From Erysipelotrichaceae bacterium (GTDB taxonomy: Bacteria > Bacillota_I > Bacilli_A > Erysipelotrichales > Erysipelotrichaceae), in assembly GCA_017539105.1 (NCBI GenBank), contig JAFYHQ010000041.1:1-48561 (forward strand): a stretch of DNA of 48,561 nt, read 5' to 3'. The notes beneath the pieces were generated by a model. That model saw only the letters and a list, made by a program, of their open reading frames with translations. It was not told the origin of the DNA and did no database searches. Positions 1 through 48,561 of the stretch are shown one piece after another (positions within the stretch are counted from its first letter, which is position 1; every line of letters begins with the position of its first letter). Made by a program: the position numbers and the translations under genes.

Positions 1-2
1 CT

Positions 3-524
3 TCTTTTGATGATCTGTATCTCAGGAAAGAAGGAAACGAGATTTCCTACACTGTCCGGGAGGAAAAGACGGATGTCATTACCGGAACCGACGGGGAAGG
101 AACTTATGCCATCGAAATCAGCGGTGATGCCGGAAAAGGCTATACCGTTACCAATAAACATACGCCGCCTGTCAAGTACTATAAGATCACTTATAAACTC
201 AATGGCGGAACTTATAAAGGCAGCGGTGACGATGTTGTTGAAACCTATAAAGAAGGCACAGTCATTTCCATTCACGAGGCGCCAGTCAGAGGCGGCTATC
301 AGTTCCTTTACTGGAAAGGTTCCGAATATCAGCCGGGTGACCAGTATACCGTCATGGAAGATCACGTTTTTGTGGCGCAGTGGCAGAAAGATGATATCCC
401 TCCTGGGGATATACCGGACACGGGTGATCCTACCCGTTTGACTCTCTGGCTGTCTATGATGCTTGGCTCAGGAATTGGGATCGCCTTGCTGATAGCGGAC
501 CGCAAGAAGCGTCTGAATTACTGA
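3..524 (+). CDS. Surface protein C-terminus, InlB-type repeat and IPDTG sorting signal (5' partial)
   Basis: Open reading frame that enters from the left edge without a start codon and ends at TGA 522-524. The visible 173 residues begin with what looks like the end of a Cna-B-like beta domain. One InlB/Listeria-Bacteroides-type repeat follows, starting YKITYKLNGG and ending VFVAQWQ. The C-terminus has the order expected of a sortase substrate: IPDTG, a hydrophobic segment (about LTLWLSMMLGSGIGIALLIA) and the basic tail DRKKR. It is therefore probably displayed on the cell wall. A class B sortase starts 80 bases downstream and may be its dedicated anchoring enzyme; that is inference from position. 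The N-terminal part and true function lie outside the window. Confidence 0.85.
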   Translation, partial: SFDDLYLRKEGNEISYTVREEKTDVITGTDGEGTYAIEISGDAGKGYTVTNKHTPPVKYYKITYKLNGGTYKGSGDDVVETYKEGTVISIHEAPVRGGYQFLYWKGSEYQPGDQYTVMEDHVFVAQWQKDDIPPGDIPDTGDPTRLTLWLSMMLGSGIGIALLIADRKKRLNY

Positions 525-604
525 TATCGATAGATTTTGCAGCAACAGGACGGGAGGATTCCCGTCCTTATCTTGATACGTTCGTCATGTAGACAGGAGG
601 AAAA

Positions 605-1384
605 ATGAAAGGTGATTCGAAAACGAATCAATGGAAATTCAGGTATCTGCTTGCTGTGTTGCTTGCAGTGTTTCTTTTTTCATCTTTCATGGCGGCCAGA
701 GAGGTCCTGGGTTCGATCAAGGAACAGAATGCCTTCGCTGAGCTTTCACAGATCGTTTCTGATGCTTCCGGACCGCAAGAGCAGCAGTCGCATGCCGATC
801 CGGAGACAAAAATGCTTCCTCAATATATCGAACTACATGAAATGAATCAGGAATTCTTTGGCTGGATATCAGTCGAAGGGACTGAAATCGATTATCCGGT
901 CATGTATTCCCCGGAAAGACCAAATTATTATTTGCATCGCGCTTTCGATGGCTCGTATTCGTTCAGCGGGGTTCCTTTCGTCGATAGCCATTGTCCTTAT
1001 GATGGAAACTATTACCTTATCTATGGCCATCACATGAAAAACAGAACCATGTTCGGGCAACTGACAGATTATACAAATCATGAGTTTTATAAGGAACATC
1101 AGCTGATCCGTTTCGATACGCTTTTCGAACAACGCGAATATGTCGTTATGTCCGTCTTCATGACCAGCGTCGATCCCGAGACTAAGGAGAGCTTCTTGTT
1201 CTATCAGCAGACAGAACTGACTGATGCTGATACATTCGATGCTTTCGTGAAACGAGTCAAAGAGTTTTCCTTTTATGACTGTGGCATCGATGCGGTGTAT
1301 GGCGATGAACTGATCGCTCTTTCTACCTGCAGCGATCATGAATCCGATGGACGTTTTGTCGTTGTAGCGAAACGGATACGATGA
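605..1384 (+). CDS. Class B sortase
   Basis: Membrane-anchored cysteine transpeptidase of 259 residues that joins surface proteins to cell wall or pilus subunits. Residues about 13-33 form one N-terminal membrane segment. The sortase triad is visible: His142 in YGHHM, Cys242 in LSTCSDH and Arg250 in DGRFVV. The spacing and the YGHHM and LSTC motifs fit class B rather than class A. The start ATG follows AGGAGG (about 596-601) at a short distance. The preceding gene encodes an IPDTG-tailed protein, so the two likely form a substrate-enzyme pair. Two other sortase substrates in the window end in VPKTG; whether this enzyme also serves them cannot be told. No other sortase is seen here. Confidence 0.93.
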   Translation: MKGDSKTNQWKFRYLLAVLLAVFLFSSFMAAREVLGSIKEQNAFAELSQIVSDASGPQEQQSHADPETKMLPQYIELHEMNQEFFGWISVEGTEIDYPVMYSPERPNYYLHRAFDGSYSFSGVPFVDSHCPYDGNYYLIYGHHMKNRTMFGQLTDYTNHEFYKEHQLIRFDTLFEQREYVVMSVFMTSVDPETKESFLFYQQTELTDADTFDAFVKRVKEFSFYDCGIDAVYGDELIALSTCSDHESDGRFVVVAKRIR

Positions 1385-1471
1385 TATATCCGTATCTTGT
1401 GTCGCTTTCTGACACCGGATTCGTTCATCTTTGATGTGCTGTGGTGATCCTAAAACAGCCCCATAATGATA

Positions 1472-1590
1472 TGTACCCCCTAAACTGGACAAACCAGTAA
1501 AAGGGGTTTATAAATGAAATATTGTTGTACTATCAAGAAAGCAGACGCTTTAGAAGGTAAAAGTGGACGCAGGTGTTTTTATAAGCAGAC
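1472..1590 (+). mobile_element. Possible IS3-type left-end remnant
   Basis: The bases from 1472 (TGTACCCCCTAAACTGGACA) resemble the terminal repeat of Gram-positive IS3-family elements. About 42 bases inward, ATG 1514 opens a short frame (MKYCCTIKKADAL...) with the size and position expected of an orfA start, but it ends after 44 codons at 1648. No transposase domain, right end or target duplication was found nearby, so at most this is a stub. The identification is from remembered end sequences and is tentative. Confidence 0.35.
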
Positions 1591-2067
1591 AATGGGTACA
1601 ATATATTCTGCTGGCATGTCAGCGGAGTTCCAGAGTACAGAAAACTGAATCTGTTCCTGAATCAACTGACGAAGATCTATGACTACGGCCTGGTTATGCT
1701 TTTCTATAACTACGTCAGGCGCATGCTTGATTTCAAAGGAAAACTTGCAGCATGGCTGAACAAAAGCATCTTTATCATGATCGCGCCTTTCATCATCATG
1801 ACTATGGCTAACACCTTCGTCCCGATCAATTTCCTTGTCGATGAAGATGGCTTCTTTCAGATGCTTCCTCTGTATCATCTTGTCGACATCTACATGATCA
1901 TCGTTGCACCCTTGACGCTGTTGCTGGTCATCAGATGCGACGCATCGCTGAAACAGAAATATGTCGCTTTCTCCTTTATCAGCACCCCGATCCTTCACTA
2001 TGCGGTCACCAGGGGAGCACATGGCTACGCCACAAGTATGTCTGTCTCAACGATTGAGTGGGAGTAA
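1585..2067 (+). pseudogene. Remnant of a polytopic membrane protein
   Basis: The frame is open from 1585, directly after a stop codon, to TAA 2065-2067. It encodes about 160 residues with at least two strongly hydrophobic segments (around IFIMIAPFIIM and IYMIIVAPLTLLLVI) and no start preceded by a convincing ribosome binding site; the first ATG is at 1696, inside conserved-looking sequence. The layout suggests the C-terminal part of a transporter or permease whose front was lost where the IS-like stub now lies. A germinant-receptor-type permease is one loose possibility, but I do not recognise the family. Confidence 0.4.
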
Positions 2068-2074
2068 AAAACAC

Positions 2075-2103
2075 AAATCTTGGGGTAATATCCAAGATTT
2101 TTT
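2075..2103 (+). terminator. Intrinsic terminator
   Basis: Nine-base inverted repeat AAATCTTGG / CCAAGATTT (2075-2083 and 2092-2100) with an eight-base loop, followed by a run of T to 2103. It lies just after the membrane-protein remnant, so the transcription unit has kept its end although the gene has decayed. Confidence 0.75.
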
Positions 2104-2184
2104 AAAGATCCGCATATTATCTGGCAATCTTAACAATCAATTTCTGTTGTGCAAAAAAATATATAGCAGAAAGGACGTAGGTTT

Positions 2185-2625
2185 ATGTTGAAGTTTGTAC
2201 TTGTTTTCCTGCTTGCAGCAGTAATAGAAGCGGTCCAAATGATGCTGATAAACAAGAATTATTTTGAAGGAGAGAAAGATCCGGAAGCACTTGAATATAT
2301 TGCACACAGGATCGATACGCCGAGTTTTGGTTATGTCCCCGGCAGATCGTCCTATGACGAGAAGCATGGCCGTCACGTCAGAGAATATAAGTACGAATGG
2401 GAATACCAAGGAAAAAAGCACACGCTCTGGGCCAGCGACAATCCTTCCTGTCGTTATGAACGTTATGTAGAAACACTGCCAGAGGACATCACGATCACGA
2501 TTCATAAGAAAACAGGCAAGTGCTATGTTCCAAAAAACGAAAAAGCAAGAGCAATTAAATACCTTCTCACTATGGCTGTTTCTTTAGTAATAAGTTACTT
2601 TATCGTCAGTCTTTTCATAAAATAA
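2185..2625 (+). CDS. Small two-TM membrane protein, possibly DUF3592-like
   Basis: A 146-residue protein with a hydrophobic N-terminal helix (residues about 2-20) and another at the C-terminus (about 125-144), flanking a polar domain of about 100 residues. The middle has the pattern YxYEWEYQGKKHT followed later by a DITITIHKKTGKCYVP strand, which recalls DUF3592-type proteins, where a short beta domain sits between two membrane helices. That similarity is from pattern only. The start ATG has AAAGGA upstream. The gene stands alone between two terminators, and its role is unknown. Confidence 0.7.
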   Translation: MLKFVLVFLLAAVIEAVQMMLINKNYFEGEKDPEALEYIAHRIDTPSFGYVPGRSSYDEKHGRHVREYKYEWEYQGKKHTLWASDNPSCRYERYVETLPEDITITIHKKTGKCYVPKNEKARAIKYLLTMAVSLVISYFIVSLFIK

Positions 2626-2627
2626 AT

Positions 2628-2747
2628 GACGCCATCTTCTTCCTGAGTGCCATCCCAGAGTTTATATCAGAATTCCATACGAACACAGATAACAAGAGCG
2701 TCCGTGAGCTTGTCGAAGAAATAAAGAGTCAGATCGATGCTGTGTAA
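2628..2747 (+). pseudogene. Short protein-tail remnant
   Basis: A 39-residue open stretch (DAIFFLSAIPEF ... VEEIKSQIDAV, then TAA) without a start codon, beginning right after the preceding gene. Its composition is protein-like and it is followed by a terminator at 2778, so it may be the tail of a lost gene. No family was recognised. It is the only coding-like content of the 332 bases between the flanking genes. Confidence 0.25.
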
Positions 2748-2777
2748 GTACGATCATGGGAATAATTACCAAAACAA

Positions 2778-2804
2778 GAAAGCCCTTAAAATAAGGGCTT
2801 TTTT
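2778..2804 (+). terminator. Intrinsic terminator
   Basis: AAGCCCTTA (2780-2788) pairs with TAAGGGCTT (2792-2800) around a three-base loop, and T continues to 2804. Confidence 0.85.
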
Positions 2805-2957
2805 GATGGTTTAGATTTACTTGAGTAAAATTTGAATAGAAGCATTACAAAAAGGTAAAATATAAACGACCATAAGAATTATCTTGAATACAACGATTTT
2901 ATATTTGACTTATCTTTTCAACAGGATCCTGGTCACTCTTAGAAAGCGAGTTTGAAT

Positions 2958-4475
2958 ATGAAACACAGAAAAAATATCATACCGGTCATCCTGACGATCC
3001 TTCTTTGCCTTGCAGGATGTGAAAAGAAAGAAGATGAAACGGTTCTGACTTTAAGTCAGATCCCTGCTGTTTATCTGAACATCGATCCCGAAGAATTCCA
3101 GAAGATCAACGACAGCGAAAATCATGAATACTATTCCTATTCCGGCACCATTTCCATTACGGTGCCTGAAAACTATCATACTGAATACAGCAACGACGTA
3201 TTGCAAGGAACCGATATACTGGAACTTGAATACATTCGCGGCAGAGGCAACGGGACCTGGGGAGCCGATAAGAAACCGTTTGCCATCAAACTCAAAGACA
3301 AGGCAGACCTTCTTGGAATGGGTGAAAACAAACATTGGGTCCTGCTGGCAAACAGATACGACGAAACGCTATTAAGAAACCGGCTGGTCTCCTATATCTC
3401 TCAGCAGCTGGGTATGGAATTCACGCCGGGCTGCATCAATGTCGATCTCTTCGTCAATGATGAATTCTATGGAAATTACTCGCTGGCAGAACGCGTCAGG
3501 ATAGGCGAGTCCAGAGTTGCGATCGATGAACTAAAAAGCGAAGACATCAGTGAACCGGAGATCACAGGCGGTTATCTTCTGCGCATGCATCCAAGTGACG
3601 ATGAAGCATCGGAAAACATCATCTCGACGCAGCTGTTATCCTTTGCCTGTGCAGACCCGGAGTTTACTGAAGGGGAAAAAGGCAACGAACAGCAGTATTC
3701 CTATATCTCCGCTTTCTTACAAGATACAGAAGACGCAATCTATGGGGATGACTTCAAAAACGAGAAAGGCATTTCCGTTGAAGAATACATCGATCTTAGA
3801 TCTTTGGCTGATTACTGGTGGATACAGGAATTCACCGTCAACTATGATGCCTTCAAGACAGATTCAACCTACCTTTACAAGAAAAGAGAAGGCAAGCTCT
3901 GCTTCGGTCCTGTCTGGGACTTCGATTTGACCTTTGACGGAGGCGTGGCCAATACAGACCGTTTCAGCAACTCTTCGATGCCCTGGCAGGAATACCTTCG
4001 GGCCTATCATCCGGAATATCAGCAGATCCTCCTGGAAGAATGGCAGAAATTCGATCAGATCCTTGAAGAAATCATAAAGGATGGCGGTATCCTTGATCGG
4101 TTTTCTGAAGAAATCTCTGCATCCAGAGCTGCCGATCATGACAGATGGTCACTGATCGACGAAGAAGGCAACACCTTCGATTATGATCCTGAAGAAAAGA
4201 CTGCCGATATGAAAAACTGGATCATAGAAAGACGTGCCTGGATCAACGGACATCTTGATGAACTGTTTGATGTCTATTACCGCTTGAACTTCTATGTCGG
4301 TGATGAACTTCTGACTTTCGAAGATGTCCTTCGTCATAGACCGTTGATCGATTATCCTGAAGCTCCTTCAATAGAAGGAAAGACCTTCGTTGGCTGGAAA
4401 GACATGGATGGACAGCTCTATGAAGAATATTCTTTATTTGATAAAGATACCGATCTCTATGCGAGTTATGAATAG
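2958..4475 (+). CDS. CotH kinase family lipoprotein
   Basis: Secreted lipoprotein of about 505 residues. The signal peptide ends in the lipobox LAGC with Cys21. The body matches the CotH family, atypical protein kinases first known from spore coats: a GNGTWG segment, KPFAIKLKDK with the candidate nucleotide-binding lysines, LLANRYDETLLRNRL, and the late motif FGPVWDFDLTFDG with acidic metal-binding residues. The last 60 residues (FYVGDELLTF ... LYASYE) look like one InlB-type repeat. I chose ATG 2958 over TTG 2952 because AGAAAG lies better placed for it. Surface CotH proteins are common in gut Bacillota, many of them not linked to spores, so this is no proof of sporulation. The target protein is unknown. 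Confidence 0.85.
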   Translation: MKHRKNIIPVILTILLCLAGCEKKEDETVLTLSQIPAVYLNIDPEEFQKINDSENHEYYSYSGTISITVPENYHTEYSNDVLQGTDILELEYIRGRGNGTWGADKKPFAIKLKDKADLLGMGENKHWVLLANRYDETLLRNRLVSYISQQLGMEFTPGCINVDLFVNDEFYGNYSLAERVRIGESRVAIDELKSEDISEPEITGGYLLRMHPSDDEASENIISTQLLSFACADPEFTEGEKGNEQQYSYISAFLQDTEDAIYGDDFKNEKGISVEEYIDLRSLADYWWIQEFTVNYDAFKTDSTYLYKKREGKLCFGPVWDFDLTFDGGVANTDRFSNSSMPWQEYLRAYHPEYQQILLEEWQKFDQILEEIIKDGGILDRFSEEISASRAADHDRWSLIDEEGNTFDYDPEEKTADMKNWIIERRAWINGHLDELFDVYYRLNFYVGDELLTFEDVLRHRPLIDYPEAPSIEGKTFVGWKDMDGQLYEEYSLFDKDTDLYASYE

Positions 4476-4578
4476 ACGATCCGATCAGTTATCCGGGGAA
4501 TCGCTTTTTCATTATCAAGCAGTAAAACGACCGGTATAAAAAGTTTTGGTACAAAAAAAGAAAGATCAGGTGATCATT

Positions 4579-6402
4579 ATGAGGAAACCTTCACTTAAAA
4601 AGAGATTTCGTTACTGGCTGGATCTTAGAATGGCCAAAGGAACCGCCAGCATGGTCAAGTTGTTATTGATCATGGTTTTGACAGCGGTTATTTTCGTAAC
4701 GGTTTTAGTTATCACTTTTCATTTACAGAAAGAAAGCAAACCTGTAATTGCGATATTCTGGGATAATCTGAGATCTGCCATGTCTTCATCTTTCCCGTCT
4801 TCTGATTCCGGTTCGCTGTTATACATTGTTTTGTATACGCTGTTAGGTCTGACGGGCATGGTTTTCACCGGCATGCTTATAGGTATCTTCTCAAGCGCAA
4901 TGCGGGGAAAGGTCGTCGCTTTACAGGAAGATAATCCGGAAATAATCGAAAAAGGACACACGGTGATCCTGGGATTCAGAATCGGCGAGTATGCGCTATT
5001 AAATGAACTGATCAAATCGACCGAAGGCGCAAGAAGGACCATCGTCGTAGTTGAAGACATGAAAAGACAGGATATGGAACAGGCTATCAGAAATAATGTT
5101 AATGTACCCAGAAACATCCGTCTGATATCGATCAAAGCCGATACTACCAGTCCTAATGCTTTAACGTGCTGCGCAATATCCGACTGTTCGATGCTTGTCT
5201 TACATACCGGTGATAAAGGCAGAACGATCAAGACCTTATTAGCGATAGAAATATTATTAGCGAACAGCGAAAAGCGACCCGTTATCGTTGCCTCAGTTGA
5301 TTCCAGAGAAGAGATCTTCTCGAAAGAGATGCTGAAAGAACGCGGCACATCAATGCTTTATTCAGGCAATGTGATCGCCAGGATCATTGCGCATTCTGCA
5401 ACCCAGACGGGGATCTATGAAGCGTTGCTGGATATGATAGATTATGACAATTTTGAATTCTATTTTGAATCCGGAAAAGAACTTGCCGGCATACCGTTTG
5501 GCAAGGCGGTGCTTGCAGCCAAGAAAGCGATCATCGTAGGTATATATCGCAATGATAAAGCGATCATCAATCCTGATAAAAACGAGAGCATCCTGGAAGA
5601 TGATGTCTTGATCGTCTTTGAAGAAGAACCCGGAGATCTGATGATCGAAAACATCGACGATATAGTAATTCCTGAATCGAAACCGCTACAGGAACCGGAG
5701 CCGATCGAAGAAATAGCCATCTTTGGGATCAATCAATCCATACTGACCATTCTGAATGAATTGCCTGACAATATCAGACAGATAAAACTGATCGGCATAA
5801 ACAGTCATGATAAGGAAAGTTATATTCCGGAAGACCTGGAGCTTTCTTCAGAGCTGGTCTATGACTTCCGTAATACCAATAAAGACCCCATTCTGGCGGA
5901 TATGCTGAAAGACACCAGGCACTTATGCATCCTGGCGGATCATAAGAAAAAAGAAGAAGAAGCCGATACGGACACGATGATCAGGATCATCCGATTAAGA
6001 AACATTAAAAAACGTTTCAATTTAGATTTTACGATTACCGCAGAAATGCGTTGTGAAAACAACCGCAACCTGATAACCTCGAAAGAAAACGAAGACTTTG
6101 TGGTTGCCACCGATTTGTCTTCAATGATGCTGGCACAGATCACCAACGATATAAGAAGAACGGAAGTATTTACCGAACTGTTAAATGAAACCGGTTCAGA
6201 AGCTTATATGAAATCCATAAAAGATCTGGATCTGGCTGCTAAAAAATATACATACAGTGAGTTGCAAAGTTTCTTATATGCTTATGACTATATCTTGATC
6301 GGTATCAAAAAAGCCAATGAGAAATTCAAGGTATTAACGGATACGAATGACCTGATAGAATTAGATGAAAATGATTCATTGATAATTATCGGTGAAGAGT
6401 AA
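4579..6402 (+). CDS. CASTOR/POLLUX-type ion channel with RCK-like domains
   Basis: About 607 residues. Two N-terminal membrane segments (around VKLLLIMVLTAVIFVTVLVI and LLYIVLYTLLGLTGMVFTGMLIG) enclose a short pore-loop-like stretch rich in Ser and Phe. Two large Rossmann-type regulatory halves follow: HTVILGFRIGEYALLNEL opens the first, and IEEIAIFGINQSILTIL opens the second. This order fits bacterial relatives of plant CASTOR/POLLUX channels, in which the RCK-like halves form a ring that gates cation flow. The start ATG 4579 has AGGTGA five bases upstream; an upstream TTG at 4546 would add 11 residues but has no ribosome binding site. Ion selectivity (potassium or calcium) cannot be read from sequence. 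It appears to be a single-gene unit. Confidence 0.82.
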   Translation: MRKPSLKKRFRYWLDLRMAKGTASMVKLLLIMVLTAVIFVTVLVITFHLQKESKPVIAIFWDNLRSAMSSSFPSSDSGSLLYIVLYTLLGLTGMVFTGMLIGIFSSAMRGKVVALQEDNPEIIEKGHTVILGFRIGEYALLNELIKSTEGARRTIVVVEDMKRQDMEQAIRNNVNVPRNIRLISIKADTTSPNALTCCAISDCSMLVLHTGDKGRTIKTLLAIEILLANSEKRPVIVASVDSREEIFSKEMLKERGTSMLYSGNVIARIIAHSATQTGIYEALLDMIDYDNFEFYFESGKELAGIPFGKAVLAAKKAIIVGIYRNDKAIINPDKNESILEDDVLIVFEEEPGDLMIENIDDIVIPESKPLQEPEPIEEIAIFGINQSILTILNELPDNIRQIKLIGINSHDKESYIPEDLELSSELVYDFRNTNKDPILADMLKDTRHLCILADHKKKEEEADTDTMIRIIRLRNIKKRFNLDFTITAEMRCENNRNLITSKENEDFVVATDLSSMMLAQITNDIRRTEVFTELLNETGSEAYMKSIKDLDLAAKKYTYSELQSFLYAYDYILIGIKKANEKFKVLTDTNDLIELDENDSLIIIGEE

Positions 6403-6504
6403 GCGGTAATTATAAAACCGGAAACAAAAATCAGGAACCGATAAAAACTGCTAAAAACACAAAGGAATTCTGAACAGAAAAATCACTGATGGAAGGTATC
6501 GACA

Positions 6505-7527
6505 TTGACTGACATCCTTGAACAAGCGAAAAACCTCTATTCCTTGCAAGACTGCACCTTCACTACGGTATCCGGTCATGAAGGCGGACGGAACCGGATC
6601 ATGATCGTCAGCCGGAACGGGGAAAAACAATATGTTCTTCGCATCTCCACGCTTGGAGATCGAGGTGAAGAGGATTATCTTGCTGAGACAGAATTTGTCC
6701 GCTTTCTGGCTGAAAACGGTGCGCCTGTGGCGGATGTGGTCCCATCGGTTCAGGGCAAGCTGGTGGAATGCATAGAGGCAGATGATAAGATTGTATATGT
6801 CAGCCTGTTTGCTTACGCCAAAGGGATGCTGATTGCGGACAACGGTTACCGTTACAGGGAAAGTGCACCGCTGAGTGAATACTTCTATAACACCGGCAAG
6901 GCTCTTGGCGCGATCCACAGACTGTCCAAGATATATATGCCTGTTCATAACCGTCCCGACTACTTCGATAAATATAACATGACGCACCTGGATCGCCTGA
7001 TTCCGGACGAATACGATGAACTGAAAAAGGCCATCGCCGTACGTCTGGATGCGTTCCGTGCACTCCCGAAGAACAAAGACTGCTACGGCCTGGTTCATTT
7101 TGATTTCAGTGATGGCAACTGGCATATCGATACGTATACAGGCAAGATCACGGTGTTCGACTTTGACAATTGCATGAACTGCTGGTATATGTTCGATCTT
7201 GCCAACCTCTGGATCCACAACGAAGGCTGGACAAGGCAGGAAACCGACCCGACCAGGCGATTCGCATTGATGCAGCAGTGTTTCGATTATCAGTTGCAGG
7301 GCTACAGAACCGAAACGGATCTTCCGGAAGAGATGCTGGAAAAACTGCCGTTGTTTATCGATATGGTGCTGATCGAAAACATCGTGGACAAATTAAAATG
7401 TTGCGTACGGGAAGGAGAAACGCCGGACTGGGAAGATATCGAAGAAGCGGCGGAATGCCTGATCCATAAAACTCTATGCGTCTCCACGATCGGTTGGGAA
7501 CAGACAAGAAACGATCAAAATGCTTAA
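6505..7527 (+). CDS. Phosphotransferase of the APH/choline-kinase-like fold
   Basis: A 340-residue cytosolic kinase. The N-lobe carries YVLRIST with the ATP-binding lysine position changed to arginine-rich sequence. The C-lobe has the catalytic loop GLVHFDFSDGNWH (Brenner-type HxDxxxxN) and the metal-binding IxVFDFDNC. This arrangement fits the aminoglycoside phosphotransferase superfamily, which also includes homoserine, choline and protein-type kinases; the real substrate is unknown and antibiotic resistance should not be assumed. The start is TTG 6505, supported by GGAAGG at 6491-6496; the next Met is at residue 33, inside the conserved lobe. It lies between the channel gene and the PTS operon without obvious coupling to either. 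Confidence 0.85.
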   Translation: MTDILEQAKNLYSLQDCTFTTVSGHEGGRNRIMIVSRNGEKQYVLRISTLGDRGEEDYLAETEFVRFLAENGAPVADVVPSVQGKLVECIEADDKIVYVSLFAYAKGMLIADNGYRYRESAPLSEYFYNTGKALGAIHRLSKIYMPVHNRPDYFDKYNMTHLDRLIPDEYDELKKAIAVRLDAFRALPKNKDCYGLVHFDFSDGNWHIDTYTGKITVFDFDNCMNCWYMFDLANLWIHNEGWTRQETDPTRRFALMQQCFDYQLQGYRTETDLPEEMLEKLPLFIDMVLIENIVDKLKCCVREGETPDWEDIEEAAECLIHKTLCVSTIGWEQTRNDQNA

Positions 7528-7555
7528 ATAAAATCTTTTAAATAGTTTTGGATTC

Positions 7556-7584
7556 TGTTGAGAAAACTTCAGTTGTTGTATAAT
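7556..7584 (+). promoter_or_regulatory. SigA-type promoter of the PTS operon
   Basis: A perfect TATAAT at 7579-7584 follows TGTTGA (7556-7561, 17-base gap) or TTGAGA (7558-7563, 15-base gap). It lies inside the longest possible reading frame of the EIIA gene, which supports the later ATG at 7606 as the true start. Confidence 0.6.
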
Positions 7585-7605
7585 TATTTAAAGAAAGCGA
7601 TTCAA

Positions 7606-8046
7606 ATGGAAATCCTATCTCTTGATCACATTTTAACGGGAGTCAGAGCCGAAAACTGGCAACAGGCTGTAGAAGCTGCCGGACAGATCCTTGTGGATCA
7701 TGGCAGCATCACTCCTCAGTACATCGAAAACATGATTCAGGCTGTCTATGACATGGGTCCTTACATGGTCCTGATGCCGCATTTTGCGTTGGCTCATGCG
7801 GCTCCGTGCGACGCCGTTTTGCGAGACGACATGTCGCTGGTCATCCTGGAGGAACCGGTCGTTTTCGGAAGCCCGAATGATCCGGTCAAGGTGATCCTGT
7901 GTCTTGCGTGTATCGATAAGGAAAGTCATATGAATTCTCTGACAAGGGTAGCTGAGGCTTTGATGGATGAGACGGTATTTGATGCTTTGATGAAAGCTTC
8001 AACAGCAGAAGAAGCCTATGAGGCTCTTAACAGTTTTAGCATATAG
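7606..8046 (+). CDS. PTS EIIA component, ascorbate/mannitol/fructose type
   Basis: A 146-residue soluble phosphocarrier that passes phosphate from HPr to its EIIB. The typical PTS EIIA type-2 region is visible: GPYMVLMPHFALAHAAP, in which His64 is the expected phosphorylation site, with His59 nearby. Its length matches the family. ATG 7606 was chosen because a TATAAT promoter element lies at 7579-7584, which would make the longer TTG start at 7558 part of the promoter. EIIB and EIIC follow at 8101 and 8425 in the same direction, so the three genes form one operon ending at the terminator near 9750. The substrate is unknown because no catabolic gene accompanies the transporter. Confidence 0.9.
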   Translation: MEILSLDHILTGVRAENWQQAVEAAGQILVDHGSITPQYIENMIQAVYDMGPYMVLMPHFALAHAAPCDAVLRDDMSLVILEEPVVFGSPNDPVKVILCLACIDKESHMNSLTRVAEALMDETVFDALMKASTAEEAYEALNSFSI

Positions 8047-8100
8047 TCTTGATACAGTCGAAGACTGTTAAAGATAAGCGGCAAAAAGGGGGATAACTAT

Positions 8101-8397
8101 ATGGAAGAATTAACGATCCAGGCAGTATGCGGTTTCGGCTGCGGATCATCTCTGCTTCTTCGTATGAAGATCGATAAGGTCTTGAAAGAAGAGGGAATTA
8201 CTGCCAGAACATTCTGCGGCGATGTAGCAACAGCTGCCGCAACACCATGCGACGTGATCTTCTGCTCGGAAGAGATCGCGGACCGTCTGATCGACAGAGC
8301 CAAGGTCCCGGTGATCACCGTCGTAAATTTCAATAACCCTGACGAAGTGAAAGAAAAAGTCATGGGTTATATTCAGTCACTGGAAGACAAACAATAG
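8101..8397 (+). CDS. PTS EIIB component, ascorbate/galactitol type
   Basis: A 98-residue EIIB of the lactose/ascorbate/galactitol fold. The phospho-loop VCGFGCGSSLL near the N-terminus carries the expected active-site cysteine, Cys10, with a second cysteine at 14. The remainder has the alternating beta-alpha pattern of the family (CDVIFCSEEIADRL, VPVITVVNF). The start ATG has AGGGGGA upstream. It lies between EIIA and EIIC and would take phosphate from His64 of EIIA and hand it to the sugar in the EIIC channel. Confidence 0.93.
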   Translation: MEELTIQAVCGFGCGSSLLLRMKIDKVLKEEGITARTFCGDVATAAATPCDVIFCSEEIADRLIDRAKVPVITVVNFNNPDEVKEKVMGYIQSLEDKQ

Positions 8398-8424
8398 TAT
8401 TTCTTTTTGAAAGGAGATTAATCA

Positions 8425-9687
8425 ATGAATCCGGTACTAGACTTTATTATCAACCAGATCTTTGGACAGGGCGCTATCTTTATTTCGCTGATCGCTCTTG
8501 TAGGTCTGGTCCTTCAAAAGAAGAGCTTATCTGAAATTATCAGGGGAACATTCATGACAGCCATCGGCTACTTTGTCCTGACACAGGGCAGCACCATGAT
8601 CCAGGGTGCTGTTACCGATGTCGGTACAGCATTCAGCGCTATCATGAATTCTCCGGCACCTGGTGATTCCGTAGATATCGGCGGACAGTATGGAACCCAG
8701 ATCGGCCTCGTCATGCTGATCGGTTTCTTCATCAACCTGCTGGTTGCACGTTTCACCAAATTCAAGACAGTGTTCCTCACCGGACACATGCTTTACTGGT
8801 TCCCGTTCGTATTCGTAGCTGCCGGTGTCGATGCCGGAATGAAAGGTGCACCGCTTGTCATTTTCGCAGGTATCTTTACTGCCATCTACATGGTCGTAGC
8901 TCCGAACCTGATGCGTCCGCTGGTCAAGAAGGTTACCGGTGATGACAGCTTCTCGCTGGCTCACCCGACGACTCCGCTGTCACTGGTAGCTGCCGGTGTC
9001 GCTAAACTGGTCGGCGATCCTTCACACAGCACAGAGGATATCAAGTTCCCGAAAGCTTTGAACTTCTGCCGTGAAGTTTCCATTATCTGCTCCATCGTCA
9101 TTTTCCTGACGTATGTAGTAATGGCTGCTCTGTTAGGCGCAAATGCGGATGCTGTCCTGTTCAACGGAACCGCTCCATTCGTTTATTTCTTCAATAAGAC
9201 GATGACCTTCGGTGCCGGTATTACGGTATTACTGTTAGGTGTCCGTATGCTTATTGCTGAAATCGTTCCTGCTTTCAACGGTATTTCAGAGAAGCTGGTT
9301 CCGGGCGCTATTCCTGCACTCGACTGCCCGACGCTGTTCCCTTATGGTCCTAACGCGAACGTATTAGGATTCCTGTGCTCACTGGCAGGCAGCATCGTTG
9401 CCATTCTCATCTTCAACCCGATGGGAATCTTCCCGGGCATCGTTGTTCCGTTGGCCTTCACCTGCTTCTTTGAGGCTGGTACCGCTGCTATCGTTGCGAA
9501 CGCATATGGCGGCGTCAGAGGCTGTGTCATCGCTTCCTTCATCAATGGTATCGTGATGGTTCTGCTGGTAGGTTTCGGCGGTTACTTCTTCTCCAACACG
9601 ATCCAGAACTGGATGCTGGTATTTGGCGGAAACGACTTCGACCTGTGGGGCATCATTGCCGGTTTTATTGCCAGGATTTTTGCTTAG
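8425..9687 (+). CDS. PTS EIIC permease, UlaA/SgaT-like
   Basis: A 420-residue polytopic membrane protein with about ten hydrophobic segments. The start NPVLDFIINQIFGQGAIFISLIALVGLVLQKK is typical of the ascorbate-type EIIC family, as are the TFMTAIGYFVLTQG and FPYGPNANVLGFL regions. The ribosome binding site AAAGGAG precedes ATG 8425. It is the membrane channel of this PTS. The family includes L-ascorbate transporters, but many gut members have unknown pentose or alditol substrates. The genes that would identify an ascorbate pathway (ulaG, ulaD, ulaE, ulaF) are absent around it, so the substrate call stays open. Confidence 0.92.
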   Translation: MNPVLDFIINQIFGQGAIFISLIALVGLVLQKKSLSEIIRGTFMTAIGYFVLTQGSTMIQGAVTDVGTAFSAIMNSPAPGDSVDIGGQYGTQIGLVMLIGFFINLLVARFTKFKTVFLTGHMLYWFPFVFVAAGVDAGMKGAPLVIFAGIFTAIYMVVAPNLMRPLVKKVTGDDSFSLAHPTTPLSLVAAGVAKLVGDPSHSTEDIKFPKALNFCREVSIICSIVIFLTYVVMAALLGANADAVLFNGTAPFVYFFNKTMTFGAGITVLLLGVRMLIAEIVPAFNGISEKLVPGAIPALDCPTLFPYGPNANVLGFLCSLAGSIVAILIFNPMGIFPGIVVPLAFTCFFEAGTAAIVANAYGGVRGCVIASFINGIVMVLLVGFGGYFFSNTIQNWMLVFGGNDFDLWGIIAGFIARIFA

Positions 9688-9747
9688 CATTCAGCCCCTG
9701 CTGCTTAGTGCATAAAAGGCGGTGTAATACTGCCCGAAAACAAAACG

Positions 9748-9782
9748 AAAGGAAGGATTTCAAACGAGATCCTTCCTTTTTG
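9748..9782 (+). terminator. Intrinsic terminator after the PTS operon
   Basis: AAAGGAAGGAT (9748-9758) pairs with ATCCTTCCTTT (9769-9779), with T continuing to 9781; the loop is ten bases. Confidence 0.88.
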
Positions 9783-10226
9783 TTTTCTGCGATTGGAAGA
9801 GAAGATAATTTTTTAGAGCTGTACGACGACCTCGTTCAGAATCTGTTGGAACAACGAAAAACACAATACATAAAAATGTCTGTATGATAAAACGGACGAT
9901 ACTTTTATATGAGGCTCTCATTTTGTGTTTCCGACATTGTTCTGTTTGTAGCAAGGAATCTTCGGTCCATTGAATAATATCCTGCAGATCGAGCAAGATA
10001 CATGCCGGTCAGGAAAATAGGATTTGAAAATATTCAAGAATTTATTTCGTGTTCCATGACACACCGACATCCATTGATTGAACGAAATTGATTAGATTTG
10101 CTCTTTTTCTTTATTCATAATTGTTGCTAGATCATTTTTATAGCTCTTCTTGTTGCCAAAAAGATTTACAGTTCATCATTATCCTGCTGTGGTTTCCATA
10201 CAGGTTGGAACGTGACACAGATGTAG
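9783..10226. other. Gene-free stretch, nothing recognised
   Basis: About 440 bases after the PTS terminator. All six frames are broken by stops, no start has a good ribosome binding site, and I see no strong hairpin, operator or RNA gene. It is AT-richer than its surroundings and probably decayed sequence. Confidence 0.5.
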
Positions 10227-10445
10227 CTGTTCGGTCTGTCGAACAGCGGTTTATCTTCTTCTGCAGCTCTGTTTCAGGGCAGCGAGATGAAAGACGGTTA
10301 TTTCTTCTATAATGCCGTCTATGACAACGAGGGAAGCTGATGCACGACGATCGTGAATATCATAGCGATCGTTGTAATATTGCTGATATGGAAGAAACAG
10401 AAAGAAAAACAAACCGCGCAGGAACAGCGATCGGTTTATTATTGA
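10227..10445 (+). pseudogene. Decayed small membrane-protein fragment with in-frame stop
   Basis: One frame reads LFGLSNSGLSS ... MKDGYFFYNAVYDNEGS, meets TGA at 10338-10340, and continues in the same frame with a clear transmembrane helix (TIVNIIAIVVILLIW) and a basic, polar tail (KKQKEKQ), ending at TGA 10443-10445. The order of extracytoplasmic-looking part, helix and positively charged end is that of a single-span membrane protein. The stop and the lack of a start argue for a dead gene. Family unknown. Confidence 0.35.
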
Positions 10446-10503
10446 CCGGCACATTCGTACCTAGTTATATGAAATCAGATAATATACTATAGGAGGTTTA
10501 TTC

Positions 10504-10788
10504 ATGGCAGATTTATCAAACAGCAAATATGTAGGAACCTGGAAATGCGTTTCCGTAACAGTGTTTGGAAAGACCGAAGAGCTAACGGTTGAAAGCCGCA
10601 TTCACATCAATGCCGACGGCACGGCTACACAGACGTCTCCGGAAGAGAAAAGAACGTACACCTGGAAAGAGACTGGTTATGGCGTTTTCCTTGATGGCAA
10701 AGGAGACCTGAAACTCAAGGCTGAAGGCGACAAGCTGACAACCAGGATCATGGGTTTCGTTACGCTGACTTACGAAAAAGAGTCATAA
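10504..10788 (+). CDS. Small lipocalin-like protein
   Basis: A 94-residue protein without signal peptide, beginning MADLSNSKYVGTWKC. The GTW motif near the N-terminus, followed by alternating beta-strand patterns (ESRIHINADGTATQ, KRTYTWKETGYGVFL, KLTTRIMGFVTLTYEK), is typical of short calycin/lipocalin-like domains that Bacillota often make singly or in tandem. The start is well supported by AGGAGG at about 10491-10496. It stands alone with its own terminator. Ligand and role are unknown. Confidence 0.75.
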   Translation: MADLSNSKYVGTWKCVSVTVFGKTEELTVESRIHINADGTATQTSPEEKRTYTWKETGYGVFLDGKGDLKLKAEGDKLTTRIMGFVTLTYEKES

Positions 10789-10825
10789 AACCGTATCAGC
10801 AGATTTAAAGATCCAAGCAATCATT

Positions 10826-10854
10826 AAAAGAGCCTTGAAACAAGGCTCTTTTTT
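10826..10854 (+). terminator. Intrinsic terminator
   Basis: AAGAGCCTTG (10828-10837) and CAAGGCTCTT (10841-10850) pair around a three-base loop, followed by TTTT. Confidence 0.92.
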
Positions 10855-10900
10855 GTTGGTTGATAATTGAGAAAATCCTTTTCGAAACAAACAGATCCGT

Positions 10901-12658
10901 TTATGCTTCGCAAAGCGCAACGAATTCATCGATCTCATCCGCCAGGATCTGCAGCGATGCGCGCCAGAATTCTTTATCGGTCAGATCGATGCCCGCTACA
11001 GCGGCAGCGCCTTCCACGGTCGTCGTTCCGGTCGCTTTCAGCAGTGTTTTATATAACGGGACGAAAGATTCGCCATCCTTAAGATATTTCGCGTAGAGCC
11101 CTCTGGCAAAGAGACCGCCGAAAGCATACGGGAAGTTGTAGAAGCTGAGGTGACCGCTGTAGTAGTGACTCTTGCAGCACCACATGTAAGGATGCAGATA
11201 ATCGTGATCGAGACCATCGCCGTAAGCTTTCTTCTGCGCCTCCAGCATCAGTTCGCACAGTCTGTCCGCAAACATGAATTCGTTCTCCCGATTCTCGAAT
11301 ACGGCTGTTTCAAACAGATATCTGGAATAGATGTCGCAGATGATCTGGGCGGCATCCTGCAGCTGGTTCTCGATGAGCGCCCTTCTGGCGATCGGATCTT
11401 TCTCCATGGAGATAGCCGCATTCATGGCAACGACTTCATTGAAGGTCGAAGCGGTCTCCGCCACCGGCATGGAGACATCCCGATTCATCAGGCTGTTGTT
11501 TCTCAGGCAGTGATTATGGAACGCATGACCCAGTTCATGAGCCAGAGTGATCACATCGCCCAAGGTACCGCCGAAATTGGTCAGGATACGGCTCTGGCCT
11601 TTGGTTTCAAGTCCCGCACAGAAAGCGCCGCCGACCTTGCCATCATGAGGATAGAAATCGATCCAGGCTTTATCGAATGCCCGGGCGATCATATCGGTCT
11701 CTTCCTGATCGAACGTTGAGAACAGATCGACCAGATAGTTTCTGGCATCTTCGGTCGTATATTCTTTGTCGTTGCCTTTCAATGGCGCAAACATTTCGTA
11801 GAACGGAAGACCGTTTTCATAGCCAAGCAGTTTCGCTTTCGCTTTCATGTATTCCCAGAATTTTGGAAGATACTCTTCCATGGCAGATAACAGCGCATCC
11901 AGCGTCTCTTTCTTCATGTGGGCGTTCTTCAGGGTTTCATCCAGCGGCGACTCATAGCCTCTGATCTGGCAATGCCTGATGACTTCCATCTTGATGGAAT
12001 TCAAAGAGAAAGCGATCGCATCCCTGATACGGTCATAAGACTTGAGTTCCGCTTCATAAGCCGCCTTTCTTACTGCGGGATCGGGATCATAGGCAAGATT
12101 GCGGATATCGGAAAGATTGGTGATCTTGCCGTCATATTCCACCGGAACGGTCGAAGTCAGAAAACCCTGCAGATCCGACCAGGCGGAAGAACCGGAAATC
12201 TCATAGAGACTGATGACCTTCTCGACTTCCGGAGACAGCGTGTATTTCGCTTCTTCCTTGATGTTGGTGAGGAAGAATTCGTGCTCCTTCAGCAGCGGAT
12301 CGGAATCGATGATCTTCTGCAGATCTTCCAGAGAAGCGATATACTGGACCAGCGCCGTTCTTGGGGCGGCCATCGCCGACAGCTTGCCGGAGAGTCTGCC
12401 TTGGATCGAAGCGGCTTGCGTATCCGAGGTATTCGTTGACTGAGTCAATGCGGCAAAGGAGAACAGATCGGATACCTTTGCGATCAGTTTCTGATTCAAG
12501 GTGATCGCCTTGACCAGCACATCTTTCGGATCTCCTTTCAGATCGGCAGCGAAGTCAGCGAACTTTTTGATCAGCTGATCGAGTTCGGCTTCATCTGCCG
12601 CAAACACAGGATCATCAAATCCTTTGTATAATACATCCAATGACCATTCTTTATTCAT
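10901..12658 (-). CDS. M3-family oligoendopeptidase (PepF type)
   Basis: A 585-residue cytosolic zinc metallopeptidase that cuts short peptides. The zinc motif HELGH is at residues 374-378, preceded by GDVITLA, and the third ligand region PVAETASTFNE follows about 25 residues later (Glu401), exactly as in PepF-like M3 enzymes. Length and the N-terminal helical domain also fit. The start ATG 12658 has AAGGAG upstream on the minus strand. It is divergent from the GH2 gene and is read alone. It would complete peptide breakdown after uptake. Confidence 0.95.
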   Translation of the reverse strand: MNKEWSLDVLYKGFDDPVFAADEAELDQLIKKFADFAADLKGDPKDVLVKAITLNQKLIAKVSDLFSFAALTQSTNTSDTQAASIQGRLSGKLSAMAAPRTALVQYIASLEDLQKIIDSDPLLKEHEFFLTNIKEEAKYTLSPEVEKVISLYEISGSSAWSDLQGFLTSTVPVEYDGKITNLSDIRNLAYDPDPAVRKAAYEAELKSYDRIRDAIAFSLNSIKMEVIRHCQIRGYESPLDETLKNAHMKKETLDALLSAMEEYLPKFWEYMKAKAKLLGYENGLPFYEMFAPLKGNDKEYTTEDARNYLVDLFSTFDQEETDMIARAFDKAWIDFYPHDGKVGGAFCAGLETKGQSRILTNFGGTLGDVITLAHELGHAFHNHCLRNNSLMNRDVSMPVAETASTFNEVVAMNAAISMEKDPIARRALIENQLQDAAQIICDIYSRYLFETAVFENRENEFMFADRLCELMLEAQKKAYGDGLDHDYLHPYMWCCKSHYYSGHLSFYNFPYAFGGLFARGLYAKYLKDGESFVPLYKTLLKATGTTTVEGAAAVAGIDLTDKEFWRASLQILADEIDEFVALCEA

Positions 12659-12720
12659 AGTTAAACTCCTTCTCGTTTTGAATTATAACACCCATAGCGT
12701 TTCTTTTCCTCATTCATGAA

Positions 12721-12751
12721 TTGAGTGATAGTATCGGGACCGTGTTAGAAT
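12721..12751 (+). promoter_or_regulatory. Candidate promoter of the GH2 gene
   Basis: TTGAGT (12721-12726) and TAGAAT (12746-12751) are separated by 19 bases, slightly long for a SigA promoter, and lie 28 bases before the GH2 start. Confidence 0.35.
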
Positions 12752-12778
12752 GGAGACAAAGGATACGGAGACACAAAA

Positions 12779-15106
12779 ATGATAAGTCTGAATGATAACT
12801 GGCTGTTTACGGAAAACTGGAACGAAGCGTTTCTGAACGGAAGCGAGAAAGACACGGAAACAGTACGCATCCCGCACACGGTCAAGATGCTGCCGCTGCA
12901 TTATATCGATTCCAATGATTATCAGATGATCAGCGGATATCGGAAAAAAGTCATGATTCCTGCGGAAGCAGAAGGAAAGAGAATCTTTCTGCAGTTCGAT
13001 GGAGCCGCGCATATCGCGACTGTTTATGTGGATGGAACAGAGCTGTATACACATAAAGGAGGATACACGGCATTCCGGGTGGAGATCACCGAATATGTGA
13101 AGGCAGGAAAAGAATGCGAAGTCGCTGTACGTCTGGATTCGACAGAGAACCCATCCATACCGCCGTTTGGTTACGTGATCGATTATCTGACCTATGGAGG
13201 CATTTACCGTCCGGTCTGGCTGGATCTGAAGGAAGAGGAATATATCTCGGATGTTTTCGTTACGACGCCGGAAAAGGATACTGTGCATCTGGAGATCACA
13301 GTCGCAAGCCAGCGGAAACAAAACAAGACGATCCGTATCAAAACGCCGAATGATGAAATCCTTTATGAAACCAAGACCGATCGGGACGAGATCGAATTCA
13401 AAGTCGAAGGAGTGAAAGAATGGAGCATCGATGATCCGACACTGTATCTCTGCGAGGTTTCTCTGGAGAACGGTTCGAAGAAAGAAGTGCGCTTCGGTTT
13501 CCGTACGATATGCTTCAAGGCAGACGGTTTCTATCTCAACGGCAAACGCCTGGTCATGCGAGGTCTCGATCGGCACCAGTGTTATCCGTATGTCGGTTAT
13601 GCGGTAAGCGATTCGCTGCAGAGAGAAGATGCCAGAATCCTGAAAAAGGAACTGTGTTGCAACGCGGTCAGGACTTCCCATTATCCGCAGTCCCAGGCGT
13701 TTATCGATGCATGCGACGAACTGGGTCTTCTGGTGTTTACCGAGATCCCTGGCTGGCAGCACATCGGTGACGAAGACTGGAAAGAAGTCGCCTGTCAGAA
13801 TGTCGAGGAAATGGTCCTGCAGTACCGCAATCATCCGTCCATCGTGCTCTGGGGTGTCCGTATCAATGAAAGCCAGGATGACGATGAATTCTATGCCAGG
13901 ACCAACGCGATCAGCCATCGGCTGGATCCGAGCCGTCCGACTTCCGGCGTGCGTTATCTTCTGAAATCGTCCCTGCTGGAAGATGTCTATGCCTATAACG
14001 ATTTCTCGCACACGGGAAACAATCCGCCGGTCAGAAAAAAGAAAGATGTCACGACCGATATGAATAAAGCGCTGCTGATTACGGAAGCCTGCGGACATAT
14101 GTATCCGACGAAAGCATTCGACAAATGGTCGAACCGTCAGGAGCACGCCTTAAGGCATGCCAGGGTCATGAACGCGGCGATGGGCAGCGGTGAACACGCA
14201 GGGGTCATCCAGTGGTGCATGTTCGATTATGCGACACACAAGGACTTCGGCAGCGGAGACCGCATCTGCTACCATGGCGTTCTGGACAGTTTCCGCAACC
14301 CGAAAACGGCTGCTTATGTCTATGCGATACAGGGAGAAGAGGAAGATATCCTGGAGACATCTTCACCGATGGATATCGGTGATTATCCGGGAGGCTCTCT
14401 GGGCGATTTCTACGTCTTCTCCAACGCGGATAGCGTCAGAATGTATAAGAATGACGTTTTCATCAAAGAGTACCGCAGAAGCCGTTTCAGGGCCTTAAAA
14501 CACGGACCGCTGCTGATCGATGATCTGATCGGTGATCTGATCCGGACAAACGAAGGCTACGATAAAGCCAAATCCAAAGCGATCCATGACAGCCTGCAGC
14601 TGTTAAGAAAATACGGAACAGAAAAACTACCTGCAGTTCATAAGCTCAGAATCGCCCGATGGATGAAGAAGCACGAGATCAGCGAGGAACTGCTGAGAGA
14701 ACTGTATGGGAAATATGTCGGCAACTGGGGAGGCGAATCTACGGTCTGGAGACTGGATGCGATTAGAGACGGGAAGGTCGTGAAAACAAGGAGAATGTGC
14801 CCGAACCATGATCTGCATCTGGAGGTAAAGAATTCTTCCTGTGTCCTGAAAGAAGGAGATACCTACGATATGGCGGCGATCCGGATCCGGATCCTGGATG
14901 GCAACGGCAATGTCGCTTCGTATGCGCAGCTGCCGATATCATATCAGGCCGAAGGAGACATCGAAATCGTCGGACCTTCCGTATCGGTCGCGGAAGGAGG
15001 CATGACGGGAACCTACGTCAGAAGTCTCGGCAGAAAAGGCCAGGGAAAGCTGACCATCCATGCGGATGGACTCGAAGAAGCTGTCATCGGTTTTGTGATC
15101 GAGTGA
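12779..15106 (+). CDS. Glycoside hydrolase family 2 enzyme
   Basis: A 775-residue enzyme without a signal peptide, so it probably acts on imported glycosides. The GH2 order is complete: jelly-roll sugar-binding domain (residues about 1-160), immunoglobulin-like domain (to about 245), and a TIM barrel beginning ICFKADGFYLNGKRLVMRGLDRHQ. The acid/base is Glu364 in RINESQ and the nucleophile Glu436 in LITEACG. The C-terminal 240 residues contain an unusual helical, charged stretch (KAIHDSLQLLRKYG ... HEISEELLRELYGKY) inserted before the last beta domain. Specificity (beta-galactosidase, beta-glucuronidase or another) cannot be fixed. It has its own terminator and is divergent from pepF. Confidence 0.92.
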   Translation: MISLNDNWLFTENWNEAFLNGSEKDTETVRIPHTVKMLPLHYIDSNDYQMISGYRKKVMIPAEAEGKRIFLQFDGAAHIATVYVDGTELYTHKGGYTAFRVEITEYVKAGKECEVAVRLDSTENPSIPPFGYVIDYLTYGGIYRPVWLDLKEEEYISDVFVTTPEKDTVHLEITVASQRKQNKTIRIKTPNDEILYETKTDRDEIEFKVEGVKEWSIDDPTLYLCEVSLENGSKKEVRFGFRTICFKADGFYLNGKRLVMRGLDRHQCYPYVGYAVSDSLQREDARILKKELCCNAVRTSHYPQSQAFIDACDELGLLVFTEIPGWQHIGDEDWKEVACQNVEEMVLQYRNHPSIVLWGVRINESQDDDEFYARTNAISHRLDPSRPTSGVRYLLKSSLLEDVYAYNDFSHTGNNPPVRKKKDVTTDMNKALLITEACGHMYPTKAFDKWSNRQEHALRHARVMNAAMGSGEHAGVIQWCMFDYATHKDFGSGDRICYHGVLDSFRNPKTAAYVYAIQGEEEDILETSSPMDIGDYPGGSLGDFYVFSNADSVRMYKNDVFIKEYRRSRFRALKHGPLLIDDLIGDLIRTNEGYDKAKSKAIHDSLQLLRKYGTEKLPAVHKLRIARWMKKHEISEELLRELYGKYVGNWGGESTVWRLDAIRDGKVVKTRRMCPNHDLHLEVKNSSCVLKEGDTYDMAAIRIRILDGNGNVASYAQLPISYQAEGDIEIVGPSVSVAEGGMTGTYVRSLGRKGQGKLTIHADGLEEAVIGFVIE

Positions 15107-15141
15107 CCGAACGGTCTCCAGGATAAAACGAAAACGATTCG

Positions 15142-15173
15142 AAAGACACCGGTAAAAAGCCGGTGTCTTTTTT
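15142..15173 (+). terminator. Intrinsic terminator after GH2
   Basis: AAAGACACCGG (15142-15152) pairs with CCGGTGTCTTT (15160-15170), T continuing to 15173. Confidence 0.92.
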
Positions 15174-15304
15174 ATAGAAACGGATGAAAAAGCACAAAAA
15201 ACGATAATCTAAAAAAATATAGCAATTACCTCTTATGTATATGAGTTTAGACTGATGCTTATGGTGATGAAAAGTTACTATTTGGGTGTAGGAGGAAACA
15301 AACA

Positions 15305-17683
15305 ATGACAAACAAGAAAGGATTCAAAACGATAATGACGCTTATGTGCTCGCTGCTTCTGGTGATCACCGGCGTCTTTGTACCGGCAAGAGTATATGCC
15401 GATGAAGAAACGGTAGAAATGGAAAACGCTATCGTTGAAACGATTCCGGAAGCTGTGGAAGAAACGGCGGAAGAAGTGATCGTTCAGGAAGAAGAGGAAG
15501 AACCGATCAAAGCGGTACAGGTATTGGAAACCGAAGAGATGGAAGAAGTTCCTGAAATGATCGAGGAAGCTCCGATTGCTGAAGAAGCTGTGGAAGAAAC
15601 AAATGATCTCCCAGTCATCGAAGCAGAAGAAATAATGGAAGTGACGGTTGAAGTCGCTGTATCTGAAGAGATGGAAATGGATGCGCTGAATGCAGCCAGC
15701 CAGACAGAGGCAGCCGACAAGATCAAGATCACGATCCATATGTGCGGTATCAGAAACACTAACGGAACTGAAAAAACAGCCACGATCTCCAATACATTAT
15801 CGAAAGGATCAGGCTGGAACATATTGAAGAAAAAGTTTGAAAACAATATCCCCGCAACCGAAGTGAATGCCAACGGCACGATCTACAGATACACCGGGGA
15901 ATGGATCGACAGCAATGGCGGCACCGTGGAATTCCCGCTGCGCTTCCAGGCAAACGATTACGAAGCAGACGTCGAATTCTATTACTATCCGGTCTATGAA
16001 GTGACACTGCCGGCAAGACTCGAATTCAACAACATCGACAACATCTCTACAGCGTCTCACCAGTGGACCAACATCGACAAGTTCACCGGTTACACGCACA
16101 CATTCAAACAGCCGGAAAGCCAGCCGCATTACCAGTTCGTTTACTGGCAGGATTCTGAAACAGGCGATACTTATGTCGCAGGCGACAAACGCTCGATTGC
16201 AAGCTCTGAAATCGCTCCGGGCGAAGTCATGAAGGTCTATGTCTATACGGTCTGGCAGCCATCGGTCACCGTAAACTACTACGATGACAACGGCGATCTT
16301 CTGAACAGCATCGAGACGTTTGAAGACTATGATCTCTACGCTTATGCAGCAGAAGACAGAGACGAAGAAGAATTCGTCGGATGGAGTTATGAGAAGAACG
16401 GTCAGATCCTCAATGATCAGACTTATGAAAAACCGGCACTGACAAGCGTTCGCGTGGAACAGATAGTATACAACGTCTATGGCGTATGGCAGGCCGATGT
16501 CGTCATCGAACACTATCAGGAAGAGCTGGATGGTTCCTTCTCTCTGAAAGAAAGCGAAACGATCGAAGACGTGATCGTCAATACGAATATCAAAGCAGAA
16601 AGCAAAGAATATACCGGTTTCACGTTCGATGATTCCATCGAAGGGACCCTGATCGAAGCGGCAGTCAAGGGCGGACTCACTCTGAAACTGTTCTATACCC
16701 GCAACAGCTACCAGGTCACTTACGAATATGAGAACGCACCGGAAGGCGCAGTGCTGCCGGAAGCGGAAACATACAAGTATGGAGCGGAAGTCAGACTTGC
16801 GGAAGTGGAAGAAGTCGAAGGCTACAGCTTCATGGGCTGGGACAAAGAAGACTTCGAAATGCCGGATGAAGATGTCAATGTCAAAGGTTCATGGCAGATC
16901 AATCGCTATACCGTGACATGGATCGATGAAAACGGCAAAGAACTGGAAAAGGATTATGACGTAGAATATGGAACGATGCCTTCCTATGACGGCAAAACAC
17001 CGGAAAAGAAAGCAGACGGCAAGTATACTTATACATTCACAGGCTGGAGCCCGGAACTGATGGAAGTCAAAGAAGATATCGTTTACCAGGCAACCTACAG
17101 CAAAGAAGCTATCGTTGTCCCTGTAAAACCGCAAGAACCGGAGCCGGAAATTCCTTCTACAACAGATCCGATCCTAGAAGAACCGGAAGCACCGATCAAA
17201 CCTGAGATCGTGATCGATCCGGCCCCGATTCCATCGGAAGAAATCGAAATCGAAGAAGCAGTCGTTCCAATGACACTGATCGAAGAAGACTTCATCGACA
17301 TCGATGATACGGAAGTTCCGATGGCTGCTCCAGGAGCATGGGCGCTGGTCAACCTGATCGCCAGCATCCTGAGTGTCATCACGGCATTGCTGTTGGTCAT
17401 CTCCTTCTTCACAAAGAAAGAAGAAAGCAAGGAAGAAGAGGAAGAAGAAAAAGAAGAAACCGAAAACAGAAAAGCTTCCAAATTCCTCGGACTCGTTCCT
17501 GCCATCGTATCCGTCATCGTCTTCCTGCTTACCGAAGACATGAGACTCCCGATGGTACTGATCGACAGATATACGCTGCTGATGATCCTGATCCTGCTGA
17601 TCAGCCTGGCCTTGGCTCTGATCACAAGAAACAGGAAAGACAAAGAAGAAGAATACACGCAGCAGCAACTGGCGATGGAATAA
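15305..17683 (+). CDS. Large acidic surface protein with InlB/MucBP-type repeats and a multi-TM C-terminus
   Basis: A 792-residue secreted protein. A signal peptide (to about residue 33, ending VYADEE) is followed by a very Glu-rich spacer (about 35-120). Several beta repeats come next, each with a strand ending in a W-Q or G-W motif (VYTVWQPSVTVNYYDDNG, NVYGVWQADVVIEHYQEE, YSFMGWDKED, YTFTGWSPEL), as in InlB B-repeat and MucBP-like modules. A Pro/Glu linker leads to APGAWALVNLIASILSVITALLLVI, an acidic cytosolic loop and two further membrane helices. There is no LPxTG signal, so it appears to be held by these helices instead of by sortase. AGGAGG lies nine bases before the ATG. The binding partner is unknown. 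Confidence 0.88.
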   Translation: MTNKKGFKTIMTLMCSLLLVITGVFVPARVYADEETVEMENAIVETIPEAVEETAEEVIVQEEEEEPIKAVQVLETEEMEEVPEMIEEAPIAEEAVEETNDLPVIEAEEIMEVTVEVAVSEEMEMDALNAASQTEAADKIKITIHMCGIRNTNGTEKTATISNTLSKGSGWNILKKKFENNIPATEVNANGTIYRYTGEWIDSNGGTVEFPLRFQANDYEADVEFYYYPVYEVTLPARLEFNNIDNISTASHQWTNIDKFTGYTHTFKQPESQPHYQFVYWQDSETGDTYVAGDKRSIASSEIAPGEVMKVYVYTVWQPSVTVNYYDDNGDLLNSIETFEDYDLYAYAAEDRDEEEFVGWSYEKNGQILNDQTYEKPALTSVRVEQIVYNVYGVWQADVVIEHYQEELDGSFSLKESETIEDVIVNTNIKAESKEYTGFTFDDSIEGTLIEAAVKGGLTLKLFYTRNSYQVTYEYENAPEGAVLPEAETYKYGAEVRLAEVEEVEGYSFMGWDKEDFEMPDEDVNVKGSWQINRYTVTWIDENGKELEKDYDVEYGTMPSYDGKTPEKKADGKYTYTFTGWSPELMEVKEDIVYQATYSKEAIVVPVKPQEPEPEIPSTTDPILEEPEAPIKPEIVIDPAPIPSEEIEIEEAVVPMTLIEEDFIDIDDTEVPMAAPGAWALVNLIASILSVITALLLVISFFTKKEESKEEEEEEKEETENRKASKFLGLVPAIVSVIVFLLTEDMRLPMVLIDRYTLLMILILLISLALALITRNRKDKEEEYTQQQLAME

Positions 17684-17696
17684 GCACAGAAACAGA

Positions 17697-17727
17697 AGAC
17701 CGCAGTCAAAAAGGTTGCGGTTTTTTT
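17697..17727 (+). terminator. Intrinsic terminator
   Basis: ACCGCA (17699-17704) pairs with TGCGGT (17716-17721), followed by TTTTTT. Confidence 0.8.
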
Positions 17728-17813
17728 GTTGTCTGAGCATGACACTTTGAAACGATACTGTTAAAATATAAAGGAAAAAACCGAACACTGTGGAATAGAC
17801 AAAGGAGTATAAA

Positions 17814-18671
17814 ATGCCGGAGATTGAAGACTACAGCGTATACAACGACAGAATGCGTCGTTCCATGTGGGACAAAGCATTTTTCATGGATAAGGTTCCG
17901 GGTACGGAATTGCTGATCGACTATGGATGTGCAGACGGTTCGCTGATCCGTTTCCTTCACGGGCTCTTCCCGGAGATGCTGTTTATCGGATTCGATATCG
18001 ATCCTGCCATGGTCTTAGAAGCACGGAAACACAAGACGAACAACGCCTGGTTTTTCACTGAAATCGTTGAGGTACAGGAACAGATCCGTGCGCTGAACAT
18101 GCCTTCCTCCAAGATCGCTGTCAATTATTCTTCTGTTCTTCATGAAGTGTTCCATTACGGTTTTGATCTGGAAGCGTTCCGTTCTTTCATTTCTGCTGTT
18201 TCTCCTCAGTATCTGGTGGTACGCGACATGATGTATTACAGCGAAGATCCAGATGCTGTCGTATCGGAAGAAGTGAAACGGATCATCAGAGAAAAGATTC
18301 CTGATTGGCAGATCCGGGATTTTGAGAACTGCTGGGGACCGATCTCTTTACGAAAGAATCTTGTGCATCTGCTGATGAAATACAAATACACGGAAAACTG
18401 GGACAGGGAATGTGCGGAAAACTACTTTTCCTATACGGAAGACGAACTGATGGAGCTGCTGGACCCGGAGAGAAAATTCAAACGGATCCTTCTGATACGT
18501 TACATCCTTCCCTGGATCCGTTTTGATATTGAAACGAATTTCGGAATCGATCCGGGGGATGAATTTACAACACATTATGCCATGATCCTGTCGGCAGGTA
18601 ATCCGGAGTGTATGGTTTCCCTGAATAAAAAAAGACCGGCGATGATTCAGCGAAAGCGAGGTACCTTATGA
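17814..18671 (+). CDS. Class I SAM-dependent methyltransferase
   Basis: A 285-residue protein with the Rossmann methyltransferase signature: motif I LIDYGCADGS (residues 34-43) binds the methionine part of SAM, and the acidic end of strand two is FIGFDIDPAM. An NYSSVLHEVFHYG stretch takes the place of motif IV. The C-terminal half is helical and unfamiliar. AAAGGAG lies upstream of the ATG. Its stop overlaps the start of the GH3 lipoprotein gene (ATGA), so the two are translationally coupled, although a methyltransferase and a secreted glycosidase have no obvious shared pathway. Substrate unknown. Confidence 0.85.
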   Translation: MPEIEDYSVYNDRMRRSMWDKAFFMDKVPGTELLIDYGCADGSLIRFLHGLFPEMLFIGFDIDPAMVLEARKHKTNNAWFFTEIVEVQEQIRALNMPSSKIAVNYSSVLHEVFHYGFDLEAFRSFISAVSPQYLVVRDMMYYSEDPDAVVSEEVKRIIREKIPDWQIRDFENCWGPISLRKNLVHLLMKYKYTENWDRECAENYFSYTEDELMELLDPERKFKRILLIRYILPWIRFDIETNFGIDPGDEFTTHYAMILSAGNPECMVSLNKKRPAMIQRKRGTL

Positions 18672-20485
18672 ATAAACACAGATCAACAAGTATAACTGTT
18701 TTGATCCTCCTGCTGTGTCTGGTATTTTCATCATGTACCGGGAAAACAAACGACACAGAAGCCTATAAGTATCAGCAGTATGCGGATATGACAGCAGAAG
18801 AGATCGTATCCTCCCTGACGCTGGAACAGAAAGCCATGCAGATGGTACAGCCTGCCTGCTACAACACGGATCCGAAGGAAATGAAGAAAAACTGTTACGG
18901 CAGCATTCTCTCCCGTAATTTCTATTACGACTACAAGGAATGGCAGGAATATGTCGATAAATACCAGAAGATGGCAGTAAGTTCCGAAGCAGGAATTCCT
19001 TTCGTCTATGGACAGGATGACGTCCATGGAGTCAACTATGCGCTGGATACGGTCATCTTTCCGCACAACATCGGATTAGGTGCCGCAGACGATGAGGAAC
19101 TGATGTATCAGATCGGACGGATCACTGCCGATGAAGCCAAGCTCTGTCACATGTTATGGAACTTTGCACCATGCATCGCCCAGTCATGCGATCCCCGCTG
19201 GGGAAGGACGTATGAAAGCTATGGCTCGGATCTGGAGACGATCAAGAGATTGAGCGTCGCTTACACGAAAGGACTGCAGGATGGCGGCATCATTGCCTGT
19301 GCCAAGCACTTTTTCGGGGATGGGAATGTCGCTTATGGAACAGGGGAAGGAACGAATCTGATGGATCGGGGTGATGCGGTTCTGTCCGAAGAAGAAATCA
19401 GCGAACTGCTTTCCGTCTACCAGGCGCAGATCGATGCCAGCGTCAAGACCATCATGATCAGCCACTCTTCGTTGAATGGTGTCAAGATGCATGAAAACAA
19501 GAAGTATATCGATCTTCTGAAGAATGAAATGGGTTTTGAAGGATTCATCGTCAGCGACTGGAATTCGGTACAGAACACTTCGAAATCTTCCTATTATGAA
19601 CAGATCGTTACGGCAATCAATGCGGGAATCGATATGCTGATGGAGGTGGATCGTTTTGAGGAAGCGGCAGCCATCATCGTCAAGGCAGTACAGAACGGAG
19701 ATATCGCACAGGAAAGAGTTGATGACGCGGTAAGAAGGATCCTTCAGGTCAAGAAGGATACAGGAATCATCGCGGATCCGTTCTGCGAAACGATGGAGAC
19801 CATACAGAAAGAAACCGGTACAAAAGAGTACCGGGATGTCGCAGAAAAAGCGGTGGAAGAAAGTCTGGTGCTGATCAAGAATCAGAACGATATCCTCCCT
19901 TTGAAAGAGAACACCAAAATCTATATCATGGGTCCTGCCGCAAACAATGATGTCGCACAGTGCGGAGGTTGGACGATGGACTGGAATCAGGGCGGTCTGT
20001 CGGATATTCCGGGAGTGACATCGATCAAAGAAGGCTTCGAGCAGAAAGCGCAGGAATACGGCATAAGCATCGTCAGCAACGCAGAGGAGGCGGACGTCAT
20101 CGTTCTGGTTCCCGGGGAAATCGCCTATGCGGAATGGAACGGGGATGCGACGGATCTCGATCTCTGCGGAGAATTCTCTCTGTCCGGAAACAAGGAGTCC
20201 ATTGAAAGAGCGAAAGCCAGCGGCAAGCCTGTCGTGACCTGCATCATTGCCGGAAGGAACGTTTTCATCGGCGACTACATCAGCGACTGGGACGCTGTCG
20301 TCATGTGCTATCTGCCCGGATCCGAAGGACAGGGTGTCGCGGATATGCTTTGCGGAGGGTCTGACTTCAAAGGAACGCTGCCAAGCCCCTGGTATGCGAC
20401 AGTCAGCCAGATCGAAACAGGAACGCCATGGCTGGAGAAAGGGTTCGGTCTGACGTATCACAATGAAGAAGATTCACATCAATAA
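18668..20485 (+). CDS. GH3-family beta-glycosidase lipoprotein
   Basis: A 605-residue lipoprotein with lipobox VFSSC (Cys23), so it is exported and tethered outside the membrane. The family 3 barrel is clear: GQDDVHGVNYALDTVIFPHNIGLGA, CDPRWGRTYESYGSD, the KHFFGDG substrate-binding loop, and the nucleophile Asp297 in GFIVSDW. The second alpha/beta domain contains SLVLIKNQNDILPL and AGRNVFIGDY. This order matches exo-acting beta-glucosidases and xylosidases. It starts within the stop of the methyltransferase gene. A small lipoprotein follows 37 bases later. It probably trims glucose or other terminal sugars from oligosaccharides at the cell surface. Confidence 0.93.
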   Translation: MNKHRSTSITVLILLLCLVFSSCTGKTNDTEAYKYQQYADMTAEEIVSSLTLEQKAMQMVQPACYNTDPKEMKKNCYGSILSRNFYYDYKEWQEYVDKYQKMAVSSEAGIPFVYGQDDVHGVNYALDTVIFPHNIGLGAADDEELMYQIGRITADEAKLCHMLWNFAPCIAQSCDPRWGRTYESYGSDLETIKRLSVAYTKGLQDGGIIACAKHFFGDGNVAYGTGEGTNLMDRGDAVLSEEEISELLSVYQAQIDASVKTIMISHSSLNGVKMHENKKYIDLLKNEMGFEGFIVSDWNSVQNTSKSSYYEQIVTAINAGIDMLMEVDRFEEAAAIIVKAVQNGDIAQERVDDAVRRILQVKKDTGIIADPFCETMETIQKETGTKEYRDVAEKAVEESLVLIKNQNDILPLKENTKIYIMGPAANNDVAQCGGWTMDWNQGGLSDIPGVTSIKEGFEQKAQEYGISIVSNAEEADVIVLVPGEIAYAEWNGDATDLDLCGEFSLSGNKESIERAKASGKPVVTCIIAGRNVFIGDYISDWDAVVMCYLPGSEGQGVADMLCGGSDFKGTLPSPWYATVSQIETGTPWLEKGFGLTYHNEEDSHQ

Positions 20486-20522
20486 CGTATATAATAAAAA
20501 TGTATAAAAGGAGAAACTTGCT

Positions 20523-20933
20523 ATGAAGAAAATCAGAATCACTATCATCCTGCTGTCGCTGATCGGCTTGCTGCTGAGCGGCTGCGGAGGTGCCAAGTTC
20601 AGTATCACTTCATCTTCCAAAAACGCAAAAATACAGATCAACGATGTGGAAGACGGAACGTTTGCTGAAATCTCAGATATGTATGTATCCAGCGGAAAGA
20701 CGGTTCATGTCGAATCATCTTTAAACAAAGGAAAACTGAAGATCGAATTCTGCGAAGCCATCGATGTCTCGACAGGAGATGAAGCTGACGAATATGTAGC
20801 AGGAGCCGTCATGGATATGGTAGAGGTCGGCCCAGGTGAAACAAAAGAAGTAGCGCTTGATGTCGGCAGATATGTGCTGCAGCTGACGACAGTCGGCCAG
20901 ACCGATGGAACGGTACAGATCAATATCGAATAG
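20523..20933 (+). CDS. Small lipoprotein of unknown function
   Basis: A 136-residue protein with a clear lipobox LLSGC (Cys21). The mature part is short and beta-rich with no known catalytic motif (IQINDVEDGTFAEI, VALDVGRYVLQLTTV). AAAGGAG precedes the ATG. It follows the GH3 lipoprotein closely and may be made from the same transcript, though AT-rich sequence with a TATAAT-like element between them could also give a separate start. Confidence 0.75.
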   Translation: MKKIRITIILLSLIGLLLSGCGGAKFSITSSSKNAKIQINDVEDGTFAEISDMYVSSGKTVHVESSLNKGKLKIEFCEAIDVSTGDEADEYVAGAVMDMVEVGPGETKEVALDVGRYVLQLTTVGQTDGTVQINIE

Positions 20934-20970
20934 TACAGACATTTTCATAAGCTGATAGAAAGGGGTCTGC

Positions 20971-21492
20971 ATGGAACGGGCAAAAGAACTGTTTCTTTAT
21001 TATTGCGGGAATCAGTATTTTATGGATCTCAACGGAGACGGGAACGAGTACCGCGGGTATCAGATCTCCCAGGAAAAAGAAGAAGAATGGCGCAGAGAGT
21101 ATCTGGATCGGTTCCTTCAACAGAAGCGTTACGGAAGAGAAGCTTTTGGCGCATATGCGAAAGCCGTTGAATTTTTAAGAAGCGACGAAGACGGACAGAA
21201 CTATCTGTATTATCCGTTCAGGACCGATGGACTGGATGACGTGACGATCCTGTTCATGCTTCCATACAGCTATAAACTGGCAGAGAAACAGAAAGCAGCA
21301 GACAGGCTTTCAAAAGAAGAGACCAGAGATTATTTATCGGTTTTGGATGACTATATCCGGAACGTGCAGAAACGGGTGGAAGACGGAACAGTCACGCGCG
21401 CAGAAGACTATACCTGGAATGAATTCTCCGATCCGGCATATGTCGAAACTTATCTGAAAGACCTTCGGCAGGATTGGGAACGTCTGGCCTGA
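20971..21492 (+). CDS. Hypothetical cytosolic protein
   Basis: A 173-residue, strongly charged, mainly helical protein (EKEEEWRREYLDRFLQQKRYG and KRVEDGTVTRAEDYTW stretches) without signal peptide or membrane segment. AAAGGGG lies upstream of the ATG. It lies between a lipoprotein gene and an acetyltransferase gene in the same direction. No family recognised. Confidence 0.75.
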   Translation: MERAKELFLYYCGNQYFMDLNGDGNEYRGYQISQEKEEEWRREYLDRFLQQKRYGREAFGAYAKAVEFLRSDEDGQNYLYYPFRTDGLDDVTILFMLPYSYKLAEKQKAADRLSKEETRDYLSVLDDYIRNVQKRVEDGTVTRAEDYTWNEFSDPAYVETYLKDLRQDWERLA

Positions 21493-21507
21493 ATCAAAGC
21501 GAAACAT

Positions 21508-21978
21508 ATGAGAGTCGAAAAAGCGGGAACCGATGATATCGATGCACTGGTAGAATTACGCGTCGCTTATCTGCAGGAAGACAATGGCAGTCTGGATGAG
21601 AACGATCTTTTCACGATACAGAAAGAACTACCGGATTATTACCGGAGACACTTGAACAGAGATCTCTTTGTCTATGTGATACGGGACGGACAGGATATCA
21701 TTTCGTGCGCGTTTCTGCTGATTATCGAGAAGCCGATGAGTCCCGCTTTCCTCAACGGAAAGACCGGAACCGTGCTCAATGTATATACGTGTCCCGAGGA
21801 TCGGCGGAAAGGCTGTGCGAACGCGATCCTGAGGACACTGATCGGTGAAGCAAGAGAGATGGAGATCTCCGTCATTGAACTGAAAGCCACAGAGGAAGGT
21901 TATCCGCTGTATCGCTCTTTGGGATTTACCGATGATGATTCCGGATATCACAGGATGCTGTGGAGGAATCAGCAGTAA
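21508..21978 (+). CDS. GNAT-family N-acetyltransferase
   Basis: A 156-residue GNAT fold. The acetyl-CoA loop is visible as CPEDRRKGCANAILRTLIGEA, where the usual R/Q-x-x-G-x-G/A pattern is RRKGCA, and the late motif YPLYRSLGFTDDDSGYHRM is typical of the family. The start ATG has only a weak ribosome binding site and lies 15 bases after the preceding gene, so coupled translation is likely. The acceptor (amine of a small molecule or protein) is unknown. Confidence 0.9.
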   Translation: MRVEKAGTDDIDALVELRVAYLQEDNGSLDENDLFTIQKELPDYYRRHLNRDLFVYVIRDGQDIISCAFLLIIEKPMSPAFLNGKTGTVLNVYTCPEDRRKGCANAILRTLIGEAREMEISVIELKATEEGYPLYRSLGFTDDDSGYHRMLWRNQQ

Positions 21979-21988
21979 TCTATCCATC

Positions 21989-22011
21989 AAAAAAGCCCTT
22001 AACGGGCTTTT
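21989..22011. terminator. Bidirectional terminator
   Basis: AAAAGCCC (21991-21998) and GGGCTTTT (22004-22011) form a short stem with A-rich and T-rich flanks. It separates the acetyltransferase gene from the converging hydrolase gene. Confidence 0.8.
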
Positions 22012-22039
22012 GAATGATAAACAATCTTTAGATCGTATC

Positions 22040-22954
22040 TTATAACGCGTTACATCTTTTCAGGAAATCTCTGAGGATCGTTTCATATCCTTTGGGATCG
22101 CTTGTGATGGAGCAGGCGTGGTCGGCTCCCTCAAACAGATGCAGCTCGCTGTTTTCATTTTTGCATACCGCAAACATATCTTTGCTGTGATGACAGTCGA
22201 TCAGATTGTCTGCCGCTCCATGCATGAAACAGATCGGCACATCGCTGTCTTTTACGGCATTGATGGGAGAAGTCCCCTTGATATCGTAACGGTATCGCAG
22301 CCTGGCGATCTGACACACCGTCCAGACGATGAGCGAAGGAAAGATGTGCAGATTCTTCCGGATGAATTCCGTGAATAGAACGATGCTATCCGCAAAAGGA
22401 CAGTCGGCAACCACGAAGTCCGGTCTGACATACTGCAGAACCAGCAGAGACGTCGCGGCACCCATGGATTCGCCATGCAGGCCGATGAGACAGTCGTTTC
22501 CGAACCGTTCCCTGACAAAACGGAAGATATCCCTGAGATCTTTTGCTTCCTCCTGACCCAAAGTGCAGATATCTCCGCTCGTATCGCCGTGATGCCTCTC
22601 GTCATAGATCACGACATGGTAGCCGGCCAGATAGAAAAGATCGGCATATTTCAGATCTGCATAACGGTTTGCGGTATGTCCGTGAGCGATGATCGCAACC
22701 TTGTTTCCGATCGGATGATCATTTCTGATGATCTCGCCTTTGATAACGATGCCGTTGGTCCCAAGAGAGAAATCCTCTCTGTTCCATACTCTATCGTATT
22801 TCTCGAAAGCATCACTGAATCCCTTGCTGATCTCATAATCGCGCATCTCGGGAAACGAGTAGCGTTTGGGAAAGATCACGATCGCGAGACACTTCTGAGC
22901 CACGACGATCAGCGCGATCAGAAGAATCACCGGTATCAGGACAAGAAGGATCAT
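22040..22954 (-). CDS. Membrane-anchored alpha/beta hydrolase
   Basis: A 304-residue protein with one N-terminal hydrophobic anchor (residues 1-28) and an alpha/beta-hydrolase domain. The nucleophile is Ser163 in GLHGESMG. The oxyanion region is AHGHTANR, and the acid and base sit in GAADNLID and GADHACS near the C-terminus. This fits lysophospholipase or BAAT-like esterases. The start overlaps the stop of the transporter gene (ATGA at 22951-22954), so both are made from one message; a link between transported compound and hydrolysis is possible but unproven. Confidence 0.88.
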   Translation of the reverse strand: MILLVLIPVILLIALIVVAQKCLAIVIFPKRYSFPEMRDYEISKGFSDAFEKYDRVWNREDFSLGTNGIVIKGEIIRNDHPIGNKVAIIAHGHTANRYADLKYADLFYLAGYHVVIYDERHHGDTSGDICTLGQEEAKDLRDIFRFVRERFGNDCLIGLHGESMGAATSLLVLQYVRPDFVVADCPFADSIVLFTEFIRKNLHIFPSLIVWTVCQIARLRYRYDIKGTSPINAVKDSDVPICFMHGAADNLIDCHHSKDMFAVCKNENSELHLFEGADHACSITSDPKGYETILRDFLKRCNAL

Positions 22955-24267
22955 GGATTCTGTTTTCTTTCTTTTGCAGCAAAAAGAAGCGGAATGAAAG
23001 TCAGCAATATCAGCAAGGTCGAGACCAGGAAGAGAACATTGGTCGGCAGATAGGCCGTCAGACCGTTGCTGTCAAGGATCTCGCCGTTGTTTTTGATGAT
23101 CGGGTTGGCGATGAACGGAGATACGATCCATGGGATCAGTACGAAGAAGACGATACGGAATCCCTCGAACTGTCCTTTGGAATCTTCCGGGAACAGTTGT
23201 TTCATCCATACGGATGTCACCTGCATGAACATGATGTATCCGCATCCAAAGAAGAACAAACCCACCAGCAACGGTATGTTCATGATGGTGGTCGGATCGA
23301 TGTATTCCGGCTTTCCGAAAACACCCAGGATACCGACACCGATGACACTCAGTACGATAGCCAGAGAAGCCGCAAGCACATACTTGTTTTTATTGAGAAG
23401 CTTCGATGCCGGAATGACTGAAAGCATTCCCAGGATCAGGGCGATGCCTTGAATGATGCCGATATCGTCTGCCTTGAAGCCCAGATAGTAGATCATATAG
23501 TTGCCCACATGCGGATAGTAGACATTGAACGCGATGAAATAGACGGTCAGCACGATGAAGACCCAGACCAGCTGCTTATGCTGCAGCAATGCGTTGAAAT
23601 CAAACGCAGAGAACAGCTGTTTCCAGAAACCGCCTTCTCTGTTCGGCTTGAGATCCTCGGAATCTTTTACCACAAACAGAGACAGGACACCCAGCAGGAT
23701 GACGGCTCCGCCAAAAGCGATAAACAGACGCATATAGTTGTCATTGGCACCGATCAGCAAGCCTCCTGCCACCGTACCGATGATGGTACCGATGATCGGC
23801 TGCGTCGCCAGAGCGGCACCGATGCCTCCCGCGTTCTCGTCGTTCATCATGTCGTTCAGCCAGGCATTGAAACTGGCGTCGTTGCCCATGGAACCGAAAA
23901 AGGACATCAAGGCATCTGCCAGAACGACGGCAGTTCCTGCCAGAAGGACGCTTCCGGCAGCGCCTTTCGCGATGAATTCGGTCGTACCGAACAGGATCGT
24001 AAAGATGCCCCAGAGGATATAGCCGATTGCCAGATACGGTTTCCGTTTTCCGCTGCGATCGGACAAGGTTCCAAACAGGAACGTTGAAAAAGTCGTAACG
24101 ATCGCCGAGATGGCAACCATCCAGGAGATGATCGTAGGATCTTTGGCGATCTTGGCATAGACGAACGTATTGAACCACTGATTCTCGATATTCCAGCACA
24201 ATTGTCCGACGATCCCCAGACCCCAGACAAGTACCCAGAACAGAAGCTTAGATTGTTTGTTTTTCAT
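22951..24267 (-). CDS. MFS transporter, sugar-cation symporter-like
   Basis: About 438 residues with twelve predicted membrane segments and the MFS loop FGTLSDRSGKRKPYLAIG between helices 2 and 3. The general look (early QWFNTF segment, long loop before helix 7) recalls GPH/SLC45-like glycoside symporters rather than drug pumps. The start ATG 24267 is preferred over a longer frame because AAAGGGG lies just upstream of it. It is first in a two-gene unit with the hydrolase. Substrate unknown. Confidence 0.85.
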   Translation of the reverse strand: MKNKQSKLLFWVLVWGLGIVGQLCWNIENQWFNTFVYAKIAKDPTIISWMVAISAIVTTFSTFLFGTLSDRSGKRKPYLAIGYILWGIFTILFGTTEFIAKGAAGSVLLAGTAVVLADALMSFFGSMGNDASFNAWLNDMMNDENAGGIGAALATQPIIGTIIGTVAGGLLIGANDNYMRLFIAFGGAVILLGVLSLFVVKDSEDLKPNREGGFWKQLFSAFDFNALLQHKQLVWVFIVLTVYFIAFNVYYPHVGNYMIYYLGFKADDIGIIQGIALILGMLSVIPASKLLNKNKYVLAASLAIVLSVIGVGILGVFGKPEYIDPTTIMNIPLLVGLFFFGCGYIMFMQVTSVWMKQLFPEDSKGQFEGFRIVFFVLIPWIVSPFIANPIIKNNGEILDSNGLTAYLPTNVLFLVSTLLILLTFIPLLFAAKERKQNP

Positions 24268-24468
24268 AGAAATACCCCTTTCTTTTATTTTATTTTTTTG
24301 ATAATCAAGTATCAAGGAATCGCCCATATTATGATACGAACTCCGCTGATGTGAGTACGGATAACAGTCATAGACACAGACTCAGAATTTAAGATCTGAG
24401 CTTTTGTTAGGAATCAGCCATTTCGTTGTGAATAATGATATGGAGGTAGAATAAGGATATTATGCGTA

Positions 24469-24502
24469 TTGATAATTATACGTATAGTAGTATACTCATA
24501 AT
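24469..24502 (+). promoter_or_regulatory. hicAB promoter with palindromic operator
   Basis: TTGATA (24469-24474), a 16-base gap, and TATACT (24491-24496) form a good SigA promoter. An imperfect palindrome, ATTATACGTATA (24475-24486) / GTAG / TATACTCATAAT (24491-24502), covers the spacer and the -10 box. HicB proteins with DNA-binding C-termini repress their own operons, so this is the likely HicB site. Confidence 0.6.
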
Positions 24503-24529
24503 GTATGAATGGCTAAAACACCGTTGTAG

Positions 24530-24802
24530 ATGGAACGTATCATTTTATCGGATGGGTGGATCTTCAAAAGACAGATCGGATCCCATCGGCAATATCTTCA
24601 TCCTGAAAAGTCCGGGAAGGTTACGATACCTTTTCATCCCGGAGACTTAAGTAAAACAGTAGAATATTCGATTCTGAAACAAGCCGGTTTAAAAGAAGAA
24701 GAAGATCATGAATGTAGTTTATCCCGCATGCTTTTTAAAAGAAGAAAAAGGTTACAGCGTTATATTTCCGGATATGGATTATCTTGCCACTCAAGGAGAT
24801 GA
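24530..24802 (+). CDS. hicA: HicA-type mRNA interferase, probably damaged
   Basis: The core (residues 1-55) is a clear HicA: SDGWIFKRQIGSHRQYLHP with catalytic-type His19, VTIPFHPGDLS, and the closing ILKQAGLK. HicA toxins cut mRNA and are held by HicB. Two oddities appear. An in-frame ATG at 24509 reads MAKTPL and then meets TAG (24527-24529), exactly where a longer N-terminus would join. At the other end the frame misses a stop after GLK and runs 95 bases into hicB. One extra A in the AAAA run at 24691-24694 would place TGA on the hicB ATG, the usual four-base overlap. Either the toxin has decayed or it is made in a modified form. Confidence 0.7.
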   Translation: MERIILSDGWIFKRQIGSHRQYLHPEKSGKVTIPFHPGDLSKTVEYSILKQAGLKEEEDHECSLSRMLFKRRKRLQRYISGYGLSCHSRR

Positions 24803-25127
24803 CTTGCATGAAGCGATCGGATACGCGACAGAAGCCTTGGCCGGATATATCTATTTTGAGCGAAAAGAAGGAAGAGAGATTCCTGTTGCTTCGGATCTTT
24901 CTACTGTAGATATAGAAAAGGTTGCGAAAGAAATCGGTATCGATGCGACAGAAGGTTCTTTTGTGAATCTGATCAGTGTCGATGTGGAGGAATATGCCAG
25001 ACATCATTTCGAAAAGACGATCAGGAAAACGCTGACCATCCCTTACTGGCTGAACAAAATGGCAGAAGACCGGAATATCAATTTCTCTAAAGTGCTAAAA
25101 GAAGCCCTGATAAAAGAATTGCTGTGA
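24708..25127 (+). CDS. hicB: HicB-family antitoxin
   Basis: A 139-residue antitoxin. The N-terminal half is the HicB fold related to a partly degraded RNase H (VVYPACFLKEEKGYSVIFPDMDYLATQGDDLHEAI, then ATEALAGYI). The C-terminal half (IRKTLTIPYWLNKMAEDRNINFSKVLKEAL) looks like a ribbon-helix-helix DNA-binding segment, which would bind the palindrome over the promoter. It overlaps the end of the hicA frame. Unlike hicA it appears intact, as expected if the toxin decays first. Confidence 0.9.
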   Translation: MNVVYPACFLKEEKGYSVIFPDMDYLATQGDDLHEAIGYATEALAGYIYFERKEGREIPVASDLSTVDIEKVAKEIGIDATEGSFVNLISVDVEEYARHHFEKTIRKTLTIPYWLNKMAEDRNINFSKVLKEALIKELL

Positions 25128-25235
25128 TCGGGCCGTTAGGAAGATCTGAAAAAGACGGATCGTTCAAATTTAAAAAAGAACTTATCGTTCTGGCTCTGGA
25201 CTCTGGTCACAGAAAACGGGTTTATAAAGAGTTGA

Positions 25236-25262
25236 AAACCGCTGTTCAATGAACAGCGGTTT
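25236..25262. terminator. Strong bidirectional terminator
   Basis: A perfect 12-base stem, AAACCGCTGTTC (25236-25247) and GAACAGCGGTTT (25251-25262), with a three-base loop lies between converging hicB and the MFS gene. Confidence 0.9.
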
Positions 25263-25265
25263 CTT

Positions 25266-26549
25266 TCATTCATCTGAATAATGATACCGGTTCAGTTTTC
25301 TGCCAAATAGCAGACATACCATGATTCCCGCGATACCCAGCAGAAACATCATCAGAGCCGCTCCGGATCCTTTTCCTACGCCAAAAAGATTTGCTAGGAA
25401 AGCGTTGGAAGCGTTCGTTGCCATGAATGGCTCCGCGAATTCATCGGTCAGGAAACCGCCCAGAAACAGCCCCAGAGGGATCGTAAAGAACTGGAATGTA
25501 TTGCGGCAGGCATAGACTCTTCCCATCAGAGAAAGAGGAATCAGATTTTTCATGATGACATTCTCGTTGGCGCTCATGATCGGCACCAGGATCCAGCCCA
25601 GAACCTGGCCGATGCACCACACGACAGGATTTCTGGAAAAAGCCAGGAAGAAGTTTTCAGTACCTAACGCAAACAGCATCGTCAGATAAATGACCCTGAC
25701 TCTGTTTTTCGGCTTCGGCATGACGGTTGCGATTGCACTGCCGATGACCATGGCGATTCCTGCGCAGGATGTCACGACACCCAGGACCGCATTTCCTCCT
25801 CTGGGATTGGGAATCACAAGCGCAGGCAAGACCGCATCAAACGCGGAAGCGATCAGATTGACTCCCGACATAAACAGCATCATATCGAAAATCAGCCTGT
25901 TTTCTTTCAGAAAGGCGATCCCTTCATTGGTAAGTTCCAGGACACTCTCCTGTGTCTTGTTTTCAGAAACATCAGGGATATGGATAAACAGCAGCAGGAT
26001 CCCAAAAGCCAGAACGAAAGTGATCAGATCCATCGCGACCGCGCCTTTCAATCCCGCAAACCCATATAGCATCGAAGAGATCAACGGAGCGCCTACATTG
26101 ATGATGGACCTGGACAGATACTGCAAAGCGCTGGATCGCTGGTAATATTCTTTCGGCGTCAGCACGGTATAGGCGACTTCCGAAGCGGGCTGCTGGATCG
26201 TGTTCATCAGTCCCGAGAGGATATTCAGCACATAGATGTGCCAGCCCATCAGCAGATCCTGCCGATACAAAACAAAGACAGCAACGGTACACAAAGCCGC
26301 AAAAGCATCGCAGCACAGCATCGTCTTTTTCTTATCAAAACGATCCGTCAAAGCTCCGGCAAAGATACTCATCACGACATACGGAAGATAGGTGCAGATC
26401 GTCAATGCTGCCGTACTTAAAGCGGAACCGGTTTTCTCATAAAGCCACAGGGTCAGCGCAAAAGCCGTGATGCTGCTGCCCAACTGGGAAAGGCTCTGGG
26501 TGATCCAGAGCGTATAGAAGTCTTTCAATCCGTTTGTTTTGGCAGACAT
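25266..26549 (-). CDS. MFS efflux transporter (MefA/DHA3-like)
   Basis: A 427-residue protein with about twelve membrane segments. The start FYTLWITQSLSQLGSSITAFALTLWLYEKTGSA and the loop GALTDRFDKKKTML are characteristic of the MefA-like drug-proton antiporters. Drug export, for example of macrolides, is possible, but many relatives have no known drug. The ribosome binding site is weak. It is transcribed alone, converging on hicAB. Confidence 0.88.
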   Translation of the reverse strand: MSAKTNGLKDFYTLWITQSLSQLGSSITAFALTLWLYEKTGSALSTAALTICTYLPYVVMSIFAGALTDRFDKKKTMLCCDAFAALCTVAVFVLYRQDLLMGWHIYVLNILSGLMNTIQQPASEVAYTVLTPKEYYQRSSALQYLSRSIINVGAPLISSMLYGFAGLKGAVAMDLITFVLAFGILLLFIHIPDVSENKTQESVLELTNEGIAFLKENRLIFDMMLFMSGVNLIASAFDAVLPALVIPNPRGGNAVLGVVTSCAGIAMVIGSAIATVMPKPKNRVRVIYLTMLFALGTENFFLAFSRNPVVWCIGQVLGWILVPIMSANENVIMKNLIPLSLMGRVYACRNTFQFFTIPLGLFLGGFLTDEFAEPFMATNASNAFLANLFGVGKGSGAALMMFLLGIAGIMVCLLFGRKLNRYHYSDE

Positions 26550-26676
26550 ACAAACCCATTATAAATGATAGGTAATGTAAAAAAGACAGCAAATACGGCA
26601 TTTATCAGCGTCATATACTTTAAAATATCAGATTTTCATATGTTTTTTGCAGAAAGATATTATAAAATAAAAGCGT

Positions 26677-26715
26677 ATAAGGAGATTTTCCTTATTTTTC
26701 ATCATTGATAAGGGG
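26677..26715 (+). promoter_or_regulatory. 5' leader hairpin with alternative pairing to the Shine-Dalgarno
   Basis: ATAAGGA (26677-26683) can pair with TCCTTAT (26689-26695) around a five-base loop, directly followed by a T run to 26699. The central CCTTAT can instead pair with ATAAGG of the ribosome binding site (26708-26713). The same layout recurs before the next paralog at 28441. Confidence 0.5.
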
Positions 26716-26722
26716 TACTGTT

Positions 26723-28297
26723 ATGAAGAAAGATCTGTTAAAAAAGATTAGCAAAGTACTGGTAGTGATGCTGGTGCTAGGCATGTTCATGTCGAATGCG
26801 CGGATAAGCAGCGCGGAAGATGATGAGGTTAAGATCATTGCTGTCGGAGAAACCTATAATATTGGCGATACCGTCAATTTCAATGGGGGATATTACGATA
26901 ATGGCAAAGGGAACGTTCTGCAGACCTGGACCAACAAGATCGATCATTCGATGTTTGACACAACTGATAACGAATGGATCGTTAACATGAAGTGGAACGA
27001 TGGCACGCTTTCACTGTGGTTCAGCGGTTCTTTTACTGGGAACGAGATCGTCAAAGGCATAAAATGCGTTAGCGGCGATGGCACGCAAAGCAGTCCTTAC
27101 AGGTTTGAACTGGTTTATGTAGATCCGCTGGTTGCAACGATCAAAGTCATCAACGGAACAAGATCGTCTGATGAGGGAAGTTCCGGTGATCACACGGTCA
27201 TCGAATCGGAAGCAACCGTATATTGTGAACCGGAAAAGTATGTTACCTTAGGCTTCCTGCAGCCAAACGATGGCTATACAAAAACACCGGTAGTCAAAAA
27301 AGACGGCCAGGCTGTTACACTCAGCACAAACGCCAGCAAGCCGATTGGCTACGGCTGGGAAGTTTCATATTATGAAGCAGGACATTTCCCTGATACCTAT
27401 CCTAACGGATGGATCAGAATCAGCGGATCGCCTACTGCTGGTGCAAACTTTGTTGTTGAGTATCAGCCGATCTCCTATACGATCATTTTCGATGGCAACG
27501 GCGGTGAAGGCGAAATGGATGACTTTGTTCTGAAATACGGCGAAGAGAAAGCCTTGCCTGACTGCACATTTGAATATGAAGGATATACATTCGTTGGTTG
27601 GGGCGTTGAACAAGACGGTCCGGCCGATTATGAAGACGGCGAATCTGTCAAGAACCTGACCACTACTGATGGCGACACGATCACGCTGTTTGCTCAGTGG
27701 GAGGAAGGCGCCGACGTCTACGAAGAGATCGATGAAGTCAATATCAAGATCACTCCTCCGAAAGCTGGAGACAAGATCACGATCGATGTCGAGACCTATT
27801 CGCAGGATCCGCAGCCGACAGTCACGCTTCCTTCGGGAGCTCCTTATAGAAACAACTTCGGAGAGTTCAGGATGGCTTACTGGATCAAGAGCGAATCGTA
27901 TGAGGGTGGCTTCGAGGACGTTGTCTTTGAGGGCACATACAAGGAAGGAGATACCTTCTATGCATTGATCACGCTGACGACCGAAGAAGAGATTGAAGAA
28001 GGTGCTCCGGTTGGAGCGGTTGCCGATGACGTATACTATTGCTTTGCCGAGGACCTGAAGGTCAATGTCGAAGGCGCAGAACTGGTCAGCGCAGAGGTTT
28101 ACGACTATGGCACCGACTATGTGGATATCGTCGTCAAGGGCAAGATCGAAAAGGAAGAAGAGAAAGAAACGAAACCGATCGTACCGATCAATGTTCCTAA
28201 GACAGGTATCGAAGGACCGGCATTCCCTTCACTCATGAGTTGCATCAGCATGCTTGGCTTGTGCCTGACGGCTGTTGTACTGAACAAGAAGAGATAA
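26723..28297 (+). CDS. Sortase-anchored surface protein with InlB-type repeat (paralog 1)
   Basis: A 524-residue wall-anchored protein. The signal peptide (MKKDLLKKISKVLVVMLVLG...) is nearly identical to that of the next gene. A variable N-terminal part (residues about 30-150) is followed by a beta domain, an InlB-type repeat (YTIIFDGNGGEGEMDDF ... ITLFAQWEE), and a conserved module starting NIKITPPKAGDKITIDVETY. The C-terminus has VPKTG, a hydrophobic stretch and KKR. The start ATG 26723 follows AAGGGG by seven bases; the TTG at 26705 lies before that site. No catalytic motif was seen; adhesion is a guess from architecture. Confidence 0.88.
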   Translation: MKKDLLKKISKVLVVMLVLGMFMSNARISSAEDDEVKIIAVGETYNIGDTVNFNGGYYDNGKGNVLQTWTNKIDHSMFDTTDNEWIVNMKWNDGTLSLWFSGSFTGNEIVKGIKCVSGDGTQSSPYRFELVYVDPLVATIKVINGTRSSDEGSSGDHTVIESEATVYCEPEKYVTLGFLQPNDGYTKTPVVKKDGQAVTLSTNASKPIGYGWEVSYYEAGHFPDTYPNGWIRISGSPTAGANFVVEYQPISYTIIFDGNGGEGEMDDFVLKYGEEKALPDCTFEYEGYTFVGWGVEQDGPADYEDGESVKNLTTTDGDTITLFAQWEEGADVYEEIDEVNIKITPPKAGDKITIDVETYSQDPQPTVTLPSGAPYRNNFGEFRMAYWIKSESYEGGFEDVVFEGTYKEGDTFYALITLTTEEEIEEGAPVGAVADDVYYCFAEDLKVNVEGAELVSAEVYDYGTDYVDIVVKGKIEKEEEKETKPIVPINVPKTGIEGPAFPSLMSCISMLGLCLTAVVLNKKR

Positions 28298-28326
28298 ACA
28301 GATCATTCCTTGATAAACAAGAAGAG

Positions 28327-28362
28327 AAAGGCAGAACTGAAAATTCAGATCTGCCTTTTTTT
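28327..28362 (+). terminator. Intrinsic terminator
   Basis: AAAGGCAGA pairs with TCTGCCTTT across an inner TGA/TCA helix, followed by T to 28362. Confidence 0.85.
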
Positions 28363-28440
28363 GGCGATGGATACGCACAGATGCCAAAAGTCACCCATGC
28401 TCCTGTATTTTTATAGGAATATATAGTAGAATAAAATCAT

Positions 28441-28478
28441 ATAAGGGTTTTTTCTTATTTTTTAGCATTGATAAGGGG
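28441..28478 (+). promoter_or_regulatory. 5' leader hairpin, second copy
   Basis: ATAAGGG (28441-28447) pairs with TTCTTAT (28452-28458), using two G-U pairs where the first copy has G-C and A-T pairs, and is followed by a T run to 28463. CTTAT can also pair with ATAAG of the ribosome binding site (28471-28475). A TAGAAT box at 28427-28432 would start the RNA close to the hairpin. Confidence 0.5.
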
Positions 28479-28485
28479 TAACATT

Positions 28486-29772
28486 ATGAAGAAAGATCTG
28501 TTAAAAAAGATTAGCAAAGTACTGGTAGTGATGCTGGTGCTAGGTATGTTCATGTCGAATGCGAGAGTCATCCGCTCTGATGATGAGCCAGCAGATGGAA
28601 GCGAAACTTATACCGCTCACATCGTGGTAGTTCATGGCACCAGAATGGATGATGATACAGAACAACTTGTGGATTTAGAAGGAACCTATACGATTAATGC
28701 AGGCGAAAACTGCAGTCTTGGTTTCTGTGAACCGATCGAAGGTTATTTCCAGCCTGCAATCACATTAAACAACGGTTCACCGATCATGCCTGGTGATTCC
28801 TATAGCGTGTTCTTTGGGGATTGGGATGTATCGCGTTATGTCAATGATGGTTATCCGAATGGATGGGTAAGAGTCAGCGGCTATCTGATTCACAGCAACG
28901 TTGATGTAAAAGTGGAATTCCTGCCGATCGAATACAAGATCGCTTTCGATGCCAACGGCGGCGAAGGAAGCATGGATGCGATTGATGCGAAGTACGACGA
29001 GGCAGTCGGTCTTCCGGAATGCACGATGACTAATGGTGACCTGTATTTTGTGGAATGGAACACCAAGCCGGATGGCAGCGGCGAGAGCTACGACGATCAG
29101 GAAGACGTCATAAGCCTCACGACAGATCGCAATACGACCGTCACCCTCTATGCCCAGTGGCAGGAAGACCCGGTCTATGTCTATGAAGAAGTCGATGAAG
29201 TCAGTTTCAAGATCACTCCTCCGAAAGCCGGAGACAAGATTACGATCGATGTCGAGACCTATTCGCAGGATCCGCAGCCGACGGTCACACTTCCTTCCGG
29301 AGCGGTGTACACCAACACGGAAGAAGGGGAAATCCTGTCCTTCTGGATCAAGAGCGACTCGCTTGAGGGCGACAGCTTTGAGGACATCATGTTCCAGGGA
29401 ACCTACAAAGCCGGAGATACCTTCTATGCGCTGGTCGTCCTGGTGCTCAATGAGGAAGTGGAAGAAGGGAAGCCGAATACAGCCGTTACTGATATTGTCG
29501 AGCAATACTTCGCCAGAGATCTGGAGGTCAATGTCGAAGGCGCGGAACTGGTCAGTGCGGAAATTTATGAATACGGCCAGGATTTCGTGGATGTCATTGT
29601 CAAGGGCAAGATCGAAGAGAAGGAACCAGAACCGGAACCCGATCCGAAACCGATCGTTCCGATCGAAGTTCCTAAGACAGGCATCGAAGGATCGATGTTC
29701 CCTTCATTCGTGAGCTGCATCAGCATGCTTGGCTTGTGCCTGACTGTTGTCGTACTGAACAAGAGAAGATAA
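28486..29772 (+). CDS. Sortase-anchored surface protein with InlB-type repeat (paralog 2)
   Basis: A 428-residue tandem paralog of the preceding gene. The first 27 residues and the whole C-terminal third (ITPPKAGDKITIDVETY to VPKTGIEG) are nearly identical, while the region after the signal peptide lacks the extra N-terminal domain of paralog 1. The InlB-type repeat here reads YKIAFDANGGEGSM ... VTLYAQWQE. VPKTG, a hydrophobic segment and KRR form the sorting signal. ATG 28486 follows ATAAGGGG. Each gene has its own leader and terminator, so the pair came from duplication with later change in the exposed part. Confidence 0.88.
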   Translation: MKKDLLKKISKVLVVMLVLGMFMSNARVIRSDDEPADGSETYTAHIVVVHGTRMDDDTEQLVDLEGTYTINAGENCSLGFCEPIEGYFQPAITLNNGSPIMPGDSYSVFFGDWDVSRYVNDGYPNGWVRVSGYLIHSNVDVKVEFLPIEYKIAFDANGGEGSMDAIDAKYDEAVGLPECTMTNGDLYFVEWNTKPDGSGESYDDQEDVISLTTDRNTTVTLYAQWQEDPVYVYEEVDEVSFKITPPKAGDKITIDVETYSQDPQPTVTLPSGAVYTNTEEGEILSFWIKSDSLEGDSFEDIMFQGTYKAGDTFYALVVLVLNEEVEEGKPNTAVTDIVEQYFARDLEVNVEGAELVSAEIYEYGQDFVDVIVKGKIEEKEPEPEPDPKPIVPIEVPKTGIEGSMFPSFVSCISMLGLCLTVVVLNKRR

Positions 29773-29797
29773 GAAGTTCGATATCAGATGAATCAAT

Positions 29798-29825
29798 AAG
29801 AGAAACCGATCGGTTTCTCTTTTTT
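29798..29825 (+). terminator. Intrinsic terminator
   Basis: The palindrome AAGAGAAACCGATCGGTTTC continues to CTCTT, giving a perfect 12-base inverted repeat, and is followed by a T run. Confidence 0.88.
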
Positions 29826-29851
29826 GAAGAATCGGAAACTTCATTTATAAT
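29824..29851 (+). promoter_or_regulatory. SigA-type promoter
   Basis: TTGAAG (29824-29829) and TATAAT (29846-29851) with a 16-base gap lie 43 bases before the lipoprotein gene. Confidence 0.6.
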
Positions 29852-29894
29852 GATAGTATCGTAGAAATCTGTTGATATGTAAGGAGATCCGAAC

Positions 29895-31427
29895 ATGAAA
29901 AAGATCGTTTGTATCATGCTGCTTCTGCTTTGCGCATGCGCATGTACGTTTCGTAAGACCGAGGAATATGATGTAGAGGAAATTATCAACCATCACAACA
30001 AAGCGGAAACGGTTGGCGTTGCGTTCCATACGGAAGTCGAATGGATCGTTGAGCCTTCCATGGTCCTGGAATCGGTGGAGATGATCAAGACGGAACCGCC
30101 TCTGGGTTATCCGTATCTTGAACATATCGGTCATCCACAGGAATGGGATTATATGGCTGGGAAAGGTCCTTTTATCGTCGATGAAGCCGAATATACTGGA
30201 GCGCCTGTCTATACGTCTGATGCGATCATTGTATATCGTTATGAAAACGGCCTCCTGAGTCCCCATTCGCAAATCTATGATTATGATGGCAATCTTTTAA
30301 GCGCCGTGGGAACGAACGTATATGATACGGAAGCCGGCGTTGATGCGGACAGCACAAGAAGTAAGTTATTCAGGGTATACAGCAGCGATTTCATCGGCAC
30401 GATAGAACGGAACGGTATTGTAGGCTTGTGCGGGGGAAGTGCGGGTCTGTTCGAGTATAACGGAACTTTGTATATCGATGTGACCGATTACGATGAGATC
30501 AGTCGCAAGATCACTTCGTTCGGATGCGATCTGGGTTTTGAAGAAATCAATATCGAAGAATATCTGAACTATCGCAAGGCGACAGCGGATGATCTGTTTG
30601 GCCACAGAACGGTCGTTTCCGTTTATAACAAGATCGTTTCCGCAGTAACGAACTATGACTGTGCGGTCTACGACGAAAAGGGAAACAGGATGTTTGTGTT
30701 CGATAATACGGAGGAGACCTGGGTCAGCGATTTCAGCAATGGTTTCCTGACGATCAGGAAGCTGCCAAAAGATGGCGGAACGGCAGACATCAGGTACGCG
30801 TTCTACAGCGTCGATGATCAGAACTATATCACGGACTTTGATTATGAAGAGGCATTGCCGTTCGTGGAAGGATATGCGGCTGTCAGAAAGGATGGAAAAT
30901 GGGCCTATATCAATGAAAAAGGCGAACCGGTAACGGATTTCATCTGGGACAGCGTATCAACGATGTACGAAGGCAGAGTCTATGTCGGTCTTAAGGACCG
31001 TTTCGGTATCCTGGATCTGAAGGGCACTTTAGTGAAGGGCGCAAAGGTGACGATGGAAACCTGTTACGGCAGCGCGGATCCGCAGATGGCTTATGAAGCG
31101 GTCTCGGCATTGGAAGAGTTTGTTCCGAAACAGAAAGAAAGAGATCCTGAGAACGTGGCAAAAGAAGAAGAATTTGAAAAAGCCCACAAAATCATTGGGA
31201 TCATTATACCTAAATATGATGATATCAATGTCAGAGAAGAGCCAAGCACTACGGCAAAAATCGTCGGTGTCTTAAGAAACAGCGGCACCGCGGAAGAAGA
31301 ATCTTATTATCCCCAGTATGTCTATGAAACAACGGAAGCCGAAGGGTATACCTGGTACAGGATCGGTACCGATCGCTGGGTTGCGGATCATGGCAACTGG
31401 TATGATGTGGAAATGTTTGCGGAATAG
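29895..31427 (+). CDS. Lipoprotein with WG repeats and SH3-like domain
   Basis: A 510-residue lipoprotein (lipobox region LLLCACACT, with Cys15 or Cys17 lipidated). The long middle is beta-rich. Residues around 320-380 contain WG/KWG-type repeats (GYAAVRKDGKWAYINEKGEPV, RVYVGLKDRFGILDLKG). The last 80 residues form a bacterial SH3 domain (YDDINVREEPSTTAKIVGVL ... WYRIGTDRWVAD). SH3b domains often bind peptidoglycan, so the protein may bridge membrane and wall. AAGGAGA precedes the ATG. No enzyme motif was seen. Confidence 0.82.
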   Translation: MKKIVCIMLLLLCACACTFRKTEEYDVEEIINHHNKAETVGVAFHTEVEWIVEPSMVLESVEMIKTEPPLGYPYLEHIGHPQEWDYMAGKGPFIVDEAEYTGAPVYTSDAIIVYRYENGLLSPHSQIYDYDGNLLSAVGTNVYDTEAGVDADSTRSKLFRVYSSDFIGTIERNGIVGLCGGSAGLFEYNGTLYIDVTDYDEISRKITSFGCDLGFEEINIEEYLNYRKATADDLFGHRTVVSVYNKIVSAVTNYDCAVYDEKGNRMFVFDNTEETWVSDFSNGFLTIRKLPKDGGTADIRYAFYSVDDQNYITDFDYEEALPFVEGYAAVRKDGKWAYINEKGEPVTDFIWDSVSTMYEGRVYVGLKDRFGILDLKGTLVKGAKVTMETCYGSADPQMAYEAVSALEEFVPKQKERDPENVAKEEEFEKAHKIIGIIIPKYDDINVREEPSTTAKIVGVLRNSGTAEEESYYPQYVYETTEAEGYTWYRIGTDRWVADHGNWYDVEMFAE

Positions 31428-31450
31428 TATTTCGCAATCGATATAAACAG

Positions 31451-31481
31451 AAACACGGATGAGAACATGCCGTGTTTTTTT
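31451..31481. terminator. Terminator between converging genes
   Basis: AAACACGG (31451-31458) pairs with CCGTGTTT (31470-31477), T continuing to 31481. It lies between the lipoprotein gene and the converging GTPase gene. Confidence 0.75.
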
Positions 31482-33912
31482 ATAGATCAAGCAGTTTTCT
31501 TAGTTCTTCCAAAGGACGGTTGAATACCCGATCGGAATGCGTCATGTTTTTACGCATGTTGCTGTAACGGGCAAGAAATTCCCGGCTGGAGAGACGGAAT
31601 GCTCCAGCAGAGAAGACGGACAGCTGTTCCAGATTGTCGGATGTGACGACGATGATGCGATACCTGTCGCCCAGTTCTTTGACTTTTTCCTCGATAAACA
31701 TATCAGCGGTCTGCCCGTTTCTGGTATAGACAATCGTGATATTGTCTCGTTCAGATACGGTCGCTTTCGCGCTTTCCTGCAGATAGGCATCAAAAATCAG
31801 AACCAGGGAAGCCGAGACATAGCCGGCAAAATCGCATGCCAGATCGATGACTTTTTCCCTTCCCATGGTCAGATTATCCAACGGAGCATCTTCCATTGCG
31901 TGCAGGACATTGTAGCCATCGATCATATATAACAATTCTTTTGTATCGATGTTTTCTTTCTTCTTCTCTTCCAAACGCGGATCGTGTTTTTCCACATAAC
32001 GCGGACGCGGCTTATACAGGGAGTTCCATACCCGTTTCAGCTCTTCTTCGTTGATCGTGCGTGCCCTGTGTTTTTCTATCGGCTTGTAGTCGCTGAAATG
32101 GTTTTTCAGGTCAATATGCATGATTTCTTCGACTTCTTCCGGAGCGAAATAGGTTCCTGCTCCGTTTCTGGTAAAGATCGATCCTGCCTGTTTGTATGGG
32201 TCGTTGCGATAGTCGTAGGCGATCTGCCGGATGACTTCGTCTTCGTTGCGACAGCGGTCATAGAAGCTTCCTTCGATCTCGTGGGAAAAATCATCATGGT
32301 ACCTGTTACGCAACGAAAGGATCAAGTCGTTAAAACCGATCTTAGGGATCTTTGCCATGATCATGCTATCTTCGATATCAAAGACATACTGCCTGGCAGA
32401 GAGTTCGGAAATGATGCCATTCAGTGTTTTCGGATCTGCCGTCAGAGACAGGAGATAGTAAGGTTCCAGCAGATAATTCTTCGCTTTGGTCAAAGCCTGG
32501 CGGATCGCCCGGTTAAGTGCCTGGATGAGGTCGCCTCCTTCGGTGTGCTTGAGATGCGTCCTGGTTTCCAGGATCTCGATCTCGATATTGTCCAACGGAG
32601 AATCCGTCAGGATACCGCAGGGACGGCGATGTTCCAGATAATCCATCAGAACGGAGAATTCTTTTCTGGCTTTCACATGATAAGAGGGATACGGACGCAG
32701 CATCACCAGGACCTCGGCATAGTGTCTCAAGGGTTCGTAATGACCCACGCCGTAGACTTCTTCCTCGATGCTTTCTTTATAGGAAATCAATGTCTGCGAA
32801 TAGTCGACATCGATGTTGAAACGTTCCTTGATCAGCTGACGGATGAACTCTTTCTGCAATTCTCCCGAAAGGTCGATGCTGACGGAATCATTGAGTACGA
32901 TGTTCAGTTCAGGGAACTCTTCATTCAGTACGGAAATGCGGCGATACAGTTCGTTCGAATCCAGATCGGATAGCAGACGGTAGGACAAAGCATCAGGCTT
33001 GCTGCTGTCTTCGCAGAACAGGGAAGGCAGGAAGATGCCGGCTTTCAGTCCCTGCAGGCCTTTTACGGCACAAAGATCATTGCCTGTAACCTCGCTGACC
33101 TGCGTTGTTTTGTTTCCGTTGAACTGGACGATCTGCGAGATCTGATGATCCCCGAATGTATCCCGGTTTTTCAGCGTTCCGGAGAATACTTTCACATGGG
33201 CGTATTCATCGATCTTATAGATGTAGGCTTTCAGATGATCAGTCGGAGTCGGGACATCGATATAGCGGCTGAGGAAATCCAGCAGTTCCTCGACGCCTTC
33301 TTCATGAAGAGCGGAACCGGAAAAGACGGGATAGAAAAGGCCTTCCCGAAGCGCATCTGCCACCTGACTGTCATCGATATGGCCATCCTGCAGATAACGA
33401 TCCAGCAGTTCCTCATGATCCAAAGCGACGTGTTCTTCGATCTCCTGATAAGCTACCGCAGAGAGCGACAGGTTTCTGTGTATCTCTTCCAGGATCTCTT
33501 CATAAGAGCGATGCGAGATATCCATCTTGTTGATGAAGATCAGGATAGGGATTTCAAGACTCTTCAGATAGCGGAAACGATGGATCGTATCCGCAGGGAT
33601 CGAAGCAGTGCCGTCGATGATCAGGATCGCGGCATCCAGGATCGCAAAGCTGCGGTTGACTTCTCCGATGAAATCCAGGTGTCCGGGCGTATCGACGTAG
33701 ATGAAATCTTTGTTTCTGTAAGAAAAACGCGCTTCTTTGGCAAAGACGGTGATTCCTTTTTTGCGTTCAAAAGCATTGAAGTCTAAAAAAGAGTCTTCAT
33801 GGTCGACTCTGCCGCTTTCTTTTAAAACGCCGCACTTGTGCAGGATACATTCCGAAAGCGTGGTCTTGCCGCCATCGACATGCGCATAGGCTCCGATTAT
33901 GATGCGGCTCAT
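31480..33912 (-). CDS. TetM-like ribosomal GTPase fused to a YacP/Rae1-type NYN nuclease
   Basis: An 810-residue two-part protein. Residues 1 to about 640 are an EF-G/TetM-like translation GTPase: G1 AHVDGGKT (10-17), KKGIT (51-55), G3 DTPGH (74-78), G4 NKMD (128-131) and G5 SGSA (198-201), then the EF-G-like domains II-V. After a charged linker (about 640-657), residues 658-808 form a complete NYN domain of the YacP/Rae1 family: YMIDGYNVLHA (Asp665, Asn668), LIFDAYLQE (Asp708), RNGQTADMFIEE (Asp737), VVTSDNLEQLSVFSAGA and SSREFL. Rae1 cuts mRNA in the ribosomal A site; TetM-like GTPases bind the same site. AAAGGAG precedes the ATG. The gene is divergent from vapBC. Tetracycline protection is possible but not implied. 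Confidence 0.92.
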   Translation of the reverse strand: MSRIIIGAYAHVDGGKTTLSECILHKCGVLKESGRVDHEDSFLDFNAFERKKGITVFAKEARFSYRNKDFIYVDTPGHLDFIGEVNRSFAILDAAILIIDGTASIPADTIHRFRYLKSLEIPILIFINKMDISHRSYEEILEEIHRNLSLSAVAYQEIEEHVALDHEELLDRYLQDGHIDDSQVADALREGLFYPVFSGSALHEEGVEELLDFLSRYIDVPTPTDHLKAYIYKIDEYAHVKVFSGTLKNRDTFGDHQISQIVQFNGNKTTQVSEVTGNDLCAVKGLQGLKAGIFLPSLFCEDSSKPDALSYRLLSDLDSNELYRRISVLNEEFPELNIVLNDSVSIDLSGELQKEFIRQLIKERFNIDVDYSQTLISYKESIEEEVYGVGHYEPLRHYAEVLVMLRPYPSYHVKARKEFSVLMDYLEHRRPCGILTDSPLDNIEIEILETRTHLKHTEGGDLIQALNRAIRQALTKAKNYLLEPYYLLSLTADPKTLNGIISELSARQYVFDIEDSMIMAKIPKIGFNDLILSLRNRYHDDFSHEIEGSFYDRCRNEDEVIRQIAYDYRNDPYKQAGSIFTRNGAGTYFAPEEVEEIMHIDLKNHFSDYKPIEKHRARTINEEELKRVWNSLYKPRPRYVEKHDPRLEEKKKENIDTKELLYMIDGYNVLHAMEDAPLDNLTMGREKVIDLACDFAGYVSASLVLIFDAYLQESAKATVSERDNITIVYTRNGQTADMFIEEKVKELGDRYRIIVVTSDNLEQLSVFSAGAFRLSSREFLARYSNMRKNMTHSDRVFNRPLEELRKLLDL

Positions 33913-34056
33913 AAAAACTCCTTTCTATCGTTTCTCATATGAATCTATTATATATGATAGCGAATCGCTTTTCGTAAAACAGATAAATGTAGGAATTTCC
34001 GATTTTAAAGTGAATAAAGAATAGAGGAGATTGTAAGATCGCTGATGGAAATCCTC

Positions 34057-34085
34057 TTGAAATGATATAGTGCATGCTATATACT
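34057..34085 (+). promoter_or_regulatory. vapBC promoter and operator
   Basis: TTGAAA (34057-34062), a 17-base gap and TATACT (34080-34085). The inverted repeat ATATAG (34065-34070) / CTATAT (34077-34082) overlaps the spacer and -10 box, a good place for VapB-VapC autorepression. Confidence 0.65.
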
Positions 34086-34106
34086 TTGAATGAGGAGAAC
34101 GAAACA

Positions 34107-34337
34107 ATGGAGACTACAAGAGTATTTACGAGCGGAAGATCTCAGGCAGTCAGGATACCGAAAGCTTTCCGTTTTACGGAAAACGAGGTGTACATCAACA
34201 AAATCGGCGAGGCCATCGTACTGACGCCAAAGAAATATCTGGCAGAAGCGTTCAGACAGGGGATCGCCATGCTGGAAGATGATTTCATGAATGAGAAACT
34301 GCCCGAAAGCATCAGCGTCGCAAGAGAAGAACTATGA
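34107..34337 (+). CDS. vapB: VapB-type antitoxin (AbrB/MazE fold)
   Basis: A 76-residue antitoxin. The N-terminal METTRVFTSGRSQAVRIPKAFRF is the swapped-hairpin DNA-binding domain of the VapB family (SGRSQAVRIPK core). The acidic C-terminal part would occupy the active site of the toxin. ATG 34107 has GAGGAG upstream; a longer frame from TTG 34074 would overlap the promoter. Its stop overlaps the toxin start (ATGA). Confidence 0.92.
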   Translation: METTRVFTSGRSQAVRIPKAFRFTENEVYINKIGEAIVLTPKKYLAEAFRQGIAMLEDDFMNEKLPESISVAREEL

Positions 34338-34732
34338 CATATATGCTTGACACCAACGCCATCATCATGGCGGTGAAACATCCGGATTGGCCGACTTGCG
34401 CAAGGATCATCGAACATCTGGGAAAGGATATCTGTATTTCAGCTATCACTTATGGCGAACTGGAATATGGGATCCAAAAAAGCAGGAATCCCAGCCGGAA
34501 TAAAGCAGCGATCATGCAGATCTTGTTCGGGATACCGATCCTTGATTTTGATATGAAAGCAGCGGAGCATTTCGGAGATATTTTTGCCGATCTGGAGAGC
34601 AGGAACGCGCGTATCAGCGACAGGGATATGCTGATAGCGGCTCACGCGAGATCCCTGGGCTACACCGTTGTCACAAACAATACCGGGGAATTCTCCCGTG
34701 TGAAAGACCTGAAGATCACAGACTGGAAGTGA
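34334..34732 (+). CDS. vapC: VapC-type PIN-domain ribonuclease toxin
   Basis: A 132-residue PIN nuclease. The acidic metal-binding set is complete: Asp6 in YMLDTN, Glu42 in TYGELEYGI, Asp96 and Asp98 in ISDRDMLIAAHA, plus the late VVTNNTGEF. Family members cut initiator tRNA or rRNA loops. It is translationally coupled to vapB by a four-base overlap and followed by a strong terminator. It looks intact and probably functional. Confidence 0.94.
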   Translation: MTYMLDTNAIIMAVKHPDWPTCARIIEHLGKDICISAITYGELEYGIQKSRNPSRNKAAIMQILFGIPILDFDMKAAEHFGDIFADLESRNARISDRDMLIAAHARSLGYTVVTNNTGEFSRVKDLKITDWK

Positions 34733-34735
34733 ATG

Positions 34736-34780
34736 AAAAAAGCGTCAGACAGTTGCCGCGTGTCCTGTCAGACGCTTTTT
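34736..34780. terminator. Bidirectional terminator
   Basis: An AAAAAGCGTCAGACAG-type arm pairs with CTGTCAGACGCTTTTT (one mismatch) between converging vapC and the next gene. Confidence 0.88.
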
Positions 34781-34790
34781 GTGTGAACGT

Positions 34791-35168
34791 TTAGTCTTTC
34801 TTGTTTCCGTAGAACTCTTCTTTGGTGATTTCTTTCGTGCTGTCGCTGATTTCGCCTTTGATCCCGTCGTATTTATAATCGACATCATAGTAGTGCTTTT
34901 CCATCGGCTCCTTCCCTGATTTGAGATAGACGATGCCAAACATCACTACAAACAAGCCGATAAACGACAGAACAAGGCATATGGTTACAGGAAGGATCAG
35001 AGACCGGATATGAAAGAAAGCCGCAATCAGTTCCATGACCACGCTGACTGTGAAAAAAACAGCCGTGACTTTGACGATCAGATCTTCCGTCTTGGTTGCT
35101 TTCCATGTGCCGCTCGCATGCGTCTGCTTGCCTTTTTGGACTTCATATAATGTTTTTCTGAATGCCAT
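34791..35168 (-). CDS. Small two-TM protein of unknown function
   Basis: A 125-residue protein with two central membrane helices (around VTAVFFTVSVVMELIAAFF and LPVTICLVLSFIGLFVVMF) and charged ends; the C-terminal 40 residues are acidic and lysine-rich and probably cytosolic. AGGA lies upstream of the ATG. Transcribed alone, converging on vapBC. No family recognised. Confidence 0.75.
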   Translation of the reverse strand: MAFRKTLYEVQKGKQTHASGTWKATKTEDLIVKVTAVFFTVSVVMELIAAFFHIRSLILPVTICLVLSFIGLFVVMFGIVYLKSGKEPMEKHYYDVDYKYDGIKGEISDSTKEITKEEFYGNKKD

Positions 35169-35258
35169 TGCTATTATCCTGCTTTCTTTGTTATATTGTA
35201 GTTTTGCTGTTTGTAATTAATTATATCAATAATAACATACAATATCATAAATGGCTGA

Positions 35259-35288
35259 TTGACAAACGAAGAGCCGTAAGGGTATTCT
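35259..35288 (+). promoter_or_regulatory. Candidate promoter of the acyltransferase gene
   Basis: TTGACA (35259-35264), an 18-base gap, and TATTCT (35283-35288). The expected start of RNA leaves only about 16 bases before ATG 35311 and no clear ribosome binding site. Confidence 0.45.
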
Positions 35289-35310
35289 TTTTATAGATAC
35301 TTTTAAATAT

Positions 35311-36369
35311 ATGGAAGATACCGAGAGAATACACTTGCTGGATCTGATCAAAGGAATCCTGATCATATTCATCATCATCACCCACTACAACTGGACAGAC
35401 GAACAGAGACAGATGTTGCTGTTTCCTTATTGGATCGATATGGCTGTCCCTGTTTTTATGATCATCTCCGGGTATGTCTATGCGCTTTCTTACAAACGGA
35501 AAGAAATCAATTCGCTGAAAGATGCCTATGAGTTCAAGGAGATCACCAGCAAGCTGATCCGTTATTCCGTGCCGCTGCTGATGGCGTTTGTTTTTGAAGT
35601 GTTCCTGTATGTGATAAGCGGGATCAAGATCGAATTAAGCTGCGTACTGACCGGAGGCATCGGTCCGGGATCGTTCTATTATCCGGTCATGATACAGTTC
35701 GTGTACCTGTATCCGTTGATTTACTTTGCGATCAGGGAATATGACCTGAAAGGCTTGTGCGTCTGCGGGATCGTCAATGTCGTGTTCGAGATCGCCAAGA
35801 CTCTCTATGGCATGCCGACAAGCGAATACCGTTTCATGGTCCTGCGTTATATCCTGCTGATTGCGACCGGTTGCTATCTTGCGATAGGCAAGCAGAAAAT
35901 CAGGAGACCGGTCCTGATCGTATCGATGCTGGTGGGGATCTTCTGGCAGTATGCGGTCTATTATCTTGGCTACAAGCCTGTCATCATCAATGAAGCATGG
36001 GCAACGACCAGCTGCATTTCCGCATTGTATATCATTCCGATCTGTGTTTCCATTTTCGCTTCAAAGAAGATGATGGATGCCCGTTTCGGTCTGTTGGAAC
36101 TGATCGGCAGAGCTTCGTTCAATATCTTCCTGACGCAGATGGTATATTTTATCGGCGCCAAGGTCATCTATAAGATCGTCAGCGATATCTGGATCGCCAA
36201 TCTGTTGAATATCGTTATCTGCTGTCTCGTTGGCACGATCTTTTACATGATCGAGAGCAGGATCACAAGATACCTGCTGCAGTATCTGGATAAGAAGAAT
36301 TATTTCGAGAAACAGATCAGAGCGGTCTTAAAGAAGATCGGCAACGTCTTTAAAGACAGCAAAGCTTGA
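35311..36369 (+). CDS. Membrane acyltransferase family 3 protein
   Basis: A 352-residue protein with about ten membrane segments. The start IHLLDLIKGILIIFIIITHYNW contains the DLIKG and TH-type elements of acyltransferase-3 (OafA-like) proteins, in which the histidine of the first helix is catalytic, and WIDMAVPVFMIISGYVYAL matches the next conserved segment. These enzymes add acyl groups to cell-surface glycans or lipids. The ribosome binding site is weak. An ABC transporter operon follows, but nothing ties the two together. Confidence 0.88.
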   Translation: MEDTERIHLLDLIKGILIIFIIITHYNWTDEQRQMLLFPYWIDMAVPVFMIISGYVYALSYKRKEINSLKDAYEFKEITSKLIRYSVPLLMAFVFEVFLYVISGIKIELSCVLTGGIGPGSFYYPVMIQFVYLYPLIYFAIREYDLKGLCVCGIVNVVFEIAKTLYGMPTSEYRFMVLRYILLIATGCYLAIGKQKIRRPVLIVSMLVGIFWQYAVYYLGYKPVIINEAWATTSCISALYIIPICVSIFASKKMMDARFGLLELIGRASFNIFLTQMVYFIGAKVIYKIVSDIWIANLLNIVICCLVGTIFYMIESRITRYLLQYLDKKNYFEKQIRAVLKKIGNVFKDSKA

Positions 36370-36381
36370 ATTTAAGTATCG

Positions 36382-36399
36382 GACTCTCGCATGAGAGTC
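36382..36399 (+). other. Short hairpin before the ABC operon
   Basis: GACTCTC (36382-36388) pairs with GAGAGTC (36393-36399) around GCAT. There is no T run, so it is a weak terminator at best, or a structure in the leader of the ABC genes. Confidence 0.5.
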
Positions 36400-36474
36400 T
36401 GTAATAGATCATGGACGATGAAGAAGAAACCTGTGTTTCTTTATTTGTCGCATCGGGAAAGACGGGGGAAAACT

Positions 36475-37206
36475 ATGATTGAACTCAAAAACGTATCTAA
36501 ATCTTATAAGAAAGGCATCAAGGCAGTCGATGATCTTACGATGAAGATCAATGATGGAGAGATTTTCGGTTTTCTTGGACCCAATGGTGCAGGGAAGTCG
36601 ACGACCATAAGAATGCTGACGGGGATACTGAATATCGATGAAGGAGAGATCCTGCTGGATGGCAAGGATATCGAGAAGGAACCGATCGAAGCGAAAAAGA
36701 CCTTCGGCTATGTCGCGGATGATCCGGATCAGTTTCTGGCATTAAAGGGGATCGAATATCTTAATTTCATGGCGGATGTCTATGAGGTAGAAAACCGGAA
36801 AGAGATCATCAAGGAACTGACGGAGAAATTCGAGATCAGCGATGCGTTAAGCAGCAGGATCGAATCGTATTCCCATGGCATGCGTCAGAAGATCGTCATC
36901 TGCGGATGTCTGATGCATGATCCGAAGAACTGGATCCTGGATGAACCGATGACGGGACTGGATCCGCGTTCCGCTTTTGCTTTGAAAGAAATGATGCGCA
37001 AGCATGCGGATGCGGGAAACTGCGTCTTCTTTTCGACGCATGTTCTGGATGTGGCAGAAAAGCTGTGCGACCGGGTAGGAATCATCAATAAAGGCAAGCT
37101 GCTGTTTACAGGAACGCTGCAGGAAATGCGGGATACATTGAAAGAAGATGTTTCTTTGGAACAGCTCTTTCTGGAGATCACGGAGAATGATGAAGAATAT
37201 CATTGA
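36475..37206 (+). CDS. ABC transporter ATP-binding protein
   Basis: A 243-residue ATPase. Walker A is GPNGAGKST (residues 35-43), the signature is YSHGMRQK, and Walker B is NWILDEPMTGLD, followed by the switch histidine in FFSTHVLD. It fits the ABC-2/drug-exporter or bacteriocin type. ATG 36475 has GGGGGA upstream; a longer frame from 36391 lacks one and would begin within the hairpin. The end overlaps the start of the permease gene, so the two make one exporter. Confidence 0.93.
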   Translation: MIELKNVSKSYKKGIKAVDDLTMKINDGEIFGFLGPNGAGKSTTIRMLTGILNIDEGEILLDGKDIEKEPIEAKKTFGYVADDPDQFLALKGIEYLNFMADVYEVENRKEIIKELTEKFEISDALSSRIESYSHGMRQKIVICGCLMHDPKNWILDEPMTGLDPRSAFALKEMMRKHADAGNCVFFSTHVLDVAEKLCDRVGIINKGKLLFTGTLQEMRDTLKEDVSLEQLFLEITENDEEYH

Positions 37207-38821
37207 TCTGACAAAGGTCTTTCTGATTTCTTCCTTCCGCAAGGGCGGAGGCAAGAAGAAGAACCGCATCCTCAAGATTATCCTTTATGGGATCCTGTTT
37301 GCGTATCTGATCGGGATTTTCGCTTTCCTTTCTTATGAGATCCTGACAGGACTCATCGCCTTGCATCAGCAGGAAAGCTTCATCGGTCTCGTTCTGATGG
37401 GCATCATCACCCTGGTCATGTTTACGACGGTCATCAGCACGATGAGCGTACTATACTTTTCTGAAGACAATCGTTTCATCCTGCCGCTGCCATTGAAGCC
37501 GATCGAAATCCTATCGGCCAAGATCAACGTCTTGCTGGCATACGTATATCTGGAAGAGCTGATGCTTGGTCTGGCGCCTTTGATCATGTATGGCATCATA
37601 ACGGGACAGAAGTTCCTTTATTATTTGTTCATGCTCTTGGTGCTGCTGGCGCTGCCGGTCCTGCCGCTGCTGGTGGTGACGCTGATCGTGATCTGTATCA
37701 TGGCTCTGACCAGGGGTATCCGCAACAAGAATCTGGTCCAGATGATCACGATGACTTTCTCCATCCTTTTATCGCTGGTCATCTCGATGTTTTCCTCTTC
37801 CGTTTCTTCCAGCGAAGATGTCATGGCTCTGACGGAGAAAGCGGGCAGCCTTGTGCAAATATACAAGAAAGCATATCCGACCATGCCGATGGCGATCGAA
37901 GCGTTCACGAAGTTTGATTTCCTGTCCTTGCTGCTGCTGATAGGGATCTCGCTGATCGCTTATGTGGCAGCTGTCGTTTTTGCCCGCAAACTGTATTACC
38001 GGGGCATGCTGGGATCGCTGTATTCCTCTTCCGGCATTTCCGATAAGAAACTGGACGAAAGAAACGCTTACCGGTCCAAAGGGCTGCTGTTCAGCTATGT
38101 CATGAAAGAAATCCGGATCTATCTGCGCAGACCGACATTCTTCGTGCAGCTGGTCTTGCCTTGTCTGATCCTTCCGGCATTCACGATCGGAGTCACGTAT
38201 TTCAGCATCGTTTCCCAGGTCGATAAAGCGGAATTCATGAGCGTATTGAAGATGATCTATGAAAACAGGCAGTATGGAGCCTACATCTTCGCGGTCATCA
38301 TCTTGTGTGTGATGTTCCTGTCGATGTATTCCTTCATTTCCACCGTTGCCATCTCCAAAGACGGGCACGACGCTTATGCGATGAAATACCTGCCTGTTCC
38401 TTTTCATAAGCAGCTTCTCTGCAAGATGATCCCGGATATCGCTACGTGCCTTTTCAGCTATCTGAGTGTCGTGCTGATGGCAATCTTTCTGTTCAAAGTG
38501 CCGCTGATCTATCTTCTGATCAGCCTGCCTCTCGTTGTGTTTTACTCGATCCTGCATGGTTTCCTGATTTTAAGCGATGTACGGAAACCGAAATTGGAAT
38601 GGACCAATGAAATGCAGATCGTCAAGAAGAACCTCAGAATGATCGTCACCATGGCTTTTTCTCTGATCAATATGGGACTGCTTTCCGTGATCGCGTTCGT
38701 GTTTCAGGCAGAACTGCCTGTCATGGCGCTTGGATTGAGCCTGCTGTATCTTGGATCAGATGTGTTGCTGTATCGTTATATCCGCAAGAAAGACATCGCT
38801 CTGGCAGACGGATTCGAATGA
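37187..38821 (+). CDS. ABC transporter permease
   Basis: About 544 residues with ten or more membrane segments, beginning with a basic cytosolic stretch (FRKGGGKKKNRILKII). Hydrophobic clusters include LFAYLIGIFAFLSYEIL, LLVLLALPVLPLLVVTLIVI and YGAYIFAVIILCVMFLSMY. It resembles the large, poorly studied ABC exporter permeases of Bacillota (about 550 residues, paired with one ATPase). ATG 37187 or 37190 are equally possible; both overlap the ATPase gene. Cargo unknown. Confidence 0.87.
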   Translation: MMKNIIDLTKVFLISSFRKGGGKKKNRILKIILYGILFAYLIGIFAFLSYEILTGLIALHQQESFIGLVLMGIITLVMFTTVISTMSVLYFSEDNRFILPLPLKPIEILSAKINVLLAYVYLEELMLGLAPLIMYGIITGQKFLYYLFMLLVLLALPVLPLLVVTLIVICIMALTRGIRNKNLVQMITMTFSILLSLVISMFSSSVSSSEDVMALTEKAGSLVQIYKKAYPTMPMAIEAFTKFDFLSLLLLIGISLIAYVAAVVFARKLYYRGMLGSLYSSSGISDKKLDERNAYRSKGLLFSYVMKEIRIYLRRPTFFVQLVLPCLILPAFTIGVTYFSIVSQVDKAEFMSVLKMIYENRQYGAYIFAVIILCVMFLSMYSFISTVAISKDGHDAYAMKYLPVPFHKQLLCKMIPDIATCLFSYLSVVLMAIFLFKVPLIYLLISLPLVVFYSILHGFLILSDVRKPKLEWTNEMQIVKKNLRMIVTMAFSLINMGLLSVIAFVFQAELPVMALGLSLLYLGSDVLLYRYIRKKDIALADGFE

Positions 38822-38860
38822 CGGTATTATTTGTAAGAATCATCAAACTTGTGGAAGGAA

Positions 38861-38894
38861 AGGAAGGTTTGATGTTATGATGTTGATGTTATGA
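38861..38894 (+). promoter_or_regulatory. Five-codon leader ORF translationally coupled to the PIN-like gene
   Basis: AGGAAGG (38861-38867) is ideally placed not for the main start (23 bases away) but for ATG 38877, which reads M-M-L-M-L and stops at TGA 38892-38894, overlapping ATG 38891 of the main gene as ATGA. The layout arises from an 11-base direct repeat, TGATGTTATGA (38870-38880 and 38884-38894). Confidence 0.55.
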
Positions 38895-39547
38895 ATTTAT
38901 TTACTGTAAAAGCGCATGCTTATATGATTGACAGCGAGAATGTCGGCTCGACGTGGGCGGAACTTCTGAAAAACGAAGAGAAGTGTGATTTTTATATCTT
39001 CGTTACCGAGAACGCCAAGAGCCTGAATTTCTCTTTACTCAAAGATTTGACCGAAAACCAGAAACACCGGATCAATATCATCGAATGTGAACCGGGCAAG
39101 AATTCTCTGGATTTCTATCTTTCTTCTTATCTCGGATACCTGATCGGTTTGGGGAAACATTCCTCTTACACGGTCGTATCGCAGGATACCGGTTTCGATC
39201 ATGTGATCGACTACTGGAAGAGACAGGGGCTGGAAGTGGAAAGGATCAATACGAAGCCGGAGAAGACCAATACCAGAGGAAACCGGTCACGCAACACCCA
39301 GACCCAGACCGTCAAAAAGAACGAGAATTCCGAAACCAGGATCATTCCGAAGAAAGACCCGACTCCGATCAAGAACGAAAACAAAGCTCCTGTAAAGACT
39401 GAAAACAAACCGAACCGAAACAACAGGAACAGGACACAGCCGAAAGAGAAACAGAATCCGGTTCAGGAAAATCCGAACGAAAAACCGGCGGCCTCGCAGA
39501 ATCACAATCAGAAACGCAATTATCGCAACAAAAAGAATAAGGAATAA
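38891..39547 (+). CDS. PIN/NYN-like nuclease domain with a basic disordered tail
   Basis: A 218-residue protein. Residues 1-122 form a PIN-like domain with the acidic set Asp14 and Glu16 in YMIDSENVG, Asp74 in NSLDFYLSSYLG, and Asp99 and Asp103 in VSQDTGFDHVI, as expected for a metal-dependent RNase. Residues 123-218 are a low-complexity tail made almost only of Asn, Lys, Arg, Gln, Pro, Glu and Thr, strongly basic and probably unfolded, suited to RNA binding. ATG 38891 is the only in-frame start and depends on the upstream leader. A terminator overlaps its stop. The target is unknown. Confidence 0.82.
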   Translation: MNLFTVKAHAYMIDSENVGSTWAELLKNEEKCDFYIFVTENAKSLNFSLLKDLTENQKHRINIIECEPGKNSLDFYLSSYLGYLIGLGKHSSYTVVSQDTGFDHVIDYWKRQGLEVERINTKPEKTNTRGNRSRNTQTQTVKKNENSETRIIPKKDPTPIKNENKAPVKTENKPNRNNRNRTQPKEKQNPVQENPNEKPAASQNHNQKRNYRNKKNKE

Positions 39548-39561
39548 CTTATTCTTTTTTT
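39531..39561 (+). terminator. Intrinsic terminator overlapping the stop codon
   Basis: AAAAGAATAAG (39531-39541) pairs with CTTATTCTTTT (39548-39558), T continuing to 39561; it includes the last codons of the PIN-like gene. Confidence 0.85.
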
Positions 39562-39572
39562 ATGAAAAACGC

Positions 39573-39628
39573 TTGACATATATATCGTAGTCCGATATAG
39601 TATATATAGAAGTACGATATATCGGACT
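39573..39628 (+). promoter_or_regulatory. padR promoter with two palindromic operators
   Basis: TTGACA (39573-39578), a 17-base gap and TATAGT (39596-39601) form a near-consensus promoter. Two inverted repeats share the CGATAT core: TATATCG (39581-39587) / CGATATA (39593-39599), between and over the promoter boxes, and AGTACGATATATCGGACT (39611-39628), downstream of the start. Both are likely sites for the PadR protein encoded next. Confidence 0.7.
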
Positions 39629-39647
39629 TAGATAGTCAGGAGGAAGT

Positions 39648-39971
39648 ATGGACGATAAGATTAAAAGAATATATGTTCCGATGACAGAGTCAGGTTTCTA
39701 TATCCTGTACTGTCTGCAGACACCGCAGCACGGTTACGGGATCAGCCAACAGGTCAAGAAGATGACAGGCGGAGCTGTCGTGATCAGTGCGGGAACGATG
39801 TATGGAACGCTGTCGAAGATGGAAAAAGACGGTCTGATCCGTTTCTCTCACGAGGAAGAAAAAAGAAAGCTCTATCAGCTGACGGAACTGGGTGAAGAGA
39901 TTCTCGCTATCGAGATGCAAAGGATCGAAAGACTCTATAGAAACATTAAAGGAGAGTATATCAATGAATAA
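39648..39971 (+). CDS. PadR-family transcriptional regulator
   Basis: A 107-residue winged-helix repressor: TESGFYILYCLQTPQHGYGISQQVKKMTGG, then ISAGTMYGTLSKMEKDGLI (recognition helix) and the beta wing KRKLYQLTELG, as in short PadR proteins. AGGAGGA precedes the ATG. It overlaps the DUF2812 gene by eight bases. This pairing is common in Bacillota: the regulator controls its own operon in response to an unknown, often membrane or drug, signal. Confidence 0.93.
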   Translation: MDDKIKRIYVPMTESGFYILYCLQTPQHGYGISQQVKKMTGGAVVISAGTMYGTLSKMEKDGLIRFSHEEEKRKLYQLTELGEEILAIEMQRIERLYRNIKGEYINE

Positions 39972-40512
39972 AACAGTAACGAAATTCTTCACGATCGCTG
40001 ATTATGAGGAAGAAGAAAAATGGTTAAGAGATCAGCACAGAAACGGCTGGAAGGTCATCAAGATGACGGCTCCGTGCTTCTATACGTTTGAATCCTGCGA
40101 ACCGGAAGACATGATCTACCGGCTGGATTTCAGAGATATAGAAAAGATGGATGAATATGAGAATATGCTGAAGGACTTCGGATGGGAATATATCGGACAG
40201 TGTGTCGGATGGCAGTATTTCCGGAAACCAGCTTGTGAAACAGAAACGCAGGAAGAAGGCGAGCTGTTCTCGGACAACGCCTCTAAAGCGGAACTTGTCA
40301 GCAACGTCATCACGACCAGGATGGCACCGATCTGTCTCATCTTCCTGTGCTGTGTCATTCCGAATTTCATGCGATTCATGAAAGGGGATTTTGTCGGCCC
40401 GCTCGGAATGATCCTGGGACTGTTCTTTGCGGTCATGTTTGTGGTGTATGTCTATCTGATCATATACTGCGGAACCAAACTGAAAAAAATCAAGAAAAGA
40501 TACGAAGACTGA
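39964..40512 (+). CDS. DUF2812 membrane protein
   Basis: A 182-residue protein. The N-terminal soluble domain (VTKFFTIADYEEEEKWLRDQHRNGWKVIKM ... YRLDFRD ... FGWEYIGQCVGWQYFRK) matches DUF2812, and two C-terminal helices follow (ICLIFLCCVIPNFMRF and LGMILGLFFAVMFVVYVYLII). AGGAGA lies before ATG 39964. It is coupled to padR by overlap. Function is unknown; these two genes form a small autoregulated module. Confidence 0.88.
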   Translation: MNKTVTKFFTIADYEEEEKWLRDQHRNGWKVIKMTAPCFYTFESCEPEDMIYRLDFRDIEKMDEYENMLKDFGWEYIGQCVGWQYFRKPACETETQEEGELFSDNASKAELVSNVITTRMAPICLIFLCCVIPNFMRFMKGDFVGPLGMILGLFFAVMFVVYVYLIIYCGTKLKKIKKRYED

Positions 40513-40522
40513 GACAAAACAA

Positions 40523-40555
40523 AAAAGGGTGGAACAGAAATGTTTCACCCTTTTC
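40523..40555. terminator. Bidirectional terminator
   Basis: AAAAGGGTGGAACA (40523-40536) pairs with TGTTTCACCCTTTT (40541-40554), one G-T pair, between converging genes. Confidence 0.88.
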
Positions 40556-40573
40556 ATATGTTTCGGTTCCTAT

Positions 40574-41572
40574 TTATTCCGCGGATTTCCGTTTGATCAT
40601 ATCGATCAGCCACTGGCCGGATGTCGAGAAATCATCGTATTCGAATCCGCTGACTTTCAGAACGCTTGGCTTGATCGCGGCGGAAGATTCCGATACCTTC
40701 GAGAAGTTCCACATGACATGGGAGATCCCGTTCTCTTCCAGGAAATCGATCCAGAGATCGCCTTCATCGAGGTCATAAGGATAGTTGCCTGTCGAAGCGG
40801 TCACGCCATATTCGCTCACAAAGATCGGCAGGTCTTTATCGATGGCGCGTTTCACGTTGTCCCGTGATTCCTGCTTGTGGGAAGCGGAATAGAAGTGCAG
40901 CGCATAGAGAAGATTCGGATAATCCAGTGGATCATTGGCAGCGATATCAACCCGTGACGACCATTCCGGCGTTCCGACGATGATCAGAGAATCCGGATCG
41001 TTGTTCCGGATGATTGGAATGATCACGTTCGCATATTCCTTGATCGTCGGCCAGTCGACCCCGTTCGGCTCGTTGCAGATCTCGTAGATCACGTTTTTCT
41101 TGTCCTTGCAGTCTTTCGATGCCTGATCAAAGAATTCTTTCGCATCTTCGATGTATTTGTTCGGATCGCCATCGGAAAGGATGTGCCAGTCCAGGATCAC
41201 ATACATGTCGTTCTTTTCTCCGCATTCGACACCTTTCATCATCACCTGGTAAAGCTTTTCCTTATCTCCTCCGGTACAATAGCCGAAGGAACCCATGCCA
41301 TAGGTATACAGCGCCATACGGAAGACATTGACACCCATCACATGCGCGAGATCGTGGAAGGTATCATCCGTGATATAACGCTCGGAACCCGAGACGCCAT
41401 AACTGGAAATGCCTCTTAAGATCACAGGGTTTCCATCTTCTCCGCACAGCTGGCTTCCAACGACCTGAAGCTGTCCTCTGGAAGACGGACGATCTTTACC
41501 ATCGAATGATTTCTTCGCTCCGCAGCCGATCAGTACAAGCAGACATAGACAGATCATTATCATTTTCTTCAT
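40574..41572 (-). CDS. GH5-family endoglucanase lipoprotein
   Basis: A 332-residue lipoprotein (lipobox VLIGC, Cys17). The family 5 barrel is clear: LRGISSYGV, VNVFRMALYT, VILDWHILSDGDPN, the acid/base Glu168 in YEICNEPNG, LYALHFYSASH, and the nucleophile Glu254 in IFVSEYG, closing with VMWNFS. This fits subfamily 2 cellulases. Acting outside the membrane, it would cut beta-1,4-glucan to oligomers for uptake. Its start overlaps the stop of the large GH94 gene (ATGA), so it is the third gene of the minus-strand operon. Confidence 0.92.
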   Translation of the reverse strand: MKKMIMICLCLLVLIGCGAKKSFDGKDRPSSRGQLQVVGSQLCGEDGNPVILRGISSYGVSGSERYITDDTFHDLAHVMGVNVFRMALYTYGMGSFGYCTGGDKEKLYQVMMKGVECGEKNDMYVILDWHILSDGDPNKYIEDAKEFFDQASKDCKDKKNVIYEICNEPNGVDWPTIKEYANVIIPIIRNNDPDSLIIVGTPEWSSRVDIAANDPLDYPNLLYALHFYSASHKQESRDNVKRAIDKDLPIFVSEYGVTASTGNYPYDLDEGDLWIDFLEENGISHVMWNFSKVSESSAAIKPSVLKVSGFEYDDFSTSGQWLIDMIKRKSAE

Positions 41573-44442
41573 AACAGCACCTCCAGTGTATGTGTTTTAT
41601 TATCATCAGGAATCGTGATTCTTGCGTTTGTTTCTTTTCCGTCATAAAGATAGACGGTCTGAGGATTCGTCCTGTAATCATTGACCTTTCTGATCGTGAT
41701 TTCGATCAAAGTATCGCTGATCCGCAAGGTATAAGCGAAGGAATCGCCGTTGAGGATCGGATCGATGATCAGGGCATCCCCATCGAAATGCAGCCCCAGT
41801 ATCTCGTAATAGGCCAGGGTCAGCCAGGAAGCGGTTCCCGAGAGGATCGGGCCGATGCCTTCTCCCGTCTCGGAATTGTTGTATTGGGTACAGAAACGAG
41901 GATTTCCTTTTAAAACATAAGGATTCTCCAAAGTCTTGTATGGAAGCGTCTTGTCGATCATGAAGAAGGCAAGATCTTTTAAGCGTTTCGCAAGCTTTTC
42001 ATCCCTGACGGTTTTCGCTTTCTTCAGACAGGCGACCGTGCACATCATCGCGGCATGCTTGAAGACGCCGCCGTTTTCCCGGTCACCAGGGAAGTAGAAG
42101 GAAGAACCTGTCACGATCCCCAGTTTGTCATAATCGACCGGCGTGACCAGTTTCAGACCTGCGTCTGTCTTGAGATACCTGTCGATGATATCCAGCATCC
42201 TGTCGATCTTCTCTTCATCGGCGATATCTGCCAGCACAGGCCAGGAGAAGCCGTTGAGATAGTAGGTGCCATCGATGCTTTCATCCAGGGATAGTCCATC
42301 TTTTGTGGAGCCCAGATAGGTGTATTCGCGTCCGTCATTGATCAGGCAGCGCGCATAGTAGTCTTCGATCCAGGCGTTCCGGTTCACCGAATCAGCGACT
42401 GTTTCGGAAATCATCCTGCATTTGTCTGCCAGTTCATATTCCTTCAGAGCTTCTGCCATTTCTGCGAGTTCATCAACAGCGATCTTCAAGAGACAGGCGT
42501 TCATCACCGATTCGCTCTGCTCGTTCTCCCATGCGACACCGAACGGCTGTCCCTTTTCTTCCAGTTGCCTGTAGTAGAGCTCTTCTTTTTCCGGGCCTTC
42601 CAGGACATTCTTATCCAGCCGCAGACAGTCGTTCCAGTCTGCCTTATCCAGAAGAGGCAATCCGTGTTTTCCTACGGAAATCATCCCGGAATATGTGACG
42701 ATACTGTCAAGCGTTTTGTACAGAGGCCTTGTCTCACTGGAGCCTGCGACTTTGATTTCTTCTTTCAGGAAGTCAAGATCTCTATTCAAGGTATAGTAAC
42801 GGTAGACAGCCTGTACCAGCCACAGCGCGTCATCCGAGCACATGCCCGGTTCCTTTCCGCGTGTCGTGAAATTATGATAGGCATAACCGAAATCAAAGAC
42901 GTTTTCCGCCCAGGATCTTAACAGCTTCCTGACCAGTTCATCCTGGCCTGAGGCATGCATATAGTACATGGAAGCGAAGATATCCTGGATCTCCCTGAAT
43001 CCGGTTTCCCGGTAGGATTTCTGCGTCCAGGCAAAGGAACGGGAGACATAAGTCTGATACAGGACCTGGAATGGAAGGTTCCTGGAAAGGTAGGAATCGC
43101 TGTTGGAATCGTCGTTGTGTACCTGGATAAAGGAATAGTAACGGTCGTTGTCTTCGATCATCTTCTGATAGGTTTCTTCCAGATGATCCGGTTCCCTATA
43201 TTTTTCATATAACGCATCCAGATGCGCATCAAACAGTTCCCTGACATCCGTTTCATCGTCATCCATACCGACGAAGCAGTCGATGGCTGTTTCCTTTTCA
43301 AGATGGAAGGACTTGCCCATCGCAAAGAACGCTGCCTGACGGCGGGAATGGGCATTGGACAGTTCCGCGATCATCTCCGGCTGTTCCAGAGAACCGGAAC
43401 CGATGAAGTCATACAGGCTGGAGCAGTATTCTTCCATGGCTTCTCCATCCTGCAGCAGCATCGCGAAGCGTTTCTCGCCGTTGCATTCTTTCGGCTGATG
43501 ATGCGCCGTCATGGCGATCGGTCTGCCGTTCCTGTAATAGAGTTCGCTTTCTACGACCACATTCGCATAGATGATGTCTCCTGCCAACGTGCCGGGATCG
43601 GTGATCCCGAACATTCCTGTCGCAACGATACGCAGATCTCTTGGCTCATCCTTAAGATTGATGATTTGGATACGTTGCGCCTCGATAGCGCTGGGCATCC
43701 CTTTTTCCTGCGGAAGCAGGAAGATCGTACGGATAATACGCAGATCGCATTCGGTTTCATAAGTGATCACGGTCCGGTTCTGGCTGTGGCAGCAGTACGC
43801 CTTTTTGACGTTGTGCTTCACATCCAGGGAATAGAAGATCTGCCTGCCGTTTTCCGTGAGATAGAACTGCCGGTTCGCCGGTTCGCCATTCTCTTCCGGA
43901 GAAAGCACATAGCGGGTCGCCAGGACCTGTTTCTCCTGTTTCCCTCGAAAGGAACCGCGTCCGAATTCATCCAGTACGGACTTTGGCGTGGACTGCAGAC
44001 AGTCCGCATATTCCGACCGGTCTCCCAGCAGCAGGTTGACCCCGTAATGGGAACCGACATGATAGCCTTTCAGATCGATGACCAGTTCCCCGTTTTCATT
44101 CAAGGAACCGGGTGATGTTTCGATTCGTTCACGGATCTGTTTCAGATGATCGATGACGGTTTCATCACAGTCGATTTTCTTTTTTCCTGCATAAACGCCT
44201 GAATCATCGATCAGGATATTCTCGTTCTGCTGCTTCAATACATCATAAATGACAGGATCATTGATGATGTGCATACAGATCGGAGCGTAATGGTCAAGGC
44301 CGGTATAGACGATGACCTTGTCTCTGTTCGCATTCTTAAACAGCGCATCGCTGTGTCCATGCAGACGATCCCTGAATACCTGTTTCGCGTAGCCAAGCGC
44401 ATCGATCTTCTGTTTCCTGCTGTTTTCTATTTCAAAATTCAT
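41569..44442 (-). CDS. Large GH94-like glycoside phosphorylase
   Basis: A 957-residue cytosolic protein of the GH94 type. The (alpha/alpha)6 barrel contains KADWNDCL with the expected general acid Asp605, AENVFDFGYAYHNFTTRGKEPGMCSDDALWLVQAV, and the phosphate-site-like ENGGVFKHAAMMC and GEGIGPILSGTASWLTLA. At about 957 residues it is longer than cellobiose phosphorylases (about 800) and shorter than 1,2-beta-oligoglucan phosphorylases (about 1,100 as I recall), so the substrate is probably not plain cellobiose. ATG 44442 has AAGGAG upstream; a longer frame has none. It lies between the cellobiose phosphorylase and GH5 genes. Confidence 0.85.
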   Translation of the reverse strand: MNFEIENSRKQKIDALGYAKQVFRDRLHGHSDALFKNANRDKVIVYTGLDHYAPICMHIINDPVIYDVLKQQNENILIDDSGVYAGKKKIDCDETVIDHLKQIRERIETSPGSLNENGELVIDLKGYHVGSHYGVNLLLGDRSEYADCLQSTPKSVLDEFGRGSFRGKQEKQVLATRYVLSPEENGEPANRQFYLTENGRQIFYSLDVKHNVKKAYCCHSQNRTVITYETECDLRIIRTIFLLPQEKGMPSAIEAQRIQIINLKDEPRDLRIVATGMFGITDPGTLAGDIIYANVVVESELYYRNGRPIAMTAHHQPKECNGEKRFAMLLQDGEAMEEYCSSLYDFIGSGSLEQPEMIAELSNAHSRRQAAFFAMGKSFHLEKETAIDCFVGMDDDETDVRELFDAHLDALYEKYREPDHLEETYQKMIEDNDRYYSFIQVHNDDSNSDSYLSRNLPFQVLYQTYVSRSFAWTQKSYRETGFREIQDIFASMYYMHASGQDELVRKLLRSWAENVFDFGYAYHNFTTRGKEPGMCSDDALWLVQAVYRYYTLNRDLDFLKEEIKVAGSSETRPLYKTLDSIVTYSGMISVGKHGLPLLDKADWNDCLRLDKNVLEGPEKEELYYRQLEEKGQPFGVAWENEQSESVMNACLLKIAVDELAEMAEALKEYELADKCRMISETVADSVNRNAWIEDYYARCLINDGREYTYLGSTKDGLSLDESIDGTYYLNGFSWPVLADIADEEKIDRMLDIIDRYLKTDAGLKLVTPVDYDKLGIVTGSSFYFPGDRENGGVFKHAAMMCTVACLKKAKTVRDEKLAKRLKDLAFFMIDKTLPYKTLENPYVLKGNPRFCTQYNNSETGEGIGPILSGTASWLTLAYYEILGLHFDGDALIIDPILNGDSFAYTLRISDTLIEITIRKVNDYRTNPQTVYLYDGKETNARITIPDDNKTHTLEVLL

Positions 44443-44490
44443 ATCTTTCTCCTTGGGTAAAAAAGGCGAACTCTTCATCCGCCTTATCTG

Positions 44491-46920
44491 TTACATAATC
44501 ACTTCGACGTTCACGTTCTTCCTGTTTGAAAGAGGAATGACATTGCCATCGACATGCTGACCATCGACGATCAGTTCTTTCACGCCCTTCTGTGCCTTGT
44601 GAGGGTTCCTGATGACGATATGATACATCGTTCCCCTGAACAGACGGTTGACCGTGTATTCTTTGACCTTGGAAGGGATGCATGGATCGATGCGCAGACC
44701 GTTGTAGTCCGGCTGAATGCCCAGGATCCCCTGCGTCAGTACGGTAAAGGTCCAGGCGGCCGTACCGGTCAGCCAGGAGTTCTTTCCCTCGCCGAATGTC
44801 GGCGCATCCTTGCCCGCGACCATCTGGCAGTAGACATACGGTTCCGTGCGATGGATCTCGGAGATTTCCTCTAAGAAAGTCGGGCAGGTCTTCTTGTACA
44901 GTTCGAAAGCCCGGTTGCCATGTCCCATGACCGTTTCCGCAAAAATGATCCAAGGATTGTTGTGGCAGAAGATACCGGCATTCTCTTTGTATCCCGGAGG
45001 ATAAGAGGAGATTTCGCCAAGATTGAGTCTGTATGACGTATAAGCAGGGTTCAGCAGAACGATGCCGTATCTGGTTTCCAGTCTTTCCTGAACAGAATCC
45101 AGCGCTTTCTGCGCCTCGCCTGTTTCAACGCCAACGCCGGCCATGATGCACATGCCTTGCGGTTCGATGAAGATCTGACCTTCCGTATTGTAATGGGAAC
45201 CGATCTTCTTTCCAAACGCGTCATAAGCCCGCAGGAACCAGTTTCCATCCCATCCGTCTTTCAGGATGGCTTTTTCCATCTCTTTGACGGCTTTTTCTGC
45301 TTTCTTAGCCTCGTCTTTCTGATCCAGATGTTTCAGCAGCTGGGCATAGGCTTTGCCATACTTCACAAACATGCCGGCAATGAAGACCGATTCCGCGACA
45401 GGACCTTCGCTTGGTCCGGTGATCTGGAAAGATTCGCCCGGATGTTTCGAGAAACAGTTCAGGTTCAGGCAGTCGTTCCAGTCGGCTCTACCGATCAATG
45501 GAAGCTTATGCGGACCGAGATTATTCAATGTATAGTTGAAGCTTCTTCTCAGATGTTCCAGCAAGGTGTCTGCAAGTTCCGGCTTGTTGTCGAAATCGAC
45601 AGTCTCATTGAGGATACCCCAGTCACCCGTTTCTCTGATGTAGGCATCCGTGCAGGCGATCAGCCACAGCGGGTCGTCATTGAAACCGCCACCGATGTCG
45701 GAATTGCCTTTCTTGGTCAGAGGCTGATACTGGTGATATGCGCCTCCGTCTTCCTTCTGCGTCGCGGCGATATCCAGTATTCTCTGTCTCGCTCTTTCAG
45801 GAATCATGCTGACGAAACCAAGCAGATCCTGGCAGGAATCACGGAAGCCCATGCCTCTGCCGATACCGGACTCATAGTAGGAAGCCGATCTTGACATATT
45901 GAACGTCACCATGCACTGGTAGGCATTCCAGATGTTGACCATGCGATTGACTTTATCGTTCGGAGTATTGACTTCGAATCTTGATAAGAGCTTATCCCAG
46001 AACTTGTTTAATACTTTCAGCCCTTCATCGAACTTCTTGTTTGTATCATATTTGCCGATCAGTTTGTGGGCAGGTTCCTTGTTGATGACGGATGGAGCGA
46101 TGAACTTCTTGCTTTCCGGAACTTCCACGTAAGCCAGGCCGAAGATGACATCGTAAGTCTCTTCCGCTTTCAGATCCAGATGGATGTGATGCGCGCCGAC
46201 CGGCTGCCAGCCATGAGCAATCGAATTCGAGCATTTTCCATTCGTTACAGCCAATGGAGCGGCAGGAGTGCCGTAGACACCCATGAATGCGTCTCTGGAA
46301 GTATCGAAGGAATTCACTTTTCTGTTCGCAAAGAATGCGGCATAGTGGTTCCTTCTTTCCCGGTATTCCGTCTTGTGATAGATGATCGAGCCTTCCACCT
46401 CGACTTCCCCGGTCGAATAGTTTCTTTGGAAGTTGGTCGTATCGTCCTGGGCATCCCATAAGCAGAACTCTACAAAAGAGAATAAATCGATATTTCTTTC
46501 TTTTTTATCTTTATTCCTGACGGTGACCCTCATCAGCAGGATGTTGTCGTTCTTCGGGACATAGAGTTCCTGAGAGACCTCGATCTTGTTTTTGGAACCG
46601 GTAATCGTGGAATAACCCATGCCGTGACGGCATTCGTAGCTGTCCAGCTTCGTACCGACCGGACGGCATCCGGGATTCCATATGGTCTTATTATCCTTGA
46701 TATAGATATGGAAACCATCCTGATCCAAAGGAAGATTGTTGTATCTGTAACGCGTGATCCTTCTGAGTCTTGCATCCTTATAGAAAGCATAGCCTCCCGC
46801 CGTATTCGACAGCAACGCAAAGAAGTCGTCGCTGCCTAAATAGTTGATCCAAGGAAGCGGCGTTTCCCAGTTGGTGATCACATATTCTCTGTTTTTATCA
46901 TCAAAATAACCGTATTGCAT
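44491..46920 (-). CDS. Cellobiose phosphorylase (GH94)
   Basis: An 809-residue enzyme that splits cellobiose with phosphate into glucose 1-phosphate and glucose, saving ATP. The start [29 protein letters not shown] is typical. [15 protein letters not shown] (Arg360 and Asp365 in the sugar site), [10 protein letters not shown] with the general acid Asp483, and [24 protein letters not shown] (phosphate site region) are all present, and length matches. It is first in the minus-strand operon, its promoter and operator lying at 46938-46984. Confidence 0.96.
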
Positions 46921-46937
46921 ATGATTCCTCCATGAGA

Positions 46938-47093
46938 CTTAAACGATTAAGTACAGTATAAACCATTCATCCCCTCAATAACAAGCGATTTTTAAGGATT
47001 TGGAAACGTTTACAAAAAACTGTTGACATTTTTGAGAAATATGAGATACTTAAATTAACGAAAACGTTTAAGTGAGATTTCTGAACGCTTAAG
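46938..47093. promoter_or_regulatory. Divergent beta-glucan control region: two promoters, LacI-type operators, cre-like site
   Basis: Minus-strand promoter: TTGTTA (complement of 46979-46984), an 18-base gap, TATACT (complement of 46955-46960). Plus-strand promoter: TTGACA (47023-47028), a 16-base gap, GATACT (47045-47050). Operator halves CGNTTAAG occur at 46944-46951 (inside the palindrome CTTAAACGATTAAG), 47065-47072 and 47086-47093. The last two are exactly 21 bases, two helix turns, apart. TGGAAACGTTTACA (47001-47014) fits the cre consensus for CcpA with one mismatch. A LacI-family regulator is expected but is not encoded in the window. Confidence 0.72.
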
Positions 47094-47131
47094 CGGGATC
47101 CGTTACTACTTAAAGGGAAGGGAGAGAAATA

Positions 47132-48460
47132 ATGAAAAAACTTTTAAGTATTTTATTAGCTCTGCTCATGGTCCTCTCTTTAGCTGCTTGCTCAGGCAAC
47201 GGCGGTGGCGGCGAACAGCCGACTGAAGAGGGCGAAGGCAAAGTATTCCACATCTATGCATGGAATGAAGAATTCAAAGGTTTCTTTGAGAAATACTACA
47301 CTGTACCGGAAGGCATCGAAGTAGTATGGACCATCGTACCGAACGAAGGAACACAGTATCAGGATGCTCTGGACCTGGCTCTGATGAATCAGGACTCTGC
47401 AGAAGCTGATGAAAAAGTCGATATGTTCCTGGCTGAAGCCGACTACATCTTGAAGTATACGAATTCTCCATATACTCAGGACGTCAAGGCATTAGGCGTT
47501 ACAGACTTCTCTAACACTTACACTTACACGGTCGAAGCAGCATCTGATGCTGACGGCGTTGTCAAGGGTGTCTCCTTCCAGTGCTGCCCGGCTGGTATGA
47601 TCTACCGCCGTTCCATTGCTGAAGATGTCTTAGGCACTTCTGATCCGGATGAAGTTCAGGCTCTTGTTTCTGACTGGACAAAATTCGACGAAGTCGCTGC
47701 GAAATGCGCTGAAAAAGGTTACTACATGACTTCTTCTTATGCTGAAGACTACCGTGTATTCTCCAACAACACTTCTTCTCCATGGGTTGACGCTAACAAC
47801 AATCTGCAGATCGACCCGGCTATCCAGACTTGGATGGATCAGGCTGAAGACTATGTCAACAAAGGCTACACGCTGACTTCCGGTGTATGGGATGCTCAGA
47901 CCACTGAACAGGCTGCAAAAGACGGCAAGACGTTCTGCTTCTTCGGACCTGCTTGGTACTACAACTTCTGCATGGGCCCTGCATTCGGCGCTGACGCTGA
48001 AGCAGCAGGCACTGACACAATCGGTGACTGGGCACTGGTTGAAGGTCCTCAGGCATTCTTCTGGGGCGGCACTTGGCTGCTGGCTGCAACCGGTTCTGAC
48101 AACCCGACGATGGTCGCTGATGTCATGAACGCATTCATCAACGATGAAGAAGTCTGCGAAAATCTGATCAAGAACGAAGCACAGTTCACGAACAACCAGG
48201 CTGTCAACAACAAGTACGCTGCTGATCCTGAATTCGGCAACAGATACCTGGGCGGCCAGAACGATACAGCTGTCTTCGCAAAAGGCGCTAAGAACATCAA
48301 GTTCCAGAACCAGACCATTTATGATCAGGGCTGCAACGAAAGCATTCAGACTTACTTCGTTGAATATCTCCAGGGCAATGTTACAAAAGAAGAAGCTCTC
48401 AGCAACTTCTACAAGGCTATCAAGGAGAAATACCCTGCAATCAACGTACCGGAAGCTTAA
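47132..48460 (+). CDS. Sugar ABC transporter substrate-binding lipoprotein
   Basis: A 442-residue lipoprotein (lipobox LAAC, Cys20) of the family 1 solute-binding proteins. The mature part starts FHIYAWNEEFKGFFEKYY and has the two-lobe pattern with aromatic-rich segments (FGPAWYYNFCMGPAFG, AFFWGGTWLLAATG) suited to stacking on sugar rings. GGGAGAG precedes the ATG. Being divergent from cellobiose phosphorylase and under matching operators, it probably binds cellobiose or cello-oligosaccharides. Its permeases should follow beyond the right edge. Confidence 0.92.
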   Translation: MKKLLSILLALLMVLSLAACSGNGGGGEQPTEEGEGKVFHIYAWNEEFKGFFEKYYTVPEGIEVVWTIVPNEGTQYQDALDLALMNQDSAEADEKVDMFLAEADYILKYTNSPYTQDVKALGVTDFSNTYTYTVEAASDADGVVKGVSFQCCPAGMIYRRSIAEDVLGTSDPDEVQALVSDWTKFDEVAAKCAEKGYYMTSSYAEDYRVFSNNTSSPWVDANNNLQIDPAIQTWMDQAEDYVNKGYTLTSGVWDAQTTEQAAKDGKTFCFFGPAWYYNFCMGPAFGADAEAAGTDTIGDWALVEGPQAFFWGGTWLLAATGSDNPTMVADVMNAFINDEEVCENLIKNEAQFTNNQAVNNKYAADPEFGNRYLGGQNDTAVFAKGAKNIKFQNQTIYDQGCNESIQTYFVEYLQGNVTKEEALSNFYKAIKEKYPAINVPEA

Positions 48461-48483
48461 TCTGACGGTCATTTAAAGAAAAC

Positions 48484-48518
48484 ACTGTGGCAGGGATCAT
48501 ACTCTGCCACAGTTTTTT
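48484..48518 (+). terminator. Intrinsic terminator, possibly partial
   Basis: ACTGTGGCAG (48484-48493) pairs with CTGCCACAGT (48504-48513), T continuing to 48518. Between a binding-protein gene and expected permeases it would lower downstream expression. Confidence 0.88.
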
Positions 48519-48555
48519 AAACAAAGTACAGAAAGGGATTTCTTGCTTTGTTTAA
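48517..48555 (+). repeat. Long nested inverted repeat
   Basis: TTAAACAAAG (48517-48526) is matched by CTTTGTTTAA (48546-48555), and inside it AGAAA (48530-48534) pairs with TTTCT. The whole folds as one nested stem and directly follows the terminator. Confidence 0.6.
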
Positions 48556-48561
48556 GAATAA

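Follow-up and report, generated by a model that had tools for sequence, protein, structure and literature searches.

The window, the whole 48.6-kb stretch of DNA that was analysed, comes from a gut bacterium and encodes a single protein in which an EF-G/TetM-like GTPase, intact from domain I to domain V, is joined to a YacP/Rae1 NYN nuclease that is likewise complete (Table 1). On balance this protein is probably a GTPase-delivered form of Rae1, in which a translational GTPase would bring in a ribosome-dependent mRNA nuclease. Rae1 is an A-site endoribonuclease (PMC6613710; PMC10100781) that depends on translation to destabilise mRNAs (PMC10100781). The fusion is common in Clostridia and in the order of the window, and many gut Firmicutes seem to have their Rae1 in this fused state.

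Table 1. Features of the fusion gene, in positions of the window.
Feature	Positions	Strand	Remarks
Whole CDS, GTPase-linker-NYN fusion	31480..33912	-	810 aa + stop, ATG start, single frame; Pfam; AlphaFold2 model
Shine-Dalgarno-like AAGGAG	33918..33923	-	5 nt upstream of ATG; read from sequence
Domain I (G domain), residues 1-220	33253..33912	-	G1-G5 intact including H78; Pfam
Domains II and III, residues 221-378, borders approximate	32779..33252	-	Profile alignment with Tet proteins; model
Domain IV, residues 379-487, borders approximate	32452..32778	-	Loops GHYEPLRHY (390-398), KHTEGGD (455-461)
Domain V and final helix EEVEEIMH, residues 488-600, borders approximate	32113..32451	-	Unfused relatives stop here
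Flexible linker, residues 601-657	31942..32112	-	Conserved EELKRVWNSLY helix (622-633); kept in NYN-only forms
NYN_YacP (Rae1-type) nuclease domain, residues 658-795	31528..31941	-	D665, D708, D737, D759; Pfam, phmmer
C-terminal tail NRPLEELRKLL	31483..31527	-	Replaces LEKxRR-like tail of free YacP

Both active centres of the fusion are intact and under selection. As the original prediction had proposed, one continuous frame carries the GTPase motifs G1 AHVDGGKT (residues 10-17), G2 around T55, G3 DTPGH (74-78), G4 NKMD (128-131) and G5 SGSAL (198-202), followed by the NYN landmarks IDGYN (664-668), FDAYLQ (707-712), TADMFIEE (735-742) and TSDNLEQ (757-763). The domain search that it had suggested placed GTP_EFTU (residues 4-218; E=4e-44, 150.9 bits) and NYN_YacP (residues 663-793; E=2.9e-32, 112.4 bits vs a cut-off of 24.6) far above their Pfam cut-offs, with domain II giving only a weak match under its own. 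When the last 166 aa were searched with phmmer, B. subtilis YacP was the only protein matched (5MQ8/5MQ9; E=4e-13), which upholds both the NYN/YacP assignment of the C-terminal part and the link to Rae1. The AlphaFold2 model has a mean pLDDT of 87.3, with linker residues 613-622 and 633-656 disordered; the support for the NYN fold comes from Pfam, phmmer and this model because the structural comparison (VIA) covered mainly model residues 1-593. H78 and the residues of G1, G3 and G4 are invariant across 38 full fusions, and D665, D708, D737 and D759 are invariant in 38 fusions and likewise in 81. These four aspartates align with D7, D53, D81 and the TSD aspartate of B. subtilis YacP, of which we take D7 and D81 to be catalytic. 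Relative to the nearest relative (L009) dN/dS is 0.05-0.14 in every domain, at a dS near saturation; domain IV is as constrained as the NYN domain in the closest pair (0.053 each), and values reach 0.53 (domain V) and 0.70 (linker) in the distant pair L050/L049. All 80 loci kept by a genome scan, which ranked loci by how closely they resembled full fusions, share this architecture, with lengths of 807-988 aa when counted from the first in-frame start. Hence the GTPase-NYN frame is not a chance product, as there is purifying selection in every domain and the architecture recurs elsewhere. An Rfam search of the window for regulatory RNA gave no match.

At its C-terminal end the fused nuclease often departs from free YacP. 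The NYN_YacP profile match of the window protein ends at position 137 of 166, while the profile end with the LEKxRR-like tail (displayed for 7 free sequences) is reached by 45/45 free YacPs (position 159 or more) and by 18/54 fused matches, with one of the 54 ending at position 75. By residue number this profile end is also where R166P lies, which in B. subtilis is among the rae1 changes interpreted by the authors as loss-of-function mutations (PMC6613710). The frequent lack of the tail in the fused NYN, together with the effect of R166P, fits the use of another docking device.

The GTPase part is a member of the translational GTPase superfamily whose sequence places it in a subfamily separate from Tet, with other domain IV loops. 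Against the Tet family NF012153, which has a cut-off of 775, the window protein scores 237.8 and two other fusions 389.5 and 408.8, and the window protein reaches 141.7 with NF033148 (cut-off 1100) and 111.7 with NF012155 (cut-off 1420), whereas the control, a Tet-type protein of the same order (L169), passes both NF012153 (822.9) and NF033148 (1285.4). The Tet domain IV loop YSPVSTPADF is absent, with THLKHTEGGD at that position. The protein also fails the EF-G profile TIGR00484 (147.5 bits vs 659.4), and a separate homologue of EF-G length is encoded in the same genome (704-aa frame). The GTPase part aligns with the Tet profile (hhalign 100%) up to Tet column 621, leaving the linker helix unaligned with the Tet C-terminal helix, and the structural alignment with TetM ends at model residue 593 (TetM 639), which puts the start of the linker at the end of the TetM chain, with EF-G giving the highest Z (38.0) in the VIA comparison. 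The description 'TetM-like' is loose for a separate subfamily that has other domain IV loops and fails the NCBIfam Tet cut-offs. The Tet(M) C-terminal helix was reportedly seen by Arenz in 2015 to touch the decoding centre. It is important for Tet(M) function (PMC4750697), and the available text of a review (PMC8161019) has nothing on the Tet C-terminal helix.

The GTPase-NYN architecture is not new, having been in print since Atkinson 2015 described Tet proteins with a YacP-like NYN domain from ten species of Clostridiales and conjectured a resistance role with RNase-assisted action (PMC4342817). This was the only prior mention found by a literature search, and Condon 2018, on Rae1 distribution, may discuss fusions. 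In RefSeq the fused homologue of Agathobacter rectalis (WP_306784676.1) is labelled 'TetM/TetW/TetO/TetS family tetracycline resistance ribosomal protection protein' and that of Monoglobus 'translation factor GTPase family protein', such that the suspicion of fusions hidden under a Tet label is justified for one of the two fused homologues with RefSeq labels. An RNase-bearing factor that confers resistance to tetracycline or another ribosome-targeting drug would explain this label and the Tet profile similarity of the GTPase part, but that reading is very improbable given the scores far below the Tet cut-off, the missing Tet loop, the Tet-type proteins that coexist with the fusion in four genomes (G042, G043, G044 and G048), and the scarcity of the fusion on plasmids (2/72,556 records matching more than 80% of it) and phages (2/50,697, by the same measure). 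These points disfavour tetracycline resistance as the main function, and a resistance role is unlikely. Two large plasmid-type replicons carry the fusion, and two unannotated fecal 'Bacteriophage sp.' records match it at near full length. A mobile or viral gene was rejected, as IMG/VR holds 141 relatives and among the 79 loci kept none match past residue 604.

NYN_YacP is present in 98 of 148 sampled Clostridia genomes, fused (NYN in a frame of over 300 aa) in 53 and free in 45, with none in the other 50. Four of the 53 fused frames are short (351, 481, 734 and 789 aa), and the second NYN match of G450, which at 21.3 bits falls below the cut-off, was left out of the free count. No genome has both forms above the cut-off, where about 16 would be expected under independence (P = 1.3e-11, which ignores kinship among the genomes and is not a true probability), and the fusion is therefore usually the only YacP of its genome. 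Among the nearest relatives of the window genome, NYN occurs in 92/128 genomes, in single copy in 91 of the 92 and as two fused copies in G031, and fragments in G007, G024, G056, G112, G116 and probably G077 read as fusions broken at contig ends. The genomes are often incomplete bins, in which single absences carry little weight. The subfamily GTPase is lacking in 42 of the 45 free-YacP genomes. Unfused GTPases were sought among 164 matched genomes, 150 of which were listed, 18 with frames of 750 aa or less; leaving out G654, G641, G365, G445 and G659 as split or apparently cut (in G365 and G654 GTPase and NYN lie in two adjacent frames) gave 13 genomes, outside of which are G348, G525, G557, G563, G576, G649, G685 and G702, whose GTPase frame is not among the matches listed. 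Within the matches listed, 7 of the 13 have a free YacP, located on a different contig or more than 300 kb from the GTPase, and 6 have no YacP, and the subfamily GTPase must therefore have some work of its own. The neighbours of unfused GTPases (10 proteins scanned) have no common theme. They include DNA ligase twice, SLH/GHL10 three times, Hsp90, BrxL, fumarase/lyase, SpoIVA and GH32.

Fused and free YacP also differ in their loci. Free YacP is adjoined by sigH in 15/15 loci and by rlmB in 12/15, while sigH is near the fusion in 1/80 and rlmB in 4/80 loci, and neither gave a match in the 48.6-kb window. No neighbour of the fusion is common to more than 12/81 loci in a survey that anchored the fusion in 77/81 loci and in which 41/80 were at least 18 kb long, giving 8-kb flanks that were nearly full. 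The rlmB neighbourhood of free YacP bears on a role in RNA quality control or maturation, in which ribosomes that are defective, hibernating or still being assembled would be recognised by the GTPase, with the nuclease cutting rRNA or tRNA instead of mRNA. An NYN role in rRNA and tRNA maturation has been proposed, as cited by Atkinson 2015 (PMC4342817), and the long linker would permit rRNA targets, but the closest solved relative is B. subtilis YacP/Rae1, a translation-dependent mRNA destabiliser (PMC10100781), and 76/80 fused loci have no rlmB match, which makes this role rather unlikely. A VapBC-like pair adjoins the fusion in the window. Among the genus loci that were compared, the short flanks contain no homologue of it. 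While this pair, and the potential toxicity of ribosome-directed nucleases in general, could suggest an effector of anti-phage defence or stress suicide that acts by halting translation, such an effector is hardly probable when no neighbour recurs beyond 12/81 loci, PADLOC found no match to defence systems, and as many as 53/148 Clostridia have the fusion. The defence role raised in the original prediction is accordingly without support from PADLOC or from gene neighbourhoods.

In the NYN tree (40 fused, 15 of the 45 free, 6 short and 2 middle NYNs; the bootstrap had not settled), the 15 free NYNs and all 48 fused or shortened ones are on opposite sides of a 100/99 branch. In a quick GTPase tree (28 of about 118 fused, 14 unfused, 5 Tet-type and 4 other sequences), the 28 fused GTPases form a clade (98, by SH-aLRT only) beside the unfused ones, with the genus of the window on a long branch (1.12) that may reflect weakened constraint. 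The trees fit one fusion event, from a non-Tet GTPase subfamily. Among 32 NYN-bearing genomes of the genus, two are without domains IV-V, keeping domains I-III and the NYN, and six are without the whole GTPase, keeping the linker helix and the NYN, with five of these in one clade. The GTPase has been cut back in the genus about three times, once at an identifiable syntenic locus, and each time the nuclease has outlived it. Because genus members keep the NYN with a shortened GTPase or none, the GTPase cannot be indispensable to the nuclease. In an alternative scheme of two partly independent enzymes, the GTPase would have its own EF-G/EF4-like job, the NYN would keep the Rae1 role, and the fusion would serve co-expression more than GTP-gated delivery. 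This is unlikely, albeit not negligibly so: the NYN outlasts the GTPase in the genus, and the unfused GTPases are accompanied by a distant free YacP or by none (7/13 and 6/13, among the matches listed), but the data fit one fusion event kept in 53/148 Clostridia, domain IV and the NYN are equally constrained in the closest pair, and the fused NYN is often without the tail of free YacP.

In the GTPase-delivered form of Rae1 that we favour, the EF-G/Tet-like GTPase would bind to the factor site of a ribosome with an unoccupied A site (one that has paused, stalled or been blocked by a drug) and insert domain IV into that A site. Beyond the C-terminal helix, a flexible linker of 65 or more residues (the H599-D665 spacing is 65-129 residues in 81 fusion sequences) tethers the NYN nuclease, which would cut mRNA in or near the A site, and GTP hydrolysis would release or rearrange the factor such that nuclease and target meet. 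We infer ribosome binding, A-site cleavage, GTP gating and the order of these events. Domain IV would itself fill the A site, and nuclease and GTPase would therefore act in turn or at different places; the position of the nuclease cannot be read from the anatomy because the linker could reach almost anywhere on the ribosome. The fusion would thereby do the job of free Rae1 elsewhere in Firmicutes, namely translation-dependent mRNA decay and possibly rescue. Points counted against delivery are the dispensability of the GTPase in the genus, the 42/45 free-YacP genomes without the subfamily GTPase, the 50/148 Clostridia without YacP, and the unfused GTPases without any YacP (6/13 genomes, among the matches listed). 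A broader scheme is possible, if short of probable: across much of Clostridia and Erysipelotrichales Rae1 may have become, through a single conversion, a GTP-driven ribosome factor in which a dedicated non-resistance GTPase locates ribosomes whose A site is open and passes their mRNA to the tethered nuclease, with the genus of the window shedding the GTPase stepwise to yield a free nuclease with a new docking helix and a natural deletion series.

If GTPase delivery holds true, mRNA on paused ribosomes in many gut Firmicutes is controlled by a factor that is open to being misfiled among antibiotic-resistance genes. Such misfiling would swell resistome counts and conceal a system of translation control. 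The fused-or-free distribution, the unfused GTPase relatives and the GTPase-loss series make the contribution of the GTPase to an A-site nuclease directly testable. Taken as a whole, the original prediction was right about the domains, the Rae1 link and the hidden labels, while the fusion was already published, 'TetM-like' was loose and the GTPase is dispensable within the genus. What is new here is the distribution, the fused-or-free exclusivity, the locus contrast, the one-event trees and the GTPase losses in the genus of the window.

Compared with known systems, the fusion shares with Rae1/YacP of B. subtilis (5MQ8, 5MQ9) the NYN_YacP domain, the four acidic residues and the DGYN/TSD motifs, but free YacP has ~170 aa whereas the fusion has 810 with the NYN C-terminal to a GTPase, and the LEKxRR-like tail of free Clostridia YacP, which sits beside sigH and mostly rlmB, has been lost in the window fusion, fused NYNs being located elsewhere in the genome. 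Tet(M)/Tet(W)/Tet(O) resemble the fusion in domains I-V and in the approximate position of a final helix, while the fusion has other domain IV loops, fails the family cut-offs, runs on into linker and nuclease, and has only a putative tetracycline link. EF-G (and EF-G2) have the same domain order and fold, but the fusion is far below the EF-G cut-off and coexists with a separate EF-G-length homologue. The unfused ~650-aa KHTxGGD GTPases of some Clostridia (L172-L174, L182-L195) belong to the same subfamily, adjoin the fused clade and end about where the linker of the fusion begins. The NYN-bearing Tet proteins of Atkinson 2015 have the same two-domain architecture, a Tet-like GTPase and a YacP NYN in one frame; those were filed as Tet from ten Clostridiales species, whereas the member described here is the sole YacP of its Erysipelotrichaceae-like genome, is not Tet by the curated cut-off and represents a fusion that is far more widespread.

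The 810-residue frame, preceded by an AAGGAG site, contains all five GTPase motifs and all of the NYN landmarks named in the original prediction, and domain search recognized both halves, with Pfam matches to GTP_EFTU at residues 4-218 (E = 4e-44) and to NYN_YacP at residues 663-793 (E = 2.9e-32). The sole match of the NYN part among solved chains was Bacillus subtilis YacP/Rae1 (5MQ8, 5MQ9; E = 4e-13), with D665, D708, D737 and D759 aligning to its D7, D53, D81 and the TSD aspartate. The AlphaFold2 model (mean pLDDT 87.3) has a linker that is disordered at 613-622 and 633-656 on either side of a short helix (622-633). Against L009, its nearest relative, purifying selection is seen in each domain, with dN/dS at 0.141 in the G domain and at 0.053 in both domain IV and NYN. 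The fusion is thus confirmed as an observation, while its interpretation as a device that delivers a nuclease to stalled or drug-blocked ribosomes stands only in part.

A profile built from 38 fusions and scanned against genome contigs found at least 586 relatives of any kind, the best 80 loci being fusions without exception, under titles that include Lachnospiraceae, Oscillospiraceae, Ruminococcus, Eubacterium, Erysipelotrichaceae and Holdemania, among others. The nearest named record among the matches kept is that of an uncultured Erysipelotrichaceae (L058 in genome G026, window's genus sample; 66% identity). In the class of Eubacterium xylanophilum, the GTPase subfamily is represented in 164 of 391 genomes (E ≤ 1e-170), and 132 of the 150 matches listed (131 genomes) are frames of >750 aa. 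NYN_YacP matches occur in 17 genomes of an even 195-genome sample of the window's phylum, 16 above the cut-off, with 15 from the window's own order. Since matches over ≥80% of the window protein are so rare in plasmid (2/72,556) and phage (2/50,697) records, the fusion is probably mainly chromosomal.

Fused and free YacP appear to be alternatives. NYN_YacP is above the cut-off in 98 of 148 genomes of the Eubacterium xylanophilum class, 53 with frames >300 aa and 45 with frames of 168-217 aa, and the two types occur together in none of the 148, versus ~16 expected if they were independent. Among 128 relatives of the window, ranging from congeners to members of the same class, NYN_YacP is present in 92 and single-copy in 91 of these; the window's genome (89% complete) has the fused form only. 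The one relative with two fused copies (G031, contigs C149 and C198) is possibly a mixed bin, because it measures 3.4 Mb with 6% contamination. Free YacP adjoins sigH at 15/15 loci and rlmB at 12/15 (1.5-kb flanks), whereas at fused loci sigH is near 1/80 and rlmB near 4/80 (flanks up to 8 kb), and the fused gene has therefore mostly departed from the place of the free gene. The neighbours at L141 were identified by Pfam. An rlmB-like match is also present at L038, a 600-aa locus. No neighbour cluster is present at more than 12 of 81 loci.

NYN_YacP was found in 32 of 36 genomes of the window's genus sample, as 22 full fusions, two pieces (G007, G024), two forms of ~600 aa and six of 201-218 aa; neither GTPase nor NYN was found in 4/36 (57-93% complete). 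The 600-aa forms are missing domains IV and V but retain I-III together with linker and NYN, and the 201-205-aa forms are reduced to linker helix and NYN. In the NYN tree, the shortened forms fall at three places among the fused domains: the 600-aa pair and a clade of five are nested in the genus, and L045 is sister to all other genus sequences. The 201-205-aa genes (five genomes) have a uracil-DNA-glycosylase-family gene on one side and dus on the other. The full-length L022 gene has the same flanks, and those of L024 and L025 adjoin dus, which makes in-place loss of the GTPase the most likely course at this locus. Selection retains the nuclease in this genus, and the GTPase is dispensable there.

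In the NYN tree (63 domains) a 100/99 branch splits all 15 free domains from 48 fused or shortened ones. In a quickly computed tree of the GTPase region, 28 fused proteins form a clade (SH-aLRT 98) adjoining 14 unfused GTPases (~650 aa) of the same type, whose own clade lacks support (40); jointly they are separate (100) from five Tet-type proteins. The unfused GTPases end approximately where the fusion linker starts. Both trees and this end point fit what would be a single fusion event. A strict GTPase-YacP partnership is counted against by the unfused GTPase occurring with free YacP in 7/13 genomes versus without any YacP in 6/13. The subfamily GTPase is present in 3/45 free-YacP genomes.

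The PIN7 protein adds to others nearby, giving three PIN/NYN-type nuclease domains within a stretch of ~8 kb. Among the genus loci compared, none carried a homologue of the VapBC-like pair.

Features in the window and at loci of relatives
Location	Strand	Feature
31480-33912	-	GTPase-NYN fusion
34074-34732	+	MazE/AbrB-type antitoxin (87 aa) overlapping PIN toxin (132 aa); VapBC-like, divergent from fusion gene
38891-39547	+	PIN7-domain protein, 218 aa
40574-46920	-	GH5 cellulase-type gene and two adjacent GH94 (cellobiose phosphorylase-type) genes; 969-aa GH94 product strongly diverged
G365:C2:126183-128761		GTPase and NYN as two adjacent frames (frameshift, sequencing error or natural split)
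G654:C121:1080-3630		As preceding
L195 (G435), 851-2878		BrxL (BREX Lon-like) gene directly adjoining unfused same-subfamily GTPase
L277, 3001-4920		Ligilactobacillus salivarius megaplasmid gene labelled TetM/TetW/TetO/TetS; matches window protein residues 1-601 at 30.8%, possibly unfused subfamily

The GTPase-NYN architecture has already been published, for ten Clostridiales species and in proteins classed as Tet (Atkinson, 2015; PMC4342817). In the literature surveyed, largely titles and listings and without the key Rae1 papers, no experimental work on the fusion was seen, and the fused-or-free pattern, the fit to a single non-Tet GTPase origin and the loss series were not met. The suspicion that such proteins are concealed under tetracycline-resistance labels proved correct, as RefSeq names the fused Agathobacter rectalis protein TetM family; the Monoglobus fusion is labelled there as a translation factor GTPase family protein. 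The description "TetM-like" is loose: the Tet equivalog cut-off is 775, and the score is 237.8 for the window protein and 389.5 and 408.8 for two further fusions, versus 822.9 for a Tet-type protein from the window's order. Fusion and Tet-type protein coexist in four genomes of this order (G042, G043, G044 and G048; of these Tet-type proteins, only that of G043 was scored against NCBIfam). Judged by its sequence, the fusion is not a Tet protein, and in its domain IV the loops GHYEPLRHY and KHTEGGD take the place of the Tet loop.
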